In this document: piece by piece, positions 1 to 44,431 of the stretch
Numbering within the stretch: position 1 is the stretch's first letter
How the letters are laid out: each line of letters begins with the position of its first letter
Translations under genes and position numbers: made by a program
From: a virus
Virus record (IMG/VR): IMGVR_UViG_3300002143_000123
Coordinates: 1 to 44,431 of that record
Length of the DNA stretch: 44,431 nt
Reading direction: 5' to 3' (one strand)
Notes under the pieces: model-generated
What the model was told of the DNA's origin: nothing
Databases searched by the model: none
What the model saw: the letters and a program-made list of their open reading frames with translations, nothing else

Positions 1-16
1 CTTAACCTTGCCCTGC

Positions 17-31
17 CTATATATCTATTCG
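17..31 (-). promoter_or_regulatory. Minus-strand promoter-like motif, copy 1
   Basis: Read on the minus strand this is CGAATAGATATATAG. The same 15 bases occur at 1120-1134 before the sigma-like gene, and a shorter version lies at 345-357. This copy would drive a minus-strand gene beyond the left window edge. The role is inferred from repetition and placement only. Confidence 0.4.
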
Positions 32-49
32 TTCTATAGGCATTTTTAT

Positions 50-292
50 TTAGACTTTCTCTAAATTATTTTCAAATTCTCCCCTTAGACTTTCTTCACA
101 TTCAAATTTTTCGATCATATTTTTCTCCATTGCGATAAAAGCTTGTGCCTCCCTCTCACTATCTACTGTATCGACTAATGTCGCTAAAATTCGCTTACTT
201 AAGCTTGTGCCATTTTTGAATGTCGTTACTAGTTCAATCTTTTCATCCCAAATATCAAACTTATTCGAACTATTTTTATTGTATACCAACAT
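50..292 (-). CDS. Hypothetical 80-residue acidic protein
   Basis: I do not recognise this protein. It is an 80-residue, soluble-looking, charged product with a Lys/Asp-rich N-terminal half and a Glu-rich C-terminal half predicted to be helical. It has no cysteine pair, membrane segment or known motif. The ATG at 292 is preceded on the minus strand by AAGGA at a suitable distance, which supports this start. A promoter-like CGAATAGAATAG element lies about 53 bases upstream, at the same distance as before the neighbouring sigma-like gene, so the two are probably co-regulated early genes. Small unknown early phage proteins often modify host functions, but nothing here shows that. Confidence 0.6.
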   Translation of the reverse strand: MLVYNKNSSNKFDIWDEKIELVTTFKNGTSLSKRILATLVDTVDSEREAQAFIAMEKNMIEKFECEESLRGEFENNLEKV

Positions 293-575
293 TGTTTTTT
301 TCCTTGTTTTTATCCCTTAAGGTATAACTACTTGTTTCCCTTATGCTATTCTATTCGTTTCAACCGATTAATAATTTAGTAGAATTTAAAAAGTATTTAA
401 AATAATTTTAAAAAGATAATAGGATAAAAATATCCAATTTTGAATGGGTATGATTAGGTAATACAATCGGTCCGAACTTAGTCAAACGCCATAGCTTCCC
501 TAAGCCCACCAGTTTAGGTAATACTGGTAAGTTAAAATTAGAGGGGATATTTCTACCCCCCCTATCTTTCCTATC
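293..575. other. Intergenic region with hairpins, no gene seen
   Basis: About 280 bases without a convincing ORF. It contains the minus-strand promoter-like element at 345-357, an AT-rich stretch around 360-440 and a perfect 6-bp inverted repeat ACCAGT/ACTGGT at 508-528. A GGGG/CCCC hairpin near 543-566 could be a weak terminator for the minus-strand sigma-like gene. No T-rich tail of the usual quality is present, so the terminator reading is weak. Confidence 0.4.
345..357 (-). promoter_or_regulatory. Minus-strand promoter-like motif, copy 2
   Basis: On the minus strand it reads CGAATAGAATAGC, sharing CGAATAGA with the copies at 17-31 and 1120-1134. It lies 53 bases before the ATG at 292. 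The constant distance to the start codon suggests a promoter -10 region or activator site. Confidence 0.4.
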
Positions 576-1064
576 TTACTTTTTGAAAGCTTCTTTCAAC
601 TCATTCCATATTTGGCTTATTCTACCTTCTGAAAGTTCCAATTCCTTAGCTATTTCTTGATTAGTAAATCTGCACGCCTTCATTATGATAATATTGTATT
701 CTTGTAAAGTTATCATAGCCTCGTCAAGTAGTTCTTGTGCTTGTTTTTGAACTTGGCCGACAAGGTCTTCACTAGTATTAATTGGATCGATTACCTTACC
801 TAGTGAATCTTCACAAGATAGGGAAGTAGTGTTTTTTCTTACATATTTCTTGCGAAGTTCATCATTAAGTTTATTCTTGTAAACTACCCAAATAAACTTC
901 TCGAAGCTAACATCATTTTGAGTACGATCAAAAGTAATGTAAGCGGAACCAACAACATCGTGAGCAAGTTCGCTAGCTTGCGACTGGTTAAGTTTTTTCG
1001 AAGCTACTGAAATAAGCTTTGAAGTTACCAAGTTAACATCGCAACCAAAAACTGAATTATCCAT
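576..1064 (-). CDS. Sigma-70-like (ECF-type) RNA polymerase sigma factor
   Basis: A 162-residue protein with the layout of a small two-domain sigma factor. Residues about 25-75 look like region 2: a helix with SELAHDVVGSAYITFDR, then FEKFIWVVYKNKLNDELRKK, as in the -10-binding helix. Residues about 112-160 look like region 4, a helix-turn-helix with FTNQEIAKELELSEGRISQI. Such factors bind host RNA polymerase core and redirect it to phage promoters. The ATG at 1064 has AAGGA upstream on the minus strand. A promoter-like element lies 56 bases upstream, and four dyad repeats lie further up at 1182-1279. The length fits ECF-type factors. A non-sigma DNA-binding regulator is the alternative. It is one of two sigma-like genes here. 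Confidence 0.75.
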   Translation of the reverse strand: MDNSVFGCDVNLVTSKLISVASKKLNQSQASELAHDVVGSAYITFDRTQNDVSFEKFIWVVYKNKLNDELRKKYVRKNTTSLSCEDSLGKVIDPINTSEDLVGQVQKQAQELLDEAMITLQEYNIIIMKACRFTNQEIAKELELSEGRISQIWNELKEAFKK

Positions 1065-1119
1065 TTTTCTATCCTTGTAAAAAGTTTGCTAGTGAGAAGT
1101 TCATTAGCATAATATCATT

Positions 1120-1134
1120 CTATATATCTATTCG
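1120..1134 (-). promoter_or_regulatory. Minus-strand promoter-like motif, copy 3
   Basis: CGAATAGATATATAG on the minus strand, identical over 15 bases to 17-31. It sits 56 bases before the sigma-like gene's ATG at 1064 and just downstream of the dyad repeat cluster, as expected for a promoter next to an operator array. Confidence 0.45.
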
Positions 1135-1181
1135 GCATCGGCAAGGAATTATTTAATTATTTTTACAAAGTATTTTAGAAT

Positions 1182-1279
1182 TGTCATTTTGTCAGGTGGC
1201 ATGTCATTATGGCATGGTCGAAATGTGCGCCTGTCATATTGGCGGGGTTTATTCAAATTGGCTGCCATTTTGGCAGGGG
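1182..1279. repeat. Four dyad-symmetric operator- or iteron-like repeats
   Basis: Four related elements start at 1182 (TGTCATTTTGTCAGG), 1202 (TGTCATTATGGCATGG), 1232 (TGTCATATTGGCGGGG) and 1263 (TGCCATTTTGGCAGGGG). The core TGYCA-N3-TGGCA is a dyad, so a dimeric protein could bind it. Starts are 20, 30 and 31 bases apart, close to whole helical turns, so all sites face the same side. They lie upstream of the minus-strand sigma-like gene and downstream of a small DNA-binding-like gene. An operator array or a replication origin are both possible. The rest of the 1065-1358 gap shows no gene. Confidence 0.6.
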
Positions 1280-1358
1280 CTGTCCAAACCCGGGGGCATG
1301 TACACTTAACAAGCCAACTATTATATAAATGTACTACCCATACTAGGCAAATCGGCCC

Positions 1359-1544
1359 CTAAAGTTTCTTCTTTCTTCGACCAAGTTTGCGTTTTACTTC
1401 GGGCAGCATGTTATGAATTGTGGCCGTACACACATCTATCAGGAGTACTTTCCTTAAGGTGTCAACCATTTCTTGAAGTGACATTCGGTAATAATTCTTG
1501 AGTATGAAATCGCAGATAACTTTTTTGGTAGATTTGTCAATCAT
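1359..1544 (-). CDS. Small basic helix-turn-helix-like protein
   Basis: A 61-residue protein from the ATG at 1544; an in-frame TTG at 1568 would add eight residues. Residues about 20-50 (YRMSLQEMVDTLRKVLLIDV, then CTATIHNML) look like a helix-turn-helix, and the C-terminus is a strongly basic tail ending in GRRKKKL. This fits a small DNA-binding regulator, but no family is recognised. The start codon overlaps the stop of the upstream glycosyltransferase-like gene (ATGATTGA), which suggests translational coupling in a two-gene minus-strand operon. The dyad repeats at 1182-1279 lie just downstream and are a plausible target, though this is only positional inference. Confidence 0.5.
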   Translation of the reverse strand: MIDKSTKKVICDFILKNYYRMSLQEMVDTLRKVLLIDVCTATIHNMLPEVKRKLGRRKKKL

Positions 1545-2292
1545 TTGGTTTACTCGCCCACTCGTCAAACTTTTTTTGTAAAACGACTTCTGTTGTTTCG
1601 CACTTTGTCCAGCCTACATATCGATCAGTGATTAATAGGTAAGCCTTCGGCTTACTCTCAAAACATCTGCTAGCCCAATAAAATCCAGAGAAGGATGAAA
1701 TCAAAAGAGAAAGCTTGGGCATCAATGTTGATATCTGTCTTCGATTGAATTCGCCCATATCTATAATCTTCGCCCTGCTCGATGGATAGTTAGCATTGCA
1801 CAGCCATAAAATATGGTAGTCTTTGTAGTATTTGTTTACTATCTTATCATTATGGGCTTTGTTCATATAGCTTTGCTTACTTGAAAAATGCGATTCGACC
1901 CCAAGCAATGGTTTATCGTTAAATCGCCTCGCAAATTCTTCTGCCCAATCTGATTCTTCTTTTGTTGGAAAAAATGCAGGACCATTTTTTATATAGTCAT
2001 ACCCATTTTTTTTTAAATGCAATGGAACTCTTGCATCAAGTTGATCGGCATACTTTGGTGTATTGCTTAAAGTTGTGTTTATTATTTTACATTTGTTTTC
2101 TCTGGCAAAGGCATGAGCAGAGGTGTTATCCATATAGATAAGCCCTTTAACATTGGGTATGTTTAACAGAGCACAATCAAACTTTCTACTTGTACAGATT
2201 GTTATTTCGGCATCTCTTATTTGAGATATAGCACCAGCAGAACAAAGATTATCTCCAAAGCGTTCATAAGCTTGGACTAGTAATTTTTCCAT
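1537..2292 (-). CDS. GT9-like (heptosyltransferase-like) glycosyltransferase
   Basis: A 251-residue protein resembling the ADP-heptose:LPS heptosyltransferase family (GT9, GT-B fold). The N-terminus has a Gly-Asp loop in RFGDNLCSAGAISQI followed by ITICTSRKFDCALLNIP, like the N-terminal Rossmann half. The C-terminal half has LGVESHFSS, then YHILWLCN, then RRQISTLMPKLSLLISSFSG, echoing the family's donor-binding region where a glycan-synthesis site ends in a Ser/Gly-rich loop. It is shorter than typical GT9 enzymes (about 320-350 residues). It would transfer a sugar to a phage or host glycan. The gene starts 3 bases from the divergent palindrome at 2295-2312 and shows no clear ribosome site. 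Family assignment is by eye and moderate. Confidence 0.5.
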   Translation of the reverse strand: MEKLLVQAYERFGDNLCSAGAISQIRDAEITICTSRKFDCALLNIPNVKGLIYMDNTSAHAFARENKCKIINTTLSNTPKYADQLDARVPLHLKKNGYDYIKNGPAFFPTKEESDWAEEFARRFNDKPLLGVESHFSSKQSYMNKAHNDKIVNKYYKDYHILWLCNANYPSSRAKIIDMGEFNRRQISTLMPKLSLLISSFSGFYWASRCFESKPKAYLLITDRYVGWTKCETTEVVLQKKFDEWASKPND

Positions 2293-2294
2293 AA

Positions 2295-2312
2295 TGTATT
2301 ATAATTAATACA
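2295..2312. promoter_or_regulatory. Divergent palindromic promoter region
   Basis: TGTATTA-TAAT-TAATACA is an inverted repeat with perfect 7-base arms, lying between the minus-strand gene starting at 2292 and the plus-strand gene starting at 2328. Read on the minus strand it gives GTGTATTAATT, close to the GGTGTATTWWT element found before late plus-strand genes. It may be a back-to-back promoter or a dimeric operator. Confidence 0.45.
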
Positions 2313-2327
2313 CAGGAGAAATCAATA

Positions 2328-2522
2328 ATGAATACGCCACAAAAAATAGAAACAGAATTACGCATAGTTGCTCATGCGGACATTTTACCTTTGATTGAGC
2401 CAGATCCTTCTGAGGATGAAGCATTAATTAGGATAGTCGCAAACACTAGTTCTTTGGAAACTAAAACAAATGATCTATCCTCACGGACTGACGGAAAAGC
2501 AAGTGATGACGGCAATGGATAA
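2328..2522 (+). CDS. Hypothetical 64-residue acidic protein
   Basis: A 64-residue product, not recognised. It is acidic and hydrophilic, with an EPDPSEDEALIRIV segment and a Ser/Thr/Asp-rich C-terminus that may be disordered. The ATG is preceded by a strong CAGGAGAAATCAATA ribosome site, which makes translation likely. It is the first plus-strand gene after the divergent palindrome. Its 3' end overlaps the sigma-like gene by about 50 bases in another frame, an unusually long overlap unless that gene starts at the internal ATG at 2506. Confidence 0.5.
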   Translation: MNTPQKIETELRIVAHADILPLIEPDPSEDEALIRIVANTSSLETKTNDLSSRTDGKASDDGNG

Positions 2523-3057
2523 GGCAATCGCCCTCCTTGCTACAACATTTATGTTTGGTTATTATGATAGTGATGACATAAGACAAGAAGCTTATATTTT
2601 TGGTTTGGAAGCTTTGCCTCGTTATGACCCATCTCGCCCACTGGAAAATTTCTTGTACACGCACATAAGAAATCGGCTAATAAATTTCAAGCGTGACAAA
2701 TACCATCGCACAGATTCTCCCTGCAAAATCTGTTCAGAACACGGTAGGCATCCAGATGGCTCAGTTTGCCAAAAGTTTATTTCTTGGAAAAGAAGAAACT
2801 CATCTAAGCAAAACTTGATGCGACCACAAAACATAAAGAATACTGATGATTCAGAAAAGTCAATGAGACTAAATCAATCTGTTGTAGACGATGCAAATAT
2901 ATCTGAATGTATAGAACTTATAGATAATAATCTAGATGTTGAACTTAGATCAACTTATATTAGAATGAAGAATGGCGAACCAGTGCCAAAAGCTAAAAGA
3001 TTTAAAATAGAGGAATCAATTAAGGAGATTATAAGTGGCAGGAAAAAGGCTGAATAA
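2470..3057 (+). CDS. Second sigma-like factor (region 2 plus Cys motif)
   Basis: A 195-residue protein. Residues about 30-80 match sigma region 2: DSDDIRQEAYIFGLEALPRY, then PSRPLENFLYTHIRNRLINF and KRDKYHR, the helix pair that contacts core polymerase and the -10 element. Residues 85-100 hold C85, C88 and C100 with H91 and H94 nearby, a possible zinc site inserted after region 2. The C-terminal 50 residues could be a degenerate region 4. This may be the late sigma factor reading the GGTGTATTWWT elements; that link is inference. The ATG at 2470 has a weak ribosome site, and the ATG at 2506 is an alternative that would reduce the overlap with the previous gene. The 3' end overlaps the next gene's GTG start by 23 bases. 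Confidence 0.65.
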   Translation: MIYPHGLTEKQVMTAMDKAIALLATTFMFGYYDSDDIRQEAYIFGLEALPRYDPSRPLENFLYTHIRNRLINFKRDKYHRTDSPCKICSEHGRHPDGSVCQKFISWKRRNSSKQNLMRPQNIKNTDDSEKSMRLNQSVVDDANISECIELIDNNLDVELRSTYIRMKNGEPVPKAKRFKIEESIKEIISGRKKAE

Positions 3058-3817
3058 AACTGATCGTGATTATATAGCTACGAACCATCAATCAATGTCT
3101 CTCTCAGATCTCTCTGCTAAAATAAATAAGTCTGAGGATATGATTGTGGATTATATTACAGATTTGCAATTAAAGGAAAAGGCTGGCGAGCTAAGAAGCA
3201 GTAAAGCGTGGAAGCAACTTAGGCAAGAGATGGATGAGGATGAGCTAGAGTACTTTGAAGAGCAGTATGTAAAGTACATGGCCCAGTTCAGAGAAGATGT
3301 GCTCGTAACTGAGGAAACACAAATATTTTTGGTTATCAAGTTTGAGATAATGATGCATAGGAATGCCAAGGGCAAAAGGAATGCAGCGAAAGATATTGGG
3401 CGATTAGTCAGACAACAAGAACAGTACATGGGGCGATTTAGCTCTCCAGATGAAATGTCTGATACAGACCGCACTTACTTGTTGAACTTGGAAACTCAAA
3501 TACAAGCAGCTAAAGCATCTGAACAAGCTCGCTCTACAGAGTATATAAAGCTTGAGGAAAAACATCAGGCACTACTCAAAGATTTAAAGGCGACCAGAGA
3601 TCAGCGTGTAACAAGGATTGAGTCATCTAAAGAGACATACTTATCTATAATCAAGAAGCTTCAGAATGAAGAAGAGCGTGATCTAATAGGTGGAAGTATG
3701 GAAACTATGAAGATGGCGACAAAAAAGGAAGAGAAAAAACTAACTAGCGTTCATACATTTGAAGATGGTAGTCAGGATCTACCAGTCTTAATACCAAAGG
3801 AAAAAGAAGATGAGTAA
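3035..3817 (+). CDS. terS: Probable terminase small subunit
   Basis: A 260-residue, highly charged helical protein. Residues 1-50 look like a DNA-binding helix-turn-helix (LNKTDRDYIATNHQSMSLSD, then LSAKINKSEDMIVDYI). Residues about 125-235 look like coiled coil, and the tail is acidic. An N-terminal helix-turn-helix with a helical oligomerisation region is the usual plan of terminase small subunits, which recognise the packaging site and feed DNA to the large subunit. It lies two genes upstream of the large terminase. The start is GTG at 3035, chosen because AAGGAG ends 7 bases before it. The gene overlaps its neighbours on both sides, as in an operon. A general regulator is the alternative. 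Confidence 0.5.
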   Translation: MAGKRLNKTDRDYIATNHQSMSLSDLSAKINKSEDMIVDYITDLQLKEKAGELRSSKAWKQLRQEMDEDELEYFEEQYVKYMAQFREDVLVTEETQIFLVIKFEIMMHRNAKGKRNAAKDIGRLVRQQEQYMGRFSSPDEMSDTDRTYLLNLETQIQAAKASEQARSTEYIKLEEKHQALLKDLKATRDQRVTRIESSKETYLSIIKKLQNEEERDLIGGSMETMKMATKKEEKKLTSVHTFEDGSQDLPVLIPKEKEDE

Positions 3818-4859
3818 AACGGCACTAGTGTTTGGGGCAACTGGACAAGATGGATCTTATCTGTGCGAAATGCTTTTGAAGAAGGGTTATGATGTCTTAG
3901 CGATAGCAAGAAGGTCTTCTGTAGATAATACCGAAAGGCTGAAAAATTGTTTAAATCACAGACGATTCACTATGGTCAGGGGCGACATATGTGATCAATC
4001 TTTCGTTTTCAGCACGATAGCCAAGAACAATCCAGAGGAAATCTACAATCTGGCAGCACAGAGTCATGTGGGCGATTCTTTTACGCAACCGAACTATACG
4101 ATTGATGTAGATTTGATGGGAACATTGAATGTTTTAAATGGAATTTTGAACTTTTCAAAATCTTCAAGATTTTATCAAGCTTCTACGAGTGAAATGTATG
4201 GTTCCTGTTTCTCTTACTATAGTCCTATTGATGGCACTAGAGTTGAGTCTAAAACTGCTATTAGCAGAGAAGATTTTATTAAAAAGAATTGTTTTCAAGA
4301 CGAATTTACTGCAATGATACCCAATTCGCCATATGGAGTTGCGAAGCTGGCATCCCACAATTTGGTTAAGATTTATAGGGAGTCCTATGGATTGTACGCC
4401 TGTTCGGGCATATTATTCAATCATGAATCACCAAGGCGTGGTGAATTGTTTGTAACAAGAAAAATAACTTCTTGGATAGGAATGCGGAAAAACTCTAAGA
4501 CAAAAGAAAAGTTACAGCTTGGAAATGTAGATTCTTTGCGTGATTGGGGTCATGCAAAAGATTATGTTGAAGCAATGCACTCGATGCTTCAATTAAATGC
4601 TCCAGATGATTTTGTAATAGCTACTGGGCGTACTTATTCTGTAGAAGATTTTTTAAATGTTGCTTTTAAACACGCTGGTTTTGGTAGTTGGAAAAGGCAA
4701 GTGGTTTTAAATCCAACATTAAAAAGACCATTTGAGGTTGATGCTCTTCGTGGAGTTTCAACAAAGGCAGCAAAAGTTCTCAAATGGGAACCTAGTTATA
4801 ATTTTGATCTTCTTGTTAAAGAGATGGTCGAAAGCGATATAGATGGACACAAAGTATAA
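3810..4859 (+). CDS. gmd: GDP-mannose 4,6-dehydratase
   Basis: A 349-residue short-chain dehydrogenase/reductase that converts GDP-D-mannose to GDP-4-keto-6-deoxy-D-mannose, the precursor of fucose, rhamnose and related sugars. The NAD(P)-binding loop is GATGQDGSY at residues 9-17. The catalytic residues are present: T126 and E128 in STSEMYG, and Y175 with K179 in SPYGVAK. Family signatures ILFNHESPRRGELFVTRKIT and DSLRDWGHAKDYVEAM are also seen. Total length is close to the usual 350-370, but the gap between E128 and Y175 is 47 residues against about 23 in E. coli Gmd, so there is an insertion near the active site. The start overlaps the previous gene by 8 bases. No GDP-fucose synthase partner is seen in the window. 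Confidence 0.93.
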   Translation: MSKTALVFGATGQDGSYLCEMLLKKGYDVLAIARRSSVDNTERLKNCLNHRRFTMVRGDICDQSFVFSTIAKNNPEEIYNLAAQSHVGDSFTQPNYTIDVDLMGTLNVLNGILNFSKSSRFYQASTSEMYGSCFSYYSPIDGTRVESKTAISREDFIKKNCFQDEFTAMIPNSPYGVAKLASHNLVKIYRESYGLYACSGILFNHESPRRGELFVTRKITSWIGMRKNSKTKEKLQLGNVDSLRDWGHAKDYVEAMHSMLQLNAPDDFVIATGRTYSVEDFLNVAFKHAGFGSWKRQVVLNPTLKRPFEVDALRGVSTKAAKVLKWEPSYNFDLLVKEMVESDIDGHKV

Positions 4860-5328
4860 AGTAATTAGGGATACTAGAGAGCAAAATGGCTGGACTTTTA
4901 TGCCAGCAAAAGCTTGCGAAGGAACTGTATCTGGAACACTAAAGACTGGTGATTATTCCATAGAAGGATATCAGGATATTTTAACCATAGAAAGAAAAGG
5001 CTCTATTGCAGAATTAGCAACAAATTTAGTTGAAGATAGATTTGAAAGAGAACTAGAAAGAATGGAGTCTTTTAAATATGCATTTATGATCTTAGAGTTT
5101 TCTATGGATGATTTAATTAAATATCCTAAAGGTTCTGGAATACCATACTATAAAATGAAGAGTGTAAAATTAAATGCGTTTTTCTTACTTAAAAGACTAA
5201 TTGAAATAGAACTTAAGTATAAGGTTAAAATTATCTTTGCAGAAAATCATGGGCAAACTGTTGCTTCATCAATATTTAAAAGAGTAATTGAAAATGAAGG
5301 ACCAAGAGAAATTAAAGAGCATAATTGA
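4843..5328 (+). CDS. ERCC4-domain (XPF/MUS81-like) nuclease
   Basis: A 161-residue stand-alone ERCC4 nuclease domain. The family motif GD-Xn-ERK-X3-(D/E) is intact: D10 in the RDTREQ start, G36-D37 in LKTGDYSI, and E50-R51-K52 in IERKGSIAEL, followed by a helix with RFERELERM. These acidic residues bind the metal for cutting branched or flap DNA in the known family. No helix-hairpin-helix domain is attached, as is usual for phage and archaeal short forms. It starts 17 bases inside the gmd gene and overlaps the large terminase start, so it is in the packaging operon and may resolve branched replication intermediates before packaging. That role is inferred; the family call is strong. Confidence 0.88.
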   Translation: MDTKYKVIRDTREQNGWTFMPAKACEGTVSGTLKTGDYSIEGYQDILTIERKGSIAELATNLVEDRFERELERMESFKYAFMILEFSMDDLIKYPKGSGIPYYKMKSVKLNAFFLLKRLIEIELKYKVKIIFAENHGQTVASSIFKRVIENEGPREIKEHN

Positions 5329-7432
5329 TCGGGCGTGGATGCTATCTGAGCAAGAAATGCTTGCTGTTAGCCCATTGACTGATATTAACGACATTCAAAA
5401 AATAGTCGATTTACCTTTAACAAATATTCATCCTCTTAAAAACATTTCTAAATCTGACATGGAAAGAATGGATATATATCTGCTCAAGATAATGAGAAAT
5501 CCAGACTACTTTCCTTTTACATGCAAACTTTTATTTGGAATAGACATATTTCCTTTTCAGCATATCATACTTAAAGAACTTTGGAAAAGACCTTTCCCAA
5601 TGATTATCGCTGGTCGTGGTGCGGGTAAAAGTTACATTCTTGCCTTATACTCTATGCTCAGACTTTTGTTTACTCAGGGTTGTAAGATTGCAATCATAGG
5701 TAAAGTATTTAGGCAGAGTAAAGTTATATTTGAATACATGGAAGGTCTGTGGGTCAATGGGGTTATCTATAGAGACATATGTGGTGTTGGCAAAGGTAGA
5801 AATAATAGAGATCAAGGCCCAAGACGAGATATAGATAGATGCGAAATGATTGTTGGCGAAAGTGTAGCTATGGCATTGCCTTTAGGAACAGGGGAAAAGA
5901 TTAGAGGTCAAAGAGCCAATTATACAGTTTGTGATGAGTTTGCTTCTATTAGAGAAGACATATATCAAAATGTGGTAAGGGGTTTTTCTAGCGTAGCATC
6001 TAATCCAAGCGAGAAAGTTCATAGGCAAGCAAAAATAAGATTGATGAAACAGCTTGGGGTTTGGACTGATGCAGATGAAGCACAGGAAAGCAAAATACTT
6101 AGAAGCAATCAAAATATTGTTGCTGGTACTGCTTATTATTCTTTTAATCACTTCTATAAAACATGGGCGAATTATAAAAGGATAATTGAAAGCAATGGCG
6201 AAAAAAAACTTTTAGAAGAAATTTTTCAAGGGGCAATACCTCTTGGTTTTGATTGGAGAGATTATTCCATAATAAGACTTCCAGTAGAAATACTTCCTGT
6301 TGGTTTTATGGATGCTAAACAGATAACATCTGCTAGAATAAATAGCACTAAAGCCAATTATCTAATTGAGTATGGTGCTACATTTGCTACTGATTCTGAT
6401 GGCTTTTTTAAACGAAGTTTAATTGAATCTTGCATTGTTGGAAAGCCAGAAAGTCCAATAAGTTTGGCAGACGGAGAAATAGTTTTCCATGCTTCTTTAC
6501 TTGGTGATGGTGCTGTACAACATGTTATGGCAATCGATCCAGCTTCTGAAAGAGATAATTTTGCTATAATTGTATTGGCTCTACATGCAGATCATCGAAG
6601 AATAGTTTACTGTTGGACAACTAATAGAAGTGCATTTAAACAAAAAATGAATAAGGGTATTTCAAAAGAAAAAGACTTTTACAGTTATTGCTGTAGAAAG
6701 ATTAGGGATTTAACAAAAGCTTTTCCAAATATGGTAAGAATATCTCTTGATAGTCAAGGTGGTGGTGTTGCCATAGAGGAAGGTTTACAAGACCCAAATA
6801 GGATCAATGAATCAGAATCGCCAATATATAGAGTAATAGAACCAAACAAATCAAAAGACACAGATGATAAGCGTGGTGAACACATTCTTCAAATGATTAA
6901 TTTTGCAGATGGTAATTGGGTACTAGAAGCAAATCATGGTCTTCGTAAAGATATGGAAGATAAGGTTTTACTATTTCCATTTTTTGATCCAATATCAATA
7001 ACTCTTGCAGAAGAAGAAGATATTGCTGCTGGAAGAAAAGAAGATTTAACAAATTTGTATGATACGCTAGAAGATTGTGTTATGGATATAGAAGAGTTAA
7101 AAGACGAATTGGCCAGCATTGTCCATACTCAAACCATTGCTGGAAGAGATCGTTGGGATACTCCAGAAAGCAGAGATGTTGACGGCAAAAAAAGTAGGAT
7201 TAGAAAAGATAGATATTCTGCTCTTTTGATGGCAAACATGGTTGGAAGAATGTTTCAAAGGATTGAAGTTCAAGAAGAATACATACAATCTGGTGGATTT
7301 GCATCAGCAGTAGAGACTAAGAACAGTGATGGACCTATGTACATTGGTCCAGAATGGTTTAAACAAGCAACTAAGAATAGTGCTAATTATGGCACAGTTA
7401 TTCCTACAAGGTGTAATAATATTTTAGAGTAA
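5294..7432 (+). CDS. terL: Terminase large subunit (ATPase and nuclease)
   Basis: The packaging motor: it pumps DNA into the prohead through the portal and cuts concatemers. From the ATG at 5294 the protein has 712 residues; an in-frame TTG at 5288 would add two. The ATPase domain has a Q-like region (FPFQHIILKELW) and Walker A (AGRGAGKS) near residue 106. Walker B (YTVCDEFASI) is near residue 210. The RNase H-like nuclease domain has the first acidic motif in VMAIDPASERDNFAI near 412, the second in RISLDSQGGG near 485, and the third around KDRYSALLMANMVG near 645. It is long for the family (about 450-600). It overlaps the ERCC4 gene and is followed by the portal gene after 27 bases. Confidence 0.95.
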   Translation: MKDQEKLKSIIDRAWMLSEQEMLAVSPLTDINDIQKIVDLPLTNIHPLKNISKSDMERMDIYLLKIMRNPDYFPFTCKLLFGIDIFPFQHIILKELWKRPFPMIIAGRGAGKSYILALYSMLRLLFTQGCKIAIIGKVFRQSKVIFEYMEGLWVNGVIYRDICGVGKGRNNRDQGPRRDIDRCEMIVGESVAMALPLGTGEKIRGQRANYTVCDEFASIREDIYQNVVRGFSSVASNPSEKVHRQAKIRLMKQLGVWTDADEAQESKILRSNQNIVAGTAYYSFNHFYKTWANYKRIIESNGEKKLLEEIFQGAIPLGFDWRDYSIIRLPVEILPVGFMDAKQITSARINSTKANYLIEYGATFATDSDGFFKRSLIESCIVGKPESPISLADGEIVFHASLLGDGAVQHVMAIDPASERDNFAIIVLALHADHRRIVYCWTTNRSAFKQKMNKGISKEKDFYSYCCRKIRDLTKAFPNMVRISLDSQGGGVAIEEGLQDPNRINESESPIYRVIEPNKSKDTDDKRGEHILQMINFADGNWVLEANHGLRKDMEDKVLLFPFFDPISITLAEEEDIAAGRKEDLTNLYDTLEDCVMDIEELKDELASIVHTQTIAGRDRWDTPESRDVDGKKSRIRKDRYSALLMANMVGRMFQRIEVQEEYIQSGGFASAVETKNSDGPMYIGPEWFKQATKNSANYGTVIPTRCNNILE

Positions 7433-7459
7433 TCAGATTACAATCAGATTAGGTGAAAA

Positions 7460-9598
7460 ATGTCAGAAGAAAAACCGTTATTTGTTACTTGGGATGAAAA
7501 TGATCCAAAATCCAAAGAAGCAGCATTTGCAAAATCTGCGTATGTTGATTCACTTCATCATACTTCTAAGGCTGGCACAGCTTTTCAAAATATATTACCC
7601 GGAAATATCTCTGTTCGTGAATCATTTGATCGTAGGGATTATGACTTTTTTAGACCAGGCGAGAGTATACCCACTTTAGAAAAAGATATCATTTCTGCAT
7701 GTATGCAAGCCTATGAGCGTATAGGCATAGTTCGTAATGTAATAGATATGATGGCAGAATTTGCTTGTCAGGGCATTGATCTTGTTCACCCAAATGAAAA
7801 AATACAAACCTTTTATAGAGAATGGTTTTCAAAAATAAATGGGGCAGAAAGAACTGAGCGTATTTTAAATATGCTTTATAGATCTGGTAATGTGATTGTA
7901 AAGAGATCAACTGCAAAGTTAAAAAGTCTAGATGTTGAAAATTTGCAAAAAGGTTTAGCAGCAGACATACCAGTTGGAGAATCGATATCTGCTCCAAAAA
8001 ATGAAATACCTTGGGGATATACTATATATAATCCAGTAACCATAGAGGTTTTTGGCGAAGAACTGGTTCCATTTCTTGGGCCAAACTCATTTAGATATGG
8101 CGTTAGAATTCCAGAGTCTTTGTTGAAAAAAATAAAAAATCCACAAGATACTATTGAAAAAGACTTAGTTGCTGGAATTTCTTTGCAAAGTTTAACATCT
8201 GTATCCCAAGGTGGTAAAGCATTGCCTCTTCCGGCAGATAAGACTAGTGCAATTTATTATAAAAGAGATGATTGGCAAGTTTGGGCAAGGCCCATGACAT
8301 ATTGCATACTTGAAGACTTAATGATGCTTAAGAAGATGAAGCTGGCAGATCTTGCAGCATTAGATGGTGCTGTTAGTCACATTCGTGTATGGAAATTAGG
8401 CTCGCTTGAACACAAGATTTTGCCAACAGAAACAGCAATAGGTCGTTTGGCAGATATGCTTATGAACAATGTTGGTGGTGGTTCAATAGATTTAATTTGG
8501 GGTCCAGAATTAGACTTTAAAGAAACATCGACTGATGTTGCAGCTTTCTTAGGTGAAGAAAAATACAAGCCAATTTTAAATGCAATATTTGCTGGATTAG
8601 GTATACCACCATCTTTAACTGGTTTACCAGCAGGACAAGGGTTTTCAAATAACTATATTAGTTTAAGAACATTGATTGAAAGACTTGATTATGGTCGTTC
8701 TTTACTAATTTCGTTTTGGGATAAAGAAATCAAGCTTGTTCAACAAGCTATGGGGTTTAAAGTTGCAGCCCAAATAGTGTTTGATCAACATACGCTTTCT
8801 GACGAAGCTGCTGAAAAAAGATTGCTCATTGATCTTATGGATCGTGATCTTATTAGTGAAGAAGCAATTCAAGAAAGATTTGATCTTATTCCTGAGATTG
8901 AAATGGTTAGAAGAAAGCGTGAAATGCGTAAACGAGAAAGTGGTAAAATACCTAAAAAAGCTGGCCCTTTTCATAATCCACAGTTTGAAAATGATATTAA
9001 AAAGATGTGGGTTCAAATGGGTGTAATGTCACCAAAAGATTTTGGCATAGATGTTCAAACACCACCTGTGGCTAATGAGCTTAAACCTTCTGCTGAAGAT
9101 AATGCTCAAAATCCAAAAGGAATTTCTGGACAAGGAAGACCAGTTGGCATTAAAGATTCTGAAAAAAGAAAAAAGAAAGTCATTGTTCCAAAAACTGCTG
9201 CAAGATTAGTAGATGCAATGGCATGGGCAGAACTTTGCCAGAAGAATATATCTGAGCATGTTAATGCTGCCTATTTATCTTCTTTAAGCAAAAAAAATCT
9301 TAGAGAGCTTTCATCTCAAGAATTTGAAAGTTTAGAAAAAACAAAGTTTCACATACTTTGCCAAATTAAAGCAGACCAAAAAGTAGACAAGGAATTAATT
9401 AAAGAAATAATATCTTCAAGTATGGAAATACCCTTAAAAATAAAGACTATTGTTAGTGTAGCAACTAAAAAATATATAGAAAAAGAAGGCACTCAACCAA
9501 ATACTGAAATGAGAAGAAAGATCGAGGCATCATCAATAGCAATTTACAGAGTAAATGAGATGCCATATGAAAACGGTGATACTGATAACATTGCATAG
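7460..9598 (+). CDS. Portal protein
   Basis: A 712-residue protein directly after the large terminase, the usual portal position. It would form the dodecameric ring at one capsid vertex through which DNA enters and leaves. Portal-like features include a clip/stem-like region around residues 85-140 (ERIGIVRNVIDMMAEFA, then FYREWFSKING) and a central helix-rich part with DYGRSLLISFWDKEIKLVQQ near residue 405. After about residue 490 there is a long charged C-terminal extension with a Lys-rich SEKRKKKVIVPK stretch. Total length is above the usual 400-600. The ATG has GGTG upstream. The 3' end overlaps the next gene by about 30 bases. The assignment rests mainly on position and size. Confidence 0.82.
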   Translation: MSEEKPLFVTWDENDPKSKEAAFAKSAYVDSLHHTSKAGTAFQNILPGNISVRESFDRRDYDFFRPGESIPTLEKDIISACMQAYERIGIVRNVIDMMAEFACQGIDLVHPNEKIQTFYREWFSKINGAERTERILNMLYRSGNVIVKRSTAKLKSLDVENLQKGLAADIPVGESISAPKNEIPWGYTIYNPVTIEVFGEELVPFLGPNSFRYGVRIPESLLKKIKNPQDTIEKDLVAGISLQSLTSVSQGGKALPLPADKTSAIYYKRDDWQVWARPMTYCILEDLMMLKKMKLADLAALDGAVSHIRVWKLGSLEHKILPTETAIGRLADMLMNNVGGGSIDLIWGPELDFKETSTDVAAFLGEEKYKPILNAIFAGLGIPPSLTGLPAGQGFSNNYISLRTLIERLDYGRSLLISFWDKEIKLVQQAMGFKVAAQIVFDQHTLSDEAAEKRLLIDLMDRDLISEEAIQERFDLIPEIEMVRRKREMRKRESGKIPKKAGPFHNPQFENDIKKMWVQMGVMSPKDFGIDVQTPPVANELKPSAEDNAQNPKGISGQGRPVGIKDSEKRKKKVIVPKTAARLVDAMAWAELCQKNISEHVNAAYLSSLSKKNLRELSSQEFESLEKTKFHILCQIKADQKVDKELIKEIISSSMEIPLKIKTIVSVATKKYIEKEGTQPNTEMRRKIEASSIAIYRVNEMPYENGDTDNIA

Positions 9599-10313
9599 AA
9601 GGTACTATGAATTTGTTAATTCGATAAAAAATATTAAATCTAAGGGCGTTTTTGCCAATAATTTTCCAAGTATATTTGTGGTATGGGCAGATCCAGAACC
9701 AAGCAGATATTGGTTATTGAATGAATTGATTGAAGATAAAATAATAGAATTATTAATAACAAGACATATTTTACCAGGAGAAGATTTAAAAGTACCAACA
9801 ACTTTTTATGAGTCAAACAACATAAGACTTGGTTTAGAAAATGTTTTTAGGGTTTACCCAAATTGTTTTTGTATAGTTCAAGCATCAGACATAACTATAA
9901 CTGATTATGGTTTTGATTTAATGATAAATGAAATGAATCGTGGTGCAAATGGTGTTGTTTTTTATTGGTCAGCAAACGCATTTCACACAAACTGTTTTGC
10001 TATATCAAACAACAAAGATTACTGGCCTCCATTTGCAAATAAAAATGACCCAAACATATTAGAATTATTATGGAAAAGAAATTTGGCTTACAAAAAAATA
10101 GATAATTTTTTAACAGCAATGTCTAATTACAACAGAATAGCTTTTGAGCATGATCATATTTCAGAGAACATGATTCCATTTCCTAAAAAATATATTCCAA
10201 AAAATGCTACAATTAATTGTTATGTTTCTGGTAGTATGAGTTTTATCAGAATTGTTTTGAATTTTTTTCGGTGTATTATTTTAGGAGATTGTAATGGCAA
10301 AAATAATTGTTAA
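9567..10313 (+). CDS. Putative GT-A-like glycosyltransferase
   Basis: A protein of about 248 residues from ATG 9567; ATG 9555 is an alternative that adds four. The start MKTVILITLHRR, the strand IFVVWADPE, the ESNNIRLGLENVF helix and CIVQASDITITD follow the order of a GT-A nucleotide-sugar fold, where a DxD-like acidic motif (here SDIT) ends a strand. No closer family is recognised, so substrate and function are open. The gene is inserted between portal and protease genes, an atypical place, and overlaps both neighbours. Such accessory genes often glycosylate virion proteins or modify the host surface. The late-type element GGTGTATTATT lies inside its last codons. Confidence 0.4.
   Translation: MKTVILITLHRRYYEFVNSIKNIKSKGVFANNFPSIFVVWADPEPSRYWLLNELIEDKIIELLITRHILPGEDLKVPTTFYESNNIRLGLENVFRVYPNCFCIVQASDITITDYGFDLMINEMNRGANGVVFYWSANAFHTNCFAISNNKDYWPPFANKNDPNILELLWKRNLAYKKIDNFLTAMSNYNRIAFEHDHISENMIPFPKKYIPKNATINCYVSGSMSFIRIVLNFFRCIILGDCNGKNNC
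10269..10280 (+). promoter_or_regulatory. Late promoter-like element CGGTGTATTATT
   Basis: CGGTGTATTATT followed closely by AGGAG and the ATG at 10294. It is one of at least five near-identical elements before plus-strand structural genes (also 13820, 26282, 29211, 31385). No shared -35 box is seen. It probably drives the small gene at 10294 and the head genes behind it. Confidence 0.45.
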
Positions 10314-10545
10314 TTATGATACTAAAAAATCTAAATTGGAATTTTATTTCAATAATTCTGAAATAGAAGACATATTTTCAATATTTATTTATAGAGATAT
10401 AACAAACAGTTATAAATACACAATGGAAATTGTGAGTGATGATGGAAGACAAACTATAAAAAATGGCGAAATAGTATCACACAAAAATTCTGATTTATTT
10501 TTGAAGAAATTTTTAAACGCTATTGAGGTACAAAACAATGAATAA
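10294..10545 (+). CDS. Hypothetical 83-residue protein
   Basis: An 83-residue product, not recognised. Alternating polar and hydrophobic strands (KLEFYFNN, FSIFIYRD, KYTMEIVSDDGRQ) suggest a small beta-rich fold with a C-terminal helix. No cysteine or membrane motif is present. The ATG has a good AGGAGATTGTA ribosome site and sits just behind a promoter-like element, so it is likely expressed. It overlaps the protease start by 8 bases, which implies co-translation with the head assembly genes. A head-assembly accessory role is only a guess from position. Confidence 0.6.
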   Translation: MAKIIVNYDTKKSKLEFYFNNSEIEDIFSIFIYRDITNSYKYTMEIVSDDGRQTIKNGEIVSHKNSDLFLKKFLNAIEVQNNE

Positions 10546-11974
10546 TATAGCTATTTACAAAGCCGAAATAGAAGATGGCTTAAAAGAAAAAATCTCTTCT
10601 AGTCTTACAATATCGTCTTGTGTAGCAATAGAAGATTGCATTCCTTTTGAAGTTTCAGACTATAAAGCAATTGCTGAAAATAAAGGACAAGTAGATTTAC
10701 ATTATTTAAAATCTATTCTTGTTACAACTGGTTGGAATAAAAACGATGATGTTTTTGATCGTGCAGAAGTTTGGGTAGCAAGAACTAGTCCAGAAGATAA
10801 GCCTTTTAATTATGAGCATGATCAAAGTCAAATAATCGGCCATATAACATCTTGCAATGCAATTAATGTTGATGGTAGTAAAATATCTGACGGTAGCACA
10901 ATAGACGAACTACCTTCTAAATTTCATATTGCAACATCTGCTGTTCTTTACAAGTATTGGGAAGATGCAGAAAAACAACAAAGAATGAATGAAATTCTTT
11001 CTGAAATTTCGCAGGGTAAATGGTTTGTTTCAATGGAAGCTTTATTTACCGCTTTTGACTATGCAATAATCGAAGGTTCAAATTCTAGAGTTGTAGCAAG
11101 AAATGAAGAAACAGCATTTTTAACCAAATATCTTAGGTCTTATGGCGGGAATGGCGTATATAAAGATATGAAAATTGGTAGACTGTTAAAGAATATTACA
11201 TTCTCTGGTAATGGTCTTGTTCGCAAGCCAGCTAATCCAGAAAGTGTTATTTTTCAAGAAACAGAAGCTTTTAAATCAAATTCGGGGTATCATTTAGGTG
11301 AGACTATAGTTTCAAAGGAGATAGATCAAATGAAAGATAATGAGAATCAATTTGAGGACATGCAAAAACAACTTGAAGACCTCAATGTTTCGTTGGCTGA
11401 AGCCAATAAGAAAGTTGAAGATTTTCATGCTGAATCTGGCATGTTGAACAAAGAAAAAGAAAACATGTCCAATCAATTGGCAGAAGCTAAAAAGATGCTT
11501 GAAGAACTCAAGTCTTCTTATGATGCTGTGTCCAATGAGCTTGGCACTATGAAGAAAGACAAAAAAGCAAATGACCGTCTTTCTATGGTAATGGAAAAGA
11601 TGGGCATGAATAAAGATGAGGCTATTAATGTAGTCAATTCTTTAGAAACTCTTGCTGATGAAGCTTTTGCTTCAAGCGTAAGCTATCAGTCTGAGTACAT
11701 GAACAAAAAAATGTCTGATTATAAAAAAGCTGGCTCTGAAGTAGAAGTTGAAATTGAAACTAAAGATCCTTCTGAAAAGAAGGATATGCAGAATCAAGAA
11801 GAAGACAATATGGAAGAAGATCCAGCAGAAAGCAAAGCCTCAATTTCCGTTTTGGATACCGCAGAAGTTAAGAATGATGCTGCTCTTGCAACTTCTGAGG
11901 TGGCTAGTGAAGTCAGGCAAGTAGCATCGCAAATTGCTTCGTATTTTGGTTTAGACAAACACGCCACAGCATAA
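10538..11974 (+). CDS. Prohead protease fused to scaffold
   Basis: A 478-residue protein that would cut scaffold and capsid precursors during head maturation. Residues 1-220 look like a herpesvirus/HK97-type serine protease: H94 in NYEHDQSQIIGHI and S165 in WFVSMEALF are the likely catalytic His and Ser. Residues about 265-370 are coiled coil, rich in Lys/Glu, and the acidic C-terminus matches a scaffold. The chosen start is ATG 10538 with GAGG 9 bases upstream; an in-frame TTG at 10523 lacks this. Inside the gene, AAAGGAG at 11314-11320 precedes an in-frame ATG at 11330, so a separate scaffold may be made. It overlaps the previous gene by 8 bases and leads into the decoration gene. Confidence 0.82.
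   Translation: MNNIAIYKAEIEDGLKEKISSSLTISSCVAIEDCIPFEVSDYKAIAENKGQVDLHYLKSILVTTGWNKNDDVFDRAEVWVARTSPEDKPFNYEHDQSQIIGHITSCNAINVDGSKISDGSTIDELPSKFHIATSAVLYKYWEDAEKQQRMNEILSEISQGKWFVSMEALFTAFDYAIIEGSNSRVVARNEETAFLTKYLRSYGGNGVYKDMKIGRLLKNITFSGNGLVRKPANPESVIFQETEAFKSNSGYHLGETIVSKEIDQMKDNENQFEDMQKQLEDLNVSLAEANKKVEDFHAESGMLNKEKENMSNQLAEAKKMLEELKSSYDAVSNELGTMKKDKKANDRLSMVMEKMGMNKDEAINVVNSLETLADEAFASSVSYQSEYMNKKMSDYKKAGSEVEVEIETKDPSEKKDMQNQEEDNMEEDPAESKASISVLDTAEVKNDAALATSEVASEVRQVASQIASYFGLDKHATA
11330..11974 (+). CDS. Nested in-frame scaffold product
   Basis: An internal start within the protease gene would give a 214-residue protein identical to its C-terminal part. AAAGGAG at 11314-11320 lies 9 bases before the ATG at 11330, a stronger ribosome site than that of the full gene. 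The product is a coiled coil (FEDMQKQLEDLNVSLAEANK and following) with an acidic, Ala/Ser-rich tail, as expected of a head scaffold. Lambda C/Nu3 is a well-known precedent for a scaffold made from inside a protease gene. Expression of this form is inferred from the ribosome site only. Confidence 0.55.
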   Translation: MKDNENQFEDMQKQLEDLNVSLAEANKKVEDFHAESGMLNKEKENMSNQLAEAKKMLEELKSSYDAVSNELGTMKKDKKANDRLSMVMEKMGMNKDEAINVVNSLETLADEAFASSVSYQSEYMNKKMSDYKKAGSEVEVEIETKDPSEKKDMQNQEEDNMEEDPAESKASISVLDTAEVKNDAALATSEVASEVRQVASQIASYFGLDKHATA

Positions 11975-11987
11975 GGAGAGAAATCTA

Positions 11988-12458
11988 ATGGCAATTAAAC
12001 CAGACCGCTTGATTAATGAAACCGACATTTCGTTGGTTTGTAATGATGTCCACGAAAAAGGCACAGTTCTTATTTATGGAACTGCTGCCTCTGGTGCTGG
12101 CATTGAAACCCCAGGTCTTTGCAGCTATCAATCTGGTAGTCCTTCGGGCTATAAGGTTGCTGGTCTTAGCTTGGCAAACTTTGTTGACATTGATCAAACA
12201 AGGGTTCACCGTAACTTTCACAAAGATGAACAAATAATTGGCGAAAAAGCACCACTTCTTCGGAAAGGTTATGTTGTTACCAATAAGGTAACTGGTAGCC
12301 CCACCGTTGGTGATAAAGCTTATTTGACAGTTAGTGGTTTGTTAACCCCAACTGTTTCCGCTAGTGGTGGTGAAGTTGCCACTCCTAGAGTTGGAACTTT
12401 TGCTGGTGCAAAAGACGAAAATGGTTATGTTAAAGTTTATGTTGAACTTCCAAACTAA
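11988..12458 (+). CDS. Head decoration or capsid-stabilising protein
   Basis: A 156-residue, Gly/Ser/Thr-rich, beta-type protein located between protease/scaffold and major capsid genes, where phages usually encode a decoration protein (lambda gpD position). It has a repeated barrel-like pattern (KGTVLIYGTAAS, RKGYVVTNKVTGSPTVGDKA, YLTVSGLLTPT) and an end with VGTFAGAKDENGYVKVYVEL, typical of DUF2190-like phage head proteins, which protect expanded capsids. It has no signal peptide. The start is well supported by ATAAGGAGAG 8 bases upstream. It ends 17 bases before the capsid gene, whose leader has a nearly identical AATAAGGAGAGA ribosome site, suggesting matched high expression. Confidence 0.7.
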   Translation: MAIKPDRLINETDISLVCNDVHEKGTVLIYGTAASGAGIETPGLCSYQSGSPSGYKVAGLSLANFVDIDQTRVHRNFHKDEQIIGEKAPLLRKGYVVTNKVTGSPTVGDKAYLTVSGLLTPTVSASGGEVATPRVGTFAGAKDENGYVKVYVELPN

Positions 12459-12475
12459 TAAGGAGAGATAAGAAC

Positions 12476-13468
12476 ATGAAAAAGCCAACACCCGAAATGA
12501 TTGAATTGCTTAAACAGTCTGGAAGCAATCAATTTGAACATGCGACTGCTGCTCAAGCCGAACTTGCAAAGGCACTAACCCTTCCTTTGCGACAAGGCGT
12601 TCTCAATGGTGACATCATTGGTGGCATCTTTGAACCTATCAATTTCCAGCCAGGTACATCTATTGAATTCCCATTAGATTTCCTTGCTCCTGGTTCTGAA
12701 AAAGATTTCGTTGCTTATACGATTCCTTCTCAGGGCAAGATTCCAGAACGACATGTTGAAGGCGACTTCGTAATGGTTCCAACTTTCGAAGTTGGTTCCT
12801 CTATCGACTTCTCCTTGCGATATGCTAGGGATGCTCGTTGGGATCTAGTTGGTCGTGCTCTTCAAGTTCTTGAAGCCTCCTTTGTTCGTAAAATGAACAA
12901 CGATGGCTGGCACACTATCCTCGCTGCTGGCGTAGGTCGTGGAATTGGCGTTTATGACGCTGCTGCCACAGATGGCGTTTTCAGCAAGAGGCTTGTAGCT
13001 CTTATGAAAACCTCTATGCGTAGGAATGGTGGTGGTAATAGCACCTCCGTTAATCGTGGTAAGCTTACTGACCTATATCTCTCTCCAGAATCTATGGAAG
13101 ATTGTCGTAGTTGGGATATTGGTGAAGCTGACGATTTCACAAGGCGTGAAATTTTCGTAAGTCAAGACTATGGTTTGACCAAAGTTTTTGGCGTAAACCT
13201 TCACGACATCGATGAACTCGGTGTTGGTCAAGCTTATAATGACTACTATGAAAATGTTCTTAGCGGAACTTTTTCTGACGGCAAATTGGAAATTGCTATC
13301 GGTCTTGATCTTGAAAAAGCAGACAGCTTTGTTATGCCTGTTCGTCAGGATATCGAAGTGTTTGAAGACCCAACTTTCCATCGTCAGCGTAGAATGGGTA
13401 TGTATGGTTTCGGAGAACACGGCTTCGCTGTTCTTGATAACCGTAGGGTACTTATTGGTCAACTCTAA
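12476..13468 (+). CDS. Major capsid protein (HK97 fold)
   Basis: A 330-residue protein expected to form the capsid shell. It follows the protease and decoration genes and is followed by a strong terminator, matching a highly expressed capsid gene. Features include a helical N-terminus (ELLKQSGSNQFEHATAAQAE), an extended region with ARDARWDLVGRALQVLEAS like the HK97 spine helix, and a C-terminal P-domain-like ending with FGEHGFAVLDNRRVLIGQL. Length fits uncleaved or lightly processed HK97-fold capsid proteins. Codon choice looks richer in C-ending codons than in neighbours, as expected for high expression. The ATG at 12476 has AAGGAGAG upstream. Confidence 0.88.
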   Translation: MKKPTPEMIELLKQSGSNQFEHATAAQAELAKALTLPLRQGVLNGDIIGGIFEPINFQPGTSIEFPLDFLAPGSEKDFVAYTIPSQGKIPERHVEGDFVMVPTFEVGSSIDFSLRYARDARWDLVGRALQVLEASFVRKMNNDGWHTILAAGVGRGIGVYDAAATDGVFSKRLVALMKTSMRRNGGGNSTSVNRGKLTDLYLSPESMEDCRSWDIGEADDFTRREIFVSQDYGLTKVFGVNLHDIDELGVGQAYNDYYENVLSGTFSDGKLEIAIGLDLEKADSFVMPVRQDIEVFEDPTFHRQRRMGMYGFGEHGFAVLDNRRVLIGQL

Positions 13469-13492
13469 GACCATGTTTTTAAAAAAAAATAG

Positions 13493-13524
13493 CGACTCCA
13501 GTATTTACTGGGGTCGTTTTTTTT
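13493..13524 (+). terminator. Intrinsic terminator after the capsid gene
   Basis: An 11-bp stem (CGACTCCAGTA pairing with TACTGGGGTCG, one G-U) followed by eight T. It ends the head operon directly after the major capsid gene. Confidence 0.92.
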
Positions 13525-13530
13525 AATACA

Positions 13531-13564
13531 ATAGCATAGGATAAAATCTTAAGGAGAATGCTAT
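13531..13564 (+). promoter_or_regulatory. Possible hairpin around the start site of the next gene
   Basis: ATAGCAT (13531-13537) and ATGCTAT (13558-13564) are perfect 7-base arms flanking the AAGGAG ribosome site, and the 3' arm covers the first two bases of the start codon at 13563. It could form a hairpin that tunes translation. An AT-rich segment in the loop may also contain a -10 box. Confidence 0.3.
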
Positions 13565-13814
13565 GAGTAAAGAACCTAATATTTTTGAAAAAGCTGCCAA
13601 TTTTGCAAAAGCTGCTGTTAAGCATGTTGCTTCTGGTATGCCAAAAGTTACAGATGAGCAATTAAAAATTAGACTTAATGTTTGTGACACATGTCCAGAA
13701 GTCAATAAAGACAATCCAAATTGGACATGTACAAAATGTGGATGCAACTTGAAGATAAAAGCTAGTTGGGCTACTCAAGATTGCCCCATTAAAAAGTGGC
13801 CAGCCATTACTTAA
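13563..13814 (+). CDS. Small zinc-ribbon protein
   Basis: An 83-residue protein with cysteines C41, C44, C56, C59, C61 and C74. C41-x2-C44 and C56-x2-C59 form a likely zinc ribbon (NVCDTCPEV, then WTCTKCGC), followed by NLKIKASWATQDCPIKKW. Small proteins with this pattern are common near structural genes of environmental phages, but their function is unknown. Residues 1-25 are an amphipathic Ala/Lys-rich helix. The ATG has AAGGAG upstream, sitting between inverted repeats. It lies right after the capsid terminator, so it starts a new transcription unit. Confidence 0.7.
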   Translation: MSKEPNIFEKAANFAKAAVKHVASGMPKVTDEQLKIRLNVCDTCPEVNKDNPNWTCTKCGCNLKIKASWATQDCPIKKWPAIT

Positions 13815-13819
13815 TAGAT

Positions 13820-13830
13820 GGTGTATTTAT
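13820..13830 (+). promoter_or_regulatory. Late promoter-like element GGTGTATTTAT
   Basis: GGTGTATTTAT immediately before TTGGAGA and the ATG of the large collagen-like fibre at 13849. It belongs to the same family of elements as 10269, 26282, 29211 and 31385. Confidence 0.5.
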
Positions 13831-13848
13831 CTTTGGAGAAAACAAAAT

Positions 13849-16800
13849 ATGCACTTCCAAAGAAACATAACAAGAATACAAGATCAAGACGACTTTTCTG
13901 GAGTACCAGCCTCTGGACAAGCCGTTTTTTTTGATGGTGAAAATTTTATCACATCAGATATTTTTGGAAATCAAGGATCACAAGGCGATCAGGGTTCCCA
14001 AGGAAATCAAGGCATTCAAGGAATGATTGGTGTTCAAGGACATCAAGGGCAAATGGGAGAACAGGGTTTCCAAGGAAACCAAGGCGACCAAGGAGATCAA
14101 GGAGAACAGGGTAATCAAGGACCACAAGGGGAACAAGGTTATCAAGGTTATCAAGGTTTTCAAGGGCAACAAGGTTTTCAAGGAAACCAAGGTCAGCAAG
14201 GGTCACAAGGTGATCAAGGTTTTCAAGGAGAACAAGGCGAACAAGGGGATCAAGGATCTCAAGGGGAACAGGGTTTTCAAGGACAAGGTTTTCAAGGTGA
14301 TCAAGGGGAACAAGGTCATCAAGGCAATCAAGGTGAACAGGGCGATCAAGGATTTCAAGGTAATCAAGGATTTCAAGGTAATCAAGGAGATCAAGGTGAA
14401 CAAGGATTCCAAGGAAATCAAGGAGAACAGGGATTTCAAGGTTTTCAAGGAGATCAGGGAAATCAAGGTTCACAGGGTGAACAAGGTTCACAAGGTGATC
14501 AAGGGTTCCAAGGAGAACAAGGTAATCAGGGTGAGCAAGGTTTCCAAGGAGATCAAGGTTTCCAAGGAGATCAAGGTTTTCAAGGTTTTCAAGGTGAACA
14601 AGGGTTTCAAGGAGAACAAGGTTTTCAAGGAAATCAGGGCGAACAAGGTTTCCAAGGCGAACAGGGTGAGCAAGGAGAACAAGGAAATCAAGGAGATCAA
14701 GGAGATCAAGGTTGGCAGGGTGAACAAGGTTCACAAGGAGATCAGGGAAATCAAGGTGATCAAGGATCACAAGGTTATCAGGGATTACAAGGCGATCAAG
14801 GCAATTATGGAAATCAAGGCGACCAAGGATATCAGGGAGCAACTGGTAGCTTTGGCGGTGTAACAGTTGAATATAAAATAGATACAAATAATTATTCAAT
14901 CAACGACCCAGGCGACAACTACATAAGATTTAACAATGCTTCTCTTGCATCAGCTACGCATCTTATAATTGATGATAATCCAAATAATGCAAATATTGAT
15001 TTATCTTTATTCTTAAACACCATAGCTGCTTCAACAAGCACTATGAAAGGTCATTTTAAACTATCTAAGAAAAATGACTCTACAGTATTTGCACTTTACA
15101 CTATAAGCAATTCCTCAGAAGAAGAGCCTAGCTTCTTTGATGTTACAGTTTCTTATTTATCTGGAAGTGGAACATTTTCTAACGATGATGAAGTATTGCT
15201 CACTTTTGCAAGAACTGGTGATAAGGGTGATACTGGCTATCAGGGATATCAAGGAATAAATAGAGGCATATATACTGCTAGTGCTACTGCCCCATCATCT
15301 CCAGATGCTGGTGATATGTGGTTAGATACAACGACAGGCATTATATACATATTTATATATGATGGCGTTACTGGAATTTGGATTCAACCTATTGGATCTA
15401 TAGGGTCACAAGGTTATCAAGGAGTACAAGGTGCTGGTTCTCAAGGAAGTCAGGGCTTGCAGGGGCTACAAGGTCTTCAAGGTTTTCAAGGATATCAAGG
15501 CTTTCAAGGTGACCAAGGTTATCAGGGTTTTCAAGGGCAACAAGGTTATCAGGGCGAACAAGGTGAACAGGGTGGCATAGGATCTCAAGGAAGTTATGGT
15601 GATCAAGGTTATCAGGGAGATCAAGGAGATCAAGGATATCAAGGACATCAAGGATTCCAAGGATCTCAAGGGAATCAAGGTGGACAAGGTGATCAGGGTT
15701 ATCAAGGTGAAGTTCCATTTTCATACATAGGCACTTGGTCTTCATTAACAACATATGTTTTAAATGATGCGGTTACATACCAGGGTTCGTTTTATCAATT
15801 AGTAAACATTGGTGCTTGGTCATTAGGTTCTTCGCCACCAAATAATGGTTGGGCGTTATTGGTGTCTAAAGGGGATCAAGGGAATCAAGGAAATCAAGGT
15901 GAACAAGGTGAACAAGGTGATCAAGGATATCAAGGAAGTCAAGGCAATCAGGGCGTAATAGGCAATCAAGGATTCCAAGGATTCAAAGGTGAACAGGGCG
16001 ATCAAGGCTATCAAGGATATTTTGGTTTACAAGGATCTCAAGGCAGACAAGGCAGACAAGGTGATCAAGGTGATCAAGGATATCAAGGTTATCAGGGTGA
16101 ACAAGGAGAACAAGGAGAACAAGGAAATAGGGGATATCAAGGATATCAAGGACATCAAGGATATCAAGGACATCAAGGAGAACAAGGAGAACAAGGAAAT
16201 AGGGGTAATCAAGGTTACATAGGCTATCAAGGATCTCAAGGAAGACAAGGTACGCAAGGAGAACAGGGAGATCAGGGTTATCAAGGTTTTAGTGGGTATC
16301 AAGGATTGCAAGGAAGACAAGGTTTTCAAGGCTATCAAGGAAATCAAGGTCTTCAAGGAGATCAAGGAGAACAGGGTTTTCAAGGTTTTCAAGGTTTTCA
16401 AGGTATTCAAGGGAACCAAGGAAGCCAAGGTATTCAAGGGCATCAGGGATATCAAGGTTATCAAGGTCAGACAGGATCTGGTGTTAACATTAGAGGTTCT
16501 GACACTTGGGAAAACATATTTAATGTTGAAACTTCTGGTGCTAGTCTTGGCGATGTTTGGATAATTACAGACACTGAACAAGGAACTGCAACAGAAGGAT
16601 GTCCAAACCCATCTGTTGGTATTGCTGCTATTGGTAATGGTTTAGCATACACTGGCAATGCTCCTATCTATTGGAACAATGTTGGCTCTATTAGAGGACC
16701 ACAAGGTTCTCAAGGTATTCAAGGCGTTCAAGGATTTCAAGGCGATCAAGGCAATCAAGGAAATCAAGGAATTATTGGATATCAGGGAGAGCAAGGTTTC

Positions 16801-18237
16801 CAAGGTGTTCAAGGAAGTCAAGGAGATATTGGCTTTCAAGGAAGACAAGGAAATCAAGGTGTTCAAGGATTTGTTGGCGAACAGGGTTATCAAGGTAGAC
16901 AAGGATTACAAGGAATAATTGGGTCTACTGGAACACAAGGTTTTCAAGGATTCCAAGGAACAAATGGAAGTCAAGGGAATCAAGGCGTTCAAGGATCTTT
17001 TGGAAATCAAGGATATCAAGGTGAAACTGGTGGTACTGGATCACAAGGTTCTAGTGGCACAAATGGCTCACAAGGATATCAAGGTTATCAAGGTTTAATT
17101 GGGATTCAAGGAAATCAAGGATTTCAATCTAGCGGATCGGTAACATCTATATCATTATCTGTACCAGCAATATTTAGTCTTTCTGGTTCTCCAGTTACTA
17201 CCGCTGGTGGATTTACAGTAGGTTTAGTTAATCAATTAGCAAATACTATTCTTGCATCACCAAATGGTTCTACTGGTGTTCCGTCTTTTAGGGCTTTAGT
17301 TCCTGATGATGTGCCGACATTAAATCAAAATACTACTGGTACAGCTACAACAGCAATAAATATTTCTGGTGGTGGTGCAGGACAAATTGCATATCAAACT
17401 GGTTCTGGATCAACAGCTATGCTTGCTGCTGGAACTAGTGGGCAAATACTTAAGTCAAATGGTTCTGCTGCTCCAGCTTGGATAAATCAAAATACAATTA
17501 CTGCTGGTGGATTATCATCAACTTTAACTGTTGGCTCTGGTGGAACTGGGCTTACATCTGTTGGAACAAGTGGAAATGTGCTTACAAGTAATGGAACAAA
17601 TTGGGTTAGTTCACCAGCAGCAGTTTCAACCCCAACTGGATCAATAGTTGCTTTCGCTGGTAGCACTGCTCCTGCTGGATGGTTGTTGTGTGATGGTACA
17701 AACACTTATTCTAGAGTTACTTATTCTGCATTATTTATTGTAATTGGAACAACATATAGTGCAGGAAATGGTAGCACATTTGGCGTACCAGATTTAAGAG
17801 GAAGAACAATAATTGGTGTTGGGCAAGGAATTGGCTTAACAAATAGAGGGCTGTCTGTTAAAGTAGGAGCAGAAACTATTACTTTAAATGCTAGTCAAAT
17901 ACCATCACATGTTCATCCTAATGTCGTATATGGTGGTAGTACTGGTGGTATGTCTGCTAATCAAGTGCATTCACACTCTGCGGTTTGGGTTGCTGGTGGA
18001 CAAATAGGAAGAGGGGCATATGGGTTTGGTGGTGGTACTGGTGGTGGTTATCAAGGAAGACTTATAGTTTATGGTGGTTCAGAATATAACCAATACTGTA
18101 CAGTTGGAGATAGCCCTAATATTAATCACTCACACTCATTTAATCCAGCAATAAGCAATGCAAATAATACTGGTGGTGGTTATTCACATGACAATATGCA
18201 ACCAAGTATGGCATTGAACTACATAATAAAAACTTAG
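13849..18237 (+). CDS. Giant collagen-like fibre with C-terminal collar domain
   Basis: A 1,462-residue fibre. Four main collagen-like blocks lie near residues 40-333, 517-621, 674-876 and 950-1092. Nearly every triplet is G-X-Q, with X often D, N, E, F, Y or S and almost no proline, unlike ordinary collagen. They should form trimeric rods. Globular interruptions lie near 335-455, 468-516 (contains DAGDMWLDTTTG), 622-673 (WSSLTTYVLNDAVTYQGSFY, resembling chitin-binding CBM5/12-type modules) and 877-949. The last 200 residues carry a tail-collar-like domain (FAGSTAPAGWLLCDG, then GVPDLRGRTIIG) seen in receptor-binding fibre tips. The start has GGAGA upstream and a late-type element. The attachment site on the virion is unknown. 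Confidence 0.85.
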   Translation: MHFQRNITRIQDQDDFSGVPASGQAVFFDGENFITSDIFGNQGSQGDQGSQGNQGIQGMIGVQGHQGQMGEQGFQGNQGDQGDQGEQGNQGPQGEQGYQGYQGFQGQQGFQGNQGQQGSQGDQGFQGEQGEQGDQGSQGEQGFQGQGFQGDQGEQGHQGNQGEQGDQGFQGNQGFQGNQGDQGEQGFQGNQGEQGFQGFQGDQGNQGSQGEQGSQGDQGFQGEQGNQGEQGFQGDQGFQGDQGFQGFQGEQGFQGEQGFQGNQGEQGFQGEQGEQGEQGNQGDQGDQGWQGEQGSQGDQGNQGDQGSQGYQGLQGDQGNYGNQGDQGYQGATGSFGGVTVEYKIDTNNYSINDPGDNYIRFNNASLASATHLIIDDNPNNANIDLSLFLNTIAASTSTMKGHFKLSKKNDSTVFALYTISNSSEEEPSFFDVTVSYLSGSGTFSNDDEVLLTFARTGDKGDTGYQGYQGINRGIYTASATAPSSPDAGDMWLDTTTGIIYIFIYDGVTGIWIQPIGSIGSQGYQGVQGAGSQGSQGLQGLQGLQGFQGYQGFQGDQGYQGFQGQQGYQGEQGEQGGIGSQGSYGDQGYQGDQGDQGYQGHQGFQGSQGNQGGQGDQGYQGEVPFSYIGTWSSLTTYVLNDAVTYQGSFYQLVNIGAWSLGSSPPNNGWALLVSKGDQGNQGNQGEQGEQGDQGYQGSQGNQGVIGNQGFQGFKGEQGDQGYQGYFGLQGSQGRQGRQGDQGDQGYQGYQGEQGEQGEQGNRGYQGYQGHQGYQGHQGEQGEQGNRGNQGYIGYQGSQGRQGTQGEQGDQGYQGFSGYQGLQGRQGFQGYQGNQGLQGDQGEQGFQGFQGFQGIQGNQGSQGIQGHQGYQGYQGQTGSGVNIRGSDTWENIFNVETSGASLGDVWIITDTEQGTATEGCPNPSVGIAAIGNGLAYTGNAPIYWNNVGSIRGPQGSQGIQGVQGFQGDQGNQGNQGIIGYQGEQGFQGVQGSQGDIGFQGRQGNQGVQGFVGEQGYQGRQGLQGIIGSTGTQGFQGFQGTNGSQGNQGVQGSFGNQGYQGETGGTGSQGSSGTNGSQGYQGYQGLIGIQGNQGFQSSGSVTSISLSVPAIFSLSGSPVTTAGGFTVGLVNQLANTILASPNGSTGVPSFRALVPDDVPTLNQNTTGTATTAINISGGGAGQIAYQTGSGSTAMLAAGTSGQILKSNGSAAPAWINQNTITAGGLSSTLTVGSGGTGLTSVGTSGNVLTSNGTNWVSSPAAVSTPTGSIVAFAGSTAPAGWLLCDGTNTYSRVTYSALFIVIGTTYSAGNGSTFGVPDLRGRTIIGVGQGIGLTNRGLSVKVGAETITLNASQIPSHVHPNVVYGGSTGGMSANQVHSHSAVWVAGGQIGRGAYGFGGGTGGGYQGRLIVYGGSEYNQYCTVGDSPNINHSHSFNPAISNANNTGGGYSHDNMQPSMALNYIIKT
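13966..17125 (+). repeat. Nine-base-periodic DNA coding for G-X-Q triplets
   Basis: Long runs of CAAGGN-type nonanucleotides (CAA GGA NNN) encode the collagen triplets of the first fibre. The DNA repeats are near-identical over long distances, so recombination could change the number of triplets in whole-codon steps. Interruption domains break the run at several places. Confidence 0.8.
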
Positions 18238-18247
18238 GACATATGAT

Positions 18248-19765
18248 ATGCCAATAAATTTTCCTGACGATCCAGAATTAGGTGATATATACACATTTGG
18301 CGAAAGGTCATGGGAATACAATGATATTGGTTGGGTTTCTATAGGTATTCCTGGAGCACAAGGATCTCAAGGAGATCAAGGAAATCAAGGGAACCAAGGT
18401 TTTCAAAGTACTCAAGGGGAGCAAGGGTTTCAAGGTTTTCAAGGAATACAAGGAAGTCAAGGAGAACAAGGTTTTCAAGGCGAGCAAGGAAATCAAGGAG
18501 AGCAAGGAGAGCAAGGTGAAATAGGAACAACTGGATTTCAAGGATTTCAAGGATATCAAGGAACTTATGGAGATCAAGGTTATCAGGGCGATCAAGGCAA
18601 TCAAGGCGATCAAGGAGATCAAGGTGTTTATGGAGATCAAGGCAGTCAAGGTAATCAAGGATTTTATGGAGATCAGGGAGATCAGGGAGATCAAGGTTAT
18701 CAAGGAAATCAAGGAAATCAAGGCGATCAGGGATTTCAAGGATTAAAAGGAGATCAAGGAGATCAAGGAGATCAAGGCACTTTTGGATCACAAGGATTCC
18801 AAGGACACCAAGGCGTTGTTGGAGCTACTGGAAATCAAGGAAATCAAGGATCAAATGGCAGTCAGGGAGATCAAGGAAATAAAGGAGAACAGGGCGATCA
18901 AGGCTATCAAGGATTAGGTGAACAAGGCGAACAAGGTTATAGCGGAAATCAGGGGTATCAAGGAAATCAGGGAGATCAAGGTTATCAAGGCGATGTGGGA
19001 GATGGTTCTGTAATCATAGGTTCTGACAGTTGGCAAAATGTATTCAACAATGAAACTGTTGGGGCCATCTTACATAACATTTGGGTATTAACAGATGTAA
19101 ATCAAGGCACTGCAACATATCCATGTCCTGACCCAAGTGGTCGAGTTGCTGCTATTGGCGATGGTTTAATATACACAGATATTTCTCCTATTTATTGGGA
19201 AAACATTGGGCAAATCAGAGGTCCACAAGGAGATCAGGGAGAACAAGGTCAACAAGGTTTAACTGGGGCAAGGGGATATCAAGGAGAGCAAGGAAATCAG
19301 GGTGTTCAAGGTTTTCAAGGTTATCAAGGCTATGATGGTTTTCAAGGAAGTCAAGGAAGACAAGGTTTTGAAGGAAATCAAGGTAGACAAGGTGTCAAGG
19401 GCGATACTGGAGAGTGTGAATGTGTAATTACAACTCCAGCACCATCAGGATCAGGAGAACAGGGAGAAACAGGACCAACAGGGGCACAAGGTTTTCAAGG
19501 TATTCAAGGCCAAGTTGGTTCGCAGGGATCACAAGGTTTTCAAGGTGTAACTGGAACAGGCAATCAAGGTAACCAAGGTTACCAAGGTGTAACTGGAACA
19601 GGAAACCAAGGTGATCAAGGGCCACAAGGCAATCAGGGAAATCAAGGTTTACAAGGTAGTCAGGGTGACCAAGGGTCACAAGGCAACCAAGGGGAACAAG
19701 GTTCACAAGGTTTAACTGGAACCGCAGACACTATTTTTCTAGCCACTAATTTTGGAGGTTTATAA
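18248..19765 (+). CDS. Second collagen-like G-X-Q fibre
   Basis: A 505-residue fibre that starts 10 bases after the first one. The N-terminus (MPINFPDDPELGDIYTFGER, then WEYNDIGWVSIG) resembles a short attachment motif common in phage fibres. Collagen-like G-X-Q blocks cover about residues 35-252, 325-390 and 405-490. The interruption at about 253-324 (SDSWQNVFNNETVGA, then YPCPDPSGRVAAIGDGLIY) is clearly related to residues 877-949 of the first fibre. A CECVITTPAPSGSG linker near 390 adds a Cys pair that may crosslink the trimer. The C-terminus is short (TIFLATNFGGL) without a collar domain. The ATG follows TTAGGACATATGAT. Probably forms a rod that works with the neighbouring fibre. Confidence 0.8.
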   Translation: MPINFPDDPELGDIYTFGERSWEYNDIGWVSIGIPGAQGSQGDQGNQGNQGFQSTQGEQGFQGFQGIQGSQGEQGFQGEQGNQGEQGEQGEIGTTGFQGFQGYQGTYGDQGYQGDQGNQGDQGDQGVYGDQGSQGNQGFYGDQGDQGDQGYQGNQGNQGDQGFQGLKGDQGDQGDQGTFGSQGFQGHQGVVGATGNQGNQGSNGSQGDQGNKGEQGDQGYQGLGEQGEQGYSGNQGYQGNQGDQGYQGDVGDGSVIIGSDSWQNVFNNETVGAILHNIWVLTDVNQGTATYPCPDPSGRVAAIGDGLIYTDISPIYWENIGQIRGPQGDQGEQGQQGLTGARGYQGEQGNQGVQGFQGYQGYDGFQGSQGRQGFEGNQGRQGVKGDTGECECVITTPAPSGSGEQGETGPTGAQGFQGIQGQVGSQGSQGFQGVTGTGNQGNQGYQGVTGTGNQGDQGPQGNQGNQGLQGSQGDQGSQGNQGEQGSQGLTGTADTIFLATNFGGL

Positions 19766-20211
19766 TGCCAGTCACATCAACGCCTATCTTTGCTCAAGCA
19801 CCTTACTTTGTTGCAAAAACTCTTGCAGCACAAACAGCTTGTACAACTAGAGGCCCAACAGCAACAGCTAGTCTTGCAGCAGCAAATATTGTGGAGGTTG
19901 TACCAACTTCTACTAATGGATTAAGAATTGATGCCATTCAAGTTAATGCTTGTTCTACCGCTTTTACAGCACCTACTGCTGGCAATATCGTAGGCATATG
20001 GGTATGGGATGGTACTACAGCTTATTTGTTTACAGAAATACTTGTGACCGCTGTAACTCCTTCAACTACTGTAGCTGGATTTACAACTACTTTGACTTTT
20101 GCCAATCCTCTTGTTTTACCATCTACATTTAAGCTTTTTGCATCTGTTAGTGTTACTACTACTGCTAGTACTACCGCATTGCAAGTTTGTGTAATGGGAG
20201 GTAGTTACTAA
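19765..20211 (+). CDS. Probable virion surface protein, Thr/Ala-rich beta protein
   Basis: A 148-residue protein not matched to a family. It is Thr/Ala/Val-rich with alternating strands (GLRIDAIQVNACSTAF, NIVGIWVWDGTTAYLF, TFKLFASVSVTTTAST), which suggests a beta-sandwich. No signal peptide is present. Start and stop codons are tightly overlapped with both neighbours (its ATG overlaps the upstream stop and its TAATG joins the next gene), so it is co-translated with the collagen-like fibre and the collar protein. A fibre-associated or head-surface component is the likely role, by context. Confidence 0.55.
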   Translation: MPVTSTPIFAQAPYFVAKTLAAQTACTTRGPTATASLAAANIVEVVPTSTNGLRIDAIQVNACSTAFTAPTAGNIVGIWVWDGTTAYLFTEILVTAVTPSTTVAGFTTTLTFANPLVLPSTFKLFASVSVTTTASTTALQVCVMGGSY

Positions 20212-20891
20212 TGCCAGGAGCATTTAGTTACGGAATGACACCGACTAACTCTCCAAAAGGCTCTGCATTTCAAGCAGTTCAGCCTTCTGTAATTCCTGTT
20301 GGGATTATTCAAATGTTTGCTGGCTCTACCGCCCCTAATGGATGGCTTGTTTGTGACGGAAGTACTGTTAGCAGAAGTGCTTACAGCGACTTATTTAAAA
20401 TTATTGGAACTACTTATGGTGCTGGTAATTCTAACACCACATTTACTTTACCAGACATGCGTGGCAGATTTGCTATGGGTGCTGGAACTGGAACTGGATT
20501 AAATACTTCTGGTTCTGGAGCAGTTAGTGGCTCATCACAAACAGCTAGAACAGTAGGACAATGGTTAGGTGAAGAAACTCATTTGCTTACTACAGCAGAA
20601 TTGGCATCACATACACACGCTAACACGGTAAGTGGTGGTAGCACAGGGAACGCTGGCAGTCATAGCCATACCCCATCAGGAAGTATAGGAAATGCTGGTT
20701 TAGGAACTAACAACCTAGCTGTTGCGGGTGGTTCTCAATGGGGTTTTACCACCTCAGCAACCATCACCAACACAGTAGCAGATCACACTCATCCATTTAC
20801 GCCATCAATTTCTAATGTCGCTGCTGGTAGTGATAGTAGACATGCAATTATACCACCATGTGTTGTGGTGAATTACATAATAAAAGTTTAG
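20211..20891 (+). CDS. Tail-collar-domain protein
   Basis: A 226-residue protein with a phage tail collar domain. Residues about 25-85 read IPVGIIQMFAGSTAPNGWLV, CDGSTVSRSAYSDLFKIIG and TFTLPDMRGRFAMGAG, the signature of PF07484-type domains in fibre proteins. A His-rich C-terminal part (ELASHTHANTVSGG, NAGSHSHTPSG, VADHTHPFTPSI) matches the metal-binding tip repeats seen in T4 short-tail-fibre-like proteins. The first fibre ends with a related domain, so these two probably arose by duplication. It likely contributes to receptor binding at a fibre tip. The ATG overlaps the upstream stop. Confidence 0.8.
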   Translation: MPGAFSYGMTPTNSPKGSAFQAVQPSVIPVGIIQMFAGSTAPNGWLVCDGSTVSRSAYSDLFKIIGTTYGAGNSNTTFTLPDMRGRFAMGAGTGTGLNTSGSGAVSGSSQTARTVGQWLGEETHLLTTAELASHTHANTVSGGSTGNAGSHSHTPSGSIGNAGLGTNNLAVAGGSQWGFTTSATITNTVADHTHPFTPSISNVAAGSDSRHAIIPPCVVVNYIIKV

Positions 20892-20900
20892 GAGAATGCA

Positions 20901-21440
20901 ATGTTAAATCAAGTTAGTGTAAGCATTATTGTTCGTGATAATGATTATTCTGTAGCCCTAAATGCGGTAGATGAGAATAACATATCTAAAATGATAAGAA
21001 TGCCTATTAGTATAGGGTCTGAAGATGGGGCATTAATCAGCAGCCTAATCAATAGAGCATGGGATTACATTCCAGACGCTGCTCCAGACGAGCTATCTCA
21101 AGCTAAAGCTAGAAAACTACAAGAAATAAACAATGAATGGCTTGCACTAGAAAAAATCGGTTGGGATTCTGGTCAAGGCTACCATCTAGGCATTACCCCC
21201 TCTGATGTAGCACTTCTCGTAGGTGTGTTCTCTCTTGCAAAAGAGGCAGCAGCATTGGGCTTAGAACTTCCTCAACTAATCAGTATGGCTAATACACCCA
21301 TTGGCTTTGCCACCATAGAAGAAATGACCCTTCTCCTTCTCCAATATGGCCAAGCTCGCTCCAATATGGCTAGTTCCTTTGCTGCCAGACGAAAAGCTGT
21401 CGCAGATGCTACCACAATTGAAGAGCTAGGTGTAATTTAA
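20901..21440 (+). CDS. Fibre-assembly-like protein (DUF4376-type)
   Basis: A 179-residue protein. The N-terminal 60 residues form a compact beta part. The C-terminal 110 (SQAKARKLQEINNEWLALEK, then ARSNMASSFAARRKAVADAT and TIEELGVI) resemble the DUF4376-like helical region common next to phage fibre genes and often annotated as fibre-assembly related. It ends with the typical AVADATTIEEL. The start has AGGAGAATGCA. It follows the collar gene by 9 bases and belongs to the same unit. The stop codon lies at the base of an 8-bp inverted repeat (TAATGTAG/CTACATTA). Confidence 0.55.
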   Translation: MLNQVSVSIIVRDNDYSVALNAVDENNISKMIRMPISIGSEDGALISSLINRAWDYIPDAAPDELSQAKARKLQEINNEWLALEKIGWDSGQGYHLGITPSDVALLVGVFSLAKEAAALGLELPQLISMANTPIGFATIEEMTLLLLQYGQARSNMASSFAARRKAVADATTIEELGVI

Positions 21441-21459
21441 TGTAGGCACAACTACATTA
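21438..21459 (+). other. Small hairpin after the fibre-assembly gene
   Basis: TAATGTAG and CTACATTA form an 8-bp stem with a 6-base loop that includes the stop codon. There is only TTTGGGGG behind it, not a T-tract, so a Rho-independent terminator is unlikely. It may stabilise the mRNA end. Confidence 0.35.
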
Positions 21460-21475
21460 TTTGGGGGTTAGAACA

Positions 21476-21763
21476 ATGGATGACAAAGACTTTATCCTAT
21501 TAATTGAACGACTTGGTGTTTCTTGCAGCTTTTTAATATTCTTTGTTTGGACAACTTACAAAGCATCCACTTGGTTGGGTGAGAAGATCATTCTCCCTTT
21601 GCATGAAAGACACATCAAATTTATAGATAGGCTAGAAGTTGGATTAGAAAATGTAGTTAAAAGCCAAGAAAATACTATGGGTATACTTAATCAGATACTG
21701 TTGAACACTAGGGAATTGCACGAAATAAAAAGACAAAAAAATGAAACAGTCAATGCAGAATGA
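21476..21763 (+). CDS. Small one-pass membrane protein, holin candidate
   Basis: A 95-residue protein from ATG 21476, behind GGGGG; an in-frame TTG at 21461 is less likely. Residues about 6-30 (FILLIERLGVSCSFLIFFVW, then TTYKAS) form a single membrane segment. The rest (HERHIKFIDRLEVGLENVVK and onward) is a charged amphipathic helix. Small single-span proteins with a charged helix tail are one common holin or antiholin type, but no endolysin is seen nearby, so the lysis role is only possible. It sits between fibre genes. Its 3' end overlaps a 45-codon ORF. Confidence 0.45.
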   Translation: MDDKDFILLIERLGVSCSFLIFFVWTTYKASTWLGEKIILPLHERHIKFIDRLEVGLENVVKSQENTMGILNQILLNTRELHEIKRQKNETVNAE

Positions 21764-21878
21764 AGTTGTTTATACAAATGACACCACTGTTGCTATAGAG
21801 TATACTGTATTAAATAGCAATGAGTGTAGTTACATATATATAAATGGGTTTGCACAAAATGAATTTTTTTCAATCTAA
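21741..21878 (+). CDS. Small unrecognised 45-residue ORF
   Basis: A 45-residue ORF starting inside the end of the membrane protein gene. It encodes MKQSMQNEVVYTNDTTVAIE and onward, ending with INGFAQNEFFSI. It has alternating strands and one Cys. There is no clear Shine-Dalgarno, although A-rich DNA precedes it. The overlapping arrangement and filled gap make it a candidate gene; absence of homology evidence keeps it weak. Confidence 0.3.
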   Translation: MKQSMQNEVVYTNDTTVAIEYTVLNSNECSYIYINGFAQNEFFSI

Positions 21879-21908
21879 AAACAATAACCCAATTCTTAAG
21901 GGTTAAAA

Positions 21909-24900
21909 ATGCCTAATTGTGTTGATCTACTGAGCTTGGGCATTAATCCATCTTATGAAGGTGAGATTTTTCTTTTTGGTGATTGTTCTTATACAGCAAT
22001 AGAAAAAGATGGAAGTTTAAATTGGAAAGTAAATGAAGGATTAAAGATTTACCGTGATGTTGCATGTTCAACAAGATATTGTGATCCCGCAGCATTGCCA
22101 GTTCCAAGAACCTGTCCTACTGGTTGCCAATGTGCTACTGGTGGAGAATTTGTTGCGGGAGAAGGATATATTTGTGCAGATGCAATAACTCCAACTACTG
22201 TAACTACTACTGGCACACCAACTACTACTAGTACACCAACTACTACTAGTACACCAACCACTACTAGTACACCAACCACTACTGAAACTCCAGATCCAAC
22301 CACACCACAACCCACTACTACAACTACTCCAACTACTACCACTGCTTCTCCTGATTCAAGCTGTTTTTCAGCTTGGGATGCTACTGCTTATTCATATAAC
22401 ACTGCTAGTGGTATTGTTTCTGGTGAAAATGGAAATGTTTGGTATGGTGGCGTGATGGATGATGCCATTCATTATACTGGTTATCTGGTTAGCCCAAGTT
22501 ACTCTATTCTTTCATCAGGTGCAAATCATAGTGGTGTTACATTTGCAATTGGAGAACATGTAACATTAAATATGGGTGGTGCTGGATTAAGTAGCACAAA
22601 TGGAACATATGTTGTATCTGAAATAATTCCAGGATATAACGGATTTGGAACTGCATACAAGTTGATATGTATTGAGCAATCCACAACGACTACAACGACT
22701 ACAACGACTACTACTAATACCACTACTACAACTACAACTACTCCAAATCCTTGTGCTCCTGGAGAATGGAATTGTGCTGGATACTGTAGACCTAAAGATC
22801 GATATAATTGTAGTGAGTGTGGAGATGCATGTTTGCCATTTCCTGCTGAAGATTGTTGTGGTGGATTAACATGCACAGATTTGCTTTCTAACAATAATAA
22901 TTGTGGTGGTTGTGGAATAATTTGTGAAGAAGGAGAAGTTTGTTGTGATGGAAATTGTATTACATTGGGAACAAATGAAAACTGTGCATCTTGTGGCGAT
23001 TCAGTGCCAGAAGGTACGGTCTGTTGCGATCTTAATAATGATGGTATTTATGGATCAATTTCTCTTGACTATTGGAATCTAGGAAACCCTGGATCGTCTG
23101 ATGATAATAATTGTGGATCATGCGGTAATGTGTGTGTTGCACCATATAGATGTAAAGACGGTGTGTGTACTGAAACCACAACATGTTTTAATACTTGCAA
23201 TTGGTCATGGGCTGGTCCAGCAGGGTATTGGTATCAAATGAGTGATTGTGGCAATGGCAATAGTTGCATTTGTGATTTCCCATCTTATGATGGATCTCAT
23301 TTTACTGAAAGTGCTTCAGCCCCCTGCTATTCTTTTGTGTCTGATGATGCTACAACGACTACAACGACTACTTCAATACCACCATGTCCTTCTCCACCGT
23401 GTTCAGAATATCTTGGTTTGGTTTCTGATCCTGATAATACTCCATACGGAACACTTTCAAATTATGATTGCCCACAAGGTTGTTCTGGTCAATGTACTTA
23501 TGCGGTTTCAAATTATATGGGTTGGAAGTTTTGGGTATACTATTCTGACACATGCACCTATGATGCCACCACAACCGCTAGTCCAACAACTACAACGACC
23601 ACAACGGCAAGTCCAACTACCACAACTACAACAACCGCTAGTCCAACTACAACGACTACTTCAGCACCGACTACTACGACTACAACCACTAGTCCAACAA
23701 CAACTACTACAACCGTTAGTCCAACTACCACAACGACTACGACTTCAGCACCGACTACTACAACTGCTAGTCCAATTATTATAACGACTACTTCAGCACC
23801 AACTACAACGACTACAACCGTTAGTCCAACTACCACAACGACTACTTCAGCACCGACTACTACGACTGCAAGTCCAACTACTACGACTACAACTGCTAGT
23901 CCAACTACCACAACGACTACTTCAGCACCTACAACGACTACAACGACTACAAATCCTGATCCATGTTATGGGGTTTTTTGTGGTTTTGAACCAGGTTGGG
24001 ATTGTTGTGGTGGAAATTGTTACAACATATTTAGTTTTGATCAAATGATTTGTTGTGATGGACAACTAGTGTCTGGTAGATCTGGATCAACTTGTGGTTC
24101 ATGTGAAAATGCTTGCCCAAGCGGTCAAGATTGTTGTACGCAAAACGGAGATGTTTTTACAAATTATTGTGCAGATTTAGAGTCAGATCCTTTTAATTGT
24201 GGTAGTTGTGGCGAATATTGTGTTTCACCAAATGTTTGTTGTCAAGGCCAATGTCTTCCAGACCCATCTCTTGTTACTAGTTTTCAAAAATGTTGCAACG
24301 GAACAATAACAGAGTTTAAATATAACATAAATAATTGTGGTGATTGTGGAATAGTTTGTGGTGCAGGAGAAGCATGTTGCAATGGAATATGTATAGATAT
24401 ACTAAGCGACAAATATAATTGTGGATCATGTGGTTACAACTGTCCTCCAGAATCTTATCCAGATTGCGTAAATGGCTTTTGTATCCCTGCTCCAACAACC
24501 ACAACTACCACAACTACAACGACTACCACAACTACAACTACAACTACAACTAGTACAACATCAAATCCACAATGTGATTATTCTTTGGCTCATTGGGTAG
24601 ATCCAAACAACTTTGATCAAGATGAAATTCCACCTAAAACATCGTTTACTATAGGCACTTCAGAAACATTAGAGCTTAAATTTAGGGTTAGGGATATATA
24701 TCAAGTAAATGTAAATAGTGAAAATTTTAGTACTGTTACGCAGTGGCCTTGGTATCCATTGCCTTCGCCAGAAAATACATATGGTATATATGAAAAGGTA
24801 AATAATCAATATGCCTTAATGGAATTTGTTACTACTGGTACAATCGGAAGTAAATTCTATCTTTTAAATCAACAAGAATATCCATGTATACCTGATAATT

Positions 24901-25631
24901 TTGCTTATTATAAATTTATATCGCCTCCAGTTGGAACATATGTAATAAATTTTTACATGAATGATGGTTCATCTTTTGCATTTACGGTTGATGTGATTGA
25001 AGGAACCACAACAACTACAGACCCAAATACCACTACAACGACTTCAGATCCAAATACAACGACTACAACTTCTACAACGACTACTTCAGCACCAACTACA
25101 ACGACTACAACGACTACAACGACTACTTCAGCACCGACTACAACGACTACAACCGTTAGTCCAACTACCACAACGACTACGACTTCAGCACCAACTACAA
25201 CGACTGCAAGTCCAACGACTACTACTACTACGGTAACTCCAATAACGACTACTTCTGCACCAGTTACTACAACTACGACAACATTAGCCCCAAATATAAA
25301 TTCAATAAAATATAATTCTGGAGAAACCTTAGAATTAAGGGCTACTGATGATTACTACGATGTAGATGGAAGAGCGATAGATTTTATATCTAATGATTAT
25401 CCAGTATTAAATAATTTAACAATTTTGTTTTTTGTAGATGGTAAAATAAATTTTGTTAAAAATTGTTTAGCTATAAATACAACCACAATTAGATTAGAGC
25501 TTGATCATCTTCAATTATCTAATATTGGTGCTGGAAGATGGTCTTACGAAATAAGGGCAGTTTTTCTAAGTGGGCATATTGTGACATTGACTATTGGGAA
25601 TTTAATTATAACTCCTGCTTTTGGAGATTAA
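21909..25631 (+). CDS. Mucin-like Thr-rich, Cys-rich giant surface protein
   Basis: A 1,240-residue mosaic. Thr-rich linkers (near residues 96-148, 258-280, 553-682, 860-880 and 1033-1130) separate folded parts. The Cys-rich parts at about 283-424 and 684-860 repeat a pattern NNCGSCGNVC...CC.G.C, like Stig1-type domains of plants, fungi and myxobacteria, likely held by disulfides. Residues about 150-255 and 885-1030 are globular parts of unknown family. The last 100 residues match the next gene's C-terminal part. No N-terminal signal peptide is seen, so it is likely a virion fibre and not a secreted protein. The Thr runs could be O-glycosylated; the window encodes sugar enzymes, but glycosylation is not shown. 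Confidence 0.75.
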   Translation: MPNCVDLLSLGINPSYEGEIFLFGDCSYTAIEKDGSLNWKVNEGLKIYRDVACSTRYCDPAALPVPRTCPTGCQCATGGEFVAGEGYICADAITPTTVTTTGTPTTTSTPTTTSTPTTTSTPTTTETPDPTTPQPTTTTTPTTTTASPDSSCFSAWDATAYSYNTASGIVSGENGNVWYGGVMDDAIHYTGYLVSPSYSILSSGANHSGVTFAIGEHVTLNMGGAGLSSTNGTYVVSEIIPGYNGFGTAYKLICIEQSTTTTTTTTTTTNTTTTTTTTPNPCAPGEWNCAGYCRPKDRYNCSECGDACLPFPAEDCCGGLTCTDLLSNNNNCGGCGIICEEGEVCCDGNCITLGTNENCASCGDSVPEGTVCCDLNNDGIYGSISLDYWNLGNPGSSDDNNCGSCGNVCVAPYRCKDGVCTETTTCFNTCNWSWAGPAGYWYQMSDCGNGNSCICDFPSYDGSHFTESASAPCYSFVSDDATTTTTTTSIPPCPSPPCSEYLGLVSDPDNTPYGTLSNYDCPQGCSGQCTYAVSNYMGWKFWVYYSDTCTYDATTTASPTTTTTTTASPTTTTTTTASPTTTTTSAPTTTTTTTSPTTTTTTVSPTTTTTTTSAPTTTTASPIIITTTSAPTTTTTTVSPTTTTTTSAPTTTTASPTTTTTTASPTTTTTTSAPTTTTTTTNPDPCYGVFCGFEPGWDCCGGNCYNIFSFDQMICCDGQLVSGRSGSTCGSCENACPSGQDCCTQNGDVFTNYCADLESDPFNCGSCGEYCVSPNVCCQGQCLPDPSLVTSFQKCCNGTITEFKYNINNCGDCGIVCGAGEACCNGICIDILSDKYNCGSCGYNCPPESYPDCVNGFCIPAPTTTTTTTTTTTTTTTTTTTSTTSNPQCDYSLAHWVDPNNFDQDEIPPKTSFTIGTSETLELKFRVRDIYQVNVNSENFSTVTQWPWYPLPSPENTYGIYEKVNNQYALMEFVTTGTIGSKFYLLNQQEYPCIPDNFAYYKFISPPVGTYVINFYMNDGSSFAFTVDVIEGTTTTTDPNTTTTTSDPNTTTTTSTTTTSAPTTTTTTTTTTTSAPTTTTTTVSPTTTTTTTSAPTTTTASPTTTTTTVTPITTTSAPVTTTTTTLAPNINSIKYNSGETLELRATDDYYDVDGRAIDFISNDYPVLNNLTILFFVDGKINFVKNCLAINTTTIRLELDHLQLSNIGAGRWSYEIRAVFLSGHIVTLTIGNLIITPAFGD
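22215..22286 (+). repeat. Four 18-base tandem repeats
   Basis: Four copies of ACACCAACTACTACTAGT, with the last partly diverged, encode TPTTTS four times in the first Thr-rich linker. Slippage would change length in frame. Confidence 0.85.
23566..23955 (+). repeat. Long ACN-rich tandem region encoding Thr/Ser/Pro
   Basis: About 390 bases of near-repetitive ACNACN triplets with interspersed AGTCCA and TCAGCACC units. Similar tracts lie at 22680-22745, 24488-24560 and 25005-25290. The blocks encode the Thr-rich linkers and share DNA identity, so recombination between them could delete or duplicate the Cys-rich domains. Confidence 0.75.
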
Positions 25632-25632
25632 C

Positions 25633-26277
25633 ATGGCATTTGAAATCGGTATAAGTTTATCTTTTGGCAAAAAGTATGAAAACTGTACAACTTTATCTGC
25701 ACAATTAATAAACGAAAATGGAACAAATTATAGTGCTCCGTATACAACTGGATTTGTAAATTTAACTAACGGCTACTTTTTATTTACTCCAACAATACCA
25801 GCATCTTTTAGAGGTGCTATCAAATTTTATTGCGGTATTGAATTTCTTGGTGCTTTAGCTATTAATCCAGAAGAGTATGAAAACATAGATGTTAAAGTTA
25901 GCACAAGGTGTAGTTCTACTGGAACTGGAGTTCCTACACTGACAAACCCAATACCGATCAATCCAGCAGATCCTATAGAGTTAAGATTAACTGATGATTA
26001 TTTAGTTCAAGAATCTAGGTCTATAGATATAACTTCTGTATATTGGCCAGATTTAACTGGTTCTTCTACCAACTTTATAATTGATTCAATGCCAACATTT
26101 ACTAAGGCAGCACAATTGCTTAACACAACATCTTTAAGGGTTGAGTTGAGTAATGAAGAATTACAACAAATTGGTGCTGGTAGATGGTCTTATGAATTTA
26201 GGTCAGTTTTGTCAAATGGTCATACAATAACCCTAGTGGTTGGCAATATTATAATCGTTCCACCATTTACTGATTAG
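25633..26277 (+). CDS. Fibre/baseplate-like protein sharing C-terminal domain
   Basis: A 214-residue protein from ATG 25633 (GGAG upstream; an in-frame TTG at 25621 is unlikely). Residues 1-110 form a beta-rich domain (YFLFTPTIPASFRGAIKFYC). Residues about 112-214 are related to the C-terminus of the mucin-like gene: both carry a (L/I)ELR-TDDY start, an IGAGRWSYE core and a TLVVGNIII or TLTIGNLII strand. The pattern (IGAGRWSYEFRSVLSNGHTI) resembles N-terminal domains of BppU-like baseplate proteins, a weak similarity. The two proteins may use the same docking site on the virion. Confidence 0.55.
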   Translation: MAFEIGISLSFGKKYENCTTLSAQLINENGTNYSAPYTTGFVNLTNGYFLFTPTIPASFRGAIKFYCGIEFLGALAINPEEYENIDVKVSTRCSSTGTGVPTLTNPIPINPADPIELRLTDDYLVQESRSIDITSVYWPDLTGSSTNFIIDSMPTFTKAAQLLNTTSLRVELSNEELQQIGAGRWSYEFRSVLSNGHTITLVVGNIIIVPPFTD

Positions 26278-26281
26278 AATA

Positions 26282-26293
26282 CGGTGTATTATT
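26282..26293 (+). promoter_or_regulatory. Late promoter-like element CGGTGTATTATT
   Basis: CGGTGTATTATT, identical over 12 bases to the copy at 10269. It lies in the intergenic gap before the connector-like gene at 26326. Confidence 0.5.
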
Positions 26294-26325
26294 AGTTGTA
26301 ATTATTGCTAAATAATGAGGTGATT

Positions 26326-26856
26326 ATGTACTGGCAAGCAGAATTCATAACACTGTTAAGGGTTTTGATAGACGATCTTTCATCGCCACAAACATATAAT
26401 GACAAAAGACTTACGCAAGTTTTGGCAGTAGCTGCCCAATTGGTTACAAATGAATTAAATTTTCCTAATAAATTTAGGGTTGATATTCAAGCTTTAACTA
26501 TTGAGCCAAGTCCAGTAGATAGAGATTCAACTAGAGATGAAAATTTTATAAATTTAGTTTGTATAAAAGCAGCATGTTTAATAGAGCGTGGAGAAACTAG
26601 AAAATCTGTTGGTCAAGGAATTGCTATTAGAGATGGTAGTTCTTCTATTGATCTTCGTGGAACTATGGATGGTAGGCTTAAATTGCTTGAAAAGGGCTGG
26701 TGTTCAGTATATGATGACACCAAGTTAGAATATCAAGCAAATAGAAATGGGGCAATTGCTGGTGCAGCCATTATGACTCCATTCAGAGTTTTTGCTGGCT
26801 TTAGAGATATAGCATACTATCCTTACAGTAGAGATGGTAGAAACTTTATTCCATAA
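26326..26856 (+). CDS. Putative head-tail connector (neck) protein
   Basis: A 176-residue protein from ATG 26326 (GAGGTG upstream; an in-frame TTG at 26305 is less likely). The N-terminus (MYWQAEFITLLRVLIDDLSS) followed by YNDKRLTQVLAVAAQLVTNE and a middle part with NFINLVCIKAACLIERGETR look like a helical head-tail adaptor such as HK97 gp6-type connectors, where helices line a ring under the portal. The C-terminal part (AAIMTPFRVFAGFRDIAYYP) is extended. Position upstream of the tail tube gene and downstream of the head module supports a neck function. I assign this by pattern and context only. Confidence 0.5.
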   Translation: MYWQAEFITLLRVLIDDLSSPQTYNDKRLTQVLAVAAQLVTNELNFPNKFRVDIQALTIEPSPVDRDSTRDENFINLVCIKAACLIERGETRKSVGQGIAIRDGSSSIDLRGTMDGRLKLLEKGWCSVYDDTKLEYQANRNGAIAGAAIMTPFRVFAGFRDIAYYPYSRDGRNFIP

Positions 26857-26871
26857 CGAGGGTTTTTTCAC

Positions 26872-27330
26872 ATGGGAACTGTTCACATTATTGGTGCTGG
26901 TATAGTAAATGGTTATTCAACGATTAATCCCACCGAAGGAAACCCAAGTGGTCAAATAATCAATTATGTTAGCGAAGGGAGATCCACAAAATTAGACACT
27001 TTGGATTATCCATATATCGAAAAAAACTTTGGTATTCCAGTTGTTGATATTTCAAGACCAACAGTTTTCGCAGATGGTTCTTCAACCATAGTTGCTTCTA
27101 ATGCAAGTCAACAAATATTTTCTACTAATGATGACAGGCATTATTTGTATTTTCAAAATGAGTCAGCAAATGCTATGTATGTAGATTTTGGAATACCAGC
27201 AAATACCACTTCTTCTTTTAAAATACCAGCAAGTGGCAATTTAATCTTTGATAGTGTTTTTGTTCCATCTTCTACCGTCAACATCATTTGTGCCACAAGT
27301 GGTGCTCGATTTATTGCAAAAGAAGGTTAA
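26872..27330 (+). CDS. Virion protein of unknown function, beta-rich
   Basis: A 152-residue protein. The C-terminal half has the repeating beta pattern DDRHYLYFQNESANAMYVDF, then GIPANTTSSFKIPASGNLIF, commonly seen in small phage neck and tail surface proteins with a jelly-roll-like fold. The N-terminus (MGTVHIIGAGIVNGYSTINP) is Gly-rich. No enzyme motif is seen. The ATG has ACGAGGG upstream. It ends before a strong terminator, so it closes the connector unit. Function unassigned. Confidence 0.55.
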   Translation: MGTVHIIGAGIVNGYSTINPTEGNPSGQIINYVSEGRSTKLDTLDYPYIEKNFGIPVVDISRPTVFADGSSTIVASNASQQIFSTNDDRHYLYFQNESANAMYVDFGIPANTTSSFKIPASGNLIFDSVFVPSSTVNIICATSGARFIAKEG

Positions 27331-27353
27331 AAAAAGTATTGATCATCTATATT

Positions 27354-27394
27354 GGCTGTTGTATCATACAAAGGTACAGCAGCCTTTTTGTTTT
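27354..27394 (+). terminator. Intrinsic terminator before the glycosyltransferase gene
   Basis: A 10-bp stem (GGCTGTTGTA pairing with TACAGCAGCC, one G-U) with an 11-base loop, followed by TTTTTGTTTT. Confidence 0.85.
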
Positions 27395-27414
27395 AGGAAA
27401 TAAAAGGAGGAAAT

Positions 27415-29202
27415 ATGATTCTTACAATTGGCATGGCAACATACGATGATTTTGATGGGGTTTATTTCACTTTACAAGCTTTGAAAGCATATCAAGATTT
27501 ACAAGATGTAGAGCTAGTTGTAGTTGACACCAAAAAAGAATCTTGCAAAGATACAGCAAGTGCTTGCAATGCTCTTGGTGCAAAATATTTTCATAGGCCA
27601 GATAAAGTTGGAACATCTGCTTCAAGAAATCATGTATTTGAATTAGCAACTGGTAAATTTGTAATGTGTATTGACTGCCATGTTTTATTGGTCAAGGATG
27701 CTGTTAAAAAACTAAAAGAATATCTTTATGCAAACATTGACACCAAAGATATGATTCAAGGCCCATTGCTCTACGATGATCAAAAAAATATATCTACCCA
27801 TTTTAAACCTGAGTGGCGTGGACAAATGTATGGAACTTGGGAAACAGACCCTAGACATTTAACTCAAGAAAAATTTGAAATACCTATGCAGGGTCTTGGA
27901 TTATTCTGTATGAGAAAAGATGCTTGGCCAAAATTTAATTCTAAATTTCGTGGTTTTGGTGGCGAAGAAGGATATATTCAAGAAAAAGCAAGGCAGAATG
28001 GTGGAAAATCCATATGTTTATCTTGGTTAAAATGGATTCATAGATTTGCAAGACCAAAAGGTGTTCCATATCCATTAGATATTAAAGACAGGATTATAAA
28101 TTATTTAATTGGATGGTCTGAATTAGGAATGAACTATCAGGAAGTTTTAGAGTTTTTCAAAAAGTCTTTAAACGCAAATCAAATAGGTGAAATACTTAAA
28201 GAGTTTTCAAAAGCTCTAGGAACACCAATGTCAATTTCTCCTGCCAAAGACTATAAAACAAGTAAAGTTGCCTATATATTAGACGATGAAAACAGTGAAA
28301 CTTATAAAAATTTTAATTGGTCGTATCCTAAAATAAGCTTAGAAGACAAATCTTTTATTTCAGTCATGAATGATTTTGTTTCTAGGGATGAAAATTATTG
28401 CTTAATTGTAAAGTCTGGTGAAAACATTGATCCAAAAACAATAGAAAAGATTGATGAGTGGATTGTTATTAAGCAAAAGACTTTAAAAATAGCATCTTTA
28501 AATGAAATTGAAAAAAATTCCTTGAAAAGAAAAAATGACTTTTTCTCATATAGGATTGCAGATGATGTAGATATAGATAATAGTGCCTCTTTAATCATAA
28601 GCAAAGATTTTGCAAGAATTATATTAAATAAAAATCAAAATTTAAAATTATCAGATGTTGCAAAAAGAAACAATGTTGCACCATTTGTTTTAACGAAAAA
28701 AGAAATTTCATATAGGGTAAATCCAAACTTGAATCATTTAGATAATGTATCTGGAGGTTTAGATTTTTGTGATATCAGGGAAATTGTTTGGGCATCAAAA
28801 GATAGGTGGTGTTTAGATGTTTCTTCTACATCTCTTCAAACGACATTGGCTCTTTGCCAAAAGGGTCTTGGTATTGTAAGGGTCTACGACTTTCAAAACC
28901 AAGATAAAGAAACTCTTAAAAAAGAACTTGATGTATTTGGTTATGCTAATTTTATTGTTGCAGACCTAGATGAAACTATAGAAGCTCCAGAAGATGGTGG
29001 AAGAGCATTGTTAATCAACTATGATAATATTCCAGATTACTTAAAAGACTTTGCCTATGAAAAACAGGCATCGTTTTTAAGAAGTGGAGATATCTTAATA
29101 ATCACTCATCCAGAAGAAGATATTAAAGAAGTTTTTTATGATGTTGCAGACTACAAGATCCAGTTTATTTCAGATAAGTGTTTAATAGCAGTAAAGGCAT
29201 AG
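27415..29202 (+). CDS. Family 2 glycosyltransferase with extra C-terminal domain
   Basis: A 595-residue protein. Residues 1-230 form a GT2 (GT-A fold) domain: MILTIGMATYDDFDGVYFTL at the start, VELVVVDTK strand, GTSASRNHVFELATGKFV and a CIDCHVLL motif at about residues 85-92, where D87 would bind metal and nucleotide sugar, and FRGFGGEEGYIQEKA near 180 as the catalytic-base region. Residues about 260-595 are a separate unrecognised region. It could add sugars to virion or host surface glycans. It has a very strong AAAGGAGG ribosome site and lies between a terminator and a new late-type element, so it behaves like an inserted accessory gene. Confidence 0.8.
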   Translation: MILTIGMATYDDFDGVYFTLQALKAYQDLQDVELVVVDTKKESCKDTASACNALGAKYFHRPDKVGTSASRNHVFELATGKFVMCIDCHVLLVKDAVKKLKEYLYANIDTKDMIQGPLLYDDQKNISTHFKPEWRGQMYGTWETDPRHLTQEKFEIPMQGLGLFCMRKDAWPKFNSKFRGFGGEEGYIQEKARQNGGKSICLSWLKWIHRFARPKGVPYPLDIKDRIINYLIGWSELGMNYQEVLEFFKKSLNANQIGEILKEFSKALGTPMSISPAKDYKTSKVAYILDDENSETYKNFNWSYPKISLEDKSFISVMNDFVSRDENYCLIVKSGENIDPKTIEKIDEWIVIKQKTLKIASLNEIEKNSLKRKNDFFSYRIADDVDIDNSASLIISKDFARIILNKNQNLKLSDVAKRNNVAPFVLTKKEISYRVNPNLNHLDNVSGGLDFCDIREIVWASKDRWCLDVSSTSLQTTLALCQKGLGIVRVYDFQNQDKETLKKELDVFGYANFIVADLDETIEAPEDGGRALLINYDNIPDYLKDFAYEKQASFLRSGDILIITHPEEDIKEVFYDVADYKIQFISDKCLIAVKA

Positions 29203-29210
29203 GTTTTTAT

Positions 29211-29223
29211 CGGTGTATTTATT
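29211..29223 (+). promoter_or_regulatory. Late promoter-like element CGGTGTATTTATT
   Basis: CGGTGTATTTATT directly before TAAGGAG and the ATG at 29241. It shows that an in-frame upstream start at 29178 is unlikely. Confidence 0.5.
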
Positions 29224-29240
29224 GTAAGGAGTACACCATC

Positions 29241-29762
29241 ATGGCAAAATTATTTACGCTTTCTGCTGATGTCAAACAAATCGCCCAAGATGCTATAGAC
29301 GATCTAATAGATCAGCTTGGTAAAGAATGCCTTCTTTTATATCCAGAACTTCCAGAGATATGTGAAAATTGTGTTTTAGACCCAATTGGAAATAAATCAT
29401 CAAACTATTGGATAAATGGCGGTTCTATACCATTTCCAAATGGTTCTATTTGCCCTTCTTGCAATGGTTCTGGCTATCATTTTAAACAAATAACAAAGCC
29501 AATAAAGCTTCTTATCGGAAATAGCCCTTCAGAATGGTTTGTTAAGATGCCTTCCAACCTTCAAGTTCCTTCGGGGATGATACAAACAAAGGGATATGTT
29601 TCAAATTTGCCAGATGTTTTGCAATCAAGGAAACTAATTGTACAGATAAGCCTAGAACCTATGGTAAGATTTACATATGAACTGTATGGTGAGCCTATTG
29701 ATCAAGGAAATATAGTTCAAAATAGGTATTGGGTAGGAATGTGGAGCAGGGTGGGTGCTTAA
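29241..29762 (+). CDS. Probable neck or tail-completion protein with Cys cluster
   Basis: A 173-residue protein from ATG 29241, chosen because TAAGGAG lies 10 bases upstream; an in-frame non-ATG start at 29178 lies before the late-type element. Cysteines in PEICENCVLDP and ICPSCNGSGY form two CxxC pairs, a possible zinc ribbon, with a DnaJ-like CxxCxGxG motif (CPSCNGSG) near residues 75-82. The C-terminus has a beta pattern (LIVQISLEPMVRFTYELYGE). It is followed immediately by the next gene. Its location between connector and tail-tube genes suggests a neck component. Confidence 0.5.
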   Translation: MAKLFTLSADVKQIAQDAIDDLIDQLGKECLLLYPELPEICENCVLDPIGNKSSNYWINGGSIPFPNGSICPSCNGSGYHFKQITKPIKLLIGNSPSEWFVKMPSNLQVPSGMIQTKGYVSNLPDVLQSRKLIVQISLEPMVRFTYELYGEPIDQGNIVQNRYWVGMWSRVGA

Positions 29763-30407
29763 ATGAATAAATTTACAGTCAGAATTGATGAAAATGAATT
29801 TTATAGTGCTGCAAACAAAGAAGTTGTAAAAGTTGTAGGCCAATCTATTAGTTTTGCTATTACAAAAACTAGAACTCTTTTTGTGCAAGAAATAAAAACA
29901 GCTTTAAGACAAGATATTGTTTATTTAGAGCTTTTAAATCATATTGATGGCATTCTTTATTATGATGTTGGTTTAGCAAATGTTGGACAAGTGGCAGAAC
30001 AAATAGTTGAACTAGTCTCAAGTTCAATACAACTTAGGAAACTTCCAGCAAGAAGGGATGATTTGGGTGGAATAGGATTGACCGTTTTAAAAGACGGCAT
30101 ACAACCAATATTGTCTTTACCAATGGGTTCTTATCAATCTAAGGGTGGAAAAGTCGATTGGTTAGATTGGCTTCTCACTGCTGGAACATCTGAAGTCATT
30201 TCTGGATATAGGGTTATGTACGGATTTTTTGACACATCAAGGACTGGACAGGCTATTATGGTTAAATCAAAAACTAAAGGATTTAGTATTGACCCTGATT
30301 ATGCTGGAACACAAGACGATAACTGGATAACAAGATCTCTTAAAAGGGTCGAAGGAAATATATCAAACTTATTTCAAAAAGTTATAAAAGATTATATAAA
30401 TATATAG
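29763..30407 (+). CDS. Putative neck protein (tail-completion)
   Basis: A 214-residue protein beginning on the base after the previous stop. N-terminal helix-rich segment (AANKEVVKVVGQSISFAITK, then RTLFVQEIKTALRQD) recalls HK97 gp10-like tail-completion proteins, which begin with an amphipathic helix. The middle part (GSYQSKGGKVDWLDWLLTAG) and GFFDTSRTGQAIMVKSK are consistent with a compact beta domain. I assign a neck role from order (connector, neck, neck, tail tube) with moderate confidence. Confidence 0.5.
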   Translation: MNKFTVRIDENEFYSAANKEVVKVVGQSISFAITKTRTLFVQEIKTALRQDIVYLELLNHIDGILYYDVGLANVGQVAEQIVELVSSSIQLRKLPARRDDLGGIGLTVLKDGIQPILSLPMGSYQSKGGKVDWLDWLLTAGTSEVISGYRVMYGFFDTSRTGQAIMVKSKTKGFSIDPDYAGTQDDNWITRSLKRVEGNISNLFQKVIKDYINI

Positions 30408-30414
30408 GTGAATA

Positions 30415-31380
30415 ATGGGAACACTATCAAAATTTGCTGGAGTTGTTAATTATGGCGATCCATTATTTTCAGACACATTAGAATCGTCTGTTTATATGTT
30501 TATGCAAGCAGCTTTTTTAAATATTGGTGCTTTTACCAATGTTGTTATACCTACTGGAACATACCCCTCTGGTGTTGGCTCACATTCTTTTGAGCCTTAC
30601 AAGCTTAGATTGGCAAGAGATCCAAGGTACACATCAGGAAAAGCTTGGGAAGGCGTAAGATCTGAATGGGTTTGGGAGTCATCTGTTGATTATACAACTC
30701 AGCCAATATCTATTAGTGGTGTTTTTGTAAATAGCACTTTTTATCCAAACACTTCAACTGGCCCTTCTGGTTTTAAAATAAATTATCCAGAAGGCAAAAT
30801 AGTATTTAATACAGCACTACCAGCAACTTCAGTTGTTAAATGTGCTCATTCATATAGAAATGTTAGGGTTGCATCATCAGACACTAATTGGTTTCAGTCT
30901 GTACAATTTAATAGTTTTCGTGGAGATGATGTTCAATTTTCTCAGAAAGGTTCTGGAACTTGGGATATATTAGCAATGAATAGGGTGCAGCTTCCTGCCG
31001 TTGTTTTAGAGTCATTGCCAGCAGTAAATATGAAACCATATGAACTTGGATCTATAAATAGGACTCATTATCAAGATGTTTTTATGCATGTTATAGCGGA
31101 AACGCCTTGGGATAGAAAACAAATACATGACATAATTGTAAATCAGTATCAAAAAAGGATATCTTTAATAAATAAGAAAAAATTGTTGTCAGATAATAAG
31201 TACCCTCTTAATTTTGAGGGCAATATAGCACCTTCTGGTATAACATATGATCAAATGTTGACTACTGGATACAGTTTACAGCCTGTTTCTTGGGATAAAA
31301 TAAGATCTCAGGAACAAATTACTGCTCCACCAATGTTTGCAGCAACCATTAGGGTTACTTTCTCAATAGATTCTTTATGA
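30415..31380 (+). CDS. Virion structural protein, neck/tail region
   Basis: A 321-residue protein not matched to a named family. It has a beta-rich middle (SISGVFVNSTFYP, then YPEGKIVFNTALPATSVVKC) like a jelly-roll with a KINYPEGKIVFN hairpin. The last 120 residues are helix plus strands (RKQIHDIIVNQYQKRISLIN, then FAATIRVTFSIDSL). Phages with similar gene order encode a protein of this size between neck genes and the tail tube, annotated as virion structural. Start: ATG after AGGTGAATA. Stop TGA at the edge of a late-type element. Confidence 0.55.
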   Translation: MGTLSKFAGVVNYGDPLFSDTLESSVYMFMQAAFLNIGAFTNVVIPTGTYPSGVGSHSFEPYKLRLARDPRYTSGKAWEGVRSEWVWESSVDYTTQPISISGVFVNSTFYPNTSTGPSGFKINYPEGKIVFNTALPATSVVKCAHSYRNVRVASSDTNWFQSVQFNSFRGDDVQFSQKGSGTWDILAMNRVQLPAVVLESLPAVNMKPYELGSINRTHYQDVFMHVIAETPWDRKQIHDIIVNQYQKRISLINKKKLLSDNKYPLNFEGNIAPSGITYDQMLTTGYSLQPVSWDKIRSQEQITAPPMFAATIRVTFSIDSL

Positions 31381-31384
31381 TTTT

Positions 31385-31395
31385 GGTGTATTTCT
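31385..31395 (+). promoter_or_regulatory. Late promoter-like element GGTGTATTTCT
   Basis: GGTGTATTTCT, 52 bases before the tail-tube ATG at 31447. One base diverges from the other copies (C for W). Confidence 0.4.
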
Positions 31396-31446
31396 TAAGT
31401 GAGGGGCAGTCTTGTTTGGACAGACAATATACTTAGGAGAAAAGAA

Positions 31447-32535
31447 ATGTCAAATAGAAGAATTTTTTATGCTTGCCAAGCTGTAGGTATTGGCGGTGAC
31501 GGTGTTGAACTTTCTGATGCAAATTTCCGTGAAATTCGTGGTTTGCAAAGTGTTGGTATTAATACCACTTTTAATCTTGAACAAGTTTTTGAAATCGGTA
31601 TGATTTCAATTTATGAAAACATCGAAAATATTCCAGATGTTGAAGTAACTCTTGAAAAAGTTCTTGATGGTTTCCCATTGATTTATCATCTTGCTACCAG
31701 TGATGGTTCTACTAGTGCTACCCTTGTTGGTAGATCTAATGCAAAAGCTGGCCTAGCACTTTCTATTACTGATGACACTCAAGAAGCTGCTTCTGGAACA
31801 CCAATCACAACTTGCTTTATCTCTGGTTGTTTTGTTAGCCAAGTTAGTTACAAGGTTGCAGTAGACGGAAACGCTACTGAATCAGTAACCTTGGTTGCAA
31901 ATAATAAAACTTGGTCAACTGGTACTACTTGGACCGCTGATTTTGAACCAGCAGATAATCCTGGAACAGGCAATAATCCAGGAAGCACTTGGGATGCTGA
32001 TCCATATGATGACACTGCTCCTGCTAGTCAAATTGCCTCTGGTATTGCTCGCAGACAACATGTTAACATGGCTGAATCATTGTTTCCAAAGCTTATTCCA
32101 GGTATCAATGCATCAGGCTTAAATACCATAGATGATGTTCTCAAGTGCTATAAAGCATCTTTCCAATCTTTTTCGACCTCCGCTAATCTTGGTCGTGAAC
32201 AGATTCTTGAGCTTGGTCGCAAAGCACCATATTTCCGTTATGTTAAATTCCCAGTAGCAGTTACTTGCGAATTGGCAATCATAACCAAGAATGGTGATCA
32301 AGTTAGTGCAACTGAAGAAGGCACTCTTGGCAATGGTCAAAACCTTACCGATGAAACTATTAAGTTAGTTTTAACCGAAGGTACTACTATTGATCTTGGT
32401 GGTAAGAACAAGTTACAATCTGCAAATTATCAAGGTGGTGGAACTGACGGTGGCAATGCTACTGTTACTTATAGCTTCCAGACCTTTAATGATTTCAAGG
32501 TTACGCACACCAAAGACCCAGGTAATTTTGTCTAA
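31447..32535 (+). CDS. Major tail (tube) protein
   Basis: A 362-residue protein from ATG 31447 with AGGAGAAAAG upstream; an in-frame GTG at 31399 lacks a ribosome site. Features GLQSVGINTTFNLEQVFEIG and YENIENIPDVEVTLEKVLDG, with a strand-turn-strand pattern, match tail tube proteins that stack into the tail shaft. The C-terminal half carries a Gly/Asp-rich loop (FEPADNPGTGNNPGSTWD) that may lie on the outer surface. It lies before three assembly genes and the tape measure gene, the usual place. No sheath gene is seen between, which favours a siphophage. The gene ends before a perfect terminator. Confidence 0.8.
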   Translation: MSNRRIFYACQAVGIGGDGVELSDANFREIRGLQSVGINTTFNLEQVFEIGMISIYENIENIPDVEVTLEKVLDGFPLIYHLATSDGSTSATLVGRSNAKAGLALSITDDTQEAASGTPITTCFISGCFVSQVSYKVAVDGNATESVTLVANNKTWSTGTTWTADFEPADNPGTGNNPGSTWDADPYDDTAPASQIASGIARRQHVNMAESLFPKLIPGINASGLNTIDDVLKCYKASFQSFSTSANLGREQILELGRKAPYFRYVKFPVAVTCELAIITKNGDQVSATEEGTLGNGQNLTDETIKLVLTEGTTIDLGGKNKLQSANYQGGGTDGGNATVTYSFQTFNDFKVTHTKDPGNFV

Positions 32536-32557
32536 CGGTTAATTGATTTTAATAAAC

Positions 32558-32593
32558 GAGTCGCAACTAACCCTTGCGACTCCTTTAATTTTT
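32558..32593 (+). terminator. Intrinsic terminator after the tail tube gene
   Basis: GAGTCGCAA pairs perfectly with TTGCGACTC across a 7-base loop, followed by CTTTAATTTTT. Confidence 0.88.
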
Positions 32594-32604
32594 AGGAACA
32601 TTGG

Positions 32605-33651
32605 ATGGAACAGGCAATAAAGGAACTCTACATTAGTAGAATCATTTCTGGATTTTTTCGTTGCAAAGTAAACGAAAAAGTTTATCTAATAAAACAACCA
32701 GATCGCCACACAAGACATATCGCACAAGAGATATTTTTAGAAGCATTGCGAGATGCTGAATTAGATGGATTATATAACGATAAAGAAATAAAAGAATTTT
32801 TATACGAAAACTCAATTTGGTCTGAAGAAAAAGAAAACGATTTAAAACAAGTCCAACAAGACATAGAAGACTATAAGGTAAAACTTTTTCAAGCAGCTTT
32901 CAAATCTGAAGAAAGAAAAGTGCTCAGAAAATTTTTAAGTATGGCAAAAGAAAAACTCTCTGAGTTACTAGAACAAAAAAATTCTTACAATCACTTATCA
33001 TGTTCTGGAACAGCCTCAATGATGAGGATTCGTTATCTGGTTGGTAAAAGTCTATATCACGAAGATGGAACTAGAGTTTGGGAAAACGATGACTTTTGGA
33101 AAAATGTAGAACCACTACTAGAAGAAGCTACAACAATTTTTATAGACAGTAGAATAAGCGAACAAGACTTTAGAGAGATGGCTAGAACAGAGCCTTGGAG
33201 ATCTACTTGGTCCTGCAAGAAGTGTGAACGAGAAGTTTTTGGTGTTCCGACCGTAGATTTAACAGAAGATCAAAAATCTTTGGTGATTTGGTCTACTATG
33301 TATGATAATATTTATGAACACCCAAGTTGTCCACAGCATGAAATAGTTGACGATGATGATTTGATAGATGGGTGGATGATTGTGCAAAGAAAAGAAAGAC
33401 AGAAAAATCAAACAAAATTACAAGTAGAAGACCTGATATCTAATGATAAGATTAAGAATAGTGGAGAAGTTTTTGTTATAGGGCAATCGAGAAGTGATCG
33501 GGAAAGAATTGATTCATTGAATGATGACAATGCAAAAAATATAAAAAGACAAAGATTGAAAATGATTCAACAAAAGGGCTTTTTAAACGAAGCAGACATG
33601 CCAGATACAAAACTTAATTTACAAATGCAATCTAATAAATTAAGGAGATAA
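32605..33651 (+). CDS. Putative tail assembly protein 1
   Basis: A 348-residue, very charged, helix-rich protein. Residues about 205-240 include CKKCEREVFG and a second pair near HPSCPQHEIVDDDD, a possible zinc site. The N-terminal part (ELYISRIISGFFRCKVNEKV) is compact, followed by coiled-coil (WSEEKENDLKQVQQDIEDYK). It lies between the tail tube and tape measure genes, where tail assembly chaperones are encoded. No programmed frameshift site is evident with the next gene. ATG at 32605 follows AGGAACATTGG. Function by position. Confidence 0.5.
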   Translation: MEQAIKELYISRIISGFFRCKVNEKVYLIKQPDRHTRHIAQEIFLEALRDAELDGLYNDKEIKEFLYENSIWSEEKENDLKQVQQDIEDYKVKLFQAAFKSEERKVLRKFLSMAKEKLSELLEQKNSYNHLSCSGTASMMRIRYLVGKSLYHEDGTRVWENDDFWKNVEPLLEEATTIFIDSRISEQDFREMARTEPWRSTWSCKKCEREVFGVPTVDLTEDQKSLVIWSTMYDNIYEHPSCPQHEIVDDDDLIDGWMIVQRKERQKNQTKLQVEDLISNDKIKNSGEVFVIGQSRSDRERIDSLNDDNAKNIKRQRLKMIQQKGFLNEADMPDTKLNLQMQSNKLRR

Positions 33652-33653
33652 AA

Positions 33654-34037
33654 ATGGATGTTGAAAAACAGATGCAAGATGCGTTAAGATTAAGTCAGGA
33701 GGAAAATGAAAAAGGCAAAAAAAAATATCAAACAGATTCAAGAGCTAGGCTTTTTAAAATTACTAGCACAAAAGTTAGGACTGCCTTTATTGGTGCGTTA
33801 TCTTCTTTTGAGCAAAATTTTGGAGAGCTTTGGGGGCATCGCTTGCCAGAAAGTGAATTGACAGACGAACAGTTGGAATGGAAGCAATTATGGGAAGAAT
33901 GTAGAACGGCAGTACTCAATAACGGCAATCATCAAATAAGAGCAGTAGAAAATGAGATGGGCCAGTATTTGATTTCTTGGAATAGACACCAGACTTTTCT
34001 AAAAACAAAGGAGGACAAAGATGAGTGTCAACGATAA
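33654..34037 (+). CDS. Putative tail assembly protein 2
   Basis: A 127-residue charged helical protein (QMQDALRLSQEENEKGKKKY, then RTAFIGALSSFEQNFGELWG). It starts 2 bases after the previous stop and overlaps the next gene by 17 bases. Size and place suggest a small tail assembly chaperone. ATAAGGAGATAAAA lies before its ATG. I found no heptanucleotide slippery site in the overlap, and the next gene has its own strong ribosome site, so frameshifting is not required. Confidence 0.5.
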   Translation: MDVEKQMQDALRLSQEENEKGKKKYQTDSRARLFKITSTKVRTAFIGALSSFEQNFGELWGHRLPESELTDEQLEWKQLWEECRTAVLNNGNHQIRAVENEMGQYLISWNRHQTFLKTKEDKDECQR

Positions 34038-34887
34038 CAAGAAGGTTTTTAAGGTAACTCTTGATAGTAAAGAGATGGAATTGTGCGTAATTCGCCCTAA
34101 TGTCAAACAACGACAAGAGGGGCAGAAGACATACAATAAGGCATTTCGGGATGCAGTCGAATCAGGTGCTATCCTTCGTGCTAAAGTAAACAATGTTATG
34201 CGAGAGCAGAACTTGTGGGATGATAGCAAGGAAGCTCAGTATAAAAAATTAGTTGAAAAAATTAATTCTAATGAAAGAAAGATCAAGTCTGGCGGTATTA
34301 AACTGTCTGAGGCAAAGGACTTAGCACTCCAAATGAAGAAAGACAGGTCTGAACTTAGGTCGCTTACATCTGAGCGTTCTTCGTTAGATTCAAATACTGC
34401 TGAAGGTCAAGCAGATAATGCTCAATTCAACTACTGGGTTAGTGCTTGTACGGTGTATTCAGATACGGGTAAAACTTATTATGCTAATTATGAAGATTAT
34501 CTAAATAGGGATGATGACCCAGTAACTAATCCAGCAGCAAGTAACCTAGCGTTGATGCTGTATAACCTTGATCCAGACTATGAAAAAAAGCTTCCAGAGA
34601 ATGAATTTCTTAAGAAGTATAATTTTGTAGATCAAGACTTGAATTTTGTTAATAAAAGTGGCCACAGGGTTGATTCCGAAGGAAGATTGGTCAACAAAGA
34701 TGGCAGATATATCAATGAAAAAGATGAACTAATTGATATTCATGGCAATCTGGTTGATGAAAAGGGGGAGTATATTGTTGAATTTACTCCATTCTTGGAT
34801 GACGAAGGCAAGCCCTTGGCTGAGAAATCCGAAAAGGTTGAGACAGTTGAAAAGGTTCAAGCAGTTGAGCCTGTCGAAAGTAAGTAA
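34021..34887 (+). CDS. Putative tail assembly protein 3 with short repeats
   Basis: A 288-residue protein. The N-terminal half is helical and charged (RPNVKQRQEGQKTYNKAFRD). Residues about 205-265 contain repeats of a short unit with a Gly turn, such as HRVDSEGRLVNKDGRYINEK and DELIDIHGNLVDEKGEYI, which look like beta-hairpin repeats. The tail has Glu/Val-rich heptads (KVETVEKVQAVEPVESK). The gene has an AAAGGAGG ribosome site just before ATG 34021. It precedes the tape measure gene by about 80 bases and may act as its chaperone; function by context. Confidence 0.5.
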   Translation: MSVNDNKKVFKVTLDSKEMELCVIRPNVKQRQEGQKTYNKAFRDAVESGAILRAKVNNVMREQNLWDDSKEAQYKKLVEKINSNERKIKSGGIKLSEAKDLALQMKKDRSELRSLTSERSSLDSNTAEGQADNAQFNYWVSACTVYSDTGKTYYANYEDYLNRDDDPVTNPAASNLALMLYNLDPDYEKKLPENEFLKKYNFVDQDLNFVNKSGHRVDSEGRLVNKDGRYINEKDELIDIHGNLVDEKGEYIVEFTPFLDDEGKPLAEKSEKVETVEKVQAVEPVESK

Positions 34888-34970
34888 TAACGGACAGTAT
34901 CTTCAAAGATGGGTAGTGAGTAATCGTACATTTACGCTTATTCCCTGCCCTTTTTTATTGGGGTGAAAAA

Positions 34971-37900
34971 ATGGCTTTTAATTTAACGGCACAATTAAGC
35001 GTAGCACTAAATACGGCATCTTTAAAAAATGCTGCTAACACTATCAATAGTCAATTAAAAGATGTTGGTGCAGTATCTTTGGGTATACCAAAAAATGATG
35101 CAGATAGTTTAAAATACATTAGAGTACAAGCAGCAGAAGCTAGTACTGCTATGGAACAGTTTGGTAGACAGTCAGGTTTAGCTGCTAAAAGATTTGTAGC
35201 TTTTACCGTTACTGCTGGAGCTATCATTGCTTTTACATCTTCTCTAAAGCAAGCATTAACTGCTGCTGTAGAGTTTGATCGTGAAATGGTTAGACTAACT
35301 CAGGTTTCTACAGACAGTGTTGGACAAGTTGGTGCTGTGGGTAATGAAGTAAGTAGACTTTCAAAAAATTATGGCGTTTCTAGCAAAGAACTGCTTACAA
35401 CGGCAGTGACATTAAAACAAGCAAACTTAAGTTTAGCGGACACTAAGGTAGCACTTGAAGCATTGGCTCAAGCTGCATTATCCCCAAGTTTTGATAATTT
35501 GAAAGATACTACCGAAGGTGCTATTGCGGTTATGAATCAGTTTAATGTAAGTGCAAAAGACTTGGGTAACGCACTTGGTGCAATCAATGCTGTTGCTGCT
35601 GAATTTGCTGTTGAAGCTCAAGACTTAATTGAAGGTGTTCGTAAAGCTGGTGGTGCTTTTAAAGCTGCTGGTGGTGACTTAAATGAATTTTTAGCATTAT
35701 TCACATCGATTAGGCAAACAACTAGAGAAAGTGCAGAAAGTATTGGAACTGGCCTTAGAACCATATTTACTAGGGTGCAGCGTAATGAAACTGTTGAAGC
35801 ACTTAAGGATATTGGCGTACAGCTAAGATATACGGCAGAAGAAGCTAAATCTGCTGGCGATTTAGGTCTTACAAATCAGTTTGTTGGGCCATATGAGGCT
35901 GTTAAAAGGCTTTCTGGTGCTCTTAATGAGCTTAGATCTACCGATCCAAGGTTTAGTGCCATTATTGAAGAACTTGGTGGATATAGGCAGATCTCCAAGG
36001 TTATACCACTTATTCAAGAGTTTGGTGTCGCACAGAAAGCTTTAGGTATCGCCCAAATAGGTGGTGCTTCTCTTGCTCTAAATGCTGCACAAGCACAAGA
36101 GGCTTTTGGTGTAAAAATACAAAAGGTTAAAGAAGAATTTGCAGATTTTATTAGAAATCTTACTAATACATCTTCGTTTAGATCACTCATAGATTTACTT
36201 CTTGGTGCTGCTTCTGCTGGTATTGCACTTGCCGATTCTTTAAAAGGAATTTTGCCAGTTATAACCGCTATTGCAGCAGTAAAAATCGCTCAAAGCTTGA
36301 CTGGTTTTGCAAAGGGGTTTGGTAGTACGGCTTTTTCTCCTGCACCAGCGGGTCAACCAAGTACATTTTCTCCATTTTTGCCAACTGGGGGAAGAAGAGC
36401 TTCTGGTGGAATAATTAAAATGGCAAAGGGTGGAGTCGTACCAGGAGTTGGTAGGGGCGATAAGGTTCCTGCATTGTTAGAACCAGGTGAATTGGTTATT
36501 CCACGAAGTCGTTTTGCTCCTGGTGGAACAGTATTAGATACTATTAAAAAAACAGGTAAAATAGCATTACATGATTTATATGACACAGAAGCAGTAAAGG
36601 ACAATATTGAAATTGTTGGACAAATAAAAAGGGTTCAATTAGGAAATTATGACAAATATAGAGAAGATTCTCAAAGAATATTAAATGCTGGAAAAGTTGC
36701 TTATCAAAAAGAAATTGATAAATCAAATAATGTGAAAACCGCTACTACAAGAGCCAATAGTGCCGTATCAAAAGCTTTTGGTAAACCTAAGGTTGGCGGA
36801 AGAAAGGGTTTTGTTCCTAAACTTGGAGAAAAGTATTTTCAAGTACCAATAGGTGAAGGCCATAATTCTCAATACAATCAAATTGCTGGTGGATTAGGTG
36901 AAGCTGATACTGCTATGAAAATAAGGCGTGGAGGTTCAAATACAAGTTATCAAAGACTTGGTAATGAACAAGGATTAGATTTTAGGGATGACAAAAATTT
37001 AATTGAAACAAAAGTAACAAAAAAACAGATTCCAGACAAAGAAATTATAGCTAAAGCATTATTGTACCAAGCTTCAATCGCTAAAACAACTTATAAGCAA
37101 GGCAAAGCAGAGACAATTTTTTTAAAAAATTTATCGGTGTACGAATCATTTAAAAAACCACCAACACCAATGGCCATTGGCGGTATAGTCCCAGGAGTTG
37201 GTAACACTGATAGTGTTCCATTAGATTTGCCGATTGGTTCTTATGTAATTAAAAAATCTTCAGTTAACAGTATAGGTGCTTCAAACTTATCTCGACTTGG
37301 AAGGGCTAGTGGTGGGGTTATTCCATCGTTGGTTATGCCAGGAGAATACATCTATACTCCAGATGAAACAAAGCAGATTGGCGTTCACAACTTAAATCAC
37401 ATGAATACGACTGGTAGAAAGAAATTTGCTAGTGGTGGTTATGGAAGTTTAACAAAAGAGGACATAGTAACTGCAAAACAGGTTGAAAGACAACTTAGAA
37501 TACCAACAAGTGCTGCTGGAAAAGATCAAAATAGACAACAGGCAATAGCTGTTGTAGAAGATATGAATAAAGTTAAGAAAGAGGTAGTGGACTTACAAAA
37601 AACAATTGCACCTATAAAAAAAGAAATTGTAGTAGGTATAAAACTAGAAAAACTTTTGAACGAGGAAAAACAAAAGCAAATAAAAACTTTGGCTCAAAAA
37701 GACGCTGAATTAAAAAAGGCAATAAAAGCTGAACAAAAAGATATTAGGGCTGGTAGACCAACCACTGCTTCTACCGCTACTAGAGTAGCAGCAGAACAAG
37801 CTCAAGTTGATGCGACTGCTGACTTAGCAAAAACAAATAAAGGATTAGTAGATGTTAGGAAAAAAATAGGGCAAGACGAACTAAAGAAGTCGAGGATTGA

Positions 37901-40900
37901 AGGTGAAGTTAAAGTATTAAAAAATAAGTATATAAAAAATCCAGATGGAAATATTACAAAAGATGGACAGGTAATAACATCAACTTATGGCAATGCTTAT
38001 AAAAAAGAAATAAGAAAAGAACTTGCTAACTATAAAGCACTTTATGGTGAAGAAGCAACTGGGGGCACTCGTAAAGAAATTAGACAAAATACTGCTCAAA
38101 GATTAAAAGCTGGTTATTTTAATCAAATAAAATCTTTTTCTGAAGCAAGGGGTTTAGGATTTAATGAAGAGTTTGCAAATAAGCAAGCTCAACAAATGGC
38201 TAGGGAAACCGTTGCTGGAAGAAGAAAGTTTCAAGTTTCATCTAAGGGCGAATTTTATGATCCTGCTTTAGCAAACAGATTAAAAAGAGAAGGCTATACA
38301 GAAACAGGAAAAAAGGGATTATACAGAACAAGTAAAAATTTTGTAAAAGGTCTTGTATCTAAGGAAGGTCTTCAGAATAGTTCTTTTGCTGTTAGTAGTG
38401 GTATTGGTCTTTTAGCTTCAGCCATAGGGCCACAAGCAGAAGACTATAAAAAAGCCATTGCTGGTGGAGCACAAGGTGAAGAGATGGTAAAAACTGGTGC
38501 TAAAATTTCTGGTGGCTTAACAGGTGCTGCTACTGGAATGGCAATTGGAAGCTTTGCTGGTCCTGTTGGTATGGCTTTTGGTGCAGTAATTGGTGGAATT
38601 GCTGGTGTAGTATCGGGTATGGTCGATGCTGAAAAACAAATCTCAAGCATAAAATTAGAAGAAGCTGGAAATAAGTTAAAAAATGCTTTTGGAGTTGCTG
38701 CTTCATCATTTGGAAAAATATCACAAGCAAATCTCAATGAAATTACAACCCTTCAATCAAAAATTGATAAAGAAATTTCAACAAAAAGTGCAGCTTCTAC
38801 TACTTTTTTTAGTACAAAGAGTTATGCAAATCAAGAAGCAACAAATACTGCTGTAGAAAGAAGAAATCAATATGCTGCACAAGCTGGTGGCATAAATGCT
38901 CTTTTGTCAAAACAACTTCAAGAAAATATAAAAAGTTCGCCTGTTGTTAGAGATGAGCAAGGGAAAAAGAAACCATATGATATTGAAGGTTTTTTTAAAG
39001 ATAGTGGAAACATAAGTCAGATTGCAAGATTAGCAATTGGCTTAGATCAACCAATAAGCAAGATTAAAAAACAACTTGAAACATTTGCAAAAGATTTTGA
39101 AAAACAACAAAACACTGCTAAAAATCAAGCACAAGCAATTGAGGCAGCACAAAAATTAAGCACAGCATTTTCTCTTATCGCTGATGCTTCAACTAATGCT
39201 GCTAATACGCTCAATAATTTAACACCAGCATTTCAAACTATAGCTGATTCACTATCTTCAAATTTTTCAGTTTCGCAAAAACAAAAAATATCAGGTGAAA
39301 TTCAATTACCTTCTATAGATCCAAAAGCATTTATATCTAACTTAACAAATGTTACTGGTGGTCTTGGATCATCTGGACAAAATTTGCAATCTTCTGGAAC
39401 AGTATTGGCAGAAATGTCTTCATTGCTTCCAAGCATTCTTGCAAGCATAAGACCAAATGATATGGGTAGTGGCAAAGACCCACAATCAGCGTTGCGTAGT
39501 GCTTTAACTGCACAACTAAAGGGTGTTGGAGGTCTTGATGAAACTCAAATACAAAGTTATGTAAATTCAGTGGTTGGAAGAATGGGTGAAGATTTTGCAA
39601 AAATGCTTTCAGAGTCTGGTGGTGATTATAATGAACTTGCAAAAAAATTAATGTCAAATGTTTCTGATCCATTCTTAAATGCTTTTAAGACCATAACAGC
39701 TAACTTAGAAAAAGCAGCAGATGCATATGTTGGTGGAATAAATAAATTAGTGCATTCAACTCTTACGACTGTGCAGGAGTTTGATAAGCTTTCAAAAATT
39801 CAACAGCAAACAAGAAATATCATAACGAATATAGCTATTGAAGATGAGGTAAAAAGACAAAAAAAACCAAGACCATTTTCTGATGTAAATGAAAATGTAA
39901 TAGGTTTGGATATGACAAGTGTCAAAGATCAAACTCAAGCATTCAGAGAACAGCAGAATAGATTAACTGGTGTTGATGCAAAAGGTCAACAATTGACACC
40001 AGATGAAATACAAAAAAGAATAGTAGAAAATAGAGCTAAAACAGAACAGGCACAAACAAAACAAAATAATTCAAAGTTAACTGCTAAAGAAGGCAGGGGC
40101 GATTATGTTGAAGCAACAAATGAATTGGGAAGATTAAAAGTAGAGGCTTCTCTTCTTAATCAGGCTATGAAAAACCTTGCTGATTCAACTCAAGAGATTT
40201 CTGCGATTGAACAAAGAGTTGGAAAAATAAAACAAGAAATAGCAAAAGAAGAACAAGATAATGCAAGAAAACAATCTGAGACAGAAAACCAAGGTGAAAA
40301 ATTATTAACATCATCGCCAGAACAATTACAAAGACTTCAAGCTGGAAGTCAATTAGCAAATGTGGCAAAATCAATTGGTGGAAATCTTCTCAGATTTAAT
40401 ACTGAACAAAGAAAAGCTATTTTTGAATATTTAGATTTTTCTGGAGATGAAGGCAAAAAATTAAAATCTCAGTTTTTACAAGCAAGTGGTTTTGTTTCCA
40501 AACCAGAAAAAGGAATGCAAGATAGGTTTGGTCCACAATTAACTCAATTAAATGCACAACTTCTTGCGGTTATGGCAATAAGAGAACAAGCACAGATAAA
40601 AATAATAAAAGATCAGCAAACTTTGCAGGGTGCATTTTTTACAGAACTATCTGCACAAAATGAAGTTTTCTTTACAAGGCTAGGACAACAATTGTTAATG
40701 CCACAAGTGGCTCAACAACAGCAAATTGGACTTGAAAGCAACGCAAAATTAATAGATATGAGAGCTTCGGCAAAGTCTGTTGGATTATTTGATCCATTAG
40801 ATGCACTTGCTAAACAAAATAATGAGGCTGGTGGTGGTCAAGCCTATTACAACAATCAGATAAAACCAAAAAGTAAAGACATAACTTCTTTCTTAATTGC

Positions 40901-43900
40901 TGAAGAAGAAAGAAAAAAGATAGCAGAATTACAAAAAGATTATGGAAGCGATAGTCCAGCTATAGCAAAGGCAGCTTTGGCTGGTGGTAATCTTGCTGCT
41001 GATTTACCATCGGCACTTGCTACAAATAAAGCTGTCCAAACTACTAAAATTAACTTAAGTGAACTATCTAAAGAAATACAAGCTGCTAATGCTGACAATA
41101 TAGACCCTATCGAATTAACATCATTAATAAGTGCTACTATTGCTAATAAGCTTGCTAATCTTCGAGCAGAACAAGAACAAATTCAAGGTGGTTTAGCTGG
41201 ATCATTAGGTCTTAGTATTACAACCAATAAAAACGGTGATAAAGAACTAGCTAGAGGTCAAGATCCTAATGGCGTTGGTGGTTTTGTAAAGGGTTTAGTG
41301 GATAAAAATGTTACTGGTGCTGCTTTTGCACAAGCTACTGAAGATGTAAAAAGACTTGGTAATGTTATTGGCACACAATTTACTCTTCAAATGGGTGTTC
41401 TTACAGCACAAGCACTACTAGCAACAACACAAATCGCAGCATTAAATATTCAAATAGCAGCTTTAGGACAACCAAAACCTCCAGTGCCAAATGCTCAAAA
41501 TGTAAATCCTTTTGCACCACCACAAGTGGCAAATCCACCAGTTGCACAAAACAATCTTGTTAGACCACAAGGTATACCATTTGCACCAGTTGCACAAAAT
41601 AATGCTCCTGCACAAAATGTAGCATTAGCACAAATAATAATGGCAGCAGCAAATCAACCAAATGGTCTTTTTTTTCAAAATCCAGGAATGGACCCTAATC
41701 AACCACAGCCACTTAAACCAAACGATCCTCTTCTTAGACCACCTGTTGGAAGAAGCACTGGCGGTATGGTAACTCATTCTTCTGCGATGGTTGGTGCAGA
41801 TCCAAAAGTATTTAAGCCAATAGGTCCAGATACAATACCAGCTATGTTAAATCATGGCGAATATGTGGTTAACGCAAAAGCAACATCTGAAAATCTCCCT
41901 TTGCTACAAGCCTTAAATGGCGGTGGAACAGTTAAACCTACAAAAGCAATGAATGATGGCGGTGCTGTTAAATATTTGGCTGGCGGTGCTTTTGTTGGTG
42001 GTCCTGCTGGTGCTGGTGTTGCTGTTAATGCAGTTGAATTAAAAAGAATTATAGATGATGAAAGACAAAGAAGGATTGATCTTGCTATATTACAAAAATT
42101 TGGAAATCTTAGAGGTTCTTGGAGAAGAAATGCTTTAAATAACTCTTTGAGAATACAAGCTGGAGATAGCAATCTTACAAATGTTCCTTATAAAAATGGT
42201 CAGTTTGCTATAAGTGCAATAGTTGCTCCTGGAGTTGATGAGCCTTGGACCCCAATTAAAGATATAACAACCGCAGGATTAAAAACAAGTAATTTAAATC
42301 CACAACAAAAAGAAGCGTTAAATAAAAAACAAATTTTTGGAATGCCATTAAATATTAAACAAGTTCATTATCAGTGGATTACTGGAATTGCAGACAAGTA
42401 CATTCGTGGTGATTTAACTCAAAAACAAAAAATTGATAATTTAAATCAAAATAATCCTAATGCACTTTTTGATGCAGCAAATAAAGATGTGCGAGGAAAT
42501 AGTAGAGAGTACTATAGAAGAAGGGCAAACTTAGATCCATTTTTTCAAGATCTATTAATTTATGGTGGTCCAAATCGAGAGGTTGGAGCAAACAATAGAT
42601 TTGTTGATAAATACGGATTTACTCTTCAAGATGAAAATTTTCCAGTCATAGGTTTTTCTAAGGGCGGTCAAGCTGGTCGTAAAACTCCAGCTATGGTTCA
42701 ATCTGGAGAATTTATTGTTGGTGCAGATAAGGCTAAAAAGAACAAGGGTCTTTTAGATCATATGAATGGTGGGGGCAAGGTTAACTATTTGAGCTTGGGC
42801 GGTGAATCAGATGAGACAAAAAAAACTATACAACCATCACATAAAAAATCAGCATTGGAAATAGCTGACGAGAAAAAAAAAGCTGATAAGTTAGCAACTC
42901 AAAAGTTTTGGGAAAATGCTACTATGGCAGGGTTTATTGCTACTCCTGTTGTTGCTCTTGGTACTGTTATTGGAATTTCAAGATATAGAACTAATCAAAA
43001 AATAGCTGGTTTATTTCCAGACGATGTAGATAAACAAAAAAAATATAGGGAAGGAAGTATACTTGACAGACAGATAATGATTAAAAATTTAAAGTATACT
43101 CAAAAAGGAAAAGATTCAGTAAAAAAATATAATTCTTTTATAGAAAAAACAACTAGCAGAAGTCGAATTGTTGAAGTTGGTAAATCTACTTTTAAAAGTA
43201 TTGGCGATTTTGGTTCAAAATTAAATCCACTTTCTTGGTTTGGCAAATCAGAAAAAATTCCAACATCTTCTTCAAATGACACAATAGACCCAAAATTTCT
43301 TAAAGGTTTTAACGATATCGCATTAGAAAACGCAGCAAAAAATCTAGAATTATCTCCAGAAAAAAGAAAGGCTTATCAAGGTGAGATAGATAGAAGAAGA
43401 GCAGGAAAACCAACTTCAGAAGTTTCAACAAAACCAGTTGTTTCAGCAACAGAAGCTGCCGAAATCGATCAATATGAAAGAGATGCTGATAAATTTAAAC
43501 GAGGCGATGTAGCAAAAGCGAAGGTTCAGAAGGCTATAGACGATGCAAAAAAACAGGGTGTACTAAACAATGAGTTGTCTAAAAAAGATAAGGCTACAGT
43601 TAAAAAAGACATGGCTGGAACAACTGTTTCCCAGTTACAAATAGATGAAAAGACACAAAGAGGAAAAGCAAATAGCTTCTTGCAAGCAGAATTAGATAAA
43701 CAATATGGTCCTACAAAAGAAGAGACAAGAATAAATCAAAAAGGAGAATCTTATACTATAAAAAAAAATAGGTTTGATTCTAAAGGAAATCCGATAAGTA
43801 TTCCGTTTGAAGCAATAGAAAAAATTCAAGCAAGAAACCCTCATCTTTTAGCAAATCAAATTTATAATGAGGGAAGGTCAAATGTTACTAAGGGAGAAGT

Positions 43901-44431
43901 TTTTAATAGGTCTGCAAACGAAGTTCCACTTACGCCAGAATATATTGCTGAAAGAAATGCAAGAATTGCAAAAAATTTAGCAGTTTATCAAAATATAGAA
44001 AGTGTAAAAGCGTTAAGAGCACAAGCACTTTTTGATGCAAATGTAATGCTTCAACAAGAAAGAAATGCAAATATTGCACATCAGCAAGGGCAATTAGATG
44101 CTAGAAGAGCAAGAATAGCAGGAGCACCAGTGGTAGCACCACCAAATGCAGGAGGTGCAGGAGGTGCAGGAGGTGCAGGAGGTGGAAGACAAGTTGTGGT
44201 TGAAAATAAGCCACCAATAGTTCAAGAACTTAAACCACCAGTAGAAACTAAACCAACAGTTAAGCCTAAACTCTATAGAGATCCTTCAACTATAGAAGGT
44301 GGTAATGCTAAACCAGGAGCAAAACCATTAGAGGTAAATCGATTTGGGCATCCAACTGGCGATACTTCAAAACCAAATAAACCAGTAGTGCCACCTTCAA
44401 CTAAACCAACAGTAACGCCACCAGTGGTAAC
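34971..44431 (+). CDS. Tape measure protein, 3' end beyond window
   Basis: An open reading frame of at least 3,153 codons that runs off the right edge, translated by me from ATG 34971 (GGGGTG upstream). The N-terminal 300 residues match TP901/lambda-type tape measures (AVEFDREMVRLTQVSTDSVG, GVSSKELLTTAVTLKQANLS, TRESAESIGTGLRTIFTRVQ). A motif GGxVPGxGxxDxVPAxLxPGExVI recurs with variants near 36390, 37170, 37307, 41758, 41958 and 42655. Residues about 605-720 resemble a PD-(D/E)XK nuclease (D670, E679, K681). Residues about 1150-1225 are a Gly-rich membrane-like stretch. Coiled coils follow. It sets tail length and is expelled with DNA. Confidence 0.9.
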   Translation, partial: MAFNLTAQLSVALNTASLKNAANTINSQLKDVGAVSLGIPKNDADSLKYIRVQAAEASTAMEQFGRQSGLAAKRFVAFTVTAGAIIAFTSSLKQALTAAVEFDREMVRLTQVSTDSVGQVGAVGNEVSRLSKNYGVSSKELLTTAVTLKQANLSLADTKVALEALAQAALSPSFDNLKDTTEGAIAVMNQFNVSAKDLGNALGAINAVAAEFAVEAQDLIEGVRKAGGAFKAAGGDLNEFLALFTSIRQTTRESAESIGTGLRTIFTRVQRNETVEALKDIGVQLRYTAEEAKSAGDLGLTNQFVGPYEAVKRLSGALNELRSTDPRFSAIIEELGGYRQISKVIPLIQEFGVAQKALGIAQIGGASLALNAAQAQEAFGVKIQKVKEEFADFIRNLTNTSSFRSLIDLLLGAASAGIALADSLKGILPVITAIAAVKIAQSLTGFAKGFGSTAFSPAPAGQPSTFSPFLPTGGRRASGGIIKMAKGGVVPGVGRGDKVPALLEPGELVIPRSRFAPGGTVLDTIKKTGKIALHDLYDTEAVKDNIEIVGQIKRVQLGNYDKYREDSQRILNAGKVAYQKEIDKSNNVKTATTRANSAVSKAFGKPKVGGRKGFVPKLGEKYFQVPIGEGHNSQYNQIAGGLGEADTAMKIRRGGSNTSYQRLGNEQGLDFRDDKNLIETKVTKKQIPDKEIIAKALLYQASIAKTTYKQGKAETIFLKNLSVYESFKKPPTPMAIGGIVPGVGNTDSVPLDLPIGSYVIKKSSVNSIGASNLSRLGRASGGVIPSLVMPGEYIYTPDETKQIGVHNLNHMNTTGRKKFASGGYGSLTKEDIVTAKQVERQLRIPTSAAGKDQNRQQAIAVVEDMNKVKKEVVDLQKTIAPIKKEIVVGIKLEKLLNEEKQKQIKTLAQKDAELKKAIKAEQKDIRAGRPTTASTATRVAAEQAQVDATADLAKTNKGLVDVRKKIGQDELKKSRIEGEVKVLKNKYIKNPDGNITKDGQVITSTYGNAYKKEIRKELANYKALYGEEATGGTRKEIRQNTAQRLKAGYFNQIKSFSEARGLGFNEEFANKQAQQMARETVAGRRKFQVSSKGEFYDPALANRLKREGYTETGKKGLYRTSKNFVKGLVSKEGLQNSSFAVSSGIGLLASAIGPQAEDYKKAIAGGAQGEEMVKTGAKISGGLTGAATGMAIGSFAGPVGMAFGAVIGGIAGVVSGMVDAEKQISSIKLEEAGNKLKNAFGVAASSFGKISQANLNEITTLQSKIDKEISTKSAASTTFFSTKSYANQEATNTAVERRNQYAAQAGGINALLSKQLQENIKSSPVVRDEQGKKKPYDIEGFFKDSGNISQIARLAIGLDQPISKIKKQLETFAKDFEKQQNTAKNQAQAIEAAQKLSTAFSLIADASTNAANTLNNLTPAFQTIADSLSSNFSVSQKQKISGEIQLPSIDPKAFISNLTNVTGGLGSSGQNLQSSGTVLAEMSSLLPSILASIRPNDMGSGKDPQSALRSALTAQLKGVGGLDETQIQSYVNSVVGRMGEDFAKMLSESGGDYNELAKKLMSNVSDPFLNAFKTITANLEKAADAYVGGINKLVHSTLTTVQEFDKLSKIQQQTRNIITNIAIEDEVKRQKKPRPFSDVNENVIGLDMTSVKDQTQAFREQQNRLTGVDAKGQQLTPDEIQKRIVENRAKTEQAQTKQNNSKLTAKEGRGDYVEATNELGRLKVEASLLNQAMKNLADSTQEISAIEQRVGKIKQEIAKEEQDNARKQSETENQGEKLLTSSPEQLQRLQAGSQLANVAKSIGGNLLRFNTEQRKAIFEYLDFSGDEGKKLKSQFLQASGFVSKPEKGMQDRFGPQLTQLNAQLLAVMAIREQAQIKIIKDQQTLQGAFFTELSAQNEVFFTRLGQQLLMPQVAQQQQIGLESNAKLIDMRASAKSVGLFDPLDALAKQNNEAGGGQAYYNNQIKPKSKDITSFLIAEEERKKIAELQKDYGSDSPAIAKAALAGGNLAADLPSALATNKAVQTTKINLSELSKEIQAANADNIDPIELTSLISATIANKLANLRAEQEQIQGGLAGSLGLSITTNKNGDKELARGQDPNGVGGFVKGLVDKNVTGAAFAQATEDVKRLGNVIGTQFTLQMGVLTAQALLATTQIAALNIQIAALGQPKPPVPNAQNVNPFAPPQVANPPVAQNNLVRPQGIPFAPVAQNNAPAQNVALAQIIMAAANQPNGLFFQNPGMDPNQPQPLKPNDPLLRPPVGRSTGGMVTHSSAMVGADPKVFKPIGPDTIPAMLNHGEYVVNAKATSENLPLLQALNGGGTVKPTKAMNDGGAVKYLAGGAFVGGPAGAGVAVNAVELKRIIDDERQRRIDLAILQKFGNLRGSWRRNALNNSLRIQAGDSNLTNVPYKNGQFAISAIVAPGVDEPWTPIKDITTAGLKTSNLNPQQKEALNKKQIFGMPLNIKQVHYQWITGIADKYIRGDLTQKQKIDNLNQNNPNALFDAANKDVRGNSREYYRRRANLDPFFQDLLIYGGPNREVGANNRFVDKYGFTLQDENFPVIGFSKGGQAGRKTPAMVQSGEFIVGADKAKKNKGLLDHMNGGGKVNYLSLGGESDETKKTIQPSHKKSALEIADEKKKADKLATQKFWENATMAGFIATPVVALGTVIGISRYRTNQKIAGLFPDDVDKQKKYREGSILDRQIMIKNLKYTQKGKDSVKKYNSFIEKTTSRSRIVEVGKSTFKSIGDFGSKLNPLSWFGKSEKIPTSSSNDTIDPKFLKGFNDIALENAAKNLELSPEKRKAYQGEIDRRRAGKPTSEVSTKPVVSATEAAEIDQYERDADKFKRGDVAKAKVQKAIDDAKKQGVLNNELSKKDKATVKKDMAGTTVSQLQIDEKTQRGKANSFLQAELDKQYGPTKEETRINQKGESYTIKKNRFDSKGNPISIPFEAIEKIQARNPHLLANQIYNEGRSNVTKGEVFNRSANEVPLTPEYIAERNARIAKNLAVYQNIESVKALRAQALFDANVMLQQERNANIAHQQGQLDARRARIAGAPVVAPPNAGGAGGAGGAGGGRQVVVENKPPIVQELKPPVETKPTVKPKLYRDPSTIEGGNAKPGAKPLEVNRFGHPTGDTSKPNKPVVPPSTKPTVTPPVV
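36783..37160 (+). other. PD-(D/E)XK-like nuclease domain inside the tape measure
   Basis: About 125 residues between two GG-VPG motifs. The segment GEADTAMKIRRGG supplies E644, EQGLDFRDDKNLIETKV supplies D670, E679 and K681 with the spacing D-x8-E-x-K, followed by a helix (KEIIAKALLYQASIAK). This is the order of the PD-(D/E)XK core. Structure was not modelled; the call is by motif. Confidence 0.5.
42020..42660 (+). other. Unrecognised folded domain in the tape measure
   Basis: About 210 residues between two Gly-rich motifs (GGPAGAG before, GFSKGG after). It includes VELKRIIDDERQRRIDLAIL, FGNLRGSWRRNALNNSLRI, then VHYQWITGIADKYIRGDLTQ and REYYRRRANLDPFFQDLLIY. It appears globular and distinct from the surrounding coiled coils. 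Domain family unknown. Confidence 0.4.
44151..44186 (+). repeat. Nine-base tandem repeat in the tape measure
   Basis: Three copies of GGAGGTGCA plus a fourth diverged copy encode a Gly-Gly-Ala hinge. It precedes a Pro/Lys/Val-rich region that runs to the window end. Confidence 0.8.

What the first reader, a model, noticed from the sequence alone, without database searches (positions are those of the whole stretch)
36783..37160. Nuclease-like domain embedded in the tape measure protein
A segment of about 125 residues contains E644, D670, E679 and K681 in the order and spacing of the PD-(D/E)XK core (D-x8-E-x-K), followed by a helix. It is bracketed by two GG-VPG motifs as if inserted as a cassette. 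Tape measures leave the tail with the DNA, so this domain could enter the host and cut DNA. Motif and frame are read directly; activity and delivery are inferred.
Basis: partly seen in the sequence, partly recalled or inferred. Interest (0 to 1): 0.75.

Follow-up and report, generated by a model that had tools for sequence, protein, structure and literature searches.

The report
Swappable nuclease in phage tail ruler
A phage protein that sets tail length carries a DNA-cutting-type domain in a slot where close relatives carry different enzymes, which suggests that the tail protein doubles as a carrier of effectors injected into the infected cell; the cutting and the injection are predicted, not shown.

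Summary
The tape measure protein (TMP) of this uncultured phage contains a PD-(D/E)XK-type domain (residues 631-731) inside an exchangeable cassette (residues 512-735, nt 36504-37175). The bare motif is not above chance. However, ten divergent homologues aligned without constraint keep exactly six columns invariant: G640, E644, D670, E679, K681 and K695. After iterated search, 16 of 63 non-redundant TMPs carry the domain at the same site. AlphaFold gives the alpha-beta-beta-beta-alpha-beta core (pLDDT 72) with those residues placed as in the superfamily, and Foldseek's best hits are Holliday resolvases, I-Ssp6803I and DdmD, none individually significant. In relatives about 95% identical on either side, the cassette drops to 6-24% identity. 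Elsewhere the same slot holds ADP-ribosyltransferase, DnaJ, zincin-like or SNase-like domains, or is empty. The tree needs at least 6-8 gains or losses. Best reading: a virion-borne, arms-race-driven nuclease effector that enters the host with the TMP. Fold, residue conservation and cassette exchange are shown; catalysis, delivery and target are inferred. It works like MuF toxins and polyvalent proteins, but on a tail tape measure, which I did not find described.

The parts
34971..44429 (+). Tape measure protein gene, 3153 aa visible, runs off the window; complete relatives are about 4,980-5,100 aa
   Evidence: (PHROG tail length tape measure, E 7e-27)
34971..36422 (+). Conserved TMP N-terminal domain (residues 1-484), 93-95% identical in the closest relatives
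36429..36503 (+). Linker module 1, GGVVPGVGRGDKVPALLEPGELVIP (residues 487-511)
36504..37175 (+). Exchangeable cassette (residues 512-735)
   Evidence: identity to L004/L005/L025 falls from 90-100% to 6-24% here and returns to 92-94% after it
36504..36860 (+). N-terminal half of the cassette (residues 512-630), kept only in L003/L008-type cassettes, predicted mostly helical, function unknown
   Evidence: low-confidence model
36861..37163 (+). PD-(D/E)XK-type domain core (residues 631-731)
36900..36902 (+). E644, helix 1, invariant (16/16)
36978..36980 (+). D670, strand, invariant (16/16)
37005..37013 (+). E679-T-K681 (E-x-K), strand; E in 14/16 plus one D, K in 15/16, the exception (L037) misaligned
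37053..37055 (+).
37179..37265 (+). Linker module 2, GGIVPGVGNTDSVPLDLPIGSYVIKKSSV (residues 737-765)
37311..37355 (+). Half module GGVIPSLVMPGEYIY (residues 781-795) that follows module 2 in relatives too
38511..38618 (+). Glycine-zipper-like stretch (residues about 1181-1216), candidate membrane-channel element
   Evidence: Pfam Gly-zipper_Omp E 7e-4, below the curated cut-off

Best explanation
The cassette is a PD-(D/E)XK nuclease effector domain carried by the tape measure protein. Shown here: the protein is a TMP; the domain has the predicted core and a complete, conserved active-site set; the cassette occupies a fixed slot between linker modules; it is exchanged between close relatives as a unit; other members carry different effector-type enzymes in that slot or nothing. 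Inferred: the TMP leaves the tail ahead of the phage DNA and crosses the envelope, perhaps through its glycine-zipper segment; the cassette then folds or is exposed in the periplasm or cytoplasm and cuts DNA there (host chromosome, resident plasmid or prophage, or a competitor's genome). The phage would spare its own DNA by sequence specificity or by modification. Rapid divergence and swapping of cassettes would reflect an arms race with host defences or competitors.
For: Six invariant columns in ten divergent cassettes, exactly the proposed catalytic set plus G640 and K695. Conserved in 16 TMPs after iteration, with reversed-sequence controls at E 0.0058-0.26. AlphaFold model alpha-beta-beta-beta-alpha-beta with pLDDT 72 and pTM 0.60. 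About half of the top 20 PDB matches are PD-(D/E)XK enzymes (Hjc, I-Ssp6803I, DdmD), and viral matches include several restriction endonucleases and a Holliday resolvase. hhalign of two different cassette types matches on D-ExK-K (E 0.0018, but probability only 15%). Sharp cassette borders. The presence of this domain needs 8 changes on the TMP tree, at least 6 forced by well-supported branches; L095/L096 and the L027-L032/L048 group differ in cassette with nearly identical N-terminal domains. Other occupants of the slot: ADP-ribosyltransferase exoenzyme above the Pfam cut-off (L093; 3 members, best E 3e-16), DnaJ domain (5e-6), and weak metallopeptidase-effector and polyvalent-protein-domain matches. 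Cassette dN/dS 0.49-0.63 against 0.14 in the flanks: kept as protein but diversifying. A C5 DNA methylase is encoded by both of the largest close relatives. Literature: lambda TMP contacts inner-membrane ManYZ during injection (PMC13190303); a glycine zipper shared with TMPs is needed to move the DNase effector Tde1 into target cells (PMC10240207).
Against: No Pfam, NCBIfam, PADLOC or PDB sequence match reaches significance as a nuclease, and no Foldseek E-value is below 0.05. Model confidence is moderate. Nothing shows catalysis, delivery, or exposure of the domain in the cell. No dedicated immunity gene lies directly behind the TMP in three relatives. The methylase may serve ordinary anti-restriction. 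The slot also carries DnaJ and unassigned domains, so not every cassette need be a toxin. All close relatives are uncultured.
Confidence: 0.6

Rival explanations
1. Mobile, homing-type nuclease: the cassette is a selfish element that cuts cassette-free TMP genes and copies itself in, without benefit to the virion.
For: The best-superposed named PDB match is the PD-(D/E)XK homing endonuclease I-Ssp6803I (probability 0.87, rmsd 3.0). Relatives with an apparently empty slot exist (L042-L044). The distribution is scattered.
Against: It is read in frame inside the protein, with no intron and no intein-like ends (the cassette ends ...TPMA, not HN). The same slot holds enzymes that cannot home (ADP-ribosyltransferase, DnaJ). 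Homing nucleases are usually free-standing or inside introns or inteins.
Confidence: 0.1
2. Phage-DNA handling: the domain is a structure-specific nuclease of the Holliday-resolvase type that processes the incoming phage DNA end or recombination intermediates.
For: Archaeal Hjc resolvases are the most frequent PDB matches.
Against: A housekeeping role should be kept, but many TMPs at the same site lack the domain and carry unrelated enzymes. Cassette diversity within one TMP clade is not expected for a core function.
Confidence: 0.1
3. Inert decoy: a folded but non-catalytic domain whose variability reflects escape from defences that recognise TMPs, or host-receptor choice.
For: SNIPE defence recognises TMPs, and TMP changes give escape (PMC13190303). 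The cassette evolves fast (dN/dS 0.5-0.6).
Against: All acidic residues and lysines of the active site stay invariant while 80% of the rest changes. Replacement by other complete enzymes is not needed for simple escape.
Confidence: 0.15
4. Chance motif in a coiled-coil tape measure.
For: The bare D-x8-E-x-K pattern is expected 0.75 times in this protein and occurs twice.
Against: Conservation across cassettes that share as little as 13% identity, and the fold prediction.
Confidence: 0.02

Closest known systems
PD-(D/E)XK superfamily (archaeal Hjc Holliday resolvases, I-Ssp6803I, DdmD nuclease domain)
   Same: Predicted core alpha-beta-beta-beta-alpha-beta, acidic residue in helix 1, D on one strand, E-x-K on the next
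   Different: Embedded in a tape measure protein; no significant sequence match to any curated family; extra invariant lysine (K695) in the following helix
MuF polymorphic toxins of temperate phages (PMC5576092)
   Same: A conserved virion protein carries variable effector-type modules proposed to be delivered on infection
   Different: MuF is a head protein with C-terminal toxins; here a tail tape measure carries internal cassettes between linker modules, and no immunity gene was seen next to the TMP
Polyvalent proteins of phages and conjugative elements (PMC5512222)
   Same: Very large virion-associated proteins with several enzymatic domains (ADP-ribosyltransferases, metallopeptidases, nucleases) predicted to be injected
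   Different: That paper links them to head, portal and MuF proteins and never uses the word tape; here the chassis is a tape measure, and related phages swap single cassettes
TMPs with peptidoglycan hydrolase domains (for example the SPbeta YomI type)
   Same: Enzymatic domain embedded in a TMP
   Different: Those act on the cell wall; the domain here belongs to a DNA-cutting superfamily
T6SS DNase effector Tde1 (PMC10240207)
   Same: A glycine-zipper element shared with TMPs plus a DNase domain
   Different: Different nuclease family (Ntox15) and a bacterial secretion system

Membership tests
PD-(D/E)XK nuclease superfamily | Core fold alpha-beta-beta-beta-alpha-beta | tested here: met
   (pLDDT 72, pTM 0.60); low-confidence full-cassette model gives a similar order
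PD-(D/E)XK nuclease superfamily | Conserved D and (D/E)-x-K on adjacent strands, acidic residue in helix 1 | tested here: met
PD-(D/E)XK nuclease superfamily | Structural similarity to solved members | tested here: inconclusive
   best matches are members, but E is 0.09 or worse and TM-scores are about 0.4
PD-(D/E)XK nuclease superfamily | Metal-dependent nuclease activity | not testable with these tools
   needs purified protein
Phage-borne polymorphic toxins (MuF type) | Constant virion part joined to variable effector modules exchanged by recombination | tested here: met
Phage-borne polymorphic toxins (MuF type) | Toxin module at the C-terminus of a MuF head protein | tested here: not met
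   internal cassette in a tail tape measure
Phage-borne polymorphic toxins (MuF type) | Adjacent immunity gene | tested here: inconclusive
   none between the TMP and the next conserved genes in L003, L005 and L025 relatives; immunity could lie elsewhere
Polyvalent proteins | Several conflict-type enzymatic domains in one virion protein | tested here: inconclusive
   several domain types per TMP in relatives, some by motif only; window TMP has one assigned domain
Polyvalent proteins | Characteristic polyvalent-protein-associated (LPD) domains | tested here: inconclusive
   one sub-threshold LPD1 match in L040 (E 0.002); none in the window
Intein or intron homing nuclease | Splice signals at the insert ends | tested here: not met
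   no intein-like C-terminal HN or following C/S/T; uninterrupted reading frame

The most novel reading that the evidence does not exclude
Tape measure proteins form a previously unrecognised class of polymorphic effector carriers. One slot behind the N-terminal domain, framed by GGxVPG linker modules, is loaded with interchangeable enzymes (PD-(D/E)XK nucleases, ADP-ribosyltransferases, peptidases, DnaJ domains) that enter the host with the first-ejected tail protein, before the phage DNA.
Probability: 0.5. Interest if true: 0.88.

Novelty: new variant of a known kind. Interest (0 to 1): 0.72.

Why it matters
Whether TMPs act inside the host beyond guiding DNA is an open question. An exchangeable domain with a complete set of catalytic residues in this protein makes it directly testable: mutate one residue in the cassette and look for an infection phenotype. 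A 2023 survey of phage protein mosaicism reported that it could not confirm any genuine recent mosaicism in tape measures (PMC10684548); the window and L003, L004, L005 and L025 are such cases. If delivery is real, any genome scan could read a phage's injected effectors directly from its TMP.

Tried and rejected
Profile searches of the domain against Pfam, PHROGs, NCBIfam, PADLOC and PDB gave nothing significant. Single-protein scan of IMG/VR with the cassette found no relative, because close relatives have different or diverged cassettes. tblastn of cassettes against 50,697 phage records gave only chance matches for the window type and none for the L005, L010 and L023 types. First structure job on the full cassette was too weak (pLDDT 50) and was replaced by a core model with ten homologues. 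The genome-contig scan gave 13 MAG contigs, most of them short, and no host. SNase-like and HAD-like labels for other cassettes rest on motifs with Pfam E of 0.02-0.05 or none and are leads only. Self-protection by N6/N4 methylases, Dam-type methylases or thymidylate synthase was not supported; only a C5 methylase was found. Cultured TMPs or tail proteins with the linker module (S-SM2, Nitrincola 1M3-16, Zirinka, Gardann) had no such nuclease cassette. Chance and intein readings rejected as stated.

Full report
The observation. The ORF is a tape measure protein by PHROG profiles (E 7e-27), cut off by the end of the 44,431-base virus record. The motif alone means little: D-x8-E-x-K occurs twice in the protein, against 0.75 expected from shuffles.

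The cassette. A search with the TMP N-terminal domain found five records 93-95% identical over residues 1-484. Between the two GG-VPG modules they differ. L003 and L008 (same contents) have a cassette 59% identical to the window's, L005 and L006 have another type, and L004 a third, 35% identical to L005. Against L004, L005 and L025 (the same record as L006), identity falls from 90-100% to 6-24% over residues 534-733 and returns to 92-94% at 734. All types read D...E-x-K.

Conservation. MAFFT alignment of ten trimmed cassettes, without constraint, has exactly six invariant columns: G640, E644, D670, E679, K681 and K695 in window numbering. Four of these ten were found by a profile built from the other six, which came in through TMP flanks rather than the motif. 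Iterating the profile over 63 non-redundant TMPs gives 16 carriers, all at the same site, with E644 16/16, D670 16/16, E679 14/16 plus one D, K681 15/16, K695 16/16. Reversed-sequence controls gave best E values of 0.09-0.26, and 0.0058 for the last profile, so its borderline members need care. A pairwise profile comparison of the window type with the L005 type aligned D-ExK-K (E 0.0018, probability 15%).

Fold. The core model (ten sequences, pLDDT 72, pTM 0.60) runs helix 3-23 (E644), short strands near 31 and 41 (D670), strand 47-52 (E679, K681), helix 59-78 (K695), strand 91-96. This is the PD-(D/E)XK order. Foldseek hits lack individual significance, but about half of the first 20 PDB hits are members: Hjc resolvases, DdmD, SPARDA, I-Ssp6803I. 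Viral hits include several restriction endonucleases, a Holliday resolvase, a VRR-NUC and a PD(D/E)XK protein.

The slot in other phages. A profile scan of IMG/VR found 460 TMP relatives, 80 kept. Their slots hold, besides PD-(D/E)XK domains, an ADP-ribosyltransferase exoenzyme (three members, best E 3e-16; L093 above the curated cut-off), DnaJ domains (three members, 1e-5), and by weak match or motif only metallopeptidase-like, SNase-like and HAD-like domains. L042-L044 have module 2 directly after the N-terminal domain, an apparently empty slot. A second possible nuclease group reads FDF...DAK; this is motif-level. On the tree of the N-terminal domain the ExK-type cassette needs 8 changes, at least 6 forced by supported branches. 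L095/L096, and L027, L029, L030, L031, L032 and L048, differ in cassette with nearly identical N-terminal domains. This is recent exchange, which a 2023 survey could not confirm for TMPs (PMC10684548).

Selection. Window against L003: cassette dN/dS 0.63, flank 0.14; cassette dS 0.52 against flank 0.165. L005 against L025: 0.49 against 0.14. The cassette is kept as protein, diversifies faster, and its alleles look older than the flanks, as expected if alleles are swapped. This last point is inference.

How it may work. TMPs line the tail and leave before the DNA (established knowledge). Lambda's TMP was labelled by ManZ-linked TurboID at the inner membrane during injection (PMC13190303). A glycine zipper shared between TMPs and the T6SS DNase Tde1 is needed for Tde1 entry (PMC10240207), and the window TMP has a similar stretch at residues about 1181-1216 (below cut-off). 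I infer that the domain reaches the periplasm or cytoplasm and cuts DNA there. The target is open: host chromosome, plasmid, prophage or rival phage. Self-sparing could rest on specificity or on a C5 methylase found in the largest close relatives.

Known kinds. It works like MuF toxins (PMC5576092) and polyvalent proteins (PMC5512222, where the word tape does not occur), but fails the MuF location test. Hence: a new variant of a known kind, virion-borne exchangeable effectors, on a new chassis. My literature check covered open-access papers only, so priority is not proven.

Noticed in passing
L118/L119/L120 joined to L003/L025/L005: Complete TMPs of the closest relatives are about 4,980-5,100 residues, among the longest TMPs I know of; at 0.15 nm per residue that would imply a tail near 750 nm unless the cassettes do not count towards length.
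   Followed up: partly
window 34971-44429, residues 2184-2284 and beyond 2634: Further variable blocks in the TMP; in relatives L005 and L025 the C-terminal half has zincin-like HExxH motifs.
   Followed up: no
L027, L031, L007, L093: A recurring unassigned cassette beginning THFTH-x-D with NWNLDW, shared across TMP clades; contents unknown.
   Followed up: no
L051, L053, L079, L084, L086, L090, L092: Second nuclease-like cassette group with GxxFE...FDF...DAK, possibly another PD-(D/E)XK branch; motif level only.
   Followed up: partly
window 13849-18237 and 18248-19765: Two collagen-like tail fibre genes side by side.
   Followed up: no
window 33654-34037 and 34021-34887: Two overlapping ORFs directly before the TMP, in the place of tail assembly chaperones that often use a frameshift; not tested.
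   Followed up: no
G001, G002, G005, G008 records: C5 cytosine DNA methylase (PF00145, E down to 1e-54) encoded by phages with these TMPs.
   Followed up: partly
phages collection, for example Synechococcus phage S-SM2 SSM2_012: The GGxVPGxGxxDTVPAMLTPGEFV module also occurs in a T4-like cyanophage protein near the baseplate genes and in Gordonia, Mycobacterium and Rhodococcus phage TMPs (173 records); its function is unknown.
   Followed up: partly
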